Assembly (NCBI RefSeq): GCF_038096175.1
Contig: NZ_CP151099.1
Location: forward strand, 4,062,501-4,126,500
From: Nostoc sp. UHCC 0302
GTDB lineage: Bacteria > Cyanobacteriota > Cyanobacteriia > Cyanobacteriales > Nostocaceae
Reading direction: 5' to 3'
Length of the DNA stretch: 64,000 bases
The translations under genes and the position numbers were made by a program. Under the pieces are notes generated by a model. It worked only from the letters and a program-made list of their open reading frames with translations, did no database searches and was not told where the DNA came from. Below are positions 1 to 64,000 of this stretch, in pieces (within the stretch, counting starts at the first letter, position 1; every line of letters begins with the position of its first letter).

Positions 1-190
1 AGTCCCCACCGAAAACCCAAACGAAAAATGGGGACGCAACCCCCATATTGCTTTATCAGTTACTGATTTAAATATCGCCAAACAAGAATTGCTCAATCAG
101 AATTATCGCATTCAAGCCAGTGCTTCGGGTCGTCCTGCCCTGTTCACCCAAGACCCTGATGGCAACATTATCGAGCTGAGTCAGCAGTAA
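1..190 (+). CDS. VOC (glyoxalase/bleomycin-resistance) family protein, C-terminal part
   Basis: The frame is open from the left edge and stops at TAA 188-190, so only about 62 C-terminal residues are visible. They read PHIALSVTDL, then RPALFTQDPDGNIIELSQQ. The DPDGNxIEL ending is the typical last strand of vicinal-oxygen-chelate proteins, where the final Glu is usually a metal ligand. VOC members include glyoxalases, dioxygenases and resistance proteins, and the substrate cannot be told from this fragment. The start lies outside the window. Confidence 0.8.
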   Translation, partial: VPTENPNEKWGRNPHIALSVTDLNIAKQELLNQNYRIQASASGRPALFTQDPDGNIIELSQQ

Positions 191-298
191 AGGGAGTAGG
201 GGACAGGGGGCAGTGGACAGTTGACAACGGACAGGGGGGACAAGGGGGACAATTAAGAAAATAATTACTATCTCTTGACTTTTGACTCTCAAAGCCCA
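191..298. repeat. G-rich low-complexity intergenic repeat (heptamer type)
   Basis: The spacer consists of degenerate GGGGACA/GGACAGT/TTGACTC-like units, the short tandem repeats common between genes of Nostoc and Calothrix. An in-frame TTG at 275 lies inside this repeat and is a poor start for the next gene. Confidence 0.6.
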
Positions 299-1591
299 AT
301 GAAAATCATTGCCTACACTTACACCGATCCTCTATTAGAACCATCTCCTGATCAAGCTAATTGGGGATGGGAGGTGGATGCTGTTTATCAAGATTTGGGT
401 AAGCGTACACAATTACAACAACTGTTGACTGACTGCGAAACTGAACCAGCAAATTATCTCCTAATCCGTCGCTTGGAAGAATTGGGGGATAGTGTAGAGG
501 AAGTGAGCGATCGCCTCAATGCACTCGAAGCTATGGAAGTGATGGTGATTGCTACTCAACAACCCTACACTTCAGAAAATTCTCATCTCCGCGTTGAATT
601 GCTGAATTTACTCCACGAAATTCAACGTCAGCAACGCAGTCATCGCATCCGTCAAGGACACGCCCGCAATCGTCTTGATGCCGCACCCCCTCCCGGCAAA
701 GTACCCTACGGCTATCGCAGAGGTCAAGGAAAATATACTATTGATCGCAGTACTTCACCTGTGGTCAAAGATTTTTTTGAACATTTTATACTTTATGGTT
801 CGCTGCGCGGTTCGGTGCGTTACCTAGCGAAAAAATACGGTAAGAAAATCTCTGTCACCACTGGACGGCGCTGGCTGACGAATCCAGTCTATCGTGGCAA
901 TACAGCTTATCACAATGGTGAAATTATCTCGAATACTCATATTCCGATAATTTCTCAGCAAGAAGCTGCTCAAGTTGACCGACTTTTACGCCGTAACAGC
1001 CGTTTACCTTCTCGGACTGCTAGTGCGCCGCGTTCTCTGGCTGGGTTGGTTCTCTGTAGCAAGTGTCAATCACATTTGACAGTTACTAGTGTCACCCAAC
1101 GCAACCAAGACAAAGAGTATCTTTATTTACGTTCTATTAGCTGTCCGAAAAAGCCCAAGTGTCGAGCGATTCCTTACCAAGAAGTCTTAGAAAATACCAT
1201 TGAAACTGTTTGCCGTGACTTACCCCTAGCGGTAGCAGGAACGAATTCTCCCCAATTGGATGCAGTCAAGAATAGTTTAGGGGAAGCGATCGCCCGTCAG
1301 CAAGAAATCCTGGCTCAGATACCAGCTTTAATTGAAACCGGAATTTTGGATGCCCAAACAGCAAAGTTAAGGGCTTATAAACTCCGTACGGAAATTTCTG
1401 CACTACAAGCCAAGTTGGCAACACTCCCACCAGTGAATTTGCGTTCTGTTGCTCAAGCTGTTTCTCTTCCCCAATTTTGGTTAGATTTATCGGAAACAGA
1501 GCGCCGATTCTACTTCCGAGAATTTATTAAGCAAATTGAAATTATTCGTCAGGATAAAAATTGGAAATTACAAGTAATTTTTATTTTTTGA
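299..1591 (+). CDS. Large serine recombinase family protein with a degenerate catalytic domain
   Basis: A protein of 430 residues from ATG 299; an upstream in-frame TTG at 275 falls in repeat DNA and was not chosen. The order is a short resolvase-like N-terminal domain (1 to about 90), a recombinase domain (about 115-215, with HRIRQGHARN, PPPGKVPYGYRR and RRWLTNPVYRGNT), a Cys4 zinc ribbon (CSKC ... CPKKPKC) and a C-terminal helical stretch. This is the layout of large serine integrases and of XisF/SpoIVCA-type excisionases. The usual AYxRxS nucleophile motif reads AYTYTD here. The usual DRLGR motif reads EELGD, so the nucleophilic Ser and two catalytic Arg appear to be missing. DNA binding may persist. 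It could be a regulator, a partner subunit or a relic; no attachment site was found. Confidence 0.8.
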   Translation: MKIIAYTYTDPLLEPSPDQANWGWEVDAVYQDLGKRTQLQQLLTDCETEPANYLLIRRLEELGDSVEEVSDRLNALEAMEVMVIATQQPYTSENSHLRVELLNLLHEIQRQQRSHRIRQGHARNRLDAAPPPGKVPYGYRRGQGKYTIDRSTSPVVKDFFEHFILYGSLRGSVRYLAKKYGKKISVTTGRRWLTNPVYRGNTAYHNGEIISNTHIPIISQQEAAQVDRLLRRNSRLPSRTASAPRSLAGLVLCSKCQSHLTVTSVTQRNQDKEYLYLRSISCPKKPKCRAIPYQEVLENTIETVCRDLPLAVAGTNSPQLDAVKNSLGEAIARQQEILAQIPALIETGILDAQTAKLRAYKLRTEISALQAKLATLPPVNLRSVAQAVSLPQFWLDLSETERRFYFREFIKQIEIIRQDKNWKLQVIFIF

Positions 1592-2175
1592 TAGGTAATT
1601 CTTTACTACCCCATTAATTGTTACTGCTAAAAATTTTCCTCAGTGTTATTTAATTAACTTTTGGACTACCGTCGGTATTTATCATCTTGTCCGACAAGAG
1701 TAGCAAAAGTTTCAACATAAATGTAACAAAAAAACTATTACTGCAACCCAAAAACCAAAATAATAAATAATTAATATAATCCTACCGTTTCAGGAAATGC
1801 CTGTGCTAAATATATCGCAGGAGCGCACAGCAGTCAGTGTCTACAGTTATTCACGTATTACAGATATTCCTAAAAGCGGTATAACTTAATAACAACTACT
1901 TGTTATAAATTATGTTTGAATGTGTCTTAAATACTAATTAAAAACTCAGATTGTATGATTTGTATCATTTTTTGTATAAAGATAAATACTAGTTAATCAT
2001 CTAAAAAATAGCTAAGATAAATTTCTCAAAAAATTAGTATCAATCCGGGAAAACTGAGTTAATCTTGGAAACTAGTAATTGTTAAGAACACTTGTTGTTA
2101 CTGGGTGGCAACATTGGAGATTCGCTAGATGTCTCTATGTAATCAAACCAGCAAGCAAAATGATTATCATAGAAT
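1592..2175. other. AT-rich intergenic region, no gene seen
   Basis: 584 bases of AT-rich DNA with stops in all frames. No tRNA, convincing hairpin or tandem repeat was seen. It presumably carries the promoter of the glycosyltransferase at 2176, but no clear -10/-35 pair stands out. Confidence 0.5.
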
Positions 2176-3795
2176 ATGCAAGAAGGAAGCTTTGTTTGGG
2201 GTCATCTAGAAAAACAGCATCGCACGGCCCAGAGATGGATTGATTGGGTATGGCTAATAGTATTACTGTTGGCAGCAGTGTTATTATTTAGCATCAATCT
2301 TGGAGGATTGCCGCTGCGAGATTGGGATGAAGGTACTGTGGCACAAGTCGCCCGTGAGATTTGGCGTGCGCCAGCAGGTTCAATGCGTTGGCTTTACCCA
2401 ACCCTGGGAGGTGAACCATATCATAACAAGCCCCCCCTGATGCATTTACTAATTGCTTGGGCTTATTCTCTGGGAGGCGTGAATGAGTTAACCACACGCT
2501 TACCAGGAGCAATTTTAACAGCAACTTCCGTACCTTTGCTGTATTGCATTGGTCGAGAGATATTTCGCCAACGTTGGGCAGCTATTTATAGCGCCTTGAT
2601 TTTCCTGACCATGCTACCTGTGGTACGTCATGGGCGTTTGGCGATGTTGGATGGGGCGGTGGAAACTTTTTTGATGCTGATGATGTTGTGTGTATTGCGA
2701 TCGCGTCGGGATTTACGTTATTGCCTTGGTATTGGCATCAGTCTTGGGTTAATTTGTTTAACGCAAGGTTTGTTAGGCATCACCCTTGGCATAATTGCGA
2801 TCGTCTTCTTATTTTGGGATACACCACGACTACTCACCTGTTACTACCTATGGACAGCAATTCTGATTGGAATGTTGCCTGTAGCCTGCTGGTATGGCAT
2901 TCAACTGATACGTTATGGTTACGCTTTTGCCCAAATTGGTCTTGTGAGTCAATCTCTCAACGGAATTGGCACAGCCGCTGAGGGTAATTTTGAACCACCT
3001 TGGTACTACATCCTAGAAATTCTCAAGTGGACGTGGCCTTGGCTAGTGTTTTTACCGCAATCCATAACCTTAACGTGGGAAAATCGCAATCTAAGCTGGG
3101 CAAAACTCGTACTGGTATGGAGTGGTGTCTATCTGTTAATAATTTCTTTCATGAGTACCAAACTTCCTTGGTACATATTCCCGATTTACCCAAGCCTAGC
3201 CTTAGCTTTTGGTATCCAGTTAGCAGAAACAGAAAATTCGCCTTTACTGACATCTTATCCCCGTCTTTGGGTAACTGGTTTTGCCATCCTGGCTGTAGTC
3301 GCTTCTGCTGGCAGCATTTATTTTAGCTGGGGTACAGCACCAAAAACCGACTTACAGCTGATTTTTGCAGCAGTCGCTGTGACTATGACTTTAGCAGCTA
3401 TTTTGGCAGAGCGAGGCGACGGGCAATTTCTGAAGATTTTGTTTTGGGGAAGTTATCTTTCGCTGTTGCTGTTGATGAAATCAAACTACTGGGTTTGGGA
3501 ATTATCTGAAGCCTATCCAGTTAAACCAGTCGCCGCTATGATAACGCGGGCAAATCCAGTCGTGAGGAAGATTTACACATCTTTTCCTTCTCATCGTCCC
3601 TCATTGGATTTTTACAGCGATCGCACTATCATTCCTGCTTCTCCAGGTGAACTGAAATATTATTGGCATTATAGCGGCCAACCCTACTTCCTGATTAATG
3701 CATCTGCTATCAACAATCTCCAACTAGAGTCACTGAAGCTAGTTGACGAGGCTGAAGGCTGGAAATTAGTTACAAAAGATACTAGTCGTTTATAG
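2176..3795 (+). CDS. GT39/ArnT-like membrane glycosyltransferase
   Basis: 539 residues with about ten or more hydrophobic segments; the first spans roughly residues 25-45. Just after it comes LRDWDEGTVAQVAREIW, the acidic first-loop motif of the PMT/ArnT (GT-C) superfamily, followed by PYHNKPPLMHLL, the conserved KPPL segment of that family. Such enzymes move a sugar from a polyprenyl-phosphate donor onto a lipid or protein at the outer face of the plasma membrane. The C-terminal soluble part (about 465-539) carries no recognised domain. It stands alone on the plus strand. Donor and acceptor cannot be predicted. Confidence 0.85.
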   Translation: MQEGSFVWGHLEKQHRTAQRWIDWVWLIVLLLAAVLLFSINLGGLPLRDWDEGTVAQVAREIWRAPAGSMRWLYPTLGGEPYHNKPPLMHLLIAWAYSLGGVNELTTRLPGAILTATSVPLLYCIGREIFRQRWAAIYSALIFLTMLPVVRHGRLAMLDGAVETFLMLMMLCVLRSRRDLRYCLGIGISLGLICLTQGLLGITLGIIAIVFLFWDTPRLLTCYYLWTAILIGMLPVACWYGIQLIRYGYAFAQIGLVSQSLNGIGTAAEGNFEPPWYYILEILKWTWPWLVFLPQSITLTWENRNLSWAKLVLVWSGVYLLIISFMSTKLPWYIFPIYPSLALAFGIQLAETENSPLLTSYPRLWVTGFAILAVVASAGSIYFSWGTAPKTDLQLIFAAVAVTMTLAAILAERGDGQFLKILFWGSYLSLLLLMKSNYWVWELSEAYPVKPVAAMITRANPVVRKIYTSFPSHRPSLDFYSDRTIIPASPGELKYYWHYSGQPYFLINASAINNLQLESLKLVDEAEGWKLVTKDTSRL

Positions 3796-3800
3796 GGAAT

Positions 3801-3828
3801 GGGGCAGTTGTCCACTGTCAACTGCCCC
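3801..3828 (+). terminator. Stem-loop after the glycosyltransferase gene
   Basis: GGGGCAGTTG and CAACTGCCCC form a perfect 10-bp stem with an 8-base loop, six bases after the stop codon. No T-run follows, so it may be a weak terminator or just a fold of the local heptamer repeat. Confidence 0.35.
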
Positions 3829-3920
3829 CTTGTCCCCCTCCTCCAGCCTGATTTCGGAGTATTTTTTGTTATAATAATACTTACGTTAAAGTAAGATATG
3901 ATTTCTGTAAGAGTATAAAC

Positions 3921-4307
3921 TTAGGTAAATATTTTATCTACTTCTTGAATTTTCTCTGTTTTTGGAAACACTTGCTGATCGTAGTTAGTGCTTTCTTGCG
4001 TTATGGCAAGCGTACTAAAGAAAATGGCACTGCCAACAGCCAGAGCTACCATAGGACGCTTAAGCAGAACAAAATCTCTTATAATCCTTGCTAAAGGTCG
4101 GCTTTGACGACGTAGTGCCGAAGCGACAATTATCTGTCTCCAGGTAAATGGATCACGGACATAATGACCGCTCTGACAAACTACTAGCCGTTCCTGGCAG
4201 TACGGACAGGAAAACAAGCCAATGCACCTCTTGATTGGTTTAGGCGTGGCATTTCTTTGGCAAATTGGGCAAGTAACATAATGATTATCAAAGGTGTGTG
4301 TATTCAT
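3921..4307 (-). CDS. Small zinc-ribbon protein with one membrane segment
   Basis: 128 residues. The N-terminus has CPIC (about 14-17) and CPYC (about 35-38), then a further Cys-x-x-x-His (CQSGH), a likely zinc ribbon. A basic stretch (ALRRQSRPLARIIRD) is followed by one hydrophobic segment (about 88-105, MVALAVGSAIFFSTLAI) and a short polar tail. The arrangement suggests a cytoplasmic zinc-binding head anchored in a membrane. I do not recognise the family. It is monocistronic, with repeat DNA on one side and a long empty spacer on the other. Confidence 0.65.
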   Translation of the reverse strand: MNTHTFDNHYVTCPICQRNATPKPIKRCIGLFSCPYCQERLVVCQSGHYVRDPFTWRQIIVASALRRQSRPLARIIRDFVLLKRPMVALAVGSAIFFSTLAITQESTNYDQQVFPKTEKIQEVDKIFT

Positions 4308-4990
4308 CTACCTCGTCCGCCTAGTAGTCCATTTACGCGCTTTATAACAATAGCTATATTGAATTTTGAGCAATACTTAGTAGGCTCCTAAGTATGACCT
4401 AACTGAAGTAGGGGTATGAGGGTTTAAGGAAATAGGGATGTAAGGGAAAGAGAGTGCTTTTTTTGAGAGGGAAAAGCCTGCTGTTATACTCACGATTCCT
4501 TCAGAAGTAAAAACACTTAATGCTTGCTGTACGCAAGCAAATTTGTCAATCATAAATCCCTATATTCCTATATTTCTATACCATTACACCTTGCCCATAA
4601 GGCATTGACATCAGCCAGGAATCATACATTAACTTATGTTCCTACTAAGGATGGTTTAATGGTCGCAACACGAGTATAGCTAGATTTAGGTGAGGATGGC
4701 TCCTCTTTAGTACTTGTCTATATTGCATCCACTCAGCCTACAGATACTATATTTTATTTACAGAGAATAAAGTCGATCCTCAGTCCCATGTTTTGAGCGA
4801 TCGCTAACCCCTGACTATTAATTCTCTACTATTTAACCATTCTCACCACAAAAATTTTGCAGAATGATATTTTTACTAAAGCTTTCTCAACCAAGTAAAT
4901 AAACTCTACTTGTCTGGTTGTTAAACAATGGCTCACAATGAGAAGTAGCAGATAAAAATTTAAGTTTTTTCTTACATTTTCCCGACCTCA
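4308..4990. other. Intergenic region, no gene seen
   Basis: 683 bases between divergent genes. It includes a small imperfect palindrome near 4520 (GCTTGCTGTACGCAAGC) but no coding frame with family features and no RNA gene I can recognise. Confidence 0.5.
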
Positions 4991-6895
4991 ATGACTCTCC
5001 TGCCTCCCACTCAACTGAGGAAGGTAACGGAACAACCTGCCTTTCCTACACCTTCCGCGCGTTTAGCCGAACTCATTAATCGTTTTCAACCATCACCAGA
5101 AACCGTTGTGCTTTTTTTAGCTATGCTAATTGGCGGTGGCACTGGTATGGGTATAGTTACGTTTCACTATTTGATCCAGCTAATTCACCAATTGATGCTG
5201 GAAAATTTGATGGGACAAATAGGTGTTTGGGGTGCTTGGACTTTAGCCTGTGTTCCTACTCTTGGCGGACTCATCGTCGGCTTGATGCGCTGGCGCACTC
5301 AAGACTTTGGGCCTGGACTGTCATCTCTCATCGCTGTCTCTCAGGGAAAAGAGGTCAGCCGACCACTACGACCAGTGACAAAAATGCTGGCTGCATCTGT
5401 CTCTTTGGGAAGCGGTGCTTCTTTGGGGCCAGAGGGGCCGAGTGTAGAAATAGGCGCAAACTTTGGGATGTTGTTGTCTGTAATTCTCAACGTATCTCAA
5501 GAACGACTGCGTTTGCTTTTGGGTGCTGGTGCTGCTGCTGGATTAGCAGCGGGATTTAATGCCCCAATTGCCGGAGTATTTTTTGCTCTAGAGGTAGTTA
5601 TGGGAACTACATCTTTTGCAACTTCTGCTGTAAGTGTGGTGCTACTCGCAGCCGTGGTGGCGGCATTAATTGCTCAAATTGGTTTGGGAGCGCAACCTGC
5701 TTTTGCCTTACCTGTTTACCAAGTCCGCAGTCCTTTGGAATTACCTCTTTATCTGGGGTTGGGTATAGGGGCTAGTCTAGTTTCTCTAACTTATACTGAA
5801 TTAATTCGTTTGGCTAAAGCTTGCTTTGCTGGAAAAGTTCCAGGTTTTGAGTTTTTGGGACGAATTCCTCAGCCGATTCATCCAATTATTGGCGGTGTCA
5901 TCGTCGGCGTAGTTGCTTTGTGCTTCCCGCAAATTTTAGGTGTAGGTTATGAAACTGTAGAAGCAATGCTTCAAGATGTGCAGTTTTCGCTTTTGTTGTT
6001 GGTTGAACTATTAGTATTAAAGCTGTTAATGACAGCAATTAGTACTGGTAGCGGTTTCATCGGTGGTTTGTTTGCACCAGCGATGTTTTTAGGCGCTTCT
6101 TTTGGTTCAGCTTACGCCCATATTTTGGCTGTGCTATTTCCAGGAATTAGCGAATATATGGCTGCTCCTCCGGCTTATGCAATGGTGGGAATGGCAGCAG
6201 TTTTGGCAGGGAGTGTGAGAGCGCCGTTAACAGCTATTTTGATGCTATTTGAATTAACTCGTGACTACCGCATTGTTTTACCATTAATGGCAGCTGTGGG
6301 TTTGAGTGTTTGGCTAGTGGAGAGGCTGAAGCCAACTTTTAACTCTAACTCCAATCTTCAGCAAATTGGTCTTGCTGAGTTGAAAGATGAACAAGTTGAA
6401 ATTGTCCAGCAAATTTTAGTTGAGGATGCAATGCAATCCTGTCCTAAAAAGTTACTTGCAACCCTTGGGGTATTGGAAGCAGCTGTAGAAATGACACGCG
6501 ATCGCATTCGCAGTGCTTTAGTAATAGATGAAAACGAACAATTAGTTGGTATTGTTTCTCTAGAAGATATTAACCGCGTACTTTCTCTGTGGGAAAGTTA
6601 CTCAAATTCGTCTACTGAAATTCAGCCTAATCTATCTAGTCAAACTCTTGTAGACATTTGTACTACTGAAATCCTTTATGCTTGGGAAGATGAACCTTTA
6701 TCTGAAGCTTTAGACCGGATGGCGCTTCGTGGTTTGCATCAATTACCAGTGGTCGCTAGAGACAAACCCGATCGCATTTTAGGTTTATTAGAAAAAGAGC
6801 AAATTGCATTAACCTGCAATTTAGCAGTAACGCGTAAGGCACTTCGCCACCATTTACCACTTCTACCTTCAACAGATATAGTCATTAGTCATTAG
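4991..6895 (+). CDS. CLC-family chloride channel/transporter with C-terminal CBS pair
   Basis: 634 residues. The CLC core (about 35-445) shows the three pore signatures: GPGLS (107-111), GPEGPSVEIG (146-155, with the gating glutamate E148) and GGLFAPAMFLG (from about residue 355). Two CBS domains follow (about 465-525 and 550-610), which in other CLCs bind nucleotides and modulate gating. After FNAPIAGVFFALE the residue aligned with E203 of E. coli ClC-ec1 (the internal proton glutamate) is Val202, as in many eukaryotic CLC channels. This hints at channel-like or weakly proton-coupled anion transport, an inference from a remembered alignment. The gene has no close partner. A tandem palindromic repeat starts at its stop codon. 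Confidence 0.92.
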   Translation: MTLLPPTQLRKVTEQPAFPTPSARLAELINRFQPSPETVVLFLAMLIGGGTGMGIVTFHYLIQLIHQLMLENLMGQIGVWGAWTLACVPTLGGLIVGLMRWRTQDFGPGLSSLIAVSQGKEVSRPLRPVTKMLAASVSLGSGASLGPEGPSVEIGANFGMLLSVILNVSQERLRLLLGAGAAAGLAAGFNAPIAGVFFALEVVMGTTSFATSAVSVVLLAAVVAALIAQIGLGAQPAFALPVYQVRSPLELPLYLGLGIGASLVSLTYTELIRLAKACFAGKVPGFEFLGRIPQPIHPIIGGVIVGVVALCFPQILGVGYETVEAMLQDVQFSLLLLVELLVLKLLMTAISTGSGFIGGLFAPAMFLGASFGSAYAHILAVLFPGISEYMAAPPAYAMVGMAAVLAGSVRAPLTAILMLFELTRDYRIVLPLMAAVGLSVWLVERLKPTFNSNSNLQQIGLAELKDEQVEIVQQILVEDAMQSCPKKLLATLGVLEAAVEMTRDRIRSALVIDENEQLVGIVSLEDINRVLSLWESYSNSSTEIQPNLSSQTLVDICTTEILYAWEDEPLSEALDRMALRGLHQLPVVARDKPDRILGLLEKEQIALTCNLAVTRKALRHHLPLLPSTDIVISH

Positions 6896-7082
6896 TAGAG
6901 ACGCGATTAATCGCGTCTCTACAATAGTCATTCTAGAGACGCAATTAATCGCGTCTGTACAATAGTCATTCTAGAGACGCAATTAATCGCGCCCGTACAA
7001 TAGTCATTAGAGACACGATTAATCGCGTCTGTACAATAGTCATTCTATAAACACGATTAATCGCGCCCGTACAATAGTCGTT
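6896..7082. repeat. Five tandem copies of a 38-bp palindromic repeat
   Basis: Units begin near 6897, 6935, 6973, 7009 and 7047 (spacing 36-38). Each carries a palindrome of the type GAGACGCGATTAATCGCGTC followed by TACAATAGTCATT. The copies differ by a few bases and several changes break pairing in the stem (for example GCGCCCGT in copies 3 and 5). The same palindrome recurs singly elsewhere in the window (8415 and 33969). There is no spacer/repeat organisation as in CRISPR. Confidence 0.9.
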
Positions 7083-7105
7083 CACAAATGACAAATGACT
7101 ATTTA

Positions 7106-7522
7106 TTAAGCTGTAGCTTCTATTGCTTCGGCATCTTCCTGGCCTTCTGGATCTACCTGTCTGAGACGAATATGCTTTTTCCCTAAAGTGATGAGAAACT
7201 CATCTCCAGGTTTGAGATTCATCTGTTTAGTATAAGCTGAACCGATCAGTAAGTTACCATTCGATTGCACACTAATTCTATAGCTTGCGCTGCGTCCACC
7301 ACGCCCATTGGCACTTGGTGTACTGTCCAACTGAATACCTTCGGCATCAATTAGGGCATTTAAGAATTTCATCATATTCACTCGCTCTATACCATTTTTG
7401 GTAACGGTATAGTAGCCGCACTGCTTGGCTTTTTCTTCTTTGCTCAGGTTCTCCAGCTCTTTGACTTTTTTGAGCAGTTCTTCACCAACTAGGGGTTCAA
7501 TTTTTTTCTGTTTAGGCATCAA
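7106..7522 (-). CDS. cyAbrB-type transcriptional regulator
   Basis: 138 residues. It has the cyanobacterial AbrB layout: an N-terminal conserved part (PLVGEELLKKVKELENLS ... CGYYTVTKNG) and a C-terminal swapped-hairpin DNA-binding part (ASYRISVQSNGNLLIGSAYT, then LKPGDEFLITLGKKHIRL). cyAbrB proteins are cyanobacteria-specific regulators of carbon/nitrogen balance, hydrogenase and heterocyst-related genes. The NMMKFLNALIDAEGI and GRGGRSASYR segments resemble the Sll0822-like (cyAbrB2) clade more than the CalA-like clade, from memory. Two adjacent Met codons make the exact start ambiguous by one residue. The acidic tail (EGQEDAEAIEATA) is variable in the family. Confidence 0.92.
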   Translation of the reverse strand: MMPKQKKIEPLVGEELLKKVKELENLSKEEKAKQCGYYTVTKNGIERVNMMKFLNALIDAEGIQLDSTPSANGRGGRSASYRISVQSNGNLLIGSAYTKQMNLKPGDEFLITLGKKHIRLRQVDPEGQEDAEAIEATA

Positions 7523-7935
7523 CTTAGGTCGAAAACGAATGTTTGAAGTATTTGAATCGATTTTATTTTAGCTGAGGTTGAACTAATAGGAACAGAATCC
7601 TTTAGTTTTTATCTCAACCTAGCCAAGTATATTACATAGGTAGACGGAATTGTTGTGCAATTTTCAATTTTGCTAAGACAATCTATTTATAGAATCCTGG
7701 CAATCATCATAACTATATATAGTTTGTTTGTGAATTACTGCTAGACTATAATTGTTTAAGTTTTTTAAAGTAAAGCTTGCATAGGCTATCTACTTACTAA
7801 GCAAGATAATTAAGAGACAGAATCATAAGCAAAACTGATCCTTAGTCAAGAGTCAAGGGTCAAAAGTTAAAGGTCAAGAGTCAATATTTGGACTGTAGAC
7901 TTTTGACTGTTGACTGAACAACAAAGTTTACTGGA
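7523..7935. other. Intergenic region with heptamer repeats before the Rrf2 gene
   Basis: 413 bases between divergent regulators. The left part is AT-rich and presumably holds both promoters. About 7845-7918 consists of degenerate GTCAAGA/GTCAAAA heptamers, ending with an inverted version (ACTTTTGACTGTTGACT). No gene was found. Confidence 0.6.
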
Positions 7936-8379
7936 ATGAAACTAACTACCAGAGGACATTACAGTGTGAAGGCGTTGCTGGATTTAACTTTACAGCCAAA
8001 ATATGGGCCTGTATCTGTAAGAGCGATCGCTAATCGTCAAGATATCCCAGCTCCCTATCTAGAAAAATTACTAATAGAAATGCGTCGTGCTGGGTTAGTG
8101 AAATCAATTCGTGGCAGCATCGGCGGCTATCAATTAGCAAGAGAACCAGCACAAATCTCTATAGGACAAATTTTAGAAGCAGTCGGTGAAACGATTACTC
8201 ATTTACCTCAGCACACACCACTACCAGCACAAACTGAAGATTGGGTAACATTTACCCTTTGGCAGAGGCTCAACCAAAAACTTAAAGAAGCTTTGTACAG
8301 TATTACGTTGGCAGACCTTTATTATGATGCGCGTAGTTGGCAAGCTTCTCTTGGAGAAGAAGCTAGTTTTGTAGTTTAG
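7936..8379 (+). CDS. Rrf2-family transcriptional regulator without cluster cysteines
   Basis: 147 residues, usual Rrf2 length. The N-terminal winged helix (MKLTTRGHYSVKALLDL ... IPAPYLEKLLIEMRRAGLV, then GSIGGYQLAR) is typical. IscR/NsrR-type Rrf2 proteins bind an Fe-S cluster through three Cys in the region after the wing. Here the whole protein contains no cysteine, and the equivalent segment reads THLPQHTPLPAQTEDW. It is therefore predicted to sense something other than an Fe-S cluster, or to ligate a cofactor through His. The target genes are unknown. cbiB follows after 148 bp of repeats, so operon membership is doubtful. Confidence 0.9.
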   Translation: MKLTTRGHYSVKALLDLTLQPKYGPVSVRAIANRQDIPAPYLEKLLIEMRRAGLVKSIRGSIGGYQLAREPAQISIGQILEAVGETITHLPQHTPLPAQTEDWVTFTLWQRLNQKLKEALYSITLADLYYDARSWQASLGEEASFVV

Positions 8380-8512
8380 TCATTGGTCATTAGTCATTAG
8401 TCATTCGTTATTTAGTAGAGACGCGATTATACTCTTACGAGAAGCCGAAGCAGAGCGTCTACGCGTCTGTACAATTAATCGCCTCTGTACAATAGTCATT
8501 TACAAATAACGA
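8380..8512. repeat. Heptamer and GACGCG palindrome repeats
   Basis: GTCATTG/GTCATTA heptamers (8380-8410) are followed by broken copies of the GAGACGCGATT element. The AAGGA before the cbiB start lies just beyond. Confidence 0.6.
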
Positions 8513-8527
8513 AGGATATAAAGACAA

Positions 8528-9496
8528 ATGGCATCAGGTGTTGCTTTAATCATTGCGGCACTTTTGGATTACCTAATTGGAGATCCTTGGGGTTGGCCTC
8601 ATCCAGTACAAGTGATGGGATGGGTAATTTCTCGTTTCACAAAATGTTCTCTGCAATTGTGTCATAATTCTGTAACACAGCGCCTAGCAGGAATTTCACT
8701 AGGCATTATTCTAATAATTGGTAGCGGTGGTATAGGCTGGTTAATAATTCAAAGTGCCAGATGGCTGCATCCACTGTTAGGAATTGCTTTAGAAAGCATT
8801 CTGTTAGCTAGTTGTTTTGCAGGCAGAAGTTTACGAGCAGCAGCAGTTGCTGTTTTACAACCTTTAACGGCAGGAAATCTGGAAGAGGCTCGTAAAACTT
8901 TAAGTAATTACGTCGGTCGAGATACACAAAATCTTTTAGAACCAGAAATTTTACGAGCTATTTTAGAAACAGTTACAGAAAATGCCACTGATGGAGTTAT
9001 GGCTCCACTTTTTTATGCGATTGTTGGTGTCTTTATACCAGTTATCGGAGCAGCTCCCTTAGCTTTAGCATACAAAGCTAGCAGTACCTTAGATTCAATG
9101 GTGGGCTATCGAGAAGCACCTTATACTTATTTGGGATGGTTCAGTGCGCGTCTGGAAGATTATTTGACTTGGCTACCTTGTCGTTTAACAGTTATAACTC
9201 TGGCGCTTTTATCTCAGAAACCGTTATATGTTTGGCGGATTTGTCATCGGGATGCAGTTAGCGATCCTAGTCCCAATTCTGGCTGGAGCGAGTGCGCCTA
9301 TGCTGCTATTTTGGGTGTGCAGATGGGAGGTATAAATTGGTATCGCGGAGTTGCTAAACATAAACCACTGCTAGGAGATGCTATTTATCCCATCACTCCT
9401 ACTTCTATTCAAAATGCTTTGCAACTGACTCGATATTGCTTTTTACTATGGTTAGGGGTAGCGATCGCTATATTTTTAATACTCATAAACAGGTAA
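8528..9496 (+). CDS. cbiB: Adenosylcobinamide-phosphate synthase CbiB/CobD
   Basis: 322 residues, normal for the family. The N-terminus (LLDYLIGDPWGWPHPVQVMG) is the hallmark of CbiB; the conserved NYVGRDTQNL and ETVTENATDGVMAPLFY segments follow, with several membrane helices. The enzyme joins aminopropanol (phosphate) to adenosylcobyric acid in the inner membrane, a late step of cobalamin or pseudocobalamin synthesis. An AAGGA lies about 15 bp before the ATG. No other cobalamin genes are near and I see no convincing B12 riboswitch upstream. Confidence 0.93.
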   Translation: MASGVALIIAALLDYLIGDPWGWPHPVQVMGWVISRFTKCSLQLCHNSVTQRLAGISLGIILIIGSGGIGWLIIQSARWLHPLLGIALESILLASCFAGRSLRAAAVAVLQPLTAGNLEEARKTLSNYVGRDTQNLLEPEILRAILETVTENATDGVMAPLFYAIVGVFIPVIGAAPLALAYKASSTLDSMVGYREAPYTYLGWFSARLEDYLTWLPCRLTVITLALLSQKPLYVWRICHRDAVSDPSPNSGWSECAYAAILGVQMGGINWYRGVAKHKPLLGDAIYPITPTSIQNALQLTRYCFLLWLGVAIAIFLILINR

Positions 9497-9511
9497 TGAT
9501 AAATATAGGGT

Positions 9512-9610
9512 ATTAGGGACTGGGGACTGGGTACTGGGGAAGAAATTAATTAATCCGGGTTGTATTCTTCCGAATCCGCAATCTCTAGTCCCTAGTCCCC
9601 AGTCCCTAAT
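9512..9610. repeat. Inverted repeat made of GGGACTG heptamers
   Basis: ATTAGGGACTGGGGACT (9512-9528) is mirrored exactly by AGTCCCCAGTCCCTAAT (9594-9610), a 17-bp perfect inverted repeat around a 65-bp centre, between cbiB and pyrR. It could fold in RNA and act as a weak terminator, or be an inverted pair of heptamer repeats. Confidence 0.75.
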
Positions 9611-9634
9611 ATGATTGTTCAGGGGTATTAGTCT

Positions 9635-10177
9635 ATGGCTACGTCTGCCAAAGTAGTTGAAATTCTCTCATCAGAAGAAATCCGCCGTACCTTGAATCGC
9701 CTTGCTTCTCAAATTGTAGAAAGAACGCGTGATTTATCGCAACTAGTACTCCTCGGTATTTATACTAGGGGTGCGCTATTAGCCGAACTATTAGCACGTC
9801 AAATTGAGACGTTGGAAGGTGTAGCCGTGTCGGTCGGCGCTTTGGATATTACATTTTATCGAGATGACCTTGACCAAATTGGTTTACGGACTCCGGCGAA
9901 AAGTGAAATTCCTTTTGACCTTACAGGGAAAACGGTTGTTCTCGTAGATGATGTGATTTTTAAAGGACGGACGATTCGCGCTGCTTTGAATGCAGTAAAC
10001 GAATACGGTAGACCAGAGGTGATTCGTTTAGCTGTGTTGGTAGACAGAGGACATCGAGAATTACCCATTCATCCAGATTTTATTGGCAAACAGTTGCCTA
10101 CAGCTAAAGAAGAAATTGTCAAAGTCTTCTTACAGGATTCTGATGGACGAGATGCTGTCGAGTTGATTGGGGATTAA
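9635..10177 (+). CDS. pyrR: PyrR: pyrimidine operon regulator / uracil phosphoribosyltransferase
   Basis: 180 residues, typical PyrR length. The PRPP-binding loop [18 protein letters not shown] is at about 107-124. [15 protein letters not shown] and the C-terminal [17 protein letters not shown] segment are PyrR-specific. PyrR binds UMP-loaded pyr leader RNA in Bacillus and has uracil phosphoribosyltransferase activity. In cyanobacteria it is usually an orphan, as here, and an RNA-regulatory role is not established from this context. Confidence 0.93.
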
Positions 10178-10335
10178 GAATGGGGAGTGGAGAGTGGGGA
10201 GTTGGGAGTTAAGAGTTAGGAGTTAGGAGTTAAGGTCAAGAACTTAGTATTTATTCTCCTCCTGTTTTCCCTACTCCCTTGCTCCCCTTTCTTCCTCATC
10301 CCCCTCATTCCCCTACTCCCTACTCCCTACCCCCT
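10178..10335. repeat. GGGAGTT / CTCCCTA heptamer repeats
   Basis: Degenerate GGGAGTT/AGGAGTT units up to about 10235 are followed by the C-rich inverse (TACTCCC, CCCCTC) up to 10335. The strand switch makes the spacer self-complementary. An in-frame TTG at 10279 falls inside this repeat and would encode a Pro-rich leader of repeat origin. Confidence 0.7.
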
Positions 10336-13050
10336 GTGTTCAACATTCTTGAGCTAATTCCAAAATTTTATACAGAGAACAAGGAATTTATTGACAACCT
10401 GCTCTCAGGCGGGTTGCCTGCTATTTTACCTGCTATTGTCAGCTTTTTCTGGTGGCTGGCATGGCGCGATCGCCAACGACGTATTCCCCATCCAAGTTTT
10501 GCTTTTGAGGTGATTAAACCTCAAAGCCCAAGTCTGATGCAACGGATTCTTGGTGGAGATAGCAAAGACCCTTTGGCAGACCGGAATATAGCTTACCAAA
10601 ATCGGGTGGCACATCGCAGTATCCGCAGGGAACTGCAACAGCAGTTAGAAGAACACCGCTGGCTGTTAATTGTGGGGCGTACGGGAGTCGGGAAAACTAG
10701 AGAAGCAGCGGAATTAGCCCAGCATCTCAACCAAGCAGGCTGGACGGTGCTTTACCTCAAGCCAAATGAATGGTTAGATATTCCAGCACGGATGCCAACA
10801 GAAATAGGTGGCGATCGCAAGTTATTGTTTTTCTTGGATGACCTTAACCAGAAAATGCATCGCAGCCATCAGGAAATATCTCCAGAAGCTGAAAAAAGTC
10901 AGGTAGAACGGTTTACAGTACCGTTGCAACATCGCTTGCTAGATGCTTTAACTAGATATGAATCATTTTGCGGTAAAGCAGAAATTCGTGTGATTGCTAC
11001 GGCGCGGAATGAACGACAACCTGATTTTCCTGGGGAGGCCAGCGCTTGGGAAAAATTGCAATGGGATAAATATCCCAAGCTGTGGCAGCAATTTCATATT
11101 TATGAATTACCAGAACCAGAAGACAGGGCAATTATTGAAGTTTTGGCAGCAACTATTCCCAAAACTAATATTCCTGCACAGCCAGAACAGTATCCTGAAC
11201 TAGCGAAGCGCAACGACGCCACCTTTAGAAATGTAGTAGAGAATCTCCAACATCTGCGAAATGACGGTTTGCCTTTGAACCCCAAAACTTACCGGGAAAG
11301 TCTCGGTAAAACTTGGGAAAAGCGCTACCAAGAATTAGTTGAAAGATACCCAGTTAGCCGCTACATTTATGATGCAGTGGACTTGTTGCGGCAATTTGAC
11401 ATTCCACTTTATCGCTTCACGGTGGAGGCAACAGCGCGAATGTTGGCTGGTGGAAATTGCTGGCAGAGGCTATGGTATCATTGGCAGATTGGGATTGCTA
11501 CCAACTTTTTAATTCACGCTGAACGTATTCTCCAGCCCCGCGATGGGCAAATTGAGGCTAAGGGTAGTCACGTAGAAATTGGAGAATACATCTTGCCTTT
11601 GACGCAATTGATGTTACAACTAGCAGATCAACACGTTAAAGAAATACACTGTATACTGTTAAATTTTGGTGTACAGGTAGCGCAAGCAAGTTATCATCAA
11701 CAGGCAATAGCTTGTTGGGATAAAGCTATAGAAATTCAACCTGATTACTACCAAGCTTGGGGTAATCGAGGCATTGCACTGAGTAACTTAGGACGTTTGG
11801 TAGAGGCGATCGCATCCTATGACAAAGTGCTAGAATTCAAGACTGATGATTATTTAGCTTGGTATTATCGCGGTAATGCTTTAGATGAAACTGGGCAACA
11901 TGAAGAAGCAGTTGCTTCTTACGACAAAGCAATTTTAATCAAACCCGATTTACACCAAGCTTGGAACAATCGCGGCATTGCGTTACGGAATTTAGGACGG
12001 CATGAAGAGGCATTTGCATCATACGAGCAAGCGGTAAAATTTAAGCCTGACTTACATCAAGCTTGGGTCAATCGCGGCAATGCACTGAAGAATTTGGGGC
12101 GATTTGCAGAGGCGGTTGCTGCTTATGACAAAGCAATTTTAATCAAACCTGAAGATTATTATACCTGGTATAGTCGGGCTAATGTGCTAAAGAACTTGGG
12201 GCGATTTGCAGAGGCGGTAACATCTTATGATCAAGCAATCGCTATCAAACTCGAAGACCATGAAGCTTGGTATTACCGGGGTGATGTCTTAGGTGATTTA
12301 GGCAAATATCAGGATGCTGTAGCATCTTACGACCAAGCACTTAAATTTAATCCTCAGAAACATGAAGCTTGGTACAATCGGGGCAATATTTTGTTTAACT
12401 TGGGAAAATATGAAGATGCAGTAGCATCTTATGACCAAGCCCTCAAACTTCAGCCAGAGAAACATGAAGCTTGGAATAATCGCGGCAATACGCTGTTTAA
12501 TTTGGGAAAATATGAAGATGCAGTAGCATCTTATGACCAAGCCCTCAAGCTTCAGCCGGAGAAACACACAGCCTGGAAGAATCGCGGCAATGCCTTGTTT
12601 AATCTAGGAAGACATGAAGATGCAATTGCATCTTATGACAAAGCACTTTCTCTTAAACCCGATAAACACGAAGCTTGGTATAACCGAGGTAATGCACTGT
12701 TTAAATTAGGAAAATATGATGATGCAGTAGCATCTTATGAGCAAGCACTTTTAATTAAACCTGATAAACACGAAGCTTGGAACAACCGGGGATTAGCGCT
12801 GGCATATTTAGTAAGATATGAGGATGCGATCGCATCTTATGAGCAAGCACTTTTAATTAAACCCAATGATGATTGCATCTGGTACAACAAAGCTTGCTGC
12901 TATGGGTTATTAGAAAATATAGATTTGGCAATCAAAAACTTGCAACAAGCTATCAAGCTGAATCCTGATGAATGTCGAGAAATGGCAAAATCTGACTCTG
13001 ATTTTCGTAGGATTAGGCAAGATAGACGTTTCCAAGATTTGATTGGTTAA
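10336..13050 (+). CDS. P-loop NTPase with about 12 C-terminal TPR repeats
   Basis: 904 residues if started at GTG 10336; an upstream TTG at 10279 lies in heptamer repeat and was rejected. Order: one possible N-terminal membrane segment (about 25-45, LPAILPAIVSFFWWLAW), a P-loop (IVGRTGVGKTREAA, about 112-125) with a Walker-B-like LLFFLDDLNQ (about 163-172), a winged-helix-like spacer, then from about residue 450 about 12 TPR units of 34 residues (AWYNRGNALFNLGKYEDAVASY type). The end (SDSDFRRIRQDRRFQDLIG) is a common TPR terminus. The architecture recalls STAND-type signalling NTPases, in which the TPR array binds ligand or partner. Neighbouring TPR units are almost identical in DNA (102-bp period), so copy number may vary between strains. 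Function unknown. Confidence 0.85.
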   Translation: MFNILELIPKFYTENKEFIDNLLSGGLPAILPAIVSFFWWLAWRDRQRRIPHPSFAFEVIKPQSPSLMQRILGGDSKDPLADRNIAYQNRVAHRSIRRELQQQLEEHRWLLIVGRTGVGKTREAAELAQHLNQAGWTVLYLKPNEWLDIPARMPTEIGGDRKLLFFLDDLNQKMHRSHQEISPEAEKSQVERFTVPLQHRLLDALTRYESFCGKAEIRVIATARNERQPDFPGEASAWEKLQWDKYPKLWQQFHIYELPEPEDRAIIEVLAATIPKTNIPAQPEQYPELAKRNDATFRNVVENLQHLRNDGLPLNPKTYRESLGKTWEKRYQELVERYPVSRYIYDAVDLLRQFDIPLYRFTVEATARMLAGGNCWQRLWYHWQIGIATNFLIHAERILQPRDGQIEAKGSHVEIGEYILPLTQLMLQLADQHVKEIHCILLNFGVQVAQASYHQQAIACWDKAIEIQPDYYQAWGNRGIALSNLGRLVEAIASYDKVLEFKTDDYLAWYYRGNALDETGQHEEAVASYDKAILIKPDLHQAWNNRGIALRNLGRHEEAFASYEQAVKFKPDLHQAWVNRGNALKNLGRFAEAVAAYDKAILIKPEDYYTWYSRANVLKNLGRFAEAVTSYDQAIAIKLEDHEAWYYRGDVLGDLGKYQDAVASYDQALKFNPQKHEAWYNRGNILFNLGKYEDAVASYDQALKLQPEKHEAWNNRGNTLFNLGKYEDAVASYDQALKLQPEKHTAWKNRGNALFNLGRHEDAIASYDKALSLKPDKHEAWYNRGNALFKLGKYDDAVASYEQALLIKPDKHEAWNNRGLALAYLVRYEDAIASYEQALLIKPNDDCIWYNKACCYGLLENIDLAIKNLQQAIKLNPDECREMAKSDSDFRRIRQDRRFQDLIG

Positions 13051-13143
13051 TTTGTCATTGGTCATTGGTCATTTGTCATTGGTCATTGGTCATTTGTTAG
13101 TAGTTATTCTCGCTCATCTTCCTCATCCCCACTCTTCCATTGC
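13051..13143. repeat. GTCATTG/GTCATTT heptamer repeat
   Basis: Eight or so consecutive GTCATTG/GTCATTT units (about 13054-13098) lie between two convergent genes. Confidence 0.7.
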
Positions 13144-13524
13144 TTACCGCACAATTGGACTACCATGATGGTGTACTAAATACCACTTGCCTCCGAGAAG
13201 TTGAAATACATTAGTAGCCGTTGATTGTGCTTCAAGTCTTCTGCCACTAACAACTTGAAATACATTTTCTATTAATACAACGTAAGCAATATTGTCACGT
13301 ATTTCCGTAGCAATTATTTCTATATTAATTTCTATGTATGCAGTGTTTTTAAATATCTGCGCCCAAGAATTGCGAATTTCCTTCCAACCTCGCAGCACAT
13401 TGCTTCCAGGATGAATACAAAAACTACCTGTTCCCTGCGACCATACTGCACTCATTGCCTCAACGTCTTTTTTTTCAAAAGCTCGATAAAATGCTTCGTT
13501 AGCCGCTAAAACTTCAGATGTCAT
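13144..13524 (-). CDS. SnoaL/NTF2-like (DUF4440-type) protein
   Basis: 126 residues from ATG 13524 (MTSEVLAANEAFYRAF). A longer frame up to 13596 exists, but its first 24 residues are encoded by heptamer repeats and were rejected. The small alpha+beta cone fold is suggested by the N-terminal helix, by AMSAVWSQGTGSFCIHPG, by GWKEIRNSWAQIF, and by WYLVHHHGSP at the C-terminus. Members serve as ketosteroid-isomerase-like enzymes or ligand-binding proteins; nothing here identifies a substrate. Confidence 0.75.
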   Translation of the reverse strand: MTSEVLAANEAFYRAFEKKDVEAMSAVWSQGTGSFCIHPGSNVLRGWKEIRNSWAQIFKNTAYIEINIEIIATEIRDNIAYVVLIENVFQVVSGRRLEAQSTATNVFQLLGGKWYLVHHHGSPIVR

Positions 13525-13607
13525 GAGGATTGGGGACTGGGGGGACAAGGGGACAAAGAAGAATAACAATAATAAATTACCAATGACAAATGACAAATGA
13601 CAAATTA

Positions 13608-14089
13608 CTAACTTCTTTTAACTATACTAATAGCTTGCAATAATTGGTAGGCTGTGTAGGGTTTGGATAAAAAAGTCTTGATGCCCATGTCATAAGCTGC
13701 ATTAACTTTATCACTTGAAGCCAGCCCGCTGACAGCAATAATTTTGACTTGGGGGTTAATTTTTCGCAGGGTACGGATGGTAGTTATCCCATCCATAGCG
13801 GGCATGACCATATCAGTTAATACAAGAGATATTTTATCTTGATATTCTGCGTATAAAGCTATTGCTTCAATCCCATCACAGGCTGTGATTGCTTTGTAGT
13901 TATGGCTTTCTAAAGAGGTTTTTGTAATATCTCGAATGGCAGCTTCGTCATCTACAACTAAAATCAATTCTCCGTTTCCCTTAGGCAATTCTTGTTCTTT
14001 TTCTTCTATAGTTTCTGCCGCGTCTTGTGCTGGCAAATACACCTTAAATTGACTGCCTCTTCCCTCATCGCTGTATACATTAATAAAAC
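13608..14089 (-). pseudogene. 3' part of IS-interrupted hybrid histidine kinase (end of ATPase domain plus receiver)
   Basis: On the minus strand this continues the kinase read at 17052-15645. After the IS the frame resumes as FINVYSDEGRGSQFKVYLPA (the last strands of the HATPase domain), then a linker and a complete receiver domain ([16 protein letters not shown] ... LVLTDMVMPAMDG ... FLSKPYTAYQLLQ). It has no start codon of its own at a sensible place; the frame extends into the IS only by chance. Removing the IS and one target duplication restores one continuous frame, confirmed by the intact paralogue at 21509-23521, which reads [21 protein letters not shown] at the same place. Confidence 0.9.
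14082..14089. repeat. Left target-site duplication of the IS66-type element
   Basis: AATAAAAC directly abuts the left inverted repeat and is repeated exactly at 15637-15644. Eight bases is the standard duplication length for IS66-family insertion. Confidence 0.93.
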
Positions 14090-15636
14090 GTAAGGATTCA
14101 GGTGGCAGGGTATTGACAAAGGGGACACTTGAGGGAGAATATCGCAAATATGAACCAAAACCTGCCTCAAGAATTAGATCGAGAAAGCTTGAACCAGTTA
14201 TCAAAAGAAGAACTGGTGGATATCATCATTGAGCAGAGCAAGGTAATACGTGATTTACAAAAAATCATTTTAGAACTACAGCAAGAAATAGAGCGTTTAA
14301 AAATCAGTAGGGATTTAGACAGTTCTAATTCGTCGAAACCACCATCTGGAGACATCCACAAAAAGAGCGAAAACAAAAAGGTACCCCTGCAAGAAGAATC
14401 AAATCAACCGAAAAAGAAACCAGGTGGACAGCCAGGACATCAAGGTAAAACTCGTAAGGGGTTTGGCAGAGTAGACCGTTATGAAATCTTACGTCCAAGT
14501 GATTGTATCTGTTGTGGTAACAAAGCATTTGCACCCCTAGCAGTAAAAGTAGAAAAACAGGCTGTAGCGCAATTAGTAGAACGTCCCATTGAAATAGTAG
14601 AATATCAACGCCATACCTGCGTGTGTGAGTGTTGTGGAAATGTACAAACAGCCTCATGGTCGCCAGATATCGTTCCAGGACAAGATTTAGGAGTTAGATT
14701 ACAGGCGTTTTTAGGATGGGTAAACAATTATGCACACATGCCTTATGAAAAACAGCAAGAAATGTTGTGGGAACTGGGGCAAATTGAAATTGGGTTAGGA
14801 ACGTTAGTTGCAACTAATGAACGAATCCAACAAGCGATTGAACCAAGCATTAATGAATTGAGCAATTGGGTAAAACAGACACAACCTAATGTTCATGTGG
14901 ATGAAACACCTTGGTCAGTCAAAGGGATCAAAGAATGGTTGTGGGTAGTTGCCAATTCTGATTTCTGCCTGTTTACTGCTGCTGACACTCGTTCACGAGC
15001 CGAATTATCAGCCATTTTAGGGACTGAATATACAGGGGTACTCAGCAGCGATGATTTTAGCGTTTACAATGGTTATCCAGCTTTTGCCCAGCAGAAATGT
15101 TTGGCTCATCTACGCCGACACTTCAAAAAACTAATTATTCTTCCAGGTCTTCACAACCAAGCTATCGGTGAAACGTTTGTTAATTTAATTGATGAAGCCT
15201 TTAGGAATTACGCTCAATGGTTTGAGAGCCTTGACTCCTTGGGTTACAACGATTGGGTCAATCAATTTAAATCTAAGTTGCACTCCTCACTTAATCAGTG
15301 GATTGACAAGGCAGGAGCTACAGCTGGCAACCTTTTACGTTCTTTGCGTGATAAAGCAAATCAATGGTGGTATTTTCTTGATTATCCTGAAGTTCCTCCA
15401 GATAACAATCAGGCTGAACGATCGCTTCGTTTGGCTGTGACAAAGCGTAAGGTTAGCGGTGGTTCCCGTTCAATGGAGCGGTTTCAACACACTGCTAATT
15501 TGTTGACTGTGGTACAAACCTGCCGCCGTCAAGGTAGGTCTGTAATTGATTTTTTTGCACAAGCTCTACTGGTTGGTTCTCTTGACTATCAGTCTCGTCC
15601 GTCTCTACTTCCTGGATATTAGACCTGAATCCTTAC
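14090..15636 (+). mobile_element. IS66-family insertion sequence (1547 bp, single transposase gene)
   Basis: The left end GTAAGGATTCAGGT (14090-14103) is matched by ACCTGAATCCTTAC at 15623-15636, apart from the base next to the inner edge (GACCTG...). The 5'-GTAA terminus and 8-bp duplication (AATAAAAC at 14082 and 15637) fit IS66. Only a tnpC-like gene is present; the tnpA and tnpB accessory genes of full IS66 elements are missing, as in the minimal (ISBst12-like) subgroup. Intact ends, an intact transposase and identical duplications indicate a fairly recent insertion. It lies inside a hybrid kinase gene, in the opposite orientation. Confidence 0.93.
14150..15622 (+). CDS. IS66-family transposase (TnpC type)
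   Basis: 490 residues from ATG 14150. An N-terminal coiled coil (EELVDIIIEQSKVIRDLQK ...) is followed by SSNSSKPPSGD and KKPGGQPGHQGKTR, both typical of IS66 transposases. A zinc-binding Cys4 region follows (CICCGN ... CECCGN). The DDE catalytic residues are recognisable as VHVDETPW, LSSDDFSVYNGY and DNNQAERSLR. The protein is full length with no frame break, so it could be active. Promoter signals are presumably within the 60-bp left end. Confidence 0.95.
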   Translation: MNQNLPQELDRESLNQLSKEELVDIIIEQSKVIRDLQKIILELQQEIERLKISRDLDSSNSSKPPSGDIHKKSENKKVPLQEESNQPKKKPGGQPGHQGKTRKGFGRVDRYEILRPSDCICCGNKAFAPLAVKVEKQAVAQLVERPIEIVEYQRHTCVCECCGNVQTASWSPDIVPGQDLGVRLQAFLGWVNNYAHMPYEKQQEMLWELGQIEIGLGTLVATNERIQQAIEPSINELSNWVKQTQPNVHVDETPWSVKGIKEWLWVVANSDFCLFTAADTRSRAELSAILGTEYTGVLSSDDFSVYNGYPAFAQQKCLAHLRRHFKKLIILPGLHNQAIGETFVNLIDEAFRNYAQWFESLDSLGYNDWVNQFKSKLHSSLNQWIDKAGATAGNLLRSLRDKANQWWYFLDYPEVPPDNNQAERSLRLAVTKRKVSGGSRSMERFQHTANLLTVVQTCRRQGRSVIDFFAQALLVGSLDYQSRPSLLPGY

Positions 15637-17052
15637 AATAAAACCATCGTGACTTTTAATAATACCAAGTACAGTAGAAAGACCAAGCCCTGTACCTTTG
15701 CCAGGGTCTTTCGTAGTAAAAAATGGCTCAAATATCCGCTCTAAGACTTTTGGTTTCATCCCAGTTCCGGCATCTGTAACGGTAACGACAACATAAGCGC
15801 CTTCTTTAGCATCAATATGCATTTTGGCGTAATTTTCATCGACTAAGAGATTTTCAGCAGAAATTATTAAACTTCCACCATTGGGCATAGCATCACGAGC
15901 ATTGACACATAGATTCATTAGCACCTGATGTAGTTGCGTGGCATCAGCAGATACAGTCCAGAGGTTTGGGGAAATTTGGCTGAAAACTTCAATTGATTTG
16001 GGGAAAGTCTCTTTAATAATTTGCTGGATTTCGACAATTAAATGCTTTAGTTGCAAAAGGGTACGTTCGCCCTCAAGTCCTCTTGTAAAAGACAATACTT
16101 GCTTGACTAAATTTGCCCCACGTTTAGCGTTGGTGATTAATATCGGTAATATTCGTCGAGAACGCTCATCTTGAACTTGTGCCTCTAGAAGTTGTGCTGT
16201 CATTAAAATGGGGGCAAGAACATTATTCAAGTCGTGGGCAATACCACTAGCGAGAGTGCCAATACTTTCTAATCGTTGGGCGCGGAGAAATTGAGCTTCT
16301 AATTGTTTTTTTTGTGTGATATCAGTGTTAACGACAAGGATTGATTGTGCTTTATTACCAAACTCACGCACTAATGTCCAACGGCTTTCAACAATAATTT
16401 CTTGCCCTGATTTTGTTGTTTGTTGTAATTCGCCTTCCCAAGAGCCTTTTTTCATTAGAAGCTTGAGCGCCTCTTGTAATTGAGACAAGTGTTTTTCTTG
16501 CCAAAGGTCTGGTATCTTTTTCGTAATAGCTTCTTCTTTTTTCCAACCGTAAACTCGCTCAGCCGCTTTGTTCCAGAATAAAATTTTGTCTTCTAAATCT
16601 TGTACAAAAATTGCATCGGTGGCGACATCTAGTAAAGCAGCTTGTTCGCGGATTTTCTGTTCTGTTTGTTTGCGTTCAATGGCGTAGCGGATAGAACGCT
16701 CTAATAAAGGCGCAGTTAATTGGCTTTTTTCTAGATAATCTGCTGCTCCGGCTTTCATCGCTTCTAGGTCTATTTCGCGATCGCCCTGCCCAGTTAATAA
16801 TATCATGGGAGCAGAACAGCCATTGGCTATTGCTTCGCGCAATAGTTCCAGTCCATTGTGCGGCCCCAAACGGTAGTCTACAAGATAAATATCATGCTCG
16901 TGTTGAGCGATCGCATTTCTTGCCGCTTTAAAACTATCTATCCATTCCAGGGTACAACCAGCTACCTGAAACTCACTAAACCAATATCGAGTTAAAACAT
17001 AATCATCCTCATCATCATCTATTAAGAGAACTTTGAGTAGGCTGTTGTTCAT
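15619..17052 (-). pseudogene. 5' part of IS-interrupted hybrid histidine kinase (REC-PAS-HisKA-HATPase)
   Basis: Order: receiver domain (1-125; acidic DDD 12-14, phospho-acceptor D59), PAS (about 138-250), phospho-acceptor helix with [10 protein letters not shown] (H273) and most of the HATPase domain (up to [20 protein letters not shown]). The frame then crosses the target duplication into the IS and ends after VRIQV. The last ATPase strands and the C-terminal receiver (13608-14089) are cut off. Its start lies 18 bp downstream of the stop of the response regulator at 17070, so they are co-transcribed. The truncated product may still fold, but phosphorelay to its own C-terminal receiver is lost. 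Confidence 0.9.
15637..15644. repeat. Right target-site duplication of the IS66-type element
   Basis: AATAAAAC, identical to 14082-14089, immediately outside the right inverted repeat. Confidence 0.93.
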
Positions 17053-17069
17053 TATTGCCTCCCCCTTGT

Positions 17070-17537
17070 TTATAGCGGCAGTTCCACAATTTCAAACCAA
17101 TATTTTCCTAAAGTATTTATCACCTCAATTAATGAAGCATAAGTCTCTGGCTTAATAATGAATGAGTTTGCACCTAAATTATAAGTTGTATATATATCTT
17201 CTTCTGTACTTGACGTTGTCAGTATTACTACAGGAATTTGCCGCAGTTGTGGGTCAGTTTTAATGTCTTGGAGCGTTTCCAGACCGTTTTTTTTCGGCAT
17301 ATTTAAATCTAGCAAAATCAAGCCAGGACGCGGTGCGCGACTATTATCAGTATATCGCCCGCGATTGTACAAATAATCCATCAATTCTTCGCCATTGCTG
17401 ACGATATACAGTTCGATTGGCAATTGACTTTCTATCAACGCCTCACGAACCAGCAGACTGTCTTCTTCGTCATCATCAGCCATTAAGATGGTGACGGTTT
17501 TCTGCCGAGAATTCACTTTATCTTGTCTCCTTGGCAC
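17070..17537 (-). CDS. Single-domain response regulator (Rcp1-like)
   Basis: 155 residues, a receiver domain only: acidic pocket ADDDEED (20-26), phospho-acceptor D77 in LILLDLNMPK, switch Thr in VVILTTSS and conserved Lys in FIIKPETY. The long loop with LMDYLYNRGRY is characteristic of the Rcp1/CheY-like regulators that pair with cyanobacterial phytochromes. It lies between the cyanobacteriochrome-type kinase (107 bp upstream) and the IS-split kinase (17 bp downstream) on the same strand. It is therefore a good candidate phosphate acceptor for the photoreceptor kinase. Confidence 0.93.
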   Translation of the reverse strand: MPRRQDKVNSRQKTVTILMADDDEEDSLLVREALIESQLPIELYIVSNGEELMDYLYNRGRYTDNSRAPRPGLILLDLNMPKKNGLETLQDIKTDPQLRQIPVVILTTSSTEEDIYTTYNLGANSFIIKPETYASLIEVINTLGKYWFEIVELPL

Positions 17538-17644
17538 TAATTATAAATAGAAATTAAGTCTTAAAATCCTAAAAATTATTGGACACAATTGTACAATTAA
17601 CCTTGTTTTAGGGTCTGTTAGTAATCCCTCTCTAGGAATAAAAA

Positions 17645-20600
17645 TTATGAATGCGTATTTATTGGCAATGTAACAATAAATCTTGCTCCTTGTTCTGGTT
17701 TGCTTTGTGCTGTGATATTACCATGATGACGTTCAGTAATTTTTCGGCAGATAGCTAAGCCTATGCCAGTGCCTTCGTATTCATGGCGACTATGCAGACG
17801 TTGAAAAACATTAAAAATCCGATCAAGATACTTTTCTTCAAAACCAATACCATTATCTTCTACGATGATTTGACAAAGTTCAGAAACAACAGAAATTTTA
17901 TCTGATTGGTTACTTAAGAATTCACTATAAATTTTGACAATAGGCGGTACTTGTGGACGGTGAAACTTGAGGGCGTTAACAATTAGGTTCTGTAGCAATT
18001 GCCGCATCTGTAGGGGATCAGCTTGAATGGTAGGTAACTCTCCTATCTGCACACGTCCCCCAGTTTGCTGAATACGTACTTCTAAATCAGACAAAACTTC
18101 TTGTACAATCACTGTCAAATTAACCCAAACAAAAGGCTGCGCTCTAGTAGTAACTCGCGAAAGTGTCAACAAGTCTTCAATCAATGTCTGCATCCTCAAA
18201 GCAGCATTCTGCATTCGTTCTAGGTAGTCGCGCTCTTGTTCAGTTAACTTATCCCCACAGGCAGCTTTGAGCCGCTCACCAAAGGTTTTAATCTTACGCA
18301 CTGGCTCTTGCAAATCGTGAGAGGCGACAAATGCAAATTGTTGCAATTCTTCATTAGAACGAGCGAGTTCTTGGCGCTGATAAGTTTCTTGTTCTAGAAT
18401 TTGGCTCTGAGCTAAAGCAATGCCGATTTGATCTGCAAGTTGTCGCAAAAGTTCAATTTCCCAGCTAATCCACTGGCGGGGATGGGCGCACTGATGGGCA
18501 ATTAACAGTCCCCAAAGTTGATTTTTGATGAAAATCGGAACAACAAGGTTGGCTTTGATGGCAAATTGTTGCAGGAATTCAACGTGGCAAGCTTGTATAT
18601 CAGCTTGCTCTATGTTGGGAACAACACTAATTCGCCCTTGGTGGTACTTCTGGACGTAACTTTCTGCAAAGCAAGGGTCGATAATCTGCTGCCCAAGCAC
18701 AACGGGTAAACCAGGAACTACTGCTTCTTGCACCGCGATGAAAGAGCTATTTGACTGGAGGCGCAAAATTAATACACGGTCTGCGTGTAGTAGCTTTTGT
18801 ACTTCTGTGACACTGGTGCGGAGTATTTCATCGATTTGTAAAGATTGACGAATTTTGAGAGTGACATCAGCAAACAATTGCGATCGCAAGTTTTGCCGTT
18901 GTAATTCTGCTTGTACTCGTTTGCGATCGGTTATATCCATCATTACACCAATCATCCGCGCTGGTTGTCCTGTATTATCATAGAGGATATAACCACGATC
19001 TAAGATGTATGCATAAGAACCGTTGCTACAGCGAAAGCGATATTCAGTCGTCCAAAATTGTTCCCCGCTAACGGTAACAGCACGTACTGTAGCACCAGTT
19101 TTCTGGCGATCATCTGGGTGGATGAGTTGCCACCACCAATCAGCATCGGAATTTACTTGTTCTGTTGAGTAACCAAAAAGTGTCTCTACAGTTTGATTCC
19201 ACCAAATTTTATTTGTCTGCAAATCCCAATCCCAGATAGCATCATTAGTCGCACGAGCGACTATCTGAAAACGCTCTTCACTCTGACGCAGCTGTTCCTC
19301 TGCCAGTTTACGTTCAGTAATATCTGTATGGGAACTTGTCATCCGCACTGCATTATCGTTTTCATCCCACACTGCCTGACCGCGATGTAAAATCCATTTG
19401 TAGGTGTTGTTCTTACACCGGACTCGATGTTCATTAGTATAAAACGGAGTTTTTTTGTCAAAATGGTCAGCGATCGCTTGTGTCACCAAGTCGATATCAT
19501 CTGGATGTACCCTGGTTGCCCATTCATCTAAATAATTAGAAATCTCATGGTCTTCGTAACCAAGCATTTCTTTCCAGCGAGTTGAGAAAAACACCTCATT
19601 AGTTTTAACGTCCCAGTCCCAAATCCCATCATTGCTGCCTCGTACAGCCAACTGCCAGCGTTCTTCACTTTTTTTGAGGGCGTCTTCCACACGTTGACGT
19701 TCAATCGCTGTAGCTAGAACATTGGCAACAGCTTGTAGAAAATAAATGTCATCTCTGCTAAAAGTGCGCTGTTTGGTTGAATGTGCGCCTAAAATCCCAA
19801 AAGGACGCTCTTTGCCATGAATTACTACACTCATACCACTAACTACTTGCTCAAAGTCTTGAACAGTATCCACGTCTGGAAAAAGCAGACTGTAGTCTGG
19901 ATGCATTTGCATCCCAGTGCTAAGGGTTTCCTGTTGAGCCGATTCTTGTTGCCAACCTACTCCAGCACGTAGCAGTAATCCCTCACCATCTGGCAGTAGT
20001 TCCAAAACTTTGCACGACTGAACTTTCAGGCATTGCGATACGATGCTTACGCATGAGTTCATCAGCTTGGTCAAGTCTGTGCCAGCTAGAGCCATTTGGC
20101 TGAGTTCTGCCACAATCGCTTGCTGGTTCGCATGAACTTCTAGTGCTTCATCTGCTTGCTTGCGTTTGGTGATATCCATGTCTACCCCAGACATCCGCAC
20201 AGCTACTCCCTCTGCGTCGCGAAACACTACTCCTTTGCTGGCTAACCAGCGAATATTACCGCTTGGTAAAACAACTCGAAATTCGATGTCGTATTCTACC
20301 CCGTCGCGAATAGCTTGCTGATGCGCTCGACTGACGCGATCGCGATCTCCAAGATGAACTAAGTTAAGAAAAGCTGGGTATGTGTCGTTGAAAGTGCCTT
20401 TTTCCCAGCCTAAAAGCACATCTAAGTTATCTGACCAAGCAATTTTGTTAGTTAGCAAATCCCAGTTCCAGATGCTCATCCGAGCAGCATCTAATGCCAT
20501 TCTCAATTGTGCTTCTTGCAGTTGTGCCTGTTCTGTTTGTAGTCGTAATTCCTTAATGGCACGATTAGCTTCGAGTAGCCGGCGTAATCTTTGATGCAAG

Positions 20601-20944
20601 ACTGGCCATTGAAACGGTTTGGTAACAAAATCAGTTGCACCGGCGGCAAAAGCTTGCTCGACAGATTTTTGATCGTCAAGAGCGGTAATCATCAATACGG
20701 GTGTATCTTTGCCATCGGGGAGTGCTTGCAATTGGGTGCAGCATTGAAACCCATTCATTATCGGCATTAAAGCATCCAGCAGTACTATATCTGGGTGTAG
20801 TTGAGTATAACTAGCTAGCGCCTCTGAACCGTCACTCGCCTCTGCTACCTGATACCCTGCTTCTTTTATTAGCGCACACAGATGTATTCGCGTTAAATCG
20901 TCGTCGTCTACAACCAAAATTAAGGGAGAATCTTTTTTAGTCAT
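17645..20944 (-). CDS. Hybrid sensor kinase REC-PAS-GAF-PAS-PAS-GAF(DXCF cyanobacteriochrome)-HisKA-HATPase
   Basis: 1099 residues, no membrane segment. Order: receiver (5-125, D57), PAS (about 145-265), plain GAF (about 275-420), PAS (about 430-545), PAS (about 555-675), second GAF (about 690-850), HisKA with FVASHDLQEPVRK (H876), HATPase (NALKFHRP, DNGIGFEEKYLDRIF, GTGIGLAICRKI). The second GAF has D756-P-C758-F and C786-H787 followed by ANLVVPI and WGLLIAHQC. These are the two cysteine sites of DXCF cyanobacteriochromes, 28 residues apart as I recall for TePixJ (C494/C522). In that family the CH cysteine anchors phycocyanobilin and the DXCF cysteine makes a reversible second link giving blue/green-type photocycles. 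Bilin binding is inference. The response regulator at 17070 is the likely partner. Confidence 0.9.
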   Translation of the reverse strand: MTKKDSPLILVVDDDDLTRIHLCALIKEAGYQVAEASDGSEALASYTQLHPDIVLLDALMPIMNGFQCCTQLQALPDGKDTPVLMITALDDQKSVEQAFAAGATDFVTKPFQWPVLHQRLRRLLEANRAIKELRLQTEQAQLQEAQLRMALDAARMSIWNWDLLTNKIAWSDNLDVLLGWEKGTFNDTYPAFLNLVHLGDRDRVSRAHQQAIRDGVEYDIEFRVVLPSGNIRWLASKGVVFRDAEGVAVRMSGVDMDITKRKQADEALEVHANQQAIVAELSQMALAGTDLTKLMNSCVSIVSQCLKVQSCKVLELLPDGEGLLLRAGVGWQQESAQQETLSTGMQMHPDYSLLFPDVDTVQDFEQVVSGMSVVIHGKERPFGILGAHSTKQRTFSRDDIYFLQAVANVLATAIERQRVEDALKKSEERWQLAVRGSNDGIWDWDVKTNEVFFSTRWKEMLGYEDHEISNYLDEWATRVHPDDIDLVTQAIADHFDKKTPFYTNEHRVRCKNNTYKWILHRGQAVWDENDNAVRMTSSHTDITERKLAEEQLRQSEERFQIVARATNDAIWDWDLQTNKIWWNQTVETLFGYSTEQVNSDADWWWQLIHPDDRQKTGATVRAVTVSGEQFWTTEYRFRCSNGSYAYILDRGYILYDNTGQPARMIGVMMDITDRKRVQAELQRQNLRSQLFADVTLKIRQSLQIDEILRTSVTEVQKLLHADRVLILRLQSNSSFIAVQEAVVPGLPVVLGQQIIDPCFAESYVQKYHQGRISVVPNIEQADIQACHVEFLQQFAIKANLVVPIFIKNQLWGLLIAHQCAHPRQWISWEIELLRQLADQIGIALAQSQILEQETYQRQELARSNEELQQFAFVASHDLQEPVRKIKTFGERLKAACGDKLTEQERDYLERMQNAALRMQTLIEDLLTLSRVTTRAQPFVWVNLTVIVQEVLSDLEVRIQQTGGRVQIGELPTIQADPLQMRQLLQNLIVNALKFHRPQVPPIVKIYSEFLSNQSDKISVVSELCQIIVEDNGIGFEEKYLDRIFNVFQRLHSRHEYEGTGIGLAICRKITERHHGNITAQSKPEQGARFIVTLPINTHS

Positions 20945-21508
20945 GAGCTTGAGTCATGAGTCCTTAAGATTTAGCTTAGCTTGTCTGATGCAAAGCTTTT
21001 CAATTTTCTGTCAGGTTACTACATGGATTTTTCCTGCACTTACTAACGTATGATCGGGATAATATGGTTAAGGCGATTTCTTAGTAAGTGTTTTTGATCA
21101 CATCATTTATGTGACAATAATTGATGCTTACTTTAATGTCCAATTTAGCCAAATTTAAATACTATAAAAAATTACCCAAAATTTGAGTTTACCAAATAAC
21201 CTAATAGCATTTATTACTTGATGGCAAAGTATTTTAACAGTAAATATACGGTGATCAACTTTAAAATTATTAAACAGCACAATTTAGAAGTAAAACAGGT
21301 TTTATAGGTAGGTTTAAGAACTAAGCTGTCTACTAGAGTTGTTGGTAAATAAGCCGAACAATGTCTATAACTCAGTAATAGCAGCTATCCCAGCCATTTT
21401 ACTCAAAAATACTTACAACCTAAATGGTGCAGGTGTTTCAGCAATTTCTAACGTTATTTCCCAACAAGTCTACTTTACCAAGTTAAAATTCGCTGGTGGA
21501 ATTTTTAA
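20945..21508. other. AT-rich spacer between two kinase genes
   Basis: 564 bases. It holds the presumed promoter of the cyanobacteriochrome kinase and the 3' flank of the next kinase gene. No hairpin with a T-run, tRNA or supported coding frame was seen. Confidence 0.5.
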
Positions 21509-23521
21509 TCAAGAATATTGATTAATGACTAAACGCAGGCTTTTTAATAATTCCTGTGTTGTATAGGGTTTAGACAAAAATGTTGTGCGCTGGGCTATTT
21601 TATTAATTGGTACTTGTTCGCTTGTTGCTAACCCACTGACAGCTATAATTCCTAGTTTTGGATTGATGTTTTGCAATGTGCGAATAGTAGCTGTTCCATC
21701 CATATTGGGCATCATCATATCGATAATTGCCGCACTAATTTTATCTTTATACTGAACATATAGTGTAACTGCTTCCATTCCTTCACTAGCAGTAATGACT
21801 TTATAATTATGGGTTTCTAATGAGGCTTTAGTTATCTCTTGAATGGCAATTTCATCATCCACAACCAAGATCAATTCTCCACAGCCACTTGGCATTTCTA
21901 TATCTTCTACTGGTTGGGAAACAGCTGTATTAACTGCTGGTAAGTAAACCTGAAATTTTGTACCTTTTTCTACAATACTTGATACATTAATAAAACCACC
22001 ATGACTTTTAACAATTCCCATTACTGTTGATAGCCCCAATCCAGTACCTTTACCAACCTCTTTTGTAGTAAAAAATGGTTCAAAAATTCTATCTAATATT
22101 GCACTGTTAATGCCAATTCCTGTATCAGCGACTGTCAAGAGAATGTAATAACCAACATGAGCATCTAAGTACGTGCTGGCATATTTTTCATCAATAAAAA
22201 TATTTTCAGCAGTTATTGTTAAAATACCACCCGCAAGCATGGCATCACGAGCATTGAGACACAAGTTAATCAGTACCTGATGCAGTTGAGTACTATCAGC
22301 ACAAACAGGTAATAAGTCGGGCTGAATTTCTGTGTTGACTGCAATTGATTTAGGAAATGTTTGAGCAATAATTTGCTTCATTTCTAAAATTAAATGCTTT
22401 ACCTGAACCACAGTGCGATCGCCTTCAATTCCTCTAGCAAATGACAGCACTTGTTTCACTAAGTTAGCACCACGTTTGGCATTACTTTCTACTATTGATA
22501 GCAGTTGGGAAATACTATGGTCACGATTTTTAGTTTTGAGCAACTGAACTGACATCAAAATTGGTGATAGCACATTGTTTAAATCGTGAGCAATGCCGCT
22601 GGCTAATGTGCCTAAACTCTCCATGCGCTGAGCGCGTAAAAATTGCTTTTCTAACTGTCTTTTCTGAGTAATATCGGTATCAACAACTAGAATTGATTTA
22701 GCTTGAGAATTTCCATCTTGTACCAGTGTCCAGCGACTTTCAACTATGATGTCTTTCCCAGATTTGCTAGTTCTCTGTAACTCACCTTGCCAAGAGCCAT
22801 CTTTTAAGAGAGTCTTGTAAATTTCCCGATGTTCTAGCAAAGATTCGCTGTATAAAAGTTCATTTGCTTTTTTACCTATAACTTCTTTTGTCTTCCAGCC
22901 ATAAAGGTTTTCAGCACTTTTGTTCCAAAATAAAATTTTGTTGGATAAATCTCGCACGACAATTGCATCTGTGGTAGCGTCGAGCAATGTGGTTTCTTTG
23001 TTGCTTTGGGATTCTACTTGTTTTGTCAGTTCAAGTAAGTTACGACGAATCTCTAGTTGTTTAATTACTAATCGGCTTAATGTATGCAATGCTTCCACCT
23101 GTTTGGCAGTGATTTGGCGGGGTACGCGATCGACTACACACAGAGTTCCGATCGCTTCTCCTTTTTGTGCAAACAAGGTTACTCCAGCGTAAAATCTCAC
23201 ATAGGGTTCACCGATGACGGTTACATTATTGGCAAACCGTTCATCTGCAAGTGTGTCAGGAATAATCAAAATATCGTTTTGCTGGATACAAAATGGACAA
23301 ATGCCTAGGTTTTTAGGTAATTCTTGTGCATCTATGCCGATTTTGGCTTTAAACCACTGACGATCAGCATCAATCAGATTAATCAAAGCGATGGGCGTGT
23401 CACAAATCTGCGCGGCTAAAAATACTAAATCGTCAAATGCTTGTTCTGGTGGAGTGTCAAGAATTTGATACTGAAAAAGAGCCTCCAGCCTTGCTACTTC
23501 GTCAGACACTAAAGATTTCAT
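21509..23521 (-). CDS. Hybrid histidine kinase GAF-PAS-HisKA-HATPase-REC
   Basis: 670 residues. GAF (about 5-165; opens with [23 protein letters not shown], common in soluble cyanobacterial kinases), PAS (about 178-290), HisKA with [10 protein letters not shown] (H312), HATPase ([36 protein letters not shown]) and a C-terminal receiver (about 548-668, [11 protein letters not shown]). From the PAS onward it is a close paralogue of the kinase broken by the IS66 element, differing mainly in having GAF instead of REC at the N-terminus. A local duplication with domain exchange is likely. The signal is unknown. Confidence 0.93.
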
Positions 23522-24621
23522 TAAATTTTTCCTAATATTGCTGAATTATAAATTGCCCAACGTGTTATTAGCAGTTCTCTTAATTCATTTAGCACCCAAT
23601 GTTTAAGGATAGCAACGATAAAACGCTGCCTGATTGTTAAGAGTCTGCTTTCAAGTACCTTATACATCTGCTTATTGTTAGCCCACATGGGAAATTTGCT
23701 TTTTGGTCAATTCAGCTGTCACTGGACTTGATAATTCTATAAAGTTATTAATAAGATTATCTCAAAGAGTAAACAAGCAGATAACTTGATCACTTTACTA
23801 GTATAGTAATACGCTTTAATTGACAGTGACAGTGCAATTTAGTTAATTAAGTAATTTTACTGGAATATTATCAGATTTACGTTTTTATTAGACTTTTTAC
23901 TCAGTAGATTAAATGATTGCTACCATAAGACAAAGCCTTAAAATTCAATTTCTGGTTTAAGAGAGTTTGTATCAAAATCTTCCGCACAAGATTCCCCTGC
24001 CAGGAATTACGTACAGAAGTTGTGTGTTGAGACTGGGTGTCAAACTAGGGGTGTAAGGGTATGGAGCAGTAAAGAATTAATTCTTTCTCTACACGTCTTG
24101 TGCAAATCCCTACGGTGTACACACCAGTTACTCTCGACGCAATTCATGGTTTATCCAATAGCCGAAGAAAACCTTACCCTGATTCTGCTACGCAAAACCT
24201 GTCCTTTGCCAAGGAAAGGAACAGGTTTTGAAATACTTTTGACTAATGGGATAACTTGTGTACACAGTAGCCTCCGAGGGGAGGAGTTAAGGAAGATATT
24301 CTTACAGGATTACTGAGATTGGTATTCTAGGTTTTAGGAAGCCTTGCAAAATTCACGAGGCAGCGCGTCCCATAGCTGAAATTTTTGACGAGAAACCCAA
24401 TATCCAATTTACTTTAATTTTACAAACAGTAACAAAAGAGAATTTATTAACCTAATTTACTGCTCTACTTTGCATAAGAAATACAACCAAGATACTGCGG
24501 TACTGAAATTGGTGTTTTATCTATCAGCCAGCTTCAAAATTTAAGTTATTTTTTTTGATAGTAAAAGGACAATATATTTAGTCCCGTTCAAAACAAATCC
24601 CAACCAGTATCAATTCAGTGT
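23522..24621. other. Long spacer with decayed repeat sequence
   Basis: 1100 bases without a supported gene. The part from about 23990 to 24330 differs in composition and holds copies of a TACGGTGTACACAC motif (near 24113, and inverted near 24255) also found at 63.3-63.6 kb, so it looks like remnants of dispersed elements. A 98-codon open stretch at 24020-24316 has no family features. The rest is AT-rich. Confidence 0.5.
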
Positions 24622-25107
24622 ATGACAACTATGCTAGCCTCTCCGATTAAACCAAGAACCGAAGATAGCTTTGCTATAAGCTTTGCGCCATTATCTGTTG
24701 ACGAAATCTATGCCAGGGCGGACGATTCTGCCAATGGCGCGGTAGTTGTAATGAGTGGAATGGTTCGCAATCAAACCGATGGTAAACCTGTGGTAGCGCT
24801 GGAATATCAAGCTTACGAACCGATGGCATTGCGGGTATTTTATCAAATTGCTGCTGATATTCGCTCCTCTTGGACTGATGTAACGCGAGTGGTGATTCAT
24901 CATCGCGTTGGGCGTTTGCAAGTTGGAGAAATCAGCGTTTTAGTAGCAGTAGGTTGTCCTCATCGCAGTGAGGCTTTTGCAGCTTGCCGCTATGCTATCG
25001 ACACTCTCAAACATAATGCACCCATTTGGAAAAAAGAACATTGGGAGGATGGTTCTAGCAGCTGGGTGAGTATTGGTGCTTGTGAGCAGTTAGAAGAAAG
25101 TTGTTAA
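24622..25107 (+). CDS. moaE: Molybdopterin synthase catalytic subunit MoaE
   Basis: 161 residues. Family marks: GAVVVMSGMVRNQTDGKPV, LEYQAYEPMA, HRVGRLQVGEISVLVAVG, HRSEAFAACRYAIDTLKHNAPIWKKE. K130 and K137 correspond to the two active-site lysines of the E. coli enzyme (K119 and K126, from memory). MoaE with the thiocarboxylated MoaD converts cPMP into molybdopterin in the cytosol. No moaD or other moa gene is adjacent. A long, nearly perfect hairpin lies 40 bp after the stop. Confidence 0.95.
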   Translation: MTTMLASPIKPRTEDSFAISFAPLSVDEIYARADDSANGAVVVMSGMVRNQTDGKPVVALEYQAYEPMALRVFYQIAADIRSSWTDVTRVVIHHRVGRLQVGEISVLVAVGCPHRSEAFAACRYAIDTLKHNAPIWKKEHWEDGSSSWVSIGACEQLEESC

Positions 25108-25147
25108 AATTCCACAGATAAAGACGCAGATTTAGTAATCTTCTCCT

Positions 25148-25193
25148 AAAGGGCTGTAGGGACACAAGCAATGCTGTGTCCCTACAGCCCTTT
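25148..25193. terminator. Long hairpin downstream of moaE (repeat-derived)
   Basis: AAAGGGCTGTAGGGACACA pairs with TGTGTCCCTACAGCCCTTT and the pairing continues through AGCA/TGCT, giving a stem of over 20 bp with one bulge. The core GTAGGGACAC...GTGTCCCTAC recurs at 58518-58546, so it is a dispersed element that may serve as a terminator here. Confidence 0.6.
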
Positions 25194-25329
25194 GTAGTTT
25201 ATGCAAACTAAATGCGCTGTATGTCTACCTATAGCAAAGTGCTGAGTAAAAACCTAGTTACTTCAAGGCTTTGAGCAATAAACACTGTCCTAACCTATAT
25301 AACTCAGCTATACCTTTAAGAGGTTGTTT

Positions 25330-25450
25330 GAAAAGTCGCAAAGTATACTACAAACCCCTCTCCAAACCTCTCCCCGAAACGGAGAGAGGCTTTAAAACCC
25401 TATTCCCTCGTAGGGAAGGGGGGCTAGGGGGGTTAGGTTTGGGAGGCTTT
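25330..25450. repeat. Dispersed CTCTCC / GGGGGGTTAGG repeat
   Basis: ACCCCTCTCC, CGGAGAGAGG and GGGGGGCTAGGGGGGTTAGG stretches between moaE and the universal-stress-protein gene. Very similar C/G-rich pieces occur at 59230-59270 and 63220-63620. Open frames across it are accidental. Confidence 0.6.
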
Positions 25451-25576
25451 GATGTTCAAAAAATACTTTTCAAACATTCTCTAGTACTTAGTTTGCGTAC
25501 TTCAGTTTTATTGAAATCTGTTGTAAGCTCAATGACCAAAGCAGAATGCGATCGCCTCTGTTGGCAAATGTCCTTT

Positions 25577-26119
25577 TCAATTTAAATCTGCTGAAACTGC
25601 TCGAAGTGTTTCTACTTTAAGCTTATCTCTGGTACTAGAGGTTCCTTGAATTGTCAGAACTGAACAGGGAGCATGATGCAATACATAATTACTGACGCTA
25701 CCCATAAAGAACTCACTAACTCTACTCACACCACGACGACCGACAATAATTAAGTCAGCATTCCAAGTATGAGCTATCTCGCAAATTAACCGACCAGGAT
25801 CACCGAGTTTCTGTGCAAAGTCAACTTTAACACCTTGTGCGATCGCCTCATGGCTTAGTGATGTCAAAAATTTCATTCCCGATTGCTTTAAAGCTTCCCA
25901 CTGATCTACATAGTATTTCACACCACGAGTGTGAAAAGTTACATACATATTATCTTTTTGCTTAGTGGAAACATCATTTGAGTAGTCATCATCAAAAGGT
26001 GATATCACATGGAACAAGAGCAATTGAGCATTAGTTGCTAATGCTAGAGATAGAGCTTGTTCAAAAACATAACGGTAATTTTCGGTATTGTTGATTGCCA
26101 CCAAGATTTTACTAAACAT
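25577..26119 (-). CDS. Universal stress protein (UspA family), ATP-binding type
   Basis: 180 residues, one Usp domain. It starts with MFSKILVAINNTE, and the nucleotide motif G-x2-G-x9-G-S is present as GRRGVSRVSEFFMGS, so ATP binding is expected. A 20-residue insertion (about 40-75) separates the first strand-helix units. Usp proteins of this class are small soluble stress-response factors of unknown mechanism. It is monocistronic, with a 400-bp upstream spacer. Confidence 0.93.
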   Translation of the reverse strand: MFSKILVAINNTENYRYVFEQALSLALATNAQLLLFHVISPFDDDYSNDVSTKQKDNMYVTFHTRGVKYYVDQWEALKQSGMKFLTSLSHEAIAQGVKVDFAQKLGDPGRLICEIAHTWNADLIIVGRRGVSRVSEFFMGSVSNYVLHHAPCSVLTIQGTSSTRDKLKVETLRAVSADLN

Positions 26120-26531
26120 AGCTAAAAATCCTTAATTATGAATTATTAATCTCACTTAGCCCAAAGGCAACGTTAGAGCTTATTCTTGGGTGGTTTGATT
26201 GAGCCGTACTAGCATAGTTAATTTTATTATTTTCAGCATAGTTACTGAATTTAACGTATTAACTATTTGCTTATAACTTCTATAATTCCCTTTATATAAA
26301 AATAATTTGAGGAACTTGTGAGGAAGATATAGCCAAATAACAGTTGTAGTAATAAATCAAAAACTATGTATAAATATTACAAGAAGAGTAAGAATTTTTA
26401 CGTTCCTCACAACTTCCTCATATTTCAGAACTATAGTAAAAATATAAACAGCTTGTTTTAAGTACCTACGGGCTTATCAAGTGGTTGCCCTGATTTGCAA
26501 TAACATTTTTATAACAAGATTTAAGAAGAAT
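26120..26531. other. Intergenic region, no gene seen
   Basis: 412 bases, AT-rich, with the presumed promoters of the divergent Usp and zinc-ribbon genes. The direct repeat GAGGAACTTGTGAGGAAG / CGTTCCTCACAACTTCCTCA (about 26310 and 26400) forms a loose inverted pair. Nothing else was recognised. Confidence 0.45.
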
Positions 26532-26783
26532 ATGAATTACTGCCCTTGCTGTTCCGGCTTACTTTTACAACATATACGCAGTGGCGAAACTTACTGGTTC
26601 TGCCGCGAATGCTGGCAAGAAATGCCAGTATATAATTGGAAAAATTCCAGTTCTTTAGCAGAGACCGTCATAGGAAAATTACCTAGAAATTCGCAGACAG
26701 AGAAATTAAAAAGTACTCCAGCTTATCTGAGTAAACGTCAATCTATCTCTGGGTGGATTGGAGTACAAGATTTATCTGCCTGA
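26532..26783 (+). CDS. Small zinc-ribbon protein
   Basis: 83 residues from ATG 26532 (MNYCPCCSGLLLQHIR); an upstream in-frame start at 26481 adds residues without conserved features. CPCC and CREC (WFCRECWQEMPVY) form a compact four-Cys zinc ribbon in the first 35 residues. The rest is basic and probably disordered. I recall similar short proteins as conserved hypotheticals in filamentous cyanobacteria. Role unknown; nucleic-acid or protein binding is plausible. Confidence 0.7.
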   Translation: MNYCPCCSGLLLQHIRSGETYWFCRECWQEMPVYNWKNSSSLAETVIGKLPRNSQTEKLKSTPAYLSKRQSISGWIGVQDLSA

Positions 26784-26862
26784 TATCAAATTCTCAGAAA
26801 TTAACTGAGTATAATTTAGTAATTTGTGTTTTAACAAAAACCTAATAGATAATGCGTGGCTG

Positions 26863-26892
26863 TCACCTACTTAGAAGGTGTCAGCCTCCACA
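26863..26892 (+). other. Stem-loop 80 bp after the zinc-ribbon gene
   Basis: GGCTGTCACCT and AGGTGTCAGCC pair except at one T-T position, with a short loop. No T-run follows. Confidence 0.45.
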
Positions 26893-27155
26893 GTAATAAA
26901 AATCATATTTTGCACGGAGACAATCAAAGGTTTGAACTTTGCTAGGTTTTGTACCTTATGATTATACGTTGAGTAGCTGCGGCTTTAATTGAAGGTGTCA
27001 CAGATGGGAAGAAAGAGAAAATAGGAGATTGTCTGAAACATAGCTCCAAAAGGTGGGGTTTTTTCTAGAGCTGATTAATATTAAGTAAAATTATTGAAAT
27101 TTGGTATAACTTGATATAACATTAGTATGTACTACTGGCTTTAATCATCTCGTTT

Positions 27156-27190
27156 AAAACCCTCGAACTAATTCGAGGGTTTTTTATTTT
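27156..27190 (+). terminator. Rho-independent terminator without an adjacent gene
   Basis: AAAACCCTCGAA, loop CTAA, TTCGAGGGTTTT, then a T-rich tract on the plus strand. It is 370 bp past the nearest plus-strand gene (stop at 26783), so it ends either a long 3' UTR or an unannotated small RNA. Confidence 0.75.
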
Positions 27191-27211
27191 ATTTGCCATT
27201 CAGCTAAAAAC

Positions 27212-27246
27212 CACAGCTCTCCAAATTCTTTAAGAATTCGGAGAGC
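27212..27246 (-). terminator. Terminator for the DUF4327 gene
   Basis: Read on the minus strand, AGCTCTCCGAATTC and GAATTTGGAGAGCT pair around a short loop and are followed by GTGGTTTTTA. It lies 57 bp beyond the DUF4327 stop. Confidence 0.65.
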
Positions 27247-27302
27247 TTGTTTCTCGCAAATGATGTAGATTGCTAGAGATATTTTAGCTTTTAGGGGCAA
27301 TT

Positions 27303-27524
27303 TCAATCATCTTCCCAGTATTCACGATCTAGGAGGTCGATAATCCTGTCTCTAAGCAAAAATTCGTTTTTTTCTAACTCAAGCTCAAAATAAGCCCAGT
27401 CACGAGCAGGAATGTATTGACAGAGAGTATAAATTGGCTGCTGACGGTTAACAAGCCCTTTTTTAACAAGTTGACTTGTTTCTTCCTTGATTACGTCGAT
27501 ATGATATCTAACGGTAGTATCCAT
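27303..27524 (-). CDS. DUF4327 family protein
   Basis: 73 residues, matching the remembered pattern of this small cyanobacterial family: YHIDVIKEETSQLVKKGLV, RQQPIYTLCQYIPARDW, LEKNEFLLRDRIIDLL. Soluble and acidic, with no catalytic motif visible. It is monocistronic with its own terminator. Function unknown. Confidence 0.85.
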   Translation of the reverse strand: MDTTVRYHIDVIKEETSQLVKKGLVNRQQPIYTLCQYIPARDWAYFELELEKNEFLLRDRIIDLLDREYWEDD

Positions 27525-27884
27525 AGCTTATTCCTTCGCTTTTTATCAAGGAATTAAGAGTGTAAGACAATAACTTATTTAGCTATACCTTTAAATTATC
27601 AAATAATTTAAAAGGAAATCATGAAGAAACGAAACATTAATTCTTGATGTAAGCTATGTGTGTAAGCCAGACACTTTTTCACTCTCTAAGATACCTCCTT
27701 TAGAGGTATTGTTGTAAAGTAATAAAATGGCTTTAACAATCTAGGATTCAATAAATCACAATTTAGAATGCAATTAGCCAAAACTTGGAGCTAAGGCTTA
27801 TTTAGCTCAGGAATTATTTGATTTTTAATTGTTTATAGCTTGTGAGTTTATCTACCATATTTCATCCATTAGAGGACATCTACG
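27525..27884. other. Divergent promoter region
   Basis: 360 bases between the DUF4327 gene and the PLP enzyme. One small palindrome (ATACCTCCTTTAGAGGTAT, about 27689-27707) could be an operator or hairpin. No gene seen. Confidence 0.45.
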
Positions 27885-29117
27885 ATGAGCCTAAACATTG
27901 ATAAAGTGCGTGAATATTTTCCTGCTTTAGCTGGTGAATGGACTTTTTTTGATAATGCTGGCGGGTCACAAACCCTGAAAAAAGTAGTAGATAGAATTAG
28001 CGAATTTCTCTTGACATCTGATGTGCAATTAGGTGCTTCTTATGAGATTTCCCAACTAGCAGGCGAACGTTTAGCGTTAGCAACTAAGGGAATAGCTACT
28101 TTAATTAACGCCAAGTCTCCTCAAGAAGTGGTTATGGGGCCATCTACTACAATGATGTTGAAAGTTCTGTCAATTTGTTTAGGTCAGACTTTAACATCTG
28201 GTGATGAGATTATTGTTACTAACTGCGACCATGAAGCTAATATCGGGGCTTGGGTTGCTTTAGAAAAACAAGGAGTGAAGATTAAAGTTTGGCAAATTCG
28301 CCCAGATACTTTAGAACTGGATTTAACAGATTTAGAATCATTGATGAGTCAGCGCACAAAACTAGTAGCTTTAACTCACGCCTCAAATGTTTTGGGAACT
28401 ATTAACCCAATTAAAGAAATCGCGGCATTTGTGCATCAGCGAGGAGCAATGATTTGTGTAGATGGTGTAGCTTATGCCCCACATAGATTAATTGATGTTC
28501 AAGATTTAGATGTAGATTTTTATGCTTTGAGTTTTTATAAAGTATATGGGCCACATCATGCTTTACTCTATGGTAAAGAAGAACATTTGTTAAAATTGCC
28601 TGGATTAAATCATTATTTTATTACTCAGACAGATATTCCTTATAAATTCCAGTTAGGAAATGTTAATTTTGAGTTAAGTTATGGAATGTTAGGTTTATGT
28701 GATTATTTGAGTGAATTAGCACAAATACATTATGGTAATCAAACTACAACTGATTTGAGAAATCAAATGGTGCAGGCTTTTGATTTAATTAGTATATATG
28801 AGGAAAAAATTGGCGATCGCTTACTAAATTACCTCAACTCTAAACCGAAAGTGCGTGTAATTGGTCAATCAAAAGCTAACCGCAAATCTCGCGTTCCGAC
28901 TATATCTTTTATAGTAGATGGAATTCACAGCTCAACTATCCCAGCGAAAATTGATCAACATCACATTGCGATTCGCTATGGAGATTTTTATGCTAAACGG
29001 CTAATTGAATACTTGGGGTTAGCATCGCAAGGTGGAATAGTGCGCGTGAGTATGGTGCATTACAATACGCTTGAGGAAGTTGACCGCTTGATTGAAGCTT
29101 TTGAGCAAGTATTTTAA
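27885..29117 (+). CDS. Class-V aminotransferase, cysteine-desulfurase-like (VC1184/TIGR01976 type)
   Basis: 410 residues, full length for fold-type I class V. PLP features: STTMMLKV (phosphate loop region), NCDHEANIGAW, THASNVLGTINP, VDGVAYAPH (D193) and the Schiff-base lysine K219 in SFYKVYGPHHALLYG. NifS/SufS enzymes have a catalytic Cys in a C-terminal loop. Here the corresponding region (HHIAIRYGDFYAKRLIEYLGL) has none, so a true persulfide-forming desulfurase is unlikely. A rhodanese-domain gene follows 231 bp later on the same strand, suggesting sulfur chemistry nonetheless. The substrate is unknown. Confidence 0.85.
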   Translation: MSLNIDKVREYFPALAGEWTFFDNAGGSQTLKKVVDRISEFLLTSDVQLGASYEISQLAGERLALATKGIATLINAKSPQEVVMGPSTTMMLKVLSICLGQTLTSGDEIIVTNCDHEANIGAWVALEKQGVKIKVWQIRPDTLELDLTDLESLMSQRTKLVALTHASNVLGTINPIKEIAAFVHQRGAMICVDGVAYAPHRLIDVQDLDVDFYALSFYKVYGPHHALLYGKEEHLLKLPGLNHYFITQTDIPYKFQLGNVNFELSYGMLGLCDYLSELAQIHYGNQTTTDLRNQMVQAFDLISIYEEKIGDRLLNYLNSKPKVRVIGQSKANRKSRVPTISFIVDGIHSSTIPAKIDQHHIAIRYGDFYAKRLIEYLGLASQGGIVRVSMVHYNTLEEVDRLIEAFEQVF

Positions 29118-29348
29118 TAAGAAAGAATTCAGGAGTCAGGAGTCAGAATTCAGGAGGAACCAGTGCAGTCTTCTCCCAAGGGGAGAGGCTAGCGCCTGCC
29201 GTAGGATGTCCGAACGCGAGTGCGTCTCCTTTAGGAGAAGGGCTGTAGGGGTCTCCCCAAATGGAGCAACTTGGGTTCAGAATAAAGCCATGAATTTTGT
29301 ATGGCTGGGGTGTAAGTCCTACACAAGTAACGAGAAAGGTTTTAAAAA
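29118..29348. repeat. Dispersed repeat between PLP-enzyme and rhodanese genes
   Basis: TTCAGGAGTCAGGAGTCAG heptamers are followed by TCTCCCAAGGGGAGAGGC and an AACGCGAGTGCGTCTCC segment of a dispersed type common in this genome. Co-transcription across it is possible but unproven. Confidence 0.5.
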
Positions 29349-29801
29349 ATGCTGTTACTCCTGCTCAACTTTCTTAAACTCCTGATTAGGTTTAAATTTC
29401 CGACTATTCAGGAGATGACAACAAAGGAATTGGCTAACTGGTTATCAAACCCTGCAAAGTCACAGCCATTACTGGTAGATGCGCGAAGTCAAGCAGAGTA
29501 TGCAGTCAGTCATCTCAAAACAGCAGTGCGTATTGATGCGATCGCACCTGATTTAACACCACTTTTGACAGTTTCAAAAGACACACCAATTGTTGTGTAC
29601 TGTTCCGTTGGCTACCGCAGCGCTATATTAACCCAGCAGCTTGATGCAGCAGGTTTTGAGTGCGTTTTTAACTTGAGCGGGGGGATTTTTCAGTGGGCTA
29701 ATGAAGGAAGACCCATTTTTAAAGATGAACACCCAGTAAAGCTTGTACATCCTTATGATGCAATATGGGGAAAACTATTGAAAGCTGATTACCATGCTTA
29801 A
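29349..29801 (+). CDS. Rhodanese-domain sulfurtransferase
   Basis: 150 residues. A short hydrophobic N-terminus (MLLLLLNFLKLLI) precedes a single rhodanese domain (about 22-120): LLVDARSQAEYAVSHLKTA, the active-site loop YCSVGYRSA with C85, and LSGGIFQWANEGRP. The cysteine would carry a persulfide. The N-terminal segment may be a membrane anchor, or translation could begin at Met23. Its position after the desulfurase-like gene suggests that it accepts or donates sulfur in the same pathway. Confidence 0.9.
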   Translation: MLLLLLNFLKLLIRFKFPTIQEMTTKELANWLSNPAKSQPLLVDARSQAEYAVSHLKTAVRIDAIAPDLTPLLTVSKDTPIVVYCSVGYRSAILTQQLDAAGFECVFNLSGGIFQWANEGRPIFKDEHPVKLVHPYDAIWGKLLKADYHA

Positions 29802-29842
29802 AAAAGATAAAGCTCTACCTGAATACTGAAACTATAAAAAGC

Positions 29843-29873
29843 GAAGCTAAATTTAATGCTTCCGGGGTTTTTT
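29843..29873 (+). terminator. Possible terminator after the rhodanese gene
   Basis: GAAGC and GCTTC form a short stem around a 10-base AT loop, followed by CGGGG and six T's. The stem is weak, the T-run good. Confidence 0.45.
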
Positions 29874-29925
29874 CACTATATAAAATCACCCAGCTATGCT
29901 TTCACCTACAGTTCCACACTGCTAA

Positions 29926-31017
29926 TTAATCGCGCAATCTCTCTCCCTCTCCTTTATTCATATCCAGCCTGACATCCTGATTCAAACCTGCTTTTTGTTG
30001 CTCTGCGACAGATGAATCTTTGGGAGGAATACCCAATTGCATACGAGTATTACGCCATAGCAGCTTCAGGTCTGCCAACTTATGTCCTGGTGCTGTATAC
30101 CCATAAGCACGGTATTTATTAGGCTGTACTTTTCCTTTTTGCTGTACAAACGCTGTAAACGCATCCGTCCAAGCGTCAAACTCTTGATAAAAATTTGGTT
30201 CAGATGGTATATCTTCAGCTTGGTTATCGCTGTACTTTTTACCATGACCAATTTGAGCATAACGCCAAAGGCGATCGGGAACTTCAATACCGCTGTAACG
30301 ACTTTGCCAAACTAGAGGCGCGTAGGCATTCCGCTCATTTTCAAATGGCTCTTGCTCTGGATTGAAGTATTGTTTGTGCTTCAACAAGCGAGGACGTTCA
30401 TCTTCACCCATTTCATCCCCTCCGCCATCGCCATAACAGAAAAAACCAGCTGTGCGCCCTTCTAAGTGGTTCAAGCTCAACTCTTCCCACTCAGGTGAAT
30501 GTTCCAACGCCATTGCTTTTTCTGGATCTTTATGTCCAATTAGGTCTTCCTGGGGATTTCCACCGTTCATGCACACTAATCGGTCAAACATTAATTTTAG
30601 GTTGCTACTAGGAGCATACCAGTTGATCGGGCCAATAATTGCCCAAGCATCGGCTAAGTCTAAGCGCGAGTACATATCCAGATCCCACATCAAATCTGGT
30701 TCAGCTTTATTATTAGGTTCGTAACAGTTGCATGGCCAAACACAAAGCGCCATCGAAGTAGATGCACAGGCGTTACAGCTTTGAATTCTGGCGCGGGCGA
30801 ATACATTGCCCAAGTCTTCATAGTCAATTTCCCAATCTTGGGGTAGGCGTTCTGCCATACGTAGCATGAGGGTGCGTGATTTGGAGTCAACGCCAGGACA
30901 GTTGTATTGACGGCGATTTGAGCCGGAAATGATTAGCACGCGGAAAGGGCGTTGCTCAGGTGGAAGTTTGCCATTTTCATCGTTTGGTTTCATGATTTTG
31001 CCCTTAGAGTCTTTCAA
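29926..31017 (-). CDS. Flavodoxin-fold FMN reductase family protein with a cysteine cluster
   Basis: 363 residues, longer than ordinary NAD(P)H-dependent FMN reductases (about 180-200). FMN-site motifs are visible: IISGSNRRQYNC ... SKSRTLM (phosphate loop, about 29-52) and PINWYAPSSNLKLMFDRL (isoalloxazine loop). Between them lies C81-x2-C84-x7-C92-x3-C96-x-C98 (IQSCNACAS ... LCVWPCNCY), which resembles the compact cluster motif of iron-sulfur flavoproteins, though the spacing differs from the archaeal CX2CX2C type. A unique C-terminal half (about 190-363) has no recognised domain. A redox flavoenzyme with a possible 4Fe-4S centre is an inference. Start could be Met1 or Met9. Confidence 0.8.
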   Translation of the reverse strand: MKDSKGKIMKPNDENGKLPPEQRPFRVLIISGSNRRQYNCPGVDSKSRTLMLRMAERLPQDWEIDYEDLGNVFARARIQSCNACASTSMALCVWPCNCYEPNNKAEPDLMWDLDMYSRLDLADAWAIIGPINWYAPSSNLKLMFDRLVCMNGGNPQEDLIGHKDPEKAMALEHSPEWEELSLNHLEGRTAGFFCYGDGGGDEMGEDERPRLLKHKQYFNPEQEPFENERNAYAPLVWQSRYSGIEVPDRLWRYAQIGHGKKYSDNQAEDIPSEPNFYQEFDAWTDAFTAFVQQKGKVQPNKYRAYGYTAPGHKLADLKLLWRNTRMQLGIPPKDSSVAEQQKAGLNQDVRLDMNKGEGERLRD

Positions 31018-31227
31018 TGATTAAGTTAATTTTTAGAATTGCAAAGCATACAGCAGTGGGAAAAAATCGAAGATTTTTCCGCTGGCAGCTTTGCTTACTC
31101 ATGCGATCGCTACTGTAATTATTTACATTCAACCGGACTTTCTAGATATATAGAATCCATCTTCGGTAATAAGCCTCAGTATCAACTTTTAAAGCAGTAA
31201 TATCTTGTTGAGGCTTACAACAAATCA

Positions 31228-32415
31228 ATGAACTTAAAAGACGAATTAGATAAAACGAATAGTCACTTTCACAGACGCTATGACCTTGATTGGTTAAGAG
31301 TGCTGGCGGTGCTGTTACTAATTTATTTTCACGCTGCCGCAGTTTTTTACCAAGGGGAATTGGGCGAGTTTTATATTAAAAATAGCTTGCTTAGTCCTTC
31401 TCTTGGATGGTTTGTTTTCTTTGTCCATCAGTGGCATATGCCATTATTTTTCTTAATTTCGGGTTCTGCGACTTGGTTCTCTCTTCAGTTGCGATCGCCA
31501 ATGCAATATGTTAGCGATCGCTTGAAGCGGCTACTCATACCCTTCATCTTTGGCACGTTGGTGCTGGTTCCTGTGCAAGTCTATTACAAACTTCTCAGAG
31601 AATATAAAAATATTGGTTCTTATTTAGATTTTTACCCACAGTTTTTTAATGGAATCCGTCCCCAAGGTAATTTTGAATGGGCGCACCTGTGGTTCGTAAT
31701 TTACCTATTTGTGTTATCGCTAGTTACTTTACCGCTGTTGTTATTCTTTAAAAAAGATTCAGTTCAGCCTTGGTATTCTCATATTGCAACTTTTATCAAT
31801 CAGCCAGCAGCTATTTTTTTACCTGCTCTACCACTAGCTGTAATTGAAGGTGCATTGCGGCCTAGATGGTTTGGTTTTCAAAATCTCTATGATGACTGGG
31901 CAAATTTGTTGCTTTATCTTCATTACTTTGTTTATGGCTTTCTCTTGTGTTCTGACATGAGATTTAGGCAAGCGATTGCTCAATCTCTCAAACTGATGCT
32001 GTTTCTAGCAGTGATTACTATGTCTGTAATCTTAGGAATACAGGTAACTAATATCCTCCCTGTCCGTGGCTACTCTTGGGGATATATTCTCTATCAGATG
32101 TTGCGGGGCTGTAATTCTTGGTTTTGGGTAATTGCCATACTTGGGCTATCTCAGCGATACTTAGCATTTAATAATAGGACTTTGCAATATGCTGCCCAAG
32201 CTGCTTATCCAGTTTATTTGCTGCATCAAACAGTTTTAGTAGCGATCGCTTTTTATGTAGTGCAATGGAATTTGAGTATACCAAAAAAGTTTTTAATTAT
32301 TAGTACAGCCAGCATTGTAGTCACGATTGCTTTGTATGATTTGTTGATTAAGCGCTTCAACATTGTCCGATTTTTATTTGGACTAAAACCCGTTGACGTG
32401 AAGCAAGTAGAATAA
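31228..32415 (+). CDS. Acyltransferase family 3 membrane protein
   Basis: 395 residues with about ten hydrophobic helices. The N-terminus has the family pattern RRYDLDWLRVLAVLLLIYFHAA (catalytic-type His in the first helix), followed by HQWHMPLFFLISGSATWFSL and RLKRLLIPFIFGTL. These integral membrane acyltransferases O-acetylate or succinylate sugars, lipids or glucans. The next gene is a glycosyltransferase 27 bp downstream, so a two-gene operon modifying a glycan or glycolipid is likely. Confidence 0.88.
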   Translation: MNLKDELDKTNSHFHRRYDLDWLRVLAVLLLIYFHAAAVFYQGELGEFYIKNSLLSPSLGWFVFFVHQWHMPLFFLISGSATWFSLQLRSPMQYVSDRLKRLLIPFIFGTLVLVPVQVYYKLLREYKNIGSYLDFYPQFFNGIRPQGNFEWAHLWFVIYLFVLSLVTLPLLLFFKKDSVQPWYSHIATFINQPAAIFLPALPLAVIEGALRPRWFGFQNLYDDWANLLLYLHYFVYGFLLCSDMRFRQAIAQSLKLMLFLAVITMSVILGIQVTNILPVRGYSWGYILYQMLRGCNSWFWVIAILGLSQRYLAFNNRTLQYAAQAAYPVYLLHQTVLVAIAFYVVQWNLSIPKKFLIISTASIVVTIALYDLLIKRFNIVRFLFGLKPVDVKQVE

Positions 32416-32442
32416 AAGCAAGGATAAAACTACTTAAGTTGG

Positions 32443-33198
32443 ATGTCTCAAGTTTCGATTGTCATTCCTACTTTAAACGAAGCAACTAGCTTAGAGCGCA
32501 CATTGCGCCAGCTGACTTTACTTAATCCGCCTGCCAAGGAGGTGATAGTAGTAGATGGTGGCAGCGAAGATCAGACGGTAGAAATTGCCAAGCAAGGCTT
32601 TGAGTCATTCAATCAGACGCTATGTGTAAAAGTTCTATCATCTGAACGGCGTGGGCGTTCTATTCAGATGAACTACGGAGCATCCGTTGCAACTGGAGAT
32701 ATTCTTTGCTTTCTTCATGCAGATACTTGCGTTCCAGATGACTTAATTGCTGTCATCGAGCAAACCCTAACAAAGCCAACCGTTGCTTGTGGCGGATTCA
32801 TTTCTTTGATGGCAGGTTCTCAAACAACTCGCTGGGGCATCTCTCTACATAATTATTTAAAAACCTATTACGCACCACTATTATTTAAACCTCACCTGTT
32901 TTTTAAAGGATTGCGTCTGTTGTTTGGTGATCAAGTAATGTTCTGCCGTCGGATTGACTTTTGGGATTGTGGTGGATTTGATGAGACATTGCCGATTATG
33001 GAGGATGGCGATTTATGCTTGAAACTTGTGAAAAAAGGACACATTTGTCAAGTAAACCGCATTGTTCAAAGCTCAGATCGTCGTGTGGCCAAATGGGGTA
33101 GCTGGAAAGCAACAGCAATTTATCTCTATATCGGGATTTTGTGGGGAATTGGTGTTGATGCAAATTACCTGAAGCAGTTTTATCAAGATATCCGCTGA
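32443..33198 (+). CDS. Family 2 glycosyltransferase, TIGR04283 type
   Basis: 251 residues. GT-A fold marks: VSIVIPTLNEATSLERTL, EVIVVDGGSEDQTVEIA, RGRSIQMNYGASVATGDILC, the metal-binding FLHADT, and GGFDETLPIMEDGDLCLKL. The pattern with RxxQMNxGA and FLHADT is that of TIGR04283, which has been named after arsenosugar biosynthesis loci. No arsM or arsS gene is seen in this window, so that role is not supported locally. It is downstream of the acyltransferase and its 3' end overlaps the convergent DUF547 gene by 16 bp. Confidence 0.9.
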   Translation: MSQVSIVIPTLNEATSLERTLRQLTLLNPPAKEVIVVDGGSEDQTVEIAKQGFESFNQTLCVKVLSSERRGRSIQMNYGASVATGDILCFLHADTCVPDDLIAVIEQTLTKPTVACGGFISLMAGSQTTRWGISLHNYLKTYYAPLLFKPHLFFKGLRLLFGDQVMFCRRIDFWDCGGFDETLPIMEDGDLCLKLVKKGHICQVNRIVQSSDRRVAKWGSWKATAIYLYIGILWGIGVDANYLKQFYQDIR

Positions 33199-33884
33199 TT
33201 TAAGCTCCAATCATAGTAGAGATAAGAAATCGGTTTTGAAGCAGTCAAGGGTAAATCTGCTTTCAAGTAAGAGCGGATATATTCTGGAATGGAGGGCGCA
33301 ACCTTCAAAAAGTCTTGACGATACCACTTAAAGATTTTGCTACAGTAGAGCGTTTGACTCTGAGTATCGTAACGAACTTTTTCAGGATTGTTAATAAAGC
33401 GATGAGCATCTTCATCTAACTGATTGATAACTTGCTCAGGAAAGTAAGCTCCTCGACGCAATAAGGGACAACCAACAGAAGCACAGACAATTGCAAAATG
33501 AATTCGTGGCTCTTGCAGTTTATCTCGCAAAATCTGATTCTCGATTTGAGCTAAGCTGTAACGCTTGCCAAAGATGTAATATGCTCGGCGTTGAAAGAAC
33601 CACAGAAAAGCCAGCCAGTTGGGAATTCCTAGAACTTGTGGACGAATCGACTCAAGCGGGTATCTCTCTAAAATTGTAGAAATGGTAAATGCATTGTAGA
33701 GATTAATCCACAATGCTAATTCCTCTAAAGGGTTGAGATTAGATTCTAGATGCACTTGCTTTTTGCTCGATAACCAATCAGCAAGCGCTTGGGGCTGCTC
33801 TCTTTTCCACGCAACATAGTCTACATGACCCAGTTCATCAACATACTGACGAAGTAGCGTATCCCAAATTTCAAAATCAATCAT
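33183..33884 (-). CDS. DUF547 domain protein
   Basis: 233 residues from ATG 33884 (MIDFEIWDTLLRQYVD); a longer frame to 34013 runs into a dispersed repeat and was rejected. DUF547 marks: GHVDYVAWKRE, ALWINLYNAFTISTILERYP, IENQILRD, PRIHFAIVCASVGCPLLRRGAY and FKWYRQDF. The conserved Cys in VCASVGCP and the nearby His suggest a papain/transglutaminase-like active site, an inference. No signal peptide is seen. It overlaps the GT2 gene tail to tail. DUF547 genes often neighbour TIGR04283 transferases in my recollection, so the two may share a pathway. Confidence 0.88.
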   Translation of the reverse strand: MIDFEIWDTLLRQYVDELGHVDYVAWKREQPQALADWLSSKKQVHLESNLNPLEELALWINLYNAFTISTILERYPLESIRPQVLGIPNWLAFLWFFQRRAYYIFGKRYSLAQIENQILRDKLQEPRIHFAIVCASVGCPLLRRGAYFPEQVINQLDEDAHRFINNPEKVRYDTQSQTLYCSKIFKWYRQDFLKVAPSIPEYIRSYLKADLPLTASKPISYLYYDWSLNQRIS

Positions 33885-33929
33885 TTTGAAGAAGAATAGA
33901 GAATTCAGCAATTTTTGACTATAGGATTC

Positions 33930-34032
33930 ATACCAATTTAAAAAAAGAATGTGGCAAATAGACCATTTGTAGAGACGCGATTTATCGCGTCTTAACCCAA
34001 GGATATGTTGCAATCATTAATTGAATTGGTAT
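33930..34032. repeat. Inverted-repeat element (MITE-like) with GACGCG core hairpin
   Basis: Ends ATACCAATTTA (33930-33940) and TTGAATTGGTAT (34021-34032) are imperfect inverted repeats. The centre holds the palindrome AGAGACGCGATTTATCGCGTCT (33969-33993). The same ends with other cores occur at 58482-58585 and 59189-59303, and a related half at 55843. No coding capacity. Confidence 0.7.
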
Positions 34033-34140
34033 CAGTAGTGGCGTGGCAAGGCTAATGCACCAATGATTTTAACGCTTTAGTGTTCGATAGTGGTGGGTTA
34101 CGGCGTAGCCTAGCCCACCCTACAAAAGAGTTTACTTTGC

Positions 34141-37100
34141 TTACCGATATAGCCAAACACGCAAGAGTGAAAGCAGCTGTTCAGTATCTACGGGTTTGGT
34201 GATGTAGTCTGATGCGCCTGCTTCAATGCATTTCTCACGATCGCCTTGCATGGCTTTAGCTGTCAATGCAATGATCGGCAAAGTTTTAAATTGCTCGTTC
34301 TGGCGAATTAGGCGCGTTGTTTCGTAACCGTCCATTTCTGGCATCATTACGTCCATTAAAACGACATCGATGTCTGGTGTACTTTCTAGGGAAGCAATTC
34401 CATCTCTGCCGTTTTCAGCATATAACACCACCATTTGATACCGCTCTAACATACTTGTGAGCGCAAATATGTTACGCATATCGTCGTCTACAATTAGTAC
34501 TTTCTTGCCTGCAAGAAAGTGACCTTGTGAATGCAGTTGTTCGAGTATTTGGCGTTTTGGTGCAGGTAGATTTGCTTGGACTCGGTGTAAAAATAATGCT
34601 GTTTCATCCAGTAGACGTTCGGGCGATCGCACGTCTTTGACAATGATTGTCTCAGCTATGCGTCTGAGTTCAGTTTCTTGGGCTTTGCTAATTTCCCTGC
34701 CAGTGTAAACAATGATCGGCAATGTTTCGCCATTCGGTTCCAGCTTAATCTGCTCGATGAGTTCAATTCCAGTCATATCTGGTAGCCCTAAATCTAGGAC
34801 GAGGCAATCAAAATGCTTGTTGCGAATCGCTTCTAGGGCTGCTGCACCAGTGCCGACGGCAGTAGTAGCAACATCGCTGTTGCCAATCAATTCTACAAGA
34901 CTCAGCCGTTGCGTATCATCATCTTCAACTATCAGCAAATTCTTCACCCGACGCTCAACAAAACCTTTTATTTTGGTTAATGCTTCGGATATTGTTTCAC
35001 TGGTTAATGGTTTTTGCAGATATGCGATCGCTCCTAGTTGTAAACCGCGTTGTCGTCCTTCCTCAACTGTCATGATATGTACAGGAATATGACGCGTATT
35101 TGGGTCATGCTTGAGACGATCCAACACTGACCAACCATCCATTTCCGGCATTCTGATATCGAGTAAAACTGCTGAAGGCTGGTATTGCTGTGCTAGCGCT
35201 AAACCTGCAACGCCGTTTTGAGCAGCTATGACTTTGAATGACTGCTGGTGCGCCATCTCTATTAAGATACGTGCAAAGTTAATGTCATCTTCGACAATTA
35301 ACAACACGCGATCGCCATTTTGGATATTGGCGCGATCGTCATTTATATCTGGGGACTGGGGATAAGGGGCTGGTGACTGAGTACTAGGAACTGGGGATAA
35401 GGGGTAACGCGTACTGGGGAGTGATTTTGATGTTGAGGACTCAGAGTTGAGAATTCTTGACTCAGGACTCAATTGTGGCAAGTAGAATGTGAAGGTGCTG
35501 CCCTGCTCTGGGGTACTAACAAGTGTAATTTCTCCACCGAAGAGACGAGCGATTTCGCGGCTGATTGATAAGCCTAAGCCTGTACCGCCATATTTACGAC
35601 TGGTAGTGCCGTCGGCTTGCTGGAAGGCTTCAAAAATAACTTTCTGCTTTTCGGGGAGAATACCAATACCAGTATCGATGACTGCAAAGGCAATCACTGT
35701 CTGGGCGCGATTTAATGTTTCTTGATTGCGGCTCCAACCTTGCTTCGCTACGTGAATATGCAAGCTGACTTCTCCACGCTCTGTAAACTTAAAAGCGTTA
35801 GAGAGGAGATTTTTCAACACTTGTTGTAAGCGTTTGGCGTCAGTATATATCGTTCTTGGCAATTCAGGAGCTAATTCAACTGTGAAAGCAAGTCCTTTGT
35901 TTTGAGCTATTTGTCCAAAGGTGCGTTCAACCTGTTCGCTCAACTCAGTTAACACCATATGATTCATGTCAATTGACATGGTTCCAGATTCAATTTTGGC
36001 GAGATCCAAAATGTCATTGATCAATGCCAAAAGGTCGTTACCTGCTGAGTAAATTGTCTGGCTGTATTCGACTTGCTTGCTGGTGAGGTTGTGATCAACA
36101 TTATCTGTCAACAACTTAGCTAAAATCAGCAAGCTGTTCAACGGTGTCCGCAGTTCATGGGACATATTGGCGAGAAACTCAGACTTATATTTTGACGAAA
36201 GTGCTAGTTGTTCTGCTTTCTCTTCTAAAGATCGTCTTGCTTGTTCAATTTCGCGATTTTTTCGCTCGACTTCTTTCTTTTGCAGCGCTAACATCTCGGC
36301 TTTTTCTTCTAACTCGGCGTTAGTTTGTTGTAATTCTTCTTGCTGTCCTTTGAGTAAATCTTCAGAAGTTTTGAGTGATTGAGCTTGTTGTTCTAGGCGT
36401 TTGTTGGTTTCTCTGAGTTCATTTTGCTGAGTTTGCAGTTCTTCAGCTAGAGATTGCGACTGCTTGAGCAATTCTTCAGTCCGCATAGAAGCGGCGATTG
36501 TGTTGAGGACGATCGCAATACTTTCGGTAAGCTGGTCGAAGAATGTTAAATGAATCTCACTAAAGCGGCGGAAAGAAGCTAATTCAATTACCGCCGTCAC
36601 CTGTCCTTCAAACAGTACGGGTAACACCACGGCATTCAGCGGAGTTGCTTCGCCTAAACCAGAGCTAATTTTGACATAATCGCCTGGAACTTCCGTTAAT
36701 AGAATCCGCTCTTTTTCTAAAGCGCATTGCCCCACCAAACCTTCACCCAAGTGGAAGCGGTTACCCAGATGTCTGCGTTCACGGTAAGCGTAGCTACTAA
36801 TTAGTTTCAAATAGGCGGTACTATCCATGCCGTCCATCAGGTAGAATACGCCATGTTGCGCTCCTACTAATGGTGCTAGTTCTGAGAGAATCAGTTTGGA
36901 TACTGTTTCTAAGTCTCGCTGACCTTGCAGCATCCGGGTAAACTTGGCGAGGTTAGTTTTCAACCAGTCTTGTTCTGTATTCTTCTGCGTTGTCTCCCGC
37001 AGATTGCCAATCATCTGGTTAATGTTGTCTTTGAGGATGGCAACTTCACCTTCGGCATCGACAGCAATTGAACGCGTTAAGTCACCTTTTGTTACAGCTG

Positions 37101-40100
37101 TTGCAACTTCTGCGATCGCTCTTAACTGTGTAGTCAAAGTCGCAGCAAGTTCATTTACATTATCTGTCAAATCTCGCCAAGTTCCTGCCGCCCCTGGGAC
37201 TCTCGCTTGTCCGCCTAACTTACCTTCAATACCCACTTCCCGGGCTACGGTGGTGACTTGGTTGGCAAATGTCGCTAGGGTATCAATCATCTCATTGATT
37301 GTTTCTGCCAAAGTTTCAATTTCTCCCTTGGCATCTAGCATCAGTTTCCGTTTCAAGTCGCCATTCGCGACTGCTGTCACCACTTTGGCAATGCCTCGCA
37401 CTTGCGCGGTTAAGTTACTCGCCATTGAGTTCACATTATCAGTCAAGTCTTTCCAAGTACCCGCGACGCCTTGGACTTCCGCTTGTCCACCGAGTTTACC
37501 TTCGGTTCCCACTTCCCGCGCCACCCGCGTCACTTCACTAGCAAAGGAACTCAATTGATCCACCATCACGTTAATAGTGTTTTTGAGTTCGAGAATTTCG
37601 CCTTTAACATCAACGGTGATTTTCTTCGATAAGTCACCATTTGCCACCGCTTTTGTGACTTCGGCAATATTCCGCAGTTGCGCCGTTAAGTTTCCCGCCA
37701 TCAAGTTGAAATTGTCGGTCAAATCTTTCCAAGTACCGGCAACACCCCTGACGTAAGCTTGTACACCCAACTTACCTTCGGTTCCTACTTCCCGCGCCAC
37801 CCGCGTCACTTCACTAGCAAAGGAATTGAGTTGATCCACCATTGTATTAATAGTGTTCTTTAACTCTAAGATTTCACCTTTAACATCCACGGTGATTTTC
37901 TTCGAGAGGTCACCATTTGCCACCGCCGTCGTTACTTCGGCAATGTTCCGCACCTGTGCAGTTAAGCTTCCCGCCATCGAATTCACGCTGTCGGTTAAGT
38001 CTTTCCAAGTGCCGGCAACGCCTCGGACTTCGGCTTGCACGCCCAACTTCCCTTCAGTTCCCACCTCTCGCGCCACCCGCGTCACTTCACTGGCAAAGGA
38101 ATTGAGTTGATCCACCATTGTATTAATAGTGTTTTTCAACTCTAAGATTTCACCTTTAACATCAACCGTGATTTTCTTGGATAAGTCGCCTGTTGCTACC
38201 GCCGTTGTTACTGTGGCAATATTCCGCACTTGTGCAGTTAAACTTCCTGCCATGAAGTTAACCGAATCAGTCAAATCTTTCCAAGTTCCAGCTACGCCGC
38301 GCACATCTGCTTGCACGCCCAACTTTCCTTCACTACCTACTTCTCGCGCCACCCGCGTCACTTCACTCGCAAAAGAGTTGAGTTGATCCACCATTATATT
38401 GATGGTGTTTTTCAACTCTAAGATTTCGCCTTTTACTTGTACAGTAATTTTCTTCGATAAATCACCGTTAGCGATCGCAGTTGTCACGTCGGCGATGTTC
38501 CGCACTTGTGCCGTTAAACTTCCTGCCATGAAGTTCACGCTGTCGGTCAAGTCTTTCCACGTACCAGCCACACCGCGCACATCCGCTTGTACACCCAACT
38601 TTCCTTCAGTTCCCACCTCTCGCGCCACCCGCGTTACTTCACTGGCAAAGGAACTGAGTTGATCCACCATTGTGTTAATAGTGTTCTTCAACTCCAAGAT
38701 TTCGCCTTTCACATCTACCGTGATTTTCTTAGAAAGGTCGCCGTTTGCTACAGCTGTCGTCACTTCGGCAATGTTCCGTACTTGTGCCGTCAAACTGCCA
38801 GCCATGAAGTTTACACTATCAGTCAAGTCTTTCCACGTACCAGCAACGCCGCGCACTTCTGCTTGTACGCCCAACTTTCCTTCTGCACCCACTTCACGGG
38901 CAACCCGCGTCACTTCCCCGGCAAAAGAGTTGAGTTGATCTACCATTATATTGATAGTATTTTTCAACTCTAAAATTTCGCCTTTAACATCTACAGTAAT
39001 TTTCTTAGAAAGGTCACCAGTTGCCACAGCTGTCGTCACTTCGGCAATGTTCCGCACCTGTGCCGTCAAACTTCCCGCCATGAAGTTTACACTGTCGGTC
39101 AAATCTTTCCACGTACCTGCAACACCTTTGACATCTGCTTGTACGCCAAGCTTCCCTTCACTACCCACCTCACGCGCCACCCGCGTCACTTCACTGGCAA
39201 AGGAACTTAATTGATCCACCATTATATTGATGGTGTTTTTCAGTTCGAGAATTTCCCCTTTGACATCTACAGTAATTTTCTTAGAAAGGTCGCCTGTTGC
39301 GATCGCTGTCGTGACTTCGGCAATATTCCGCACCTGCGACGTCAAGCTTCCCGCCATTAAGTTTACGTTGTCGGTCAAGTCTTTCCATGTCCCAGCTACC
39401 CCTGGGACTTCAGCTTGCACGCCCAACTTCCCTTCGGTTCCTACCTCTCGCGCTACCCGCGTCACTTCACTAGCAAATGAATTGAGTTGATCCACCATCG
39501 TATTAATGGTATTCTTCAACTCCAAAATTTCCCCTTTGACATCGACAGTAATCTTTTTAGAAAGGTCGCCAGTTGCTACAGCCGTGGTCACTTCGGCAAT
39601 ATTCCGCACTTGTGCCGTCAAACTGCCCGCCATAAAGTTCACGCTGTCAGTCAAATCTTTCCAAGTACCTGCCACACCTCGGACTTCAGCTTGACCGCCC
39701 AACTTTCCTTCTGCACCCACCTCACGCGCTACCCGCGTCACTTCACTGGCAAAAGAATTTAGTTGATCCACCATGATGTTGACGGTGTTTTTCAAATCTA
39801 AAATTTCGCCTTTGACATCAACAGTAATCTTTTTAGAAAGGTCGCCATTAGCTACAGCGGTGGTGACTTCGGCAATGTTGCGGAGTTGTGCCGTTAAGTT
39901 ACCCGCCATCAAATTCACATTATCAGTTAAGTCTTTCCAAGTTCCTGCAACACCTTGAACTTCAGCTTGTACGCCCAGCTTACCTTCAGTTCCTACCTCA
40001 CGCGCTACTCGTGTTACTTCACTAGCAAAAGAGTTGAGTTGATCCACCATGATGTTAACGGTGTTTTTCAACTCTAAAATTTCGCCTTTGACATTAACAG

Positions 40101-40770
40101 TAATCTTTTTAGAAAGGTCGCCATTAGCTACAGCAGTGGTGACTTCGGCAATGTTGCGGAGTTGTGCCGTCAAGTTACCTGCCATAAAGTTAACGTTATC
40201 AGTCAAGTCCTTCCAAGTTCCGGCGACGCCTCTAACCTGTGCTTGCACGCCCAGCTTTCCTTCAGTTCCCACTTCACGGGCAACCCGCGTCACTTCACTA
40301 GCAAAGGAATTGAGCTGATCCACCATCGTGTTAACCATTACGGCAGTTTGCAGGAATTCACCTTTGAGGGGTCTGCCTTCAATTTCTGGTGCAATGGTTT
40401 GGGATAAGTCGCCATTAGCTACAGCCCGGATAACACGCGCTGTTTCCGCTGTTGGTTGAACTAAATCTGTAATTAGAGTATTGACAGAAGTTACACAATC
40501 TGACCAGGAACCGCGAACATTTCCTAAAGAAGCGCGTTCGGAAATTTTGCCTTCTTTACCTACGACATTACCGATTCGCTGTAACTCTGCCGCCATCCGC
40601 TCATTTTGCTCAATAATATCGTTGAGCGTATCGGCTACTTTTCCGGCTATACCAGTTTGGTCTATGGGCATCCGAGCAGAAAAGTCACCTCGTTTGACAG
40701 CAGTCAGCGTTTTTAATAGTTGTTTTAAATCGAGTTCGTCGCTGTCTTTAGTTAACTGTTCAGTCGCCAT
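34141..40770 (-). CDS. Soluble poly-HAMP hybrid histidine kinase (HAMP repeats-GAF-HisKA-HATPase-REC x3)
   Basis: 2209 residues, no membrane segment. An N-terminal HAMP-like stretch (about 15-150) leads into about 12 units of 92 residues (to about 1250), each containing GTWKDLTD (or GTWRDLTD), [25 protein letters not shown] and [13 protein letters not shown]. Then GAF (about 1270-1420), coiled coil, HisKA with [14 protein letters not shown] (H1538), HATPase (DTGIGI near 1697), and three receivers starting near 1820, 1943 and 2087 ([34 protein letters not shown]). Alternating HAMP repeats without a transmembrane part are known from fungal group III kinases (Nik1/Os-1), which sense osmotic stress and fungicides. 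The linker before REC1 (about 1767-1810, rich in Ser/Pro) is encoded by intergenic-type repeat DNA. The signal is unknown. Confidence 0.95.
37050..40330 (-). repeat. 276-bp tandem repeat encoding the HAMP units
   Basis: About twelve in-frame copies with a 276-bp (92-codon) period, many differing at only scattered third positions. The conserved block corresponding to GTWKDLTD recurs at this spacing through the array. Unequal recombination could change copy number, and short-read assemblies may collapse it. Confidence 0.9.
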
Positions 40771-41196
40771 AGCCTTATCCTTATAAAAATTTTTGTGCTT
40801 TTTGCACTTTGTATCTGTTTTCAGGTACTTTCAAGTAATACTTAGCGTTTGCTCACTTTGAGGCAATAGTTGGGTTAATTTACGTGAAGTACTTTTGTTA
40901 GCTATTTCTGGAGTCCCCTAGATAATCATAGCTAGCCATTCTCTCTCGTAGATGTCTAGCAAATATTTTTAAATATAGATAAAGTTAACGGGTAACTCTC
41001 AGAATTTCCATATTAACAAGACTTACGCAAGAAGATTCTTTGGTTTGCTAACAATACAAAACTTGGGTGGAGAGTGGAATCTTACTTCCGATGGAAGAAG
41101 CGTTTCTAACTTAGAAGTTATAAGAATTCCTAGCCGACTTTATTTTACTCTCGGCTACTTTTTCAAGTAGTAATTTTAACGCGATAAGAGTATGTG
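40771..41196. other. Divergent promoter region of the poly-HAMP kinase and ZIP genes
   Basis: 426 bases. AAGACTTACGCAAGAAG (about 41020) is a common dispersed piece. No RNA gene or coding frame is supported. Confidence 0.45.
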
Positions 41197-41949
41197 ATGT
41201 TTCCACTATGGTTACAAGCAGCTTTTTGGGGTTTAGTTGGTGGTTCTGCATTACTATTGGGTTGTGCAATCGGCTACTACGTCAAAATTTCTCAACGAGT
41301 GATTGCTGCAATTATGGCTTTTGGTGCTGGGGTACTTATCTCAGCTTTATCATTCGAGTTAATGGATGAAGCTTATCGACGTGGTGGTTTTGACTCAACA
41401 GCTATTGGATTTGTGAGCGGTGCTGTCGTTTACACAGTAGCTAACTTATTTTTAGCATCCAAGGGTGCTAAACATCGTAAGCGCTCAGGTCAACATCAGC
41501 CATCTGAGGCAGAACAGGACGGTAGTGGACTAGCGATCGCTCTTGGTGCTTTACTTGATGGAATCCCAGAGTCTATTGTCATTGGCATCAGTATGCTCGA
41601 AGGCGGTGTTGTTAGTTGGGTAACTGTAGCGGCGGTTTTTCTTTCCAATATTCCTGAAGGATTATCTAGCGCTGCTGGGATGAAACAAGCTGGACGTTCA
41701 ACTACTTATATTTTCGGTATTTGGGGAAGTATTGCTTTGATATCTGGCATCGCTGCACTTTTGGGCTATGCTTTATTTTCTCACTTCTCAGTAGAAGTGA
41801 TTGCTGCAACTACTGCTGTGGCAGCAGGAGCGATTTTGGCAATGCTCACAGATACAATGATTCCTGAAGCCTTCGCGCAAGCACATGATTTTGCTGGATT
41901 AATTACTGTGCTTGGGTTCCTTGCTGCTTTTGTTCTCAGCAAACTGTGA
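41197..41949 (+). CDS. ZIP-family metal transporter
   Basis: 250 residues from ATG 41197; a GTG sits immediately upstream at 41194. Eight hydrophobic segments are visible. The metal-site helices read ALGALLDGIPESIVIGIS (TM4) and AAVFLSNIPEGLSSAAGM (TM5). TM4 of classical ZIPs has H-x3-E, and here Asp replaces the His, giving D-x3-E. A short His/Lys-rich loop (AKHRKRSGQHQ) lies between TM3 and TM4. Uptake or release of zinc or another divalent metal through the plasma membrane is expected; metal choice is unknown. Confidence 0.88.
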   Translation: MFPLWLQAAFWGLVGGSALLLGCAIGYYVKISQRVIAAIMAFGAGVLISALSFELMDEAYRRGGFDSTAIGFVSGAVVYTVANLFLASKGAKHRKRSGQHQPSEAEQDGSGLAIALGALLDGIPESIVIGISMLEGGVVSWVTVAAVFLSNIPEGLSSAAGMKQAGRSTTYIFGIWGSIALISGIAALLGYALFSHFSVEVIAATTAVAAGAILAMLTDTMIPEAFAQAHDFAGLITVLGFLAAFVLSKL

Positions 41950-42057
41950 CACTTGCATCTTTGCTAACAATCTTAAATAAATTAGATAATAAACAAAAGG
42001 CGATGCACTGCCAAAAAAGTTAGCGATCGCCTCATACAATTTGATTGGGTAATTTGA

Positions 42058-42432
42058 TTAACTTGCAACAGCAAGTTGCTTTTTACGGGTGCGACGCTTA
42101 CGGTCTGATTTTTTCTTAAGTCCGACCGCTTGAGCTTGATTGCTGTCTGAGCCATATTGCCCACGTACCACTTCTTTCATAGCTAATATAGCATTGTGAA
42201 ATTCCCATTCTGCTAAGCGGGCAGCATCAGCAGCAGCACGAAATAAAGCTAGCTTCTCATTTTCGATTTGTTGCTGCGTTAACATAGCCTGATAAGCTTG
42301 CTGTAAATTTGCAGCAGAAGCATCAGCACGGGTTGTTTCATAGGTGTTGACAGTTTGCAAGCCATGCCATGAGGTTACATCTTGACTAATGACTTGAGGA
42401 GGCAAACGACGTGTAGTGTTTTGGGTAGGCAT
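42058..42432 (-). CDS. Hypothetical protein with helical core and basic tail
   Basis: 124 residues. No family recognised. A Thr/Gln-rich start (MPTQNTTRRLPPQVISQDV) is followed by one long amphipathic helical region rich in Ala/Gln/Glu (about 35-95, with AAADAARLAEWEFHNAI) and a strongly basic C-terminus (KKKSDRKRRTRKKQ), which could bind nucleic acid or be a localisation tail. It faces the ZIP gene tail to tail. The codon pattern and clear frame support a real gene. Confidence 0.65.
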   Translation of the reverse strand: MPTQNTTRRLPPQVISQDVTSWHGLQTVNTYETTRADASAANLQQAYQAMLTQQQIENEKLALFRAAADAARLAEWEFHNAILAMKEVVRGQYGSDSNQAQAVGLKKKSDRKRRTRKKQLAVAS

Positions 42433-42518
42433 AATTTATACGTAGTGAACTATAATTTTAATGTACCCATTGCAACATAAAAACTAACAGTAGGGTAAGG
42501 TTTTTAGTAAGAAAGCTG

Positions 42519-42714
42519 ATACGTTGGCAATGTCACTCAATACATTAACAATGTGAGTCGATGCATTGGCAATGTCACCCAATACATTAACAATGTCAGC
42601 CGATGCATTGGCAATGTCACTTAATACATTAACAATGTCAGCCGATGCATTGGCAATGTCACTTAATACATTAACAATGTCAGCCGATGCATTGGCAATG
42701 TAAGCCGATGCAAT
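42519..42714 (-). repeat. 42-bp tandem repeat (two 21-bp halves), open on the minus strand
   Basis: About nine 21-bp half-units alternate GACATTGCCAATGCATCGGC and GACATTGTTAATGTATTAAG (minus strand). The frame stays open from a TTG at 42777 to 42484 and would encode alternating heptapeptides DIANASA and DIVNVLS. The only start is TTG with no good ribosome site, so coding is uncertain. Confidence 0.8.
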
Positions 42715-42778
42715 CAAATTGCGGCATTGATTCACGCTAATTATTGTTGTAAGCCAATCTGGGAAAGAGATACGCAAG

Positions 42779-43370
42779 GTGATCGGGATTAAAGCGATAA
42801 ATGCGATTTTTTTCTTTTGGAGACGCTAACGCAAACGAGACGCTCCACGAACGTTTGCAATGATGGTAAATATTTTTGTCTACTTATGCAACGCTTCTAC
42901 AGTTAATTAAATGTCGCTAAGCTAATTTTTGTTGCGTGTCAAGCACCTAAATATAGATTGTTAAATAGAAATTTGTGTAATAAAATATACCATTAAAAGT
43001 AAAAATTTAATGCATTTCGTATTTTAATATCATGTCCGCTTAATCACTTAGGATATGTCATTGTGAATGCAACATAGGCGAACACTTGCAATGACAACTA
43101 ATCAGTCGGACATGATCTTAGTGGTCAATACGGTTCAGTTAAGCCTTTTTTTCTGCTTCTGCTTCCCCTGCTCCCCCTGCCTGCCTTAACAGATAAATTT
43201 CCTTAACTGAACTGTATTGTCTTAGTGGTATCTAATTGGCAAGTAAAGCCAGATAGAACATTCCAGTAATTAATAAATTTCCATAAACTTAGCGCACAAA
43301 ATACAGTAAATATCAACCAGAAATAGCCTTCTGAATTGTTCACTCAGAAAACTTGGAGTTAGCTTATCTA
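42779..43370. other. Intergenic region upstream of the adhesin gene
   Basis: About 590 bases. It contains a GAGACGCTAACGCAAACGAGACG dispersed piece split around 42820-42845, a GGTTCAGTTAAG/CTTAACTGAACTG inverted pair (about 43130 and 43203), and AT-rich DNA before the adhesin. GGAG at 43355 is the ribosome site for ATG 43371. No further gene. Confidence 0.5.
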
Positions 43371-45515
43371 ATGACTACATTTACCGTCACCAACACTAAT
43401 GATAGTGGCAGTGGTTCTCTTAGGCAGGCAATTTTAGATGCCAACGCTCTAACAGGGAAAGATATCATCAACTTTGATGGAATTTTCGCCGATAACATTG
43501 CTGATACTATAGCCTTGACTAGTAGCAGTCTTTTGATTACAGATAACCTAAATATTCAAGGTACAAACACTAACTTACCAACTGTTAGTAATGCCACTAA
43601 CCGAGTGTTCAACATAGAAAGCGGTGTTACAGCAGAAATTAGTTTTTTAAGTATTACTAAAGGTAACTCTGAAGAACAATTTTCGCTAGGTGGCGGTATC
43701 CAAAACTTAGGCACTCTTATTTTGAGTGACAGTATTATCAGTGGTAGCACTGCATGGGAAAAAGGCAGTGGCATCTATAACTCTGGTACTTTGATTGTAA
43801 ATAACAGCACTATCAGTAACAACACCGCAGGGTTTTTTGACTACGAAAATTCTGATATTAAGAATGGCTATGGTGGCGGTATTTACAATACTGGCTCTGT
43901 TACACTGAGCTACAGCACCATTAGTGGTAACGTAGCAGGACTCGAAACAGGCGGCGGTGGTGGCATCTATAATGATGGCACTTTGACAGTCTTCTACAGC
44001 ACTATCACTAATAACATAGGGTTTTATGAAGCAGGTGGCATATCTAACAATGGCACTGTCACAGTCTTACACAGCAACATCACAAACAATAGTGCATTAT
44101 TTGCAACTGGCGGCATTGATAATAATTTAGATTCAAGTATTTTAGTAATAGACGATAGTTTGATCAGTGGCAATACGGGAGGAACGGGAATACTAATCGG
44201 TGGTGGTATTGAAAACTCTGGAACTTTAATAGTCAACAATAGTACTATTAGTAACAATTTATTAGATGCACGTAGCCGATTTGCGACAGGCAGCGGTGGT
44301 ATTTCTAATGTCTCTGGTGGCAGAGCAATAGTTAACAACAGCACTATTGGTAGTAACGAAGGAATTACAGGCGGTGGGATTTTTAATGATGGCATCCTGA
44401 CGGTAAACAATAGCACCTTCAGCAGTAACAGAGCATATGCTGGCGGTGGAATTTTTAATGATGGCAGAGCAACAATAAATAACAGCACCTTTAGCAACAA
44501 TTATGCAAGTGCATACGGAGGCGGCATCTCTAACGGTTCTGCCTACCCTGAAGTGTTGAGTGAGGGTGAAATACCAGAATTTTATGGCAGCACTCTAACG
44601 GTAAACAATAGCACTATCATTAACAATTCAACATCTTTCGCTCAAGGATCTGGCGGTATTTTCAATATCGATCAACTTTTTAACAGCAGTATCACTGGTG
44701 ATGGCTCTGCAACAGTAAAAAATAGCATCATTGCAGGCAACTTTTTCATTAATGCAGATGATCCAACTAAAAATACCAACCTTGATGTAGGAGGTATCTT
44801 TATTAGCAACGGTCATAATCTCATCGGTAACCTGAGTGGCAGCACTGGCTTCAATGCCGACGAAGAGTTAACAGTTCCGCTTACAGACGTATTGGATACT
44901 ACCTTACGAGACAATGGCGGACTAGTTCAAACTCATGCTCTGGTGATTGGTAGCCCAGCTATTAATGCTGGAGAAAACGCAGATATCCCGGCTGATACCC
45001 AAGACCAAGATCGTGACAGCAATACCAGCGAACCAATCCCATTTGACCAGCGCGGTTCTGGCTATTTACGCATATCTGGTGGCAGAGTGGACATTGGTGC
45101 TTATGAAGCAGTTGTAAACGTGATTAATGGCACTTCTGCCCCAGACACTATTAATGGCACAGTTGGCAATGATATTATCACAGGCTTACAAGGCAGAGAT
45201 ATTCTCTCTGGTGGTTTAGGTGCTGATACATTTGTCTACACAAATATTAGAGAGTTAGCCGATACCATCACTGATTTTGCAGTTGGCACAGACAAAATTG
45301 TGCTACAAGGACTGTTCCAACGTTTAAATCTCAGTAATTTGAATTTTGCTTCTGCGGTCGCTGGTGGCTACTTACAATTTGATAGCCAAGGCAGCAATAC
45401 TGTAGTTTTGATTGACCCAGATGGCACAGCTGGTAAAAGTAGAGCTATCACTTTTCTCACTCTTCAAAATATAGCTGCTTCTTCACTCAACAACTCTGTT
45501 AATTTTGTCATCTAA
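43371..45515 (+). CDS. Beta-helix surface/secreted protein with RTX-like C-terminus
   Basis: 714 residues from ATG 43371 (GGAG 13 bp upstream); a TTG at 43353 is less likely. The opening TFTVTNTNDSGSGSLRQAI is typical of cyanobacterial secreted beta-helix proteins. A long array of right-handed beta-helix-like turns follows (GGGIYNSGTLTVNNSTISNN type, about 100-480), then a conserved segment with NGGLVQTHALVIGSPAINAG and FDQRGSGY (about 510-575). The C-terminus has haemolysin-type calcium motifs (GTVGNDIITGLQGRDILSGG, then LGADTFVY). There is no Sec signal, so type I secretion through the C-terminal domain is expected. Adhesin or matrix protein; the exact role is unknown. Confidence 0.88.
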   Translation: MTTFTVTNTNDSGSGSLRQAILDANALTGKDIINFDGIFADNIADTIALTSSSLLITDNLNIQGTNTNLPTVSNATNRVFNIESGVTAEISFLSITKGNSEEQFSLGGGIQNLGTLILSDSIISGSTAWEKGSGIYNSGTLIVNNSTISNNTAGFFDYENSDIKNGYGGGIYNTGSVTLSYSTISGNVAGLETGGGGGIYNDGTLTVFYSTITNNIGFYEAGGISNNGTVTVLHSNITNNSALFATGGIDNNLDSSILVIDDSLISGNTGGTGILIGGGIENSGTLIVNNSTISNNLLDARSRFATGSGGISNVSGGRAIVNNSTIGSNEGITGGGIFNDGILTVNNSTFSSNRAYAGGGIFNDGRATINNSTFSNNYASAYGGGISNGSAYPEVLSEGEIPEFYGSTLTVNNSTIINNSTSFAQGSGGIFNIDQLFNSSITGDGSATVKNSIIAGNFFINADDPTKNTNLDVGGIFISNGHNLIGNLSGSTGFNADEELTVPLTDVLDTTLRDNGGLVQTHALVIGSPAINAGENADIPADTQDQDRDSNTSEPIPFDQRGSGYLRISGGRVDIGAYEAVVNVINGTSAPDTINGTVGNDIITGLQGRDILSGGLGADTFVYTNIRELADTITDFAVGTDKIVLQGLFQRLNLSNLNFASAVAGGYLQFDSQGSNTVVLIDPDGTAGKSRAITFLTLQNIAASSLNNSVNFVI

Positions 45516-45523
45516 TCTCATTT

Positions 45524-45558
45524 GTAGTTAGTGCTTTAGCGAAGACAGCAATAACTAC
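45524..45558 (+). terminator. Stem-loop after the beta-helix protein gene
   Basis: GTAGTTAGTGC and GCAATAACTAC pair with one mismatch around a 13-base loop, nine bases after the stop. There is only a short T-containing tail. Confidence 0.4.
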
Positions 45559-45640
45559 AAACTTTAATTTATTTACAGCCGAATTCAGGAGTCATAAGTA
45601 AATCCGGGTTTATACCAGAACAGCAAAATGGGGTACATCG

Positions 45641-46485
45641 ATGCTGGAATCTGTTGAGCAACGCATTGAACGCGTAATCAATAATCTTCTGCCAGCGACA
45701 GTGGTGGAAGGAAAATTCGGTTCCCCAAAAAATCTGTATGAGCGATTGGTGCATTACCACACCCCAGGCATTAGTATTGCCGTTATCAATGATTTTGAAA
45801 TCGAATGGACGCGTGGATTTGGGGTGTGCGAAGCTGGAACAACTCGTGAAGTCACACCATACACATTATTTCAAGCAGCCTCAATCAGCAAACCTGTTTT
45901 CGCCTTAGCGGTGATGCGTCTTGCACAAGAAGGCCAGCTCAATCTTGATGACTATCGAAGAAATGTTGCGTCCTCAACAGGCAGAGCAAATACAAGAAGC
46001 GAATGAATCATTTGTGGGATTAGGGAATGGATTATTTGTAGGATTAGGATTCTTCGATGCGGGTTTACGCGCATATTGGAAAAGGTGCTGTTGTGATGCT
46101 CAACTCAAATGAAGTCGAGCTGATGCCAGAAGTAATGCGAGCGATCGCGCTTGAGTATGACTGGCCTGACGTGTTTGCTAAAGAAAAAACAATCATCACC
46201 TTGCCAAAAGTTGACAATTACTCAGGGTTATATTTAACAAAATCTGGATTGCAGTTCAAAGTCATGAGCGAAGATGGAAATTTATTTCTACAATGTGGGC
46301 AGCAACCACCGTTACAATTCTTTCGTACATCAGAACTAGAGTTCTTTGCCAAAACAGTGAGTACCAGTATTTTTTTTGAAAAAGATGACACAGGTAATAT
46401 TGTTGCGATGACGTTAAGCCAAGTAGGTGTTATGAGTTTAAGACCGCAAGCGGATCAAAAAATAAGAGCAAAAAGACAGAATTGA
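45641..46485 (+). pseudogene. Decayed serine hydrolase (class C beta-lactamase-like)
   Basis: The N-terminal part (45641 to about 45950) reads TPGISIAVINDFEIEWTRGFG and LFQAASISKPVFALAVMRL, with the SxxK nucleophile motif (SISK) of penicillin-binding-protein-like hydrolases. It stops soon after LNLDD. A second frame continues with MTIEEMLRPQQAEQIQEAN and FVGLG, and a third (46057-46485) carries the C-terminal part (YAHIGKGAVVMLNSNE, then a lipocalin-like tail). The middle of the catalytic domain (some 200 residues, including the YxN motif) is missing and at least two frame changes are needed, so the gene is dead. Remnant substrate unknown. Confidence 0.85.
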
Positions 46486-46578
46486 AAAGGATGGGACTGC
46501 GTGCTGTGTTAAAGGCGATAGCCAATTTTTTAGACTACGTTAGCTCTTGCGTCACCCATCAATCAATTTTTTTAATTT

Positions 46579-47175
46579 TTAACAGATGTTTTTGCAGACA
46601 AAGTTTATCACATCTGCAAGACCTGATTGAGTTTTCAAATTAGTAAAGATAAAAGGTTTATCGCCACGCATTTTTTTAGAATCTCGTTCCATGACAGTTA
46701 AATCTGCGCCGACATAGGGTGCAAGGTCAGTTTTATTTATTACCAACAAATCTGACTTGGTAATACCAGGGCCACCTTTGCGAGGAATTTTATCACCAGC
46801 TGCTACATCAATGACGTAAATGGTTAAATCCACCAATTCTGGACTGAAGGTAGCTGCTAAATTATCGCCACCACTTTCTAAAAATACTAAATCTAAATCA
46901 GAAAATCGCTCTTCTAACTGTTCAATTGCAGCCAAATTCATCGAAGCATCTTCACGGATAGCAGTGTGAGGACAACCGCCAGTTTCCACACCCAAGATGC
47001 GATCGCTTGTCAACGCTTGAGAACGCACCAAAAACTGAGCATCTTCCTGAGTATATATATCATTCGTTACTACCGCAATTTTATACTGCTCACGCAACGC
47101 CTTACACAAAGCATCGACCAAAGCAGTTTTCCCAGAACCTACCGGGCCAGCAACTCCTACTCTAAATGTGTTCAT
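46579..47175 (-). CDS. ureG: Urease accessory GTPase UreG
   Basis: 198 residues. P-loop GPVGSGKT (10-17), the nickel-binding CPH motif in [13 protein letters not shown] (C68, H70), [19 protein letters not shown], and the GTPase specificity motif NKTDLA. UreG dimerises with nickel and GTP and delivers nickel to urease in complex with UreF. It lies downstream of ureE and ureF on the same strand with a 57-bp heptamer-repeat spacer. The structural genes ureABC are not in the window. Confidence 0.97.
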
Positions 47176-47232
47176 TTGTCATTTGTCATTTGTTATTTGT
47201 CATTTGTTATTGCCCCTCATCCCCCACTTTGC

Positions 47233-47925
47233 TTAACTCCTAAACAATCTTGTATACTGCGTTTCATGTTGCATACTCGCCAATGATAAACCCCAACTGC
47301 AACAACTGAGTTGATCATCCTCTAAAGTTAGAATTTCTTTCGCTGCAAGACTAATCAATGGCTGTAAATCTAGCAGGAGTTGCTGTCCTGCGGTTTGTCC
47401 TAAAGGAATAAGCTTTACGCCAGCAGTAATTAGATTACTTGCCCAACTATGCAGATATGCTAGTAAGGCAGCTTGAATATTAATTTGCCAATGGGCAACG
47501 GCAATGCCAAAAGCGATCGCATAATTACAACGATTACCCACAGCATTGACAATTGGCATTACTTGTGGTTCTAATTTACCAAGTAACTGGATAAGCGATC
47601 GCCCCATCTGCCAACTAGAGGCGCGTAACTCTTCTGTTTCTCTGGCTGCGGATAACCATAGATTCCAGCGGCATAGCGCTTTTAAATCACCGATTTTTGC
47701 AGTTTGCTCGGCTCTAATCATTACCGCTGCCTCTAACCGAATTGCCCCATAACGCAGTTCTGCTTCTAACCAGTGTTTGAGGTTTGCTTGGTTAGCGATC
47801 GCCCCATTTTCCGTTAACGTTTCTAAACCTTCAGAATAACTATATGCTCCTACAGGCAACGCCGGGCTAGCCAGTTGTAAAATAGTTAACAAATGGCTAT
47901 CAGTGAGCATGATGGTGTTGTCCAT
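47233..47925 (-). CDS. ureF: Urease accessory protein UreF
   Basis: 230 residues, all-helical. Family marks: [46 protein letters not shown] and [28 protein letters not shown]. UreF couples UreG to the urease apoprotein during nickel insertion. The first 26 bp overlap the 3' end of ureE; Met6 (47910) is an alternative start that still overlaps. Translational coupling with ureE is likely. Confidence 0.96.
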
Positions 47926-48352
47926 AAGCTCCTAATTCTGGGTGAAATGGTACAATTTCTTCTCTAATTTCTAGCCCCAGTTGTTCTAACATGGCGCGTA
48001 AAACAGCATCTGGTGATAAACGAAAATAGCTTGGGGTAATTTCTACAGGTACATGGCGATTCCCTAAATGGTATGCTGCGCGTAGTAATAAAAGCGGTGT
48101 TTGAGCAAAAACAGTCAAAACTAATTCTGGTTTAGCTGTAATTCTTACTAAAGTCCCATTCACTTCGTCTTGCAGAATATCGCCATCCCGTAGCACTGTT
48201 CCTCTGGGTAAACGCAAAAACACAACTTTGTTATCTTCAATCTCAAAACGATGACGACTGCGGGTGCGTTCTTCTGCTGTAAGGGCGAGAGTTAAGGCGA
48301 CTGTTGTATTAGAGTTTGGCGGTTTACGTTCAGTCAACGTTAGCATCATCAA
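47900..48352 (-). CDS. ureE: Urease accessory nickel chaperone UreE
   Basis: 150 residues. The N-terminal part ([36 protein letters not shown]) and the C-terminal metallochaperone part ([13 protein letters not shown]) are typical; the conserved GNRH His binds nickel. The short His tail GQHHHAH is a nickel-binding extension. First gene of the ureE-ureF-ureG group as seen here. Confidence 0.95.
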
Positions 48353-48573
48353 TTAAAAATGCACAATGACAACTTGTAAGTAGAATACAGCAGGGAAAAG
48401 CTATTCAGTCAAAGGGTTTGTCTGGTTGGCATTTTACATTTAATTATGTCTACCTAGTTATATAAATAAGAAAACTGACACATACTCATCGTATATGCCA
48501 GTCTGTTGTGATTTTTACTGGAAACGTTGGAGTTAATTACACGAAAGCAATTACGGCTTTAGGAGTATCAATA

Positions 48574-49497
48574 TTATTCGCCGATAACCGTCGTGCGTTC
48601 AACTAAAGGGGGTGCGCTAGCACCGTTACCTTGCTGCTGCAATGCTGGATCTTTGGGCGTGCCGTGAAGTCGAGGATCAGGCTGCGGTGGATGTGGTTCT
48701 GTCCCCAGTGGTTCAGGATTCTCAACATACTGGAATTCTCCTTTGCCATCTATGGAAGGCCCTTTTGCCCAGCGACCTTCGGCACTTTGAGTACCTTCTG
48801 AGTTGTTCCAGAATTGATAGGCAAATTCGTTCTTCCCATATTCGTGTGCGACTTTGGGAACAACTGTACCTTCAAATCCTTCTCTTTGCAGATCCTCAAT
48901 CGCTGCTAGCCACTGGTTTTGATGCATGGTATCGCGGGCGATCATAAAACTGAGGGTATCTTTCACTCCTGGGTCGTCTGTCATTTCAAACAACCGTACA
49001 GCCTGTACGAGACCCTGAGATTCAGCATGGAGATTAGAGCGAAAGTCTGCTAAGAGGTTACCACTAGCGACAATGAAGCGACCATTCCAAGGGAAACCAA
49101 CGCTGTCACTTGGTGTAGCACCTCCGCCTGAAACAATGGCGTGCTGTGGGTTCATGGCTGCTGTAATCACATCTCGTGGGTTTATACCGCCCATAACCGC
49201 ACCGACAACTGGATCTTTTGCACCATCCTCTTGGTATTTAATTGGGGCTTTGTCCAACAGATGGGCGATCATCGTGGCTAGCATCTCGACATGACCGATT
49301 TCCTCAGTACCGATGTCTAGCAGCATATCTCGGTACTTCGCAGGGCCACGACAGTTCCAACCCTGAAACAGATACTGCATCATGACGGTCATTTCCCCAA
49401 ATACACCACCAATGAGTTCCTGAACCTTCTTGGCATAAACTGCATCAGGATTTGTAGGTGGTGTGAAGTACTGTAACCGTTTCGTATGGTAAAACAT
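48574..49497 (-). CDS. Manganese catalase
   Basis: 307 residues, normal length. The ferritin-like core has the dimanganese ligands: E35 in GGVFGEMTVMMQYLFQGW, E66 and H69 in DIGTEEIGHVEML, E159 in NLHAESQGL, and H192 in IARDTMHQNQW. It breaks hydrogen peroxide into water and oxygen in the cytosol without haem. The C-terminal tail (about 235-307) is Pro/Gln-rich and variable. It is the last gene of a minus-strand run of stress-related genes; a 439-bp spacer separates it from the cupin gene, so it may have its own promoter. Confidence 0.96.
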   Translation of the reverse strand: MFYHTKRLQYFTPPTNPDAVYAKKVQELIGGVFGEMTVMMQYLFQGWNCRGPAKYRDMLLDIGTEEIGHVEMLATMIAHLLDKAPIKYQEDGAKDPVVGAVMGGINPRDVITAAMNPQHAIVSGGGATPSDSVGFPWNGRFIVASGNLLADFRSNLHAESQGLVQAVRLFEMTDDPGVKDTLSFMIARDTMHQNQWLAAIEDLQREGFEGTVVPKVAHEYGKNEFAYQFWNNSEGTQSAEGRWAKGPSIDGKGEFQYVENPEPLGTEPHPPQPDPRLHGTPKDPALQQQGNGASAPPLVERTTVIGE

Positions 49498-49936
49498 TAG
49501 CCTTCCTCATTGATTGAATATTGAATTGACACAAATTCAGACTTTTCTGATGTTTGTGAAGGCAGCCTAGCAGGTTGCTCAACTTCGATTGAGAGACGTT
49601 GCATTACAATGTCTCTACACGCATGAAATCTGTAGTAACAATCTTTAACCGAACTGTATTGTGTGCGGCTCAAGGCAGCGTAGCAAGTAGCGTTAGACTG
49701 CCTATCGTTGTTTATACTTCTAGGAAACCTCTTAAATCTTTTATGTTCATCATTCTGTAGTTACAGAAAAAATACTTTATTTTTAAGTATATTGACGGAG
49801 GGAAGTTCGTTCACTAGCAGGGTCAATAAATCTGATCTTTCAGTCTAATAGGTGAAAAAATAACAGAAAAACCAGAGACTCTGCCTCTGGTTTGATTTGA
49901 CTAATCTGAGAAGGGAAAAGAGTAAATAATTACATT
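49498..49936. other. Upstream region of the Mn-catalase gene, with a GAGACG hairpin
   Basis: 439 bases. A hairpin-type repeat (AGAGACGTTGCATTACAATGTCTCT, split here at 49592-49617) matches the core of the element at 55884. An AACCGAACTGTATTG dispersed piece lies near 49648. AAACCAGAGACTCTGCCTCTGGTTT (about 49868-49893) forms a stem after the cupin stop and may terminate that gene. No coding frame. Confidence 0.5.
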
Positions 49937-50278
49937 TCAATCTTCATCACGCCCATGAACTTGAGCGGGCGGACTGGTTGCTTCAACAGCGGTGAATGAT
50001 TCCAAAATTTTGTAGGTGTGGGAGACTCCTTTTGCCACTACCCAGGAGTTTCCTGGTTCAAGTAAAATCTTTTGACCTTCAATGTGTAACTCTGCGCGAC
50101 CATTAATTACATAACCAACTGTTTCATATTCCCGTGCTTTTGATTCTTTGGCTTCTCCCGGTTGTTCATTTTCCCAAAGACGCATCGACACAGACTTACC
50201 AGATGCGAGATATTTCTGGCCTAGCTGACCTTTGGGTGAATGGGTAGAGTCTATTTTTGTCACGCTTGTATCAGTCAT
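49937..50278 (-). CDS. Small cupin-domain protein
   Basis: 113 residues from ATG 50278 (MTDTSVTKIDSTHS), preceded by GAGGAAAC; a longer frame to 50344 was rejected. Single cupin barrel: MRLWENEQPGEAKESKAREYETVGYVINGRAELHIEG holds the first motif in degenerate form (Glu and Tyr instead of the two His) and PGNSWVVAKGVSHTYKI the second with one His. Metal binding may be weak. The function is unknown. It lies 58 bp past the residues of the Gfo/Idh gene's stop region on the same strand, so they could share a transcript. Confidence 0.85.
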   Translation of the reverse strand: MTDTSVTKIDSTHSPKGQLGQKYLASGKSVSMRLWENEQPGEAKESKAREYETVGYVINGRAELHIEGQKILLEPGNSWVVAKGVSHTYKILESFTAVEATSPPAQVHGRDED

Positions 50279-50402
50279 ATTTGTTTCCTCATTTTTTGGG
50301 AATTGGGGATTATGGTAGAGATGTGCTATGGCGCATCTCTCCATAACAATGGTCTATCTGTTAGATTCTTTTTTCAAAATGGTAGATTTTGTGTGCTACG
50401 GA

Positions 50403-51587
50403 TTAAACTTTGATTGTTTTGCCTGTGCGTGCTGCTTCGTAAATCAATTGCATCAGCCTCACGTCTTGTAAACCTTCTTCACCTGGAGTTTTAGGTTGTT
50501 TATTCTGGATAATAGACTCGGACAAATGATCTATCTCTAGGGCGAATTGGTTCTTTTCTTCAATATTTCGCTCCTCGTTGCCGTCTTTGCGCTTAATTGT
50601 GAGACGGTGTTGATAGTAGTCAGTTGCTGGATCTAATTCTAAGGTGGCATCAGCCCCGAAGACTTGGATACGTTTTGTATCGGCGTAGCCGTAGCTGGAG
50701 GTACAGTTGGCAAGTACTCCACTAGGGAAACGTAGCATAAAGTTGACATTTTCTTCGACTTCCCCAAAGCGGGGGTCGCCAGGGGTGCTATACATCATGG
50801 CGCTGATTTCTTGCGGTTCCTCGCCTGTGATGTACCGAGTGGCATTTAAAGCGTAGATACCAATGTCGTAAAGAGAACCGCCGCCAGCGAGTTTTTTATT
50901 TGCCCGCCAGCGGTCTGCGGGGTCTTTGGGGTCGAGGTTGCGTCCGTGGTCAGAAACGATCGCTTTTAATTTACCAAGTTTCCCGCTTTGAGCAAGTTCG
51001 ATAGCTGCGAGGTTGTAAGGTTCATACTGGGCTCGGTAAGCAATCATTAACTTGCGATCGCTTTTTTTGGCCGCGTTAATCATTGCTTGGCATTCCTCGA
51101 CATTAATCGCCATCGGCTTCTCACACATGATGTGTTTACCAGCTTGGGCGGCGCGAATGCTGTATTCGGCGTGTAACCCGTTAGGCAAGATGATATAAAT
51201 AACATCTACCTCTGGATTATTGCGGATACTGTCGAAGTTCTGGTAGTTATAGATATTCTTGGGATTAACACCGTATTGCTGTGCATATTGCTCAGCTTTG
51301 GCGCGATCGCCACTCACTAAAGCTACCAACTTTGAACGCTTACATTCACCAAAGGATGGAATAATCTGTTGTGTGGCAAACTTGCCTAAACCAACAATCG
51401 CCCATCCTAACTTTTTGTCTGGAGGTAGAGGCGGTTCCTTGGTTGATGCTGGCCCCGCTTGCGCTAGAGTCCGCATTGGTCTAAGAATTGTTCCCACTGC
51501 CCCAGCCACACCAAGCGCCATGAACCCAAAACCTGCTTTATATAAAAGGGTACGGCGTGTAAGTTCTGATTTGAGGATGTCGAACAT
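50403..51587 (-). CDS. Tat-exported Gfo/Idh/MocA-type oxidoreductase
   Basis: 394 residues. The N-terminus carries a twin-arginine signal (LTRRTLLYKAGFGFMALGV ... TLAQAG, about 9-45). The Rossmann domain follows (LGWAIVGLGKFATQQIIPSF), with the family motif HIMCEKPMAINVEEC and a C-terminal alpha/beta domain including GGGSLYDIGIYALN. Resembles periplasmic glucose-fructose oxidoreductase of Zymomonas, which keeps NADP bound tightly. Folding with cofactor before Tat export fits. The substrate is probably a sugar or polyol, not determined. Confidence 0.93.
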   Translation of the reverse strand: MFDILKSELTRRTLLYKAGFGFMALGVAGAVGTILRPMRTLAQAGPASTKEPPLPPDKKLGWAIVGLGKFATQQIIPSFGECKRSKLVALVSGDRAKAEQYAQQYGVNPKNIYNYQNFDSIRNNPEVDVIYIILPNGLHAEYSIRAAQAGKHIMCEKPMAINVEECQAMINAAKKSDRKLMIAYRAQYEPYNLAAIELAQSGKLGKLKAIVSDHGRNLDPKDPADRWRANKKLAGGGSLYDIGIYALNATRYITGEEPQEISAMMYSTPGDPRFGEVEENVNFMLRFPSGVLANCTSSYGYADTKRIQVFGADATLELDPATDYYQHRLTIKRKDGNEERNIEEKNQFALEIDHLSESIIQNKQPKTPGEEGLQDVRLMQLIYEAARTGKTIKV

Positions 51588-51589
51588 TG

Positions 51590-51660
51590 TTAGTCAAAAG
51601 TCAAGGGTCAGGGGTCAAGGGTCAAGATCAATACTTTGACTTTGGACTCTTGACTCTGCG
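51590..51660. repeat. GTCAAGG heptamer repeat
   Basis: AGTCAAAAGTCAAGGGTCAGGGGTCAAGG-type heptamers and their inverse, between the Gfo/Idh start and the Zn-dehydrogenase stop. Confidence 0.65.
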
Positions 51661-51667
51661 AAACAGC

Positions 51668-52837
51668 TCATGGTTTAAGTACAACCTTGATGCAGTTGTC
51701 TTTTTTGTGCTTGAAGATTTCGTAACCGTGTGGGGCTTGTTCTAGTGGTAGGGTGTGGGTGATGACGAAGGATGGATCGATGTCACCGTTTTGGATGTGT
51801 TCTAGTAACGGGCGCAAGTATCTCTGGACGTGGGTTTGTCCCATTTTGAAAGTTAAACCCTTGTTCATGGCTGCACCCATCGGGATTTTATCTAAAAAGC
51901 CGCCGTAAGCCCCTGCAATGGATACGTGACCACCTTTACCACAAGCTACTATTGCATTCCGTAAAGCTGTGGGACGGTCGGTTTCTAGACGCACTGCTTG
52001 TTTTACTTGGTCGTATAAACCCATAAAATCAGTGCCGTGTGCCTCTAGCCCGACTGCATCAATCACAGCATCGGGGCCACGACCGCCAGTCATTTCTTTG
52101 AGGGCTTCACCGACATCCACTTCTTCGTAGTTAAGGATTTCGGCTTTGCCCTGTTCTTTAGCCATTTGCAAACGTTCGGGAACCCGGTCGATCGCAATCA
52201 CGCGTTCTGCACCGAACAGATGTGCGCTTCTGATAGCAAATTGCCCAACTGGGCCACAACCCCAAATCGCAACAATGTCGCCGGGTTTAATGTGGCAGTT
52301 TTCCGCCGCCATGTAACCTGTGGGAAAAATATCTGTTAAGAATAATACTTGTTCATCTTTTAATCCATCAGGGATTTTGAACAAGCCGACATCTGCAAAG
52401 GGAACTCTCGCATACTCAGCTTGACCGCCTGCATAACCACCAAATAGGTGAGAGTAGCCAAATAAGCCAGATGGTGAATGACCCATTAACTTTTCTATCA
52501 ATGGCCCATTGGGGTTTGAATTATCGCACAATGACCACAAATCGCGATTGCAGAAAAAGCAATTACCACAGGAGATAGTGAAGGGAACAACGACGCGATC
52601 GCCTATTTGCACATTCTTTACAGAACTTCCCAATTCCACGACTTCTCCCATAAATTCATGGCCAAGGATATCCCCCTTTTCCATTGTGGGAATGTAGCCA
52701 TTGTAAAGATGCAAATCTGAACCACAAATCGCTGTTGAGGTAATCTTAACAATGGCATCACGTGGGTTGAGAATTTTAGGATCTGGCACTGTCTCAACTC
52801 GCACATCATTGGCACTGTGCCAGCAAACTGCTTTCAT
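51668..52837 (-). CDS. Zinc-dependent alcohol dehydrogenase (formaldehyde-dehydrogenase-like), copy 2
   Basis: 389 residues. Catalytic zinc ligands C38 ([10 protein letters not shown]) and H60-E61 ([14 protein letters not shown]); structural zinc C90, C93, C96, C104 ([16 protein letters not shown]). Rossmann motif [14 protein letters not shown] at about 192-205. The long insert and NSNPNG resemble the glutathione-independent formaldehyde-dismutase group of class III-like medium-chain dehydrogenases. The paralogue at 53807-54976 has the same length and end ([12 protein letters not shown]). Aldehyde or alcohol detoxification is likely. Substrate unknown. Confidence 0.93.
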
Positions 52838-53205
52838 AGTAAATATTCCTTAGTCAACCCTTCGGGAAAATTCAAAATTCAAAAAAGATTCTTCATTTTG
52901 AATTTTGAATTGCAACGTATCAATGGCCATTTGACCTAATTTTTCGTCATTTGTCTTTGCACAAATGACCATCTGGGTATCTCCTTCTCTCTAAAGAGAA
53001 GAGCTTTAAGCCAGTTTCCTATAGCGGAAATTCTTGTTCGCCTTGGTCTCCTTTAAGAGAAGTTCTGATGACTTTGGTAGTGAGTTTGGCGCAATCAGAG
53101 GAAGCTTTCGCTTAAACTTCTCATCGGTAAAGCACTAGCTCGGAAACCCGCCTTTAGGACTGACTTATTACACTAGTTTACAAAGGAGAAATAACTAAGA
53201 ACAAA
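52838..53205. other. Intergenic region with AATTCAAAATTC inverted repeats
   Basis: 368 bases. AATTCAAAATTCAAAA and ATTTTGAATTTTGAATT (52866-52911) form an inverted pair of heptamer-like units. A CTCTCTAAAGAGAAGAG palindrome and a TTTAAGAGAAG relic follow. No gene. Confidence 0.55.
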
Positions 53206-53742
53206 TTATCTTGCAGGAGTTTTATAATATCCTTCACCTTCTTTAGGTTTGGCATTCAAAAACTCTTTTGTACTGCGAGGTAATGGTTCATCAAGATTAA
53301 GTTTGTTCTTGATATTTTCAGCAGTTCCTTTGGCTCTTTCAATTATGTTTTCGTCGTCATTAGGGGTTCCTTTGTAATAAGTTCCCTCTGGGGTTCTCAC
53401 AGTGTCACCGATGTTTCTTCTGGCATTATCAACAGTGTCTCTCAGATTTCTTTTGGCGTTATCAGCAGTGTCTCTAAGGTTTGTCCTTGCTCTGTCACCA
53501 TCGGTAGTATCTTTCAAGATTCTACTAGCTCTTTCACCTAACGGATTATCATTCCTAACGCTCTCTCTGACATCGAGTGTTCCTTTGTAATAAGTACCCT
53601 CTGGTGTTCTCACTGTGTTATCAGCTTGTGCTGGCAGTGTATAGCCAAAAGCTTGCATAACAAAAACTGTCAATCCTGCCAGAACAACTGTTATAACCTG
53701 ACGCAAACGTAGATTCCGTAGCCAAGAAATTACATGAGTCAT
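53206..53742 (-). CDS. Exported repeat protein with RTPEGTYYKG motifs
   Basis: 178 residues. Hydrophobic segment and signal-peptide-like end (about 15-41, cleavage after LPAQA likely). The mature part carries TVRTPEGTYYKGT twice (43-55 and 114-126) and a degenerate third form KEGEGYYKTPAR at the C-terminus. Between the first two lies an 11-residue repeat (NLRDTADNAKR, NLRDTVDNARR) of LEA-like amphipathic character. The family was not recognised. It lies between two Zn-dehydrogenases on the same strand. A desiccation or envelope-stress role is a guess from the LEA-like repeat and neighbours. Confidence 0.75.
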   Translation of the reverse strand: MTHVISWLRNLRLRQVITVVLAGLTVFVMQAFGYTLPAQADNTVRTPEGTYYKGTLDVRESVRNDNPLGERASRILKDTTDGDRARTNLRDTADNAKRNLRDTVDNARRNIGDTVRTPEGTYYKGTPNDDENIIERAKGTAENIKNKLNLDEPLPRSTKEFLNAKPKEGEGYYKTPAR

Positions 53743-53806
53743 AAAAGTCCTCCGATTTAATTATTTAATGCTGTATTTAGCTAATAGCTAATAGCTATTA
53801 GCTATC

Positions 53807-54976
53807 TCAAGGTTTCAGAACAACTTTGATACAGTTGTCCTTTTTTTGTTGAAATATGTCATAGCCGTAGGGTGCTTGTTCCAAGGGTAGTTGATGGGTA
53901 ACAACTAAAGATGGATCGAGTTTTCCATCTAAGACTAGCTGTAACAGTAAATGCATATATTTTTGTCCATGCATTTGTCCCATCCTGAAAGTTAAGGCTT
54001 TGTTGAAGGCTGCACCAAAGGGCATTTTATCCACAAAGCCACCATAAACACCCATTACGGAAAGGGTGCCTCCTTTACGACAAGCGACCATCATTTGACG
54101 CAGTACGTGAGGACGGTCGGTTTCTAAGCGTAGTTTTTGCTTAGTCTGGTCGTAAAAGTCTTCTAAACCCACGCCGTGCGCTTCTAAACCAACAGCATCA
54201 ATACACGCATCGGGGCCTCTCCCGCCGGTCATCTCTTTTAACGCTTCGCCAGCATCAACTTCTTCATAATTGATTACTTCGGCTTTGGCGTATCTTTTGG
54301 CTAATTCCAGACGTTCGGGAAAGCGGTCTATGGCGATAACTTTTTCTGCACCCATCAAGTAGGCGCTGATCATGGCAAACTGTCCGACAGCGCCGCAACC
54401 CCAAACGGCTACAGTATCACCTGGCTGAATATCGCATAATTCTGCACCCATGTAGCCGGTGGGGATGGCGTCGGAGATGAATAATAGCATCTCGTCCGGC
54501 AAATCTGGCGGAACTTTAACAACACCGACATCAGCATAAGGTACTCGCACATATTCTGCTTGTGCGCCTGCATAACCCCCGAAGGCATGAGAGTAGCCGT
54601 AAATTGCTGAGGTGATATTGCCGAATAACTTTTCTTCAATCCAACCATTGGGGTTGGAGTTATCGCACAATGACCACATATCACGCTGGCAGTAATTACA
54701 ATTACCACAGCCAATTGTAGAAGGAACAACAACGCGATCGCCTATTTTTAAGTTGCTGATTCCTCTACCAACTTCTACGACTTCCCCCATAAATTCGTGA
54801 CCAATAATGTCACCTTGTTTAACTGTGGGAATGTAACCGCCATAAATATGGAGATCCGAGCCGCAAATCGCCGTTGAAGTAATTTTGATAATAGCGTCAC
54901 GCGGATTGAGAATTTTTGGATCTGGCACTGTCTCCACACGGACATCATTAGCGCCGTACCAGCAAACTGCTTTCAT
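53807..54976 (-). CDS. Zinc-dependent alcohol dehydrogenase (formaldehyde-dehydrogenase-like), copy 1
   Basis: 389 residues, same length as its paralogue at 51668. Catalytic zinc C38 and H60-E61 ([14 protein letters not shown]), structural zinc cysteines in GCGNCNYCQRDMWSLC, nucleotide motif WGCGAVGQFAMISA. Stretches such as [20 protein letters not shown] are nearly shared by both copies. The two genes flank the exported repeat protein, suggesting duplication of a dehydrogenase in a stress cluster and divergence of substrate. Cytosolic. Confidence 0.93.
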   Translation of the reverse strand: MKAVCWYGANDVRVETVPDPKILNPRDAIIKITSTAICGSDLHIYGGYIPTVKQGDIIGHEFMGEVVEVGRGISNLKIGDRVVVPSTIGCGNCNYCQRDMWSLCDNSNPNGWIEEKLFGNITSAIYGYSHAFGGYAGAQAEYVRVPYADVGVVKVPPDLPDEMLLFISDAIPTGYMGAELCDIQPGDTVAVWGCGAVGQFAMISAYLMGAEKVIAIDRFPERLELAKRYAKAEVINYEEVDAGEALKEMTGGRGPDACIDAVGLEAHGVGLEDFYDQTKQKLRLETDRPHVLRQMMVACRKGGTLSVMGVYGGFVDKMPFGAAFNKALTFRMGQMHGQKYMHLLLQLVLDGKLDPSLVVTHQLPLEQAPYGYDIFQQKKDNCIKVVLKP

Positions 54977-55034
54977 GTTATTTTGTCATTTGTCATTGGT
55001 CATTTGTCAGTGGTATTCTTCTTCTCCCTTCTGC

Positions 55035-55754
55035 CTACTTGCGTCCAGAAGGTTGACCTTCGGTGGTGGCGATTTCGCCTGTTTCCATTAGCATTTTGAA
55101 GCGGCGTAATTCGTCGCCTATTTGCTGTTCTGGTTCTTCACCAAAAAGTTTAGCTACCGCAGCTGTTAGCGCTCCACCAGGGGGGTTATATTCTAGAACA
55201 ACCTTGACTTCCGTACCGCGATCGCCTGGTGCTTTTTTAAAGCGGACAAAACCAGAATTATCAACGTCTGCACCTTCAACGGAAGCCCAAGAAATAAACT
55301 CGTTTTCTCGGTCTTCGAGAATGTCTGCATCCCATTCTACACTGTTACCCAAGGGTGCATTCGTAATCCAGTGGGAACGTTTCTCGTTGTAAACTTTCAC
55401 AGATTTGAGATGCTTCATGAATGTTGGCAGATTCTCAAAGTTGTGCCAAAAGCGGTACAGTTCATCCGCCGATTTATTGATAGTGACTGTCTTTTCAACT
55501 TTGATGGGTTTATTCACACCTATAGCTTCCTGTGCTTGTTGAATCGTGCTTTGTTTGGTCGCACCTTGATAAATCAAACCGCCACCAGCTAAAGCTGTTA
55601 GCGCTCCCCGTAAAGAGCCTTGCTTTAAACCCATCAGCACCATAGCACCGCCACCTATGAGAGATGCCCAGCGCTCAACTTCACTGGCTTCCCCTTGACT
55701 TGTACTTAGTTTGTCTCCTGGTGTAGAAGTCACTTTTTTATCTCTCCCTATCAA
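55035..55754 (-). CDS. SRPBCC (polyketide cyclase/START-like) protein with N-terminal membrane-type segment
   Basis: 239 residues. N-terminal part (about 25-65): VERWASLIGGGAMVLMGLKQGS and GALTALAGGGLIYQGA, two Gly-rich hydrophobic segments like DUF2892. From about 84 an SRPBCC domain: VEKTVTINKSADELYRFWHNFENLPTFMKHL ... FVRFKKAPGDRGTEVKVVLEY. Such proteins bind hydrophobic ligands; this two-part form is common in bacterial stress islands. It is co-directional with the dehydrogenase genes downstream, 58 bp away. Ligand unknown. Confidence 0.87.
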   Translation of the reverse strand: MIGRDKKVTSTPGDKLSTSQGEASEVERWASLIGGGAMVLMGLKQGSLRGALTALAGGGLIYQGATKQSTIQQAQEAIGVNKPIKVEKTVTINKSADELYRFWHNFENLPTFMKHLKSVKVYNEKRSHWITNAPLGNSVEWDADILEDRENEFISWASVEGADVDNSGFVRFKKAPGDRGTEVKVVLEYNPPGGALTAAVAKLFGEEPEQQIGDELRRFKMLMETGEIATTEGQPSGRK

Positions 55755-55842
55755 TAAATCTCTACTTCAGATACAAACACTCTTGTTTGCCTCTCTAGCA
55801 AACTCCGCTGTCTGTACTTCGTCCGTTTATTTAAAAAACCTG

Positions 55843-55913
55843 ATACCGATTCAATTAATGATTGATTGCAACAAATCTTTTGCTAGAGACGTTGCATTGC
55901 AACGTCTCTACAA
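55843..55913. repeat. Half inverted-repeat element with GACGTTGC hairpin
   Basis: ATACCGATTCAATTAATGATTG matches (split here) the reversed right arm of the element at 33930-34032, but its hairpin is TAGAGACGTTGCATTGCAACGTCTCTA (55884-55910; written in parts: TAGAGACGTTGC and GCAACGTCTCTA). The opposite end is missing. It adjoins the DJ-1 fusion gene stop at 55918. Confidence 0.65.
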
Positions 55914-55917
55914 TGGT

Positions 55918-57015
55918 TTACATCGACACAGCGGCCCCTGTAGTCGGTTTAGGAGGCTGAATTTGAGTGCCTAACCGCGCTCGGTACAATTCCAGTAACC
56001 GTTGCTCGTATTTCAATCCATCGTGGTAAATTTGTTTAAAAATGGCAGTTGCTACTGGGTCAGTAAACATTGCAGATAAATTGCCAATATCGCCTATTCC
56101 CGTTTGCACATCGCCCAAAGCGGAACGTAACTGGAAAATGTCGTCACTTCCTGTCAAGGCAGTTTTCACCTTGGCATACTGATTAGCTACATTTGCGGTT
56201 AAAGAAGGTTTTTCACCAAGTCTGTGGAGATAGGTTTCCAGTTTTTCGATGTGGCGTTGCTTATTGCCAATCATCTCCCCAAAGACAGATTTTACTTCTG
56301 TGTCCGATTCTTTTTCGGCATACTTTTCTAATGCTTCTAGCGAATAACGCTCACCAGCAAGGGCAGTATTTAAGCCTCTACCAATCTCACTTTTAGTTGA
56401 GCCACCCCAAGCATCAGCTAGTTTCCACCATTCCGCAGTTGTATCTTTCTCGTCTGGTAATGCAGCGTCTTTGCCACCATAACCCAAACGACTTAAGATA
56501 GCTGTGGTGAAAATTGGTAAGTCTCCAGGTTCACGAGAAGTAATAAAATTCCCATCAACTACAAGTGGCTCATCTATATAGTTTCCACCTGCATTAATAA
56601 TGTCTTTGCGGATGGCAATAAAACCTGTGACTTGTTTCCCTTTGAGCAAGTCGCCTTCTATTATTAGTTGTGGCCCGTGACAAACTGCTGCGATTAGTTT
56701 GCCTTGTTGCACCGCCTCTTGGACAAAGCGTACTGTATTGGGGTTGCGTCGCATTTTGTCAGGAGCCATTCCACCAGGAATTACTACTGCATCAAATTCG
56801 GCTGCGATCGCTTCTGTCGTAGTACCATCAGCTTGTACGCTGAGCTTGCCACGCTTCCCCTTATATTTTTCATTCATGCGGGAACCAAGAACTACTACTT
56901 CTATTCCCGCTTGTTTTATCCCATTATAAGGAACTGTAAATTCTACATCCTCTACTCCGTTTTCAATGAGGATGGCAACTTTTTTCTTACCGGAATGATT
57001 GTTACTCTGTACCAT
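55918..57015 (-). CDS. Fusion of DJ-1/PfpI domain with a ferritin-like helical domain
   Basis: 365 residues. DJ-1/PfpI domain (about 11-190): KVAILIENGVEDVEFTVPY, VVIPGGMAPD, and the nucleophile elbow LIAAVCHGPQLI with C112-H113. It is followed by a four-helix region (about 205-350): LNTALAGERYSLEALEKYA, IGNKQRHIEKLETYLHRLG, ATAIFKQIYHDGLKYEQRL. The Glu/His pattern on two helix pairs resembles di-iron ferritin-like proteins (DUF2383/DUF892 type). Each half is known separately in stress proteins: glyoxal or protein deglycation and chaperone activity for DJ-1, iron or oxygen chemistry for the helical half. The fused form suggests redox or aldehyde defence. Soluble. Confidence 0.85.
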   Translation of the reverse strand: MVQSNNHSGKKKVAILIENGVEDVEFTVPYNGIKQAGIEVVVLGSRMNEKYKGKRGKLSVQADGTTTEAIAAEFDAVVIPGGMAPDKMRRNPNTVRFVQEAVQQGKLIAAVCHGPQLIIEGDLLKGKQVTGFIAIRKDIINAGGNYIDEPLVVDGNFITSREPGDLPIFTTAILSRLGYGGKDAALPDEKDTTAEWWKLADAWGGSTKSEIGRGLNTALAGERYSLEALEKYAEKESDTEVKSVFGEMIGNKQRHIEKLETYLHRLGEKPSLTANVANQYAKVKTALTGSDDIFQLRSALGDVQTGIGDIGNLSAMFTDPVATAIFKQIYHDGLKYEQRLLELYRARLGTQIQPPKPTTGAAVSM

Positions 57016-57228
57016 TAGTATTACCTGCTTATCTCTGTTTTTTAACTAAATAAAGTATTTAACTATCTGGTAACTAGCTTGTTTTCATTATTAAATTAGT
57101 AAATTAATAATGTTCATGCTATTTACCATAAGCTTTGATGATGGGTTGTCTGATCGCTATTGATGGATTGATGGTAGGAATTTTTAATTTCCTAATCGCT
57201 GTTGTGCCGCAGGTGATTCGCTAAATGG

Positions 57229-57606
57229 TTAAGTGACAAAAAGTTCTTCATAGTCATGAGATAAATAGGCATGAAGTTTAGCGAATTTCTCTGGAGGAAC
57301 GGCATTTTGTAAGACAGCGAAAACAGCCCGCACATGAATTGCAGTAGTAATTGGTTCTACATTTTCTTTTTGACTGGTGCGGGTAATAAATTCTTGCAAG
57401 TTAAAGTTTTGTGCAGGTTCGCCCTCTCGCCCCCGTAAATATTCAGCTGTCTGCTGGGGCAAATTGGCAGCCAATTCTTCTGCCTCATCCGCAGGGATAC
57501 GTTCTTTAATGGTTTCCAGTGTGGCACGCGTAGCACGTTCTGCCTCTTCGCGAGAATTGGATTGAGTAAGACTTTGAACGTGTGTAATAAACTCGTCGTA
57601 TTCCAC
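57229..57606 (-). CDS. DUF2267 domain protein
   Basis: 125 residues. Pattern of the family: MEYDEFITHVQSLT, EEAERATRATLETIKERIPADEAEELAANLP, VRAVFAVLQNAVPPEKFAKLHAYLSHDYEELF. Helical, soluble. DUF2267 genes are frequent in stress-induced clusters of bacteria, and this one heads the minus-strand run that ends with Mn-catalase. No catalytic residues are evident. Confidence 0.9.
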   Translation of the reverse strand: MEYDEFITHVQSLTQSNSREEAERATRATLETIKERIPADEAEELAANLPQQTAEYLRGREGEPAQNFNLQEFITRTSQKENVEPITTAIHVRAVFAVLQNAVPPEKFAKLHAYLSHDYEELFVT

Positions 57607-57962
57607 TATCTACCTCCGCTGACAAAATTAATTAAATTAATGCTTGGATTTAGCATTTAGGTAGTCGCAAGCATAAACACAAAAGTAAAATAGCTAGTAA
57701 AAATAGTAGGTGAATAAAAAAGTTACGAGCTAACAGTTTTTAGTGTAGTATCGTAGGTTCATAACTCCTAACTCGTAACTAAATAACTTCAACTACAAAT
57801 TGCTTGACTATGAATTTATATTCTCAATGGTAGGCTTTAAACATTAGCTTATCTTCGTACTAGGGGGATAGATTAGTTTATTACTAAAGCAATATATCGC
57901 TAGTAGGACAATCTAGCGGCAAGAAAAGGTTATTGTGAGGATGCAGAAAATGGCTAGTAATC
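57607..57962. other. Divergent promoter region of the stress cluster
   Basis: 356 bases between the DUF2267 and DUF6335 genes, AT-rich. GTTACGAGCTAAC and TCATAACTCCTAACTCGTAACT (about 57721 and 57759) form a loose inverted pair that could hold a shared operator. No gene seen. Confidence 0.45.
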
Positions 57963-58361
57963 ATGGCAGAAAAAAATCATAATGACGAAATCACTACCAA
58001 TGATTTGCCGCAGGAAATTACCGAATCTTATGGCACTGGTGTGAAAGACTTGCCAGGATACAATATTGGTGGACGCTCAATCCGTGACGAAAGGCGCGAG
58101 TATACAGAAACTAGTCCCGAACTTACTGGTGGGGATGTTGATGCTTATTGGGAAGATGCAGATGCAGTAGGCGATGAAGCTGTTGGTGGCACTGCTCCCA
58201 CTCCCGACCAAAATGTAACTGAGGAATTAGAAGCAGCAGTAGGGCTAGAAATGGATGATAGAACTTTTCTTCGCACCAACGATATTTTAGAGGAACGTGA
58301 TGACTCTCGCTGGGAGTTAGATCCAAAGTCTTCTGAAGATTATCAAGACAGACGGGAGTAA
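57963..58361 (+). CDS. DUF6335 family acidic protein
   Basis: 132 residues, very acidic. Segments NDLPQEITESYGTGVKDLPG, SPELTGGDVDAYWEDADAVGDEAVGG and TFLRTNDILEERDDSRWELDP fit the cyanobacterial DUF6335 family as I remember it. Predicted largely disordered, without membrane segments. It diverges from the DUF2267 gene, so it probably shares regulation with the stress cluster. Function unknown. Confidence 0.8.
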   Translation: MAEKNHNDEITTNDLPQEITESYGTGVKDLPGYNIGGRSIRDERREYTETSPELTGGDVDAYWEDADAVGDEAVGGTAPTPDQNVTEELEAAVGLEMDDRTFLRTNDILEERDDSRWELDPKSSEDYQDRRE

Positions 58362-58481
58362 TTTAGCGTAAAGGTGTAGCCCTGTATGATGGAAAAACTT
58401 GCTTGATTCCTTGAACATCTGGGTGATTTTACTTTAGTCTTGGTGTCTTTGTGGTTGAATAATCAATTTTGTTAACCACTA

Positions 58482-58585
58482 ATACCATTTCACTTTAAGA
58501 ATGATACAAATACTTTGGTAGGGACACGGCAATGCTGTGTCCCTACGAGAAATTTATATGTATCAAGATTTTCGTGAATTGGTAT
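58482..58585. repeat. Inverted-repeat element (MITE-like) with GGGACAC core hairpin
   Basis: Ends ATACCATTTCAC (58482-58493) and GTGAATTGGTAT (58574-58585) are inverted with one mismatch. The core is GTAGGGACAC ... GTGTCCCTAC (58518-58546), as in the hairpin after moaE. Confidence 0.75.
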
Positions 58586-59188
58586 AAGCCCTCTTTTATC
58601 ACTTTCGGGAGAGAATAATCTGGAATGCTTACAGCATAAGACTTTTACCAAAAAACCATGATTTCAGCCATTGTGTTAGAAAATAAACACTCAAATGCCT
58701 GTTCTATCTACAGTTCAAAATTTGGCTTTGATTTTTCTTTTCCCAGAGTGACAAAACAGGGATAAGACACAAATAAACTAGACAGGGTTACACACCTACT
58801 TTAGTTGCTGGGTTGCTTTATTTTCTAATTCTTACCGTAAGTGACCGAGGCGTAATTTGCCTTTGGGTGCAAAGCGTATCCTAAATGCTGTTTCTGCGAC
58901 ACCAAGGTCTTTGCCAACAAACCAGCACCAATAATAATCACAACTTTACCTTCTAAAGGTCTATCCACTGGAATAAGTAAGTGGACACAATAAAATATAA
59001 TCCTGTCACTGCGAGTGGAACGAAGTAAGACGTAGGTATTCGCATAGCGTCTCGTAGAGAAGCCTTCCCGCAGAGTAGCAGTCGCAAGGATTTGAGATTG
59101 CTTCTCTACGAGACCAAGGCGTAGCTTGCTTCCACGCAGTGGTGCGCTTTGCTCGCAATCACACAATATTATTTTTGTCTCCCTACTT

Positions 59189-59303
59189 ATACCAATTCTG
59201 TATAAAGATGCATAGGAACAACCCCACCGCCTACGGCTCCTCCCCTTAGTAAGGGGAGGTTGGGAGGGGTCAAAATAATGTGCAGCCTACAGAGAATTGG
59301 TAT
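59189..59303. repeat. Inverted-repeat element (MITE-like) with CTCCCC core hairpin
   Basis: Ends ATACCAATTCTGTA (59189-59202) and AGAGAATTGGTAT (59291-59303) are inverted. The core CCTCCCCTTAGTAAGGGGAGG (about 59238-59258, 9-bp stem) is a C/G-rich hairpin that also occurs in other repeats of the window. Confidence 0.75.
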
Positions 59304-59571
59304 TATTTCTTGAAAAATGTCAATACTTTAATAACATTCAAATTCCAAACTCCTTCACTATCCCCTGCATTAAATTTATTTTTATCGTTGGTTTTTAATC
59401 CAACTAAAAATGTTTTTAATGCAGGGCTACACTCCGCCCGATTGATGTTCTATTTATAATTATTCTGCTCTGCGATTTCGGTACATCTGTCTTCAGTAGG
59501 GTAAAACCTCAAATGTACATTTGATAACCTTGCTAATAATAGTTAATTAATCATTGCAATCGGAGTTGATA

Positions 59572-60063
59572 ATGACATACACCCAAACTGGTGATCCAAC
59601 TATTCGCGAACACGTTCAAGCTTGGCAAAATTTGGATGTAGATCAACAGCTCGCTTTATTCTGGTTTATTTACAAAGAAATGGGTAAATCGATTACCCCA
59701 GCAGCACCTGGTGCTAGTACTGTTTCTCCAGAAATTGCTGAAGGTTTGTTTAATCAAGTTAAGGAATTATCCTACGAAGAACAATTACAAGTTCAGCGGG
59801 ATTTAATTAATAAAGCAGATACCCAAATTTCTCGTGAATATGGGTCATTAGGTGATACCACAAAGCTTTTATTTTGGTATCGGCTATCTCAAGGTATGGA
59901 TAATGGCACTATTATTCCTGTACCTTCTGACTATCAGCTTCCTTCAGAAGCTCAAGCAGTGTTTAACAGAATTATCGGATTATCATTTGAGCAACAAATT
60001 ACTCTTTTCCGTGATTATGTTGCACCTTTCGGCGCTGAACCAAAAGCTGGTGCTGAAATTTAG
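59572..60063 (+). CDS. Helical carotenoid protein (OCP N-terminal domain homologue)
   Basis: 163 residues from ATG 59572 (GGAG 7 bp upstream); 59554 is an in-frame but poorer start. The whole length matches the N-terminal domain of the orange carotenoid protein: LALFWFIYKEMGKSITPAAP aligns with LALIWFAYLEMGKTLTIAAP of OCP, then KLLFWYRLSQGMDNG and PVPSDYQLPSEAQAV. Residues known to line the carotenoid tunnel in OCP are kept (W31, Y34, W102, Y103, Y121 here, equivalent to W41, Y44, W110, Y111, Y129). HCPs are stand-alone carotenoid carriers that quench singlet oxygen, and some quench phycobilisomes. The paralogue class (HCP1-5) cannot be assigned. No C-terminal-domain partner is adjacent. Confidence 0.95.
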   Translation: MTYTQTGDPTIREHVQAWQNLDVDQQLALFWFIYKEMGKSITPAAPGASTVSPEIAEGLFNQVKELSYEEQLQVQRDLINKADTQISREYGSLGDTTKLLFWYRLSQGMDNGTIIPVPSDYQLPSEAQAVFNRIIGLSFEQQITLFRDYVAPFGAEPKAGAEI

Positions 60064-60525
60064 GAATTTTGCTGAATTAATGATGAACAGCAGTTGCTAG
60101 AAGTTGGCAAAGCAAGACGCTAGTTGTCTACGGAGTCAAACACTCCCATAGCAATACTTCCTCTTCATTTGTTGTTTGATAAATAAACACAGAGTAAAAA
60201 CTAAAACTTTTACTCTGTGATCATCTATGTCTATCGTTGGGTTAGTTGCACCCTAAAATCTTTACGCCCTTTGTTTCGTATCCAATAATTTAAATTTAAT
60301 AACACTTTATTTACTCTGTCTTACGGCTGGTTTAAATATATAGGTTATGCATTAATCCTCTAACTTTTTATAGTTTCTCAATTAAGACTTAAAATTATAA
60401 AGTTAATCAGGTGAAAAATAAACTCAGTAAAAACTTTAATACTGTAGATTTAATTACATTTTTACTATTTAAAAATAAATTACAAATGCATTTATAAAAG
60501 TGTAACTAATTTATCGGAGGTTATT
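60064..60525. other. Spacer between the two carotenoid-protein-like genes
   Basis: 462 bases, very AT-rich in the right half. A perfect stem CACAGAGTAAAA / TTTTACTCTGTG (60188-60199 and 60208-60219) lies 125 bp after the HCP stop; no T-run follows, but it may stabilise or end the HCP message. GGAGG at 60514 is the ribosome site for the next gene. Nothing coding. Confidence 0.55.
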
Positions 60526-60975
60526 ATGACTTCTACGAATATCAATTTTTTAGAAGAGGCTGTATCAAAGTTTCAGAATTTGGATACAGATAAGCGCTTA
60601 TCAGTACTAGCGTTACTTTATTCCGAAATTGCTGATGAAGTTCCGGCGCTTACTCTCAAGGAGACACCAAATGAAACTAGTACAAGTTTAGTAGCAAAAA
60701 TTCAAAAACTTTCTAAGACAGAACAATTACCTGCCTTACGTCAGTTGCTAGGTCAAAGTGAAGGAAGGGAAACAGGAATTTCTACTGAAGAATATACTTC
60801 ACTGAGTATTGACGATAAATTGGCTTTTTGGTATCAGTTAGCCCAAAACTTGGGAGCTTCAATTATCGACATACCAGATGACTATTTACCTTCTGAAGAG
60901 GTAACGGAAGTACTGGATTTACTTCACACCCCGAATCTTGAAGATTTAGTAACTTTCTTGAAGCGGGTACTGTAA
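60526..60975 (+). CDS. Diverged OCP-N-terminal-domain-like protein
   Basis: 149 residues, preceded by GGAGG and a 6-7 bp spacer. It is alignable over its length to the HCP upstream: FQNLDTDKRLSVLALLYSEI with QNLDVDQQLALFWFIYKEM, DDKLAFWYQLAQNLGASIIDIPDDYLPSEE with TTKLLFWYRLSQG ... PSDYQLPSEA. W102, Y103 and Y120 are retained, as is Y32, but the Trp of the first tunnel helix (W31 in HCP) is Ala here and the AAPGA loop is gone. It may bind carotenoid differently, bind another ligand, or be a partner of HCP. Its own terminator follows. Not seen described by me. Confidence 0.75.
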   Translation: MTSTNINFLEEAVSKFQNLDTDKRLSVLALLYSEIADEVPALTLKETPNETSTSLVAKIQKLSKTEQLPALRQLLGQSEGRETGISTEEYTSLSIDDKLAFWYQLAQNLGASIIDIPDDYLPSEEVTEVLDLLHTPNLEDLVTFLKRVL

Positions 60976-60991
60976 AAGTTATGAGTTCAAA

Positions 60992-61026
60992 AATATGGGT
61001 GGGGCAATATCTCACCCATATTTTTT
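60992..61026 (+). terminator. Rho-independent terminator after the OCP-N-like gene
   Basis: AATATGGGTG and CACCCATATT pair (10 bp) around an 11-base loop, continuing into TTTTTT. It begins 17 bases after the stop codon and separates this gene from the cytochrome gene. Confidence 0.8.
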
Positions 61027-61092
61027 GTAAAAATTATCACCAAAAAAGTTACTTTTATCTACTTCTTACTCTTCATTTTCAAATCAAGTCTT

Positions 61093-63168
61093 ATGGTATC
61101 TTCTCCCGAACAGACAAAAGACGCAAATTATGGTTTTAAATCCCAGAAGCAAAGTTTACTGCAAACCTTTTTCCGGCTACGCAGATTTCTTATACTGCTG
61201 GCTGTGATTATATTTGTTGGCTTCTGGGCATACCAAATTGATATTACCTTGCCAAAAGCGCCAAGCATTAATAATACATATACACCCTTAACCCAACCTA
61301 CAGCCCAGGAAATTGGTTCATACGATGTACTAGGTAAAGTAGTTAATAAAGATGTTGCAGCAAATCTGCTCAAAACAGACGCTGGTAAACAGCTGCTATC
61401 AGAAAATAATGGTGCTGTTGCTATTACTGAGGATTTAATTGAACTGGGACGCAAAGCTTTTTATACAGAAACCTTTGGTAATGAGTTCTTTTTAACTGAT
61501 GTTACTGGGATTCTTGATGGGCCATTAAATATTGGCAACTTAACCAAAGCGATCGCCTCCCTTGGTGGTAAGCATACAACAAATCTGCAAGTATCCATAG
61601 ATAGAGATATGAAGGTAGGCGAGCATACCTTTAAAAAAGGCGATATTCTCAACACTGGTATGGATGTTCCCGCAGGTTCTTTGTTTCCTTTGGGAATTGT
61701 CACCCGCATCAACCACGGCAAAATTCGCGTTGGTATCACCTGTGCAGCCTGCCATGCTGCTGTAGATAAAACTACCGGACGCATTTTAGAAGGCGCACCT
61801 AATAACGACCTTGATACTGGCACAATTCTGGCATTAGCAAGTAACTCTGCGGCATGGTTTCGGCAAACAGGTGCTAATCCCCTGATGGTTCGGCGTGGCG
61901 GAACTACTTACATCAATACGGACAACCAAAAAGCACGTTTACCAAAAGCCGAAGCTTTAGAAGCTGCTGTTGATGAAGAACTACTAGCTTGGCCTCCTGG
62001 TAACTTTGACTCTACAGGCGACAACAAAAACAATCCATCTCAAAATCCATCTTCCTACACTTTTGCAGCATATCCCTATGGCTGGAGTGGCAACGCCGCA
62101 ATTGGCTGGTTCCACGGACTGACGACACTGAATAGCAACGTTCATGGAACAAACTCAGACCAGACAACGGGTGCTGATGCTAGTAAGCAGCTACTAGGCA
62201 TTGATAAAGAGACTTATCTCGGTATAATTCTGCAAAATTCTGCCAATTCAGCCTTTAGATTGCCAAAAGGTGCTAAACCTTCGGAATTTTTCCAGAAAAT
62301 TGACCCGACTCCCGGTACTCCAGGCATCAATGAAGTGATTCAAATGCCAGGATATCCCAAAGGTTCACCATTTATTTTAGATGGATTGATGGCAAATTCC
62401 CCAGGACAGCCAGTTGCTGCACAACTCAATGGAATGTCTGCTTTTCAAAATAGTTTAGCACCACCACCTGTAAAGACATTGCATACAACGTCTTTACAGC
62501 GTGGTGCAGCGATTTTCACGAAAGCCGGATGTGTTGAATGCCATAGCGGCAGGTATTTCACCAACAATCACGTCATCGCAGCAGGAGAAATCAAATCTCA
62601 GTCTTCACGTGCAACAGCTCAAGCAGCTTTCGCTCAAAACTTCATCACCCCGCAGACTTATCCTAGTAACGTGTCAGTTCCTCTGCCAAAAAATTCTCCA
62701 GTACTAGATGTGCCAACAGATATTACAGCACAAGAAGACTACAAACTTGCTTTTGCTATTGGCAACTCAGGCGGTTATAAAGTGCCTAGCTTAATCGGAC
62801 TTTACCTGACTGCACCTTATTTGCATGATGGTGGTGTTGCCGCTAGTAAAGAAGCATTGCAAGAGGATACAAACGGCTATAAAGTAGTTCAACCTGACCA
62901 ATTAGGAATAGCAGGGACTTCATTAAAGGGCATTGCACCAGACCCAAGTGCCAGTCTGCGAGTACTTGTAGACCGCAACTTACGTAGGCAAGTGGTTGTA
63001 GCGAGTCATGCTCAACCCAATTTGCAAAAGTCGAATGTCGACGGTAGTGGACATAATTACTGGGTAGATAAACAAGCTGGTTTTACTACTCAAGACCAAA
63101 CTGAGTTAATAGAGTTTCTCCTCTCTTTGGACGATAATCCAGAAATTGTTCCAGTACAATCTCCTTAA
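61093..63168 (+). CDS. Membrane-anchored di-haem cytochrome c (cytochrome c peroxidase-like)
   Basis: 691 residues. Short cytoplasmic N-terminus, one membrane segment (about 31-48, RFLILLAVIIFVGFWAY), then a large extracytoplasmic part with two c-type haem sites: C217-A-A-C220-H221 (ITCAACHAAVDK) and C480-V-E-C483-H484 (AGCVECHSGRYF). The second-half sequence YKVPSLIGLYLTAPYLHDGG matches the MauG/cytochrome c peroxidase superfamily motif, in which the segment supplies a distal ligand or structural contact. The long insert between haems (about 250 residues, with AYPYGWSGNAAIGWFHGL) is unusual for classical peroxidases (about 330 residues in total). Probably a lumenal or periplasmic electron-transfer or peroxidase enzyme. 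A terminator lies between it and the upstream gene. Confidence 0.88.
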   Translation: MVSSPEQTKDANYGFKSQKQSLLQTFFRLRRFLILLAVIIFVGFWAYQIDITLPKAPSINNTYTPLTQPTAQEIGSYDVLGKVVNKDVAANLLKTDAGKQLLSENNGAVAITEDLIELGRKAFYTETFGNEFFLTDVTGILDGPLNIGNLTKAIASLGGKHTTNLQVSIDRDMKVGEHTFKKGDILNTGMDVPAGSLFPLGIVTRINHGKIRVGITCAACHAAVDKTTGRILEGAPNNDLDTGTILALASNSAAWFRQTGANPLMVRRGGTTYINTDNQKARLPKAEALEAAVDEELLAWPPGNFDSTGDNKNNPSQNPSSYTFAAYPYGWSGNAAIGWFHGLTTLNSNVHGTNSDQTTGADASKQLLGIDKETYLGIILQNSANSAFRLPKGAKPSEFFQKIDPTPGTPGINEVIQMPGYPKGSPFILDGLMANSPGQPVAAQLNGMSAFQNSLAPPPVKTLHTTSLQRGAAIFTKAGCVECHSGRYFTNNHVIAAGEIKSQSSRATAQAAFAQNFITPQTYPSNVSVPLPKNSPVLDVPTDITAQEDYKLAFAIGNSGGYKVPSLIGLYLTAPYLHDGGVAASKEALQEDTNGYKVVQPDQLGIAGTSLKGIAPDPSASLRVLVDRNLRRQVVVASHAQPNLQKSNVDGSGHNYWVDKQAGFTTQDQTELIEFLLSLDDNPEIVPVQSP

Positions 63169-63668
63169 ATATGTCGCTTCTGAATTTGGTTTAATTTAAC
63201 GTGAGTTCGATGAACCTCTCCCTCCCGACCTCCCTCTCCGAAGCGGAGAGGGAGGAGCAACGAAAAAATCATGGTTTTACTCCCCTCTCCTCGTAGGAGC
63301 TACGGTGTACACACAAGTCTTCTAAAGTTGTGTCACAGGCTTTTGATCCCCCTAAATCCTTAAAAAGGGAGACTTGGAGAGGTTTTTGCCCCCCTTAAAA
63401 AAGGGTTGGGAGGATCTAGTTTTTGCTCCCCTTAAAAAGCTACGGTGTACACACAAGTCGAATTACCCCCCTTAATCTCCCCTTTTACAAGGGGGAAACA
63501 AGAAATCTAGTTCCCTCCCCTTTACAAGGGGAGGGTTAGGGTGGGGTAAAACCAATACTTAAACCCAGATGAGTAGCTGTTTCAGACTTCTGTGTACACC
63601 GTAGCCTTAAAAAGGGGGGCTAGAGGGGATCAAGGTTTCAGGCTTCAGTGCGTAAGTCTTATTAATAT
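63169..63668. repeat. Block of dispersed CTCCCC / GGGTTGGG and TACGGTGTACACA repeats
   Basis: 500 bases built from short dispersed pieces: CCTCCCTCTCCGAAGCGGAG, CTTAAAAAAGGG, CCCCTTTACAAGGGG, and a palindromic TACGGTGTACACAC motif at about 63301, 63440 and (inverted) 63589. No gene. A similar motif occurs near 24113 and 24255. Confidence 0.65.
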
Positions 63669-63669
63669 C

Positions 63670-64000
63670 ATTCGTTACTTCGACGTTCGCATTTGTTACT
63701 TCGGCGTTCGCATTTGCTACTTCGGCGTTCGCATTTGTTATTTCGGCGTTCGCATTTGCTACTTCGGCGTTCGCATTTGTTATTTCGGCGTTCGCATTTG
63801 TTACTTTGGCGTTCGCATTTGTTATTTCGGCGTTCGCATTTGTTATTTCGGCGTTCGCATTTGTTATTTCGGCGTTCGCATTTGTTATTTCGGCGTTCGC
63901 ATTTGTTATTTCGGCGTTCGCATTTGTTACTTTGGCGTTCGCATTTGTTACTTCGGCGTTCGCATTTGTTACTTCGGCGTTCGCATTTGTTATTTCGGCG
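63670..64000 (-). repeat. 21-bp minisatellite, about 16 copies, running off the window
   Basis: Perfectly phased 21-bp units, plus strand TTCGCATTTGTTATTTCGGCG with C/T variants, no indels. On the minus strand a frame is open from the window edge to a stop at 63607 and would read EITNANA/EVTNANA heptapeptides, ending with an unrelated tail. All unit variants are transitions that change the encoded amino acid (V/I, E/K, T/A), which does not favour a conserved peptide. There are no unique spacers, so it is not a CRISPR array. Confidence 0.9.

Follow-up and report, generated by a model that had tools for sequence, protein, structure and literature searches.

The plus-strand gene at positions 299–1591 of the analysed window, i.e., a stretch of 64,000 nucleotides from Nostoc sp. 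UHCC 0302, encodes a 430-residue, catalytically dead large serine recombinase, assigned on the basis of Pfam domains and full-length orthologues. We consider it fairly probable that the product is an old, vertically kept, chromosomal protein derived from a large serine recombinase, binding DNA in a sequence-specific manner and not cutting it. The domains, predicted fold, conserved loss of catalytic residues, purifying selection, distribution and placement on one tree branch were computed for this protein. That it keeps DNA recognition and cannot cut, as the initial annotation proposed, is well supported by its sequence, and the exaptation of a recombinase is very likely.

The open reading frame is real, with its ATG at 299 and its stop codon at 1589–1591. 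In a 438-residue version with a TTG start, Pfam detects the Recombinase domain (PF07508, 5.6e-11), the Resolvase N-terminal domain (PF00239, 4.7e-9) and the recombinase zinc ribbon (PF13408, 1.1e-5), and the same families are found in the 430-residue version. The architecture is that of a large serine recombinase, i.e., an N-terminal resolvase fold followed by the recombinase domain and a zinc ribbon with a coiled coil. The resolvase-like domain with the replaced active site comprises residues 1–95 (299–583), as delimited by PF00239, the fold superposition and alignment columns; a long helix, the dimer helix by homology, follows at residues 96–126 (584–676; helix 98–126 in the model). The DNA-binding Recombinase domain at residues 127–237 (677–1009) is the most conserved part of the protein (mean column identity 0.83), and residues 238–430 (1010–1588) form the zinc-ribbon domain with its long-helix (coiled-coil) insert, matching the fold of 4kis_B. 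The view that the recombinase and zinc-ribbon domains are intact was borne out by the PF07508 and PF13408 matches and by the zinc ligands: Cys253, Cys256, Cys282 and Cys288 are kept in 135, 135, 135 and 134 of 135 orthologues, respectively, and, like these cysteines, many DNA-binding columns vary little or not at all.

The AlphaFold2 model built on 81 sequences (mean pLDDT 87.8, pTM 0.75) has serine integrases as its closest solved structures. Residues 115–430 superimpose on the A118 integrase (4kis_B) with Z 15.6 and the N-terminal domain on 3guv with Z 13.6 (1.9 Å over 95 residues); the rmsd of 15–24 Å in whole-chain matches is as expected if domain placement differs. The PF00239 match begins at profile position 31, so the first strand, harboring the nucleophile position, lies outside it. 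In the alignment with phiC31 integrase, residue 1 of the model corresponds to residue 3, so that the phiC31 serine (S12A in the entry titles) lands on model residue 10; for Tn3 resolvase (5cy1) and Bxb1 (9iu2), the aligned starts are 1 and 1. With the starts in step, Asp10 falls on the serine of phiC31, Tn3 and Bxb1, provided that the first strand is ungapped, since these comparisons give end points only. The same register is supported by a MAFFT alignment against XisF-like proteins.

This alignment included 135 distinct orthologues, obtained from 147 loci scoring above 250 bits after removal of duplicates and of the partial L049 and L170, along with 21 active XisF-like proteins from 22 loci (L101 was dropped). 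The columns are named Arg8, Ser10, Arg45, Arg68, Arg71, etc., in gamma-delta resolvase numbering. Both motifs read in the initial annotation, AYTYTD and EELGD, are present in the frame. At Tyr8-Thr9-Asp10 (320–328), where active relatives have Arg-Val-Ser including the nucleophile, the Arg8 column contains Tyr in 130 of the 135 orthologues and Arg in none, and the Ser10 column contains Asp in 92, Asn in 29, Glu in seven (128 together) and Ser in one. Glu14 (338–340), mostly Gln in active relatives, is Glu or Asp in 130/135. The stretch Glu60-Glu61-Leu-Gly-Asp64 (476–490) replaces Asp-Arg-x-x-Arg: the Asp67 column has Glu in 93 and Asp in eight orthologues, the Arg68 column is acidic in 132 (Arg in one), and the Arg71 column is acidic in 124 (Arg in none). 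No orthologue combines Arg8, Ser10, Arg68 and Arg71. The exceptions, L165 (Ser10 kept along with Cys8, Asp68 and Ser71) and L169 (Asp67-Arg68 kept along with Tyr8, His10 and Asp71), are, as judged from these residues, both devoid of a working catalytic set. Tyr6 is kept in 135/135; the segment from Asp32 to Arg36 (392–406) retains the equivalents of Asp36 (D32, 135/135) and Arg45 (R36, 133/135), so that one catalytic arginine is probably still in place. The loss of the nucleophile stood as first described, and the number of missing arginines had to be raised from two to three (8, 68 and 71).

The active rows were picked for a Y-x-R-x-S motif, which fixes their Arg8 and Ser10 by construction; L097 among them is a frame of 303 residues, and several rows fall short of the XisF cut-off. 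Arg68 and Arg71, for which they were not selected, are present in 21/21 and 18/21 of these rows, and on these two positions, the ones that make the comparison informative, no active member sharing the altered motifs was seen. No substitute Ser or Arg replaces the lost residues in the alignment columns of the active site. The comparison across the clade turned out clearly positive: the losses are conserved in the orthologues, the dead rows form one branch, and, since the orthologues retain only 36–89% identity, chance or sequencing error is excluded. The catalytic loss is confirmed and, on these alignments, appears stronger than first stated.

The active site has not simply eroded. Acidic residues occupy positions 10, 14, 61 and 64 in 83, 92, 95 and 85%, respectively, of 59 diverse representatives with less than 75% pairwise identity, compared with 0, 5, 0 and 0% of the XisF-like rows, and Arg8 has become Tyr in 55 of the 59. 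The N-terminal domain, ca. 12 residues shorter than in the XisF-like rows (about 97 vs. 110), carries on average 16.4 acidic residues vs. 16.0 in these rows and 7.7 basic residues vs. 16.0, i.e., half. Ten columns among the first 126 were classed as acidic or as having lost a basic residue; six belong to the active site by homology (8, 10, 14, 32, 61, 64), and four (25, 27, 45, 77) lie outside it. Read from the sequences, the active-site change is a replacement and not decay.

Such a pocket could also have been put to a new use. It seems improbable, if worth stating, that a single early event in cyanobacteria made a serine integrase into a DNA-binding switch gated by a metal or ligand, or into a nuclease dependent on metal, with a conserved acid-tyrosine pocket and a near-frozen DNA-recognition surface, acting as a class-wide regulator of an attachment-site-like operator. 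We likewise regard as unlikely the explanation that Asp10, Glu14, Asp32, Glu61 and Asp64 coordinate a divalent metal, in which case the protein would be a switch responding to metal or a metal-dependent phosphodiesterase/nuclease directed by integrase DNA-binding domains. The four acidic positions, the invariant Asp32 and the acidic-to-basic balance of the domain speak for a metal site, as does a core that gamma-delta resolvase is said to have been found by Artymiuk and colleagues in 1997 to share with 5'-3' exonucleases. However, position 10 is Asn in 29/135 orthologues and position 64 is Asn, Gln or Ser in 11/135, Arg36 should occupy the same pocket, and the charge inversion is equally explained by selection keeping DNA out of it.

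Selection was gauged from dN/dS (Nei–Gojobori) for ten pairs and three domains, giving 30 domain-by-pair estimates. The ratio was 0.11–0.43 for the N-terminal domain (the value of 0.43 depends on a dS of 0.11; L131/L132 is a saturated pair), 0.02–0.09 for the recombinase domain and 0.08–0.16 for the zinc domain. The recombinase domain evolved more slowly than the N-terminal domain in all ten pairs and more slowly than the zinc domain in nine, the zinc domain being slightly slower in the pair L041/L045. The range obtained for the N-terminal domain means that the catalytic-like domain is selected as well, less tightly. Across 81 sequences, 36–89% identical to the window protein, 35 columns are invariant.

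The gene is widespread in the class. In 388 Cyanobacteriia genomes, 259 have a match at E ≤ 0.001, and 239 have one better than 1e-40. The family f25 (genomes of 1.6–3.7 Mb) yielded no strong match in 63 genomes and four weak ones; all 239 strong matches thus fall among the 325 genomes outside f25. The remaining 86 of these 325 lack a match better than 1e-40, although some of the assemblies are not complete and strongly diverged copies might escape the search; the function of the protein is therefore dispensable. Outside the class, in a 386-genome sample of the phylum, the matches listed are weak (best 1.9e-14); in the same sample, no genome has two matches above 120 bits among those listed, down to ca. 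41 bits. A scan reaching close relatives alone returned 48 loci, mostly from Nostocales. Broken or partial copies occur in G159 (pieces with stops), G066 and G229 (two pieces each) and G014 (residues 117–430 in the best match), indicating that the gene can be lost in single lineages. In a maximum-likelihood tree (quick search, 96 rows, root placed on the active rows), the 82 dead rows group on a single branch, separate from 14 active relatives (SH-aLRT 100). This topology favours a single loss of catalysis and does not prove it, because many branches are long, chiefly those of active rows, and the root was set on the latter.

The domain order is the same as in XisF, the excision recombinase of the fdxN element, and the corresponding NCBIfam model (NF041201) matches the window protein over residues 35–415 and reaches E ≤ 0.001 with each of the 81 aligned members. 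The score of the window protein, 140 bits, is below the equivalog cut-off of 375. Unlike XisF, the dead recombinase lacks the catalytic Ser and three Arg and is not tied to XisF-bearing genomes: XisF above the cut-off was found in 15 of 386 genomes, two of which (G048 and G103) have weak matches alone to the dead-recombinase gene. A role tied to XisF is not supported by this co-occurrence. The suggested relation to developmental excisionases held by fold alone, and the protein is not XisF.

Over residues 1–430, the predicted fold also resembles that of large serine integrases, e.g., of A118, Bxb1, phiC31 and SPbeta (9dxd), and the likeness is best in the recombinase and zinc-ribbon domains. 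In contrast to these enzymes, the active site is lost and charge-inverted, and close relatives are absent from the collections of mobile DNA searched. None of 45 pattern matches on viral contigs encodes a relative, 72,556 plasmid records gave no match, and the 22 phage records that match include none with at least 60% identity (19–27% among the 15 matches listed). In these collections, the dead recombinase behaves as a chromosomal gene.

It is quite unlikely that the dead protein serves as a guard, occupying attachment sites or mixing dimers with active serine integrases and thereby blocking the integration or excision of mobile elements. The intact integrase-type DNA-binding domains would suit such a function, and so would the matches of the XisF model to 299/386 genomes at E ≤ 0.001, the dead family itself being counted; yet the rarity of true XisF is at odds with strong gene matches in most genomes outside f25. 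The host's own genome (9.59 Mb) has one other Resolvase-domain match, a small, presumably IS607-like resolvase (195 residues counted from the ATG) whose N-terminal part is DNA-binding-like, and a second match of the XisF model in that genome lies beyond those listed. Furthermore, a guard is expected to evolve fast, whereas the recombinase domain is the slowest one in nine of the ten pairs.

A still-active recombinase using other residues, e.g., a Thr/Ser9 nucleophile, is very improbable: position 9 is Thr or Ser in 111/135 orthologues, but adjacent residues of a strand should face opposite sides, placing it off the pocket, and Arg8, Arg68 and Arg71 are gone too, the last two being predominantly acidic. 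No serine recombinase is known to work via residue 9 without these arginines. A decaying relic, to which the broken or partial copies might point, is hardly credible given dN/dS of 0.02–0.26 in 29 of the 30 estimates (0.43 in the other) and the 35 invariant columns.

The genomic context was surveyed at 131 loci, many of them close relatives, for which 500 bases or more of upstream sequence were available. The window opens with the 3' end of a glyoxalase/VOC-superfamily gene (1–190, plus strand; complete at L002:967–1323, stop codon excluded). In 68/131 loci, a VOC gene precedes the recombinase gene in the same orientation at a distance of up to 1.5 kb; the neighbour search did not include the copy in the window, which is therefore scored as lacking one. 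In seven loci (families f1, f2, f6 and f7), the VOC and recombinase genes overlap by 4 bases, suggesting an old operon. As an obligate partner, the VOC gene was rejected, since in 194 genomes the association is not obligate either way: a close VOC gene occurs without any recombinase match in G085, G411, G409 and G403, and the recombinase gene occurs without a close VOC match in G036, G402 and G493. The spacer between the two genes in the window (191–298) contains a G-rich, imperfectly repeated stretch, and spacer length varies widely among close relatives. In four distant loci (L159, L162, L163 and L167), another glyoxalase gene, lactoylglutathione-lyase-like by eye, adjoins on either side.

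No neighbour gene is conserved throughout the dead-recombinase loci; those identified are the VOC gene, a glycosyltransferase-like gene and a chloride-channel-like frame (by eye). In L150 (genus g28), the dead-recombinase gene starts 9 bases past a gene for a CsoR/RcnR-type metal-sensing repressor (L150:4626–4991; 66 bits to RicR, cut-off 175), which we assume to be InrS-like, and the short gap suggests one transcript there. A minus-strand frame of 128 residues with two CxxC pairs (window 3921–4307) has relatives near the gene in 22 loci.

A conserved operator through which the gene might regulate itself was sought as words shared among 400-base upstream regions, one for each of 96 loci, with random stretches from the same loci, drawn as five sets, for comparison. 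AT-rich words typical of spacers were all that this search recovered; it is crude and would miss a degenerate site. The HIP1 element (GCGATCGC) was rejected as an obligate partner because of a double dissociation in 388 genomes. All eight genomes of family f27 carry the gene (E 3.3e-90 or better) along with 29–121 HIP1 copies (23–69 for the reversed-pattern control), and it is also present in G556 (22 copies, control 69) and G080 (74, control 174). Conversely, all 26 genomes of genus g76 have 5286–9276 copies and no strong gene match (four weak, best 1.4e-20). At large, HIP1 and the gene co-vary (the 63 f25 genomes have 0–607 copies and no strong match), which may be explained by shared ancestry. 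HIP1 counts differ sharply within genera as well: in g194, G556 has 22 and G566 has 72 copies, most others having thousands, and in g28, G014 and G080 have 134 and 74 compared with more than 3000 in G076 and G093. These are useful natural contrasts for studies of HIP1 function.

A precedent for a recombinase fold that lost catalysis and turned repressor is MrpR, the master repressor of the SPbeta prophage, described in PMC10516654 as a DNA-binding repressor with a tyrosine-recombinase fold lacking the catalytic residues. It is the closest documented analogue within the literature examined; unlike the dead recombinase, it is prophage-borne, and its fold is unrelated to that of serine recombinases. 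A review dealing with recruited mobile elements (PMC8987985) names, in its available portion, no dead serine recombinase, and PMC4874684, which surveys the xis genes carried by interruption elements in heterocyst formers, does not mention the family in its accessible sections. Likewise, no description of it was found in the available parts of the open-access literature, including PMC8400943, PMC3610870, PMC9845703, PMC9241938, PMC3542288 and PMC3783174; the Synechocystis ‘Resolvase’ slr8029 appearing in the accessible text of PMC9845703 is not equated with the dead-recombinase gene.

Overall, the preferred reading is that of a protein which probably binds DNA without cutting and is kept for a job in the host. 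Cleavage would have been lost early in the class Cyanobacteriia, the protein being kept on the chromosome. Counting against this reading are the upstream search that recovered no operator, the lack of a constant neighbour gene, the 86 class genomes outside f25 devoid of a strong match, the residues kept in L165 and L169 and the slower zinc domain of the pair L041/L045. By homology, it may dimerise through the long helix 98–126 following the N-terminal domain, with the recombinase and zinc-ribbon domains holding a site of the integrase-attachment type, and the coiled coil might link one bound dimer to another. With acidic residues and Tyr in place of the catalytic Ser and Arg, the former active site should repel the phosphates of DNA; a pocket that makes no contact with them would not cleave, and the complex should go no further than a bound or looped site. 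We infer DNA binding, dimerisation and a regulatory role from these features; the suggestion of a regulator remains plausible, and the likely use would be transcription control or local DNA architecture.

A widespread cyanobacterial protein filed by profile libraries under recombinases is very probably no recombinase. If it binds a fixed site, a single ChIP-seq or DAP-seq run in a model strain would reveal the regulon under its control, that of a factor for which the open-access searches yielded no description, and, if it is a regulator, it would be the serine-recombinase counterpart to the tyrosine-recombinase repressor MrpR. The slow-changing recognition domain, combined with an inert catalytic part, would make this family a natural dead DNA-binding scaffold.
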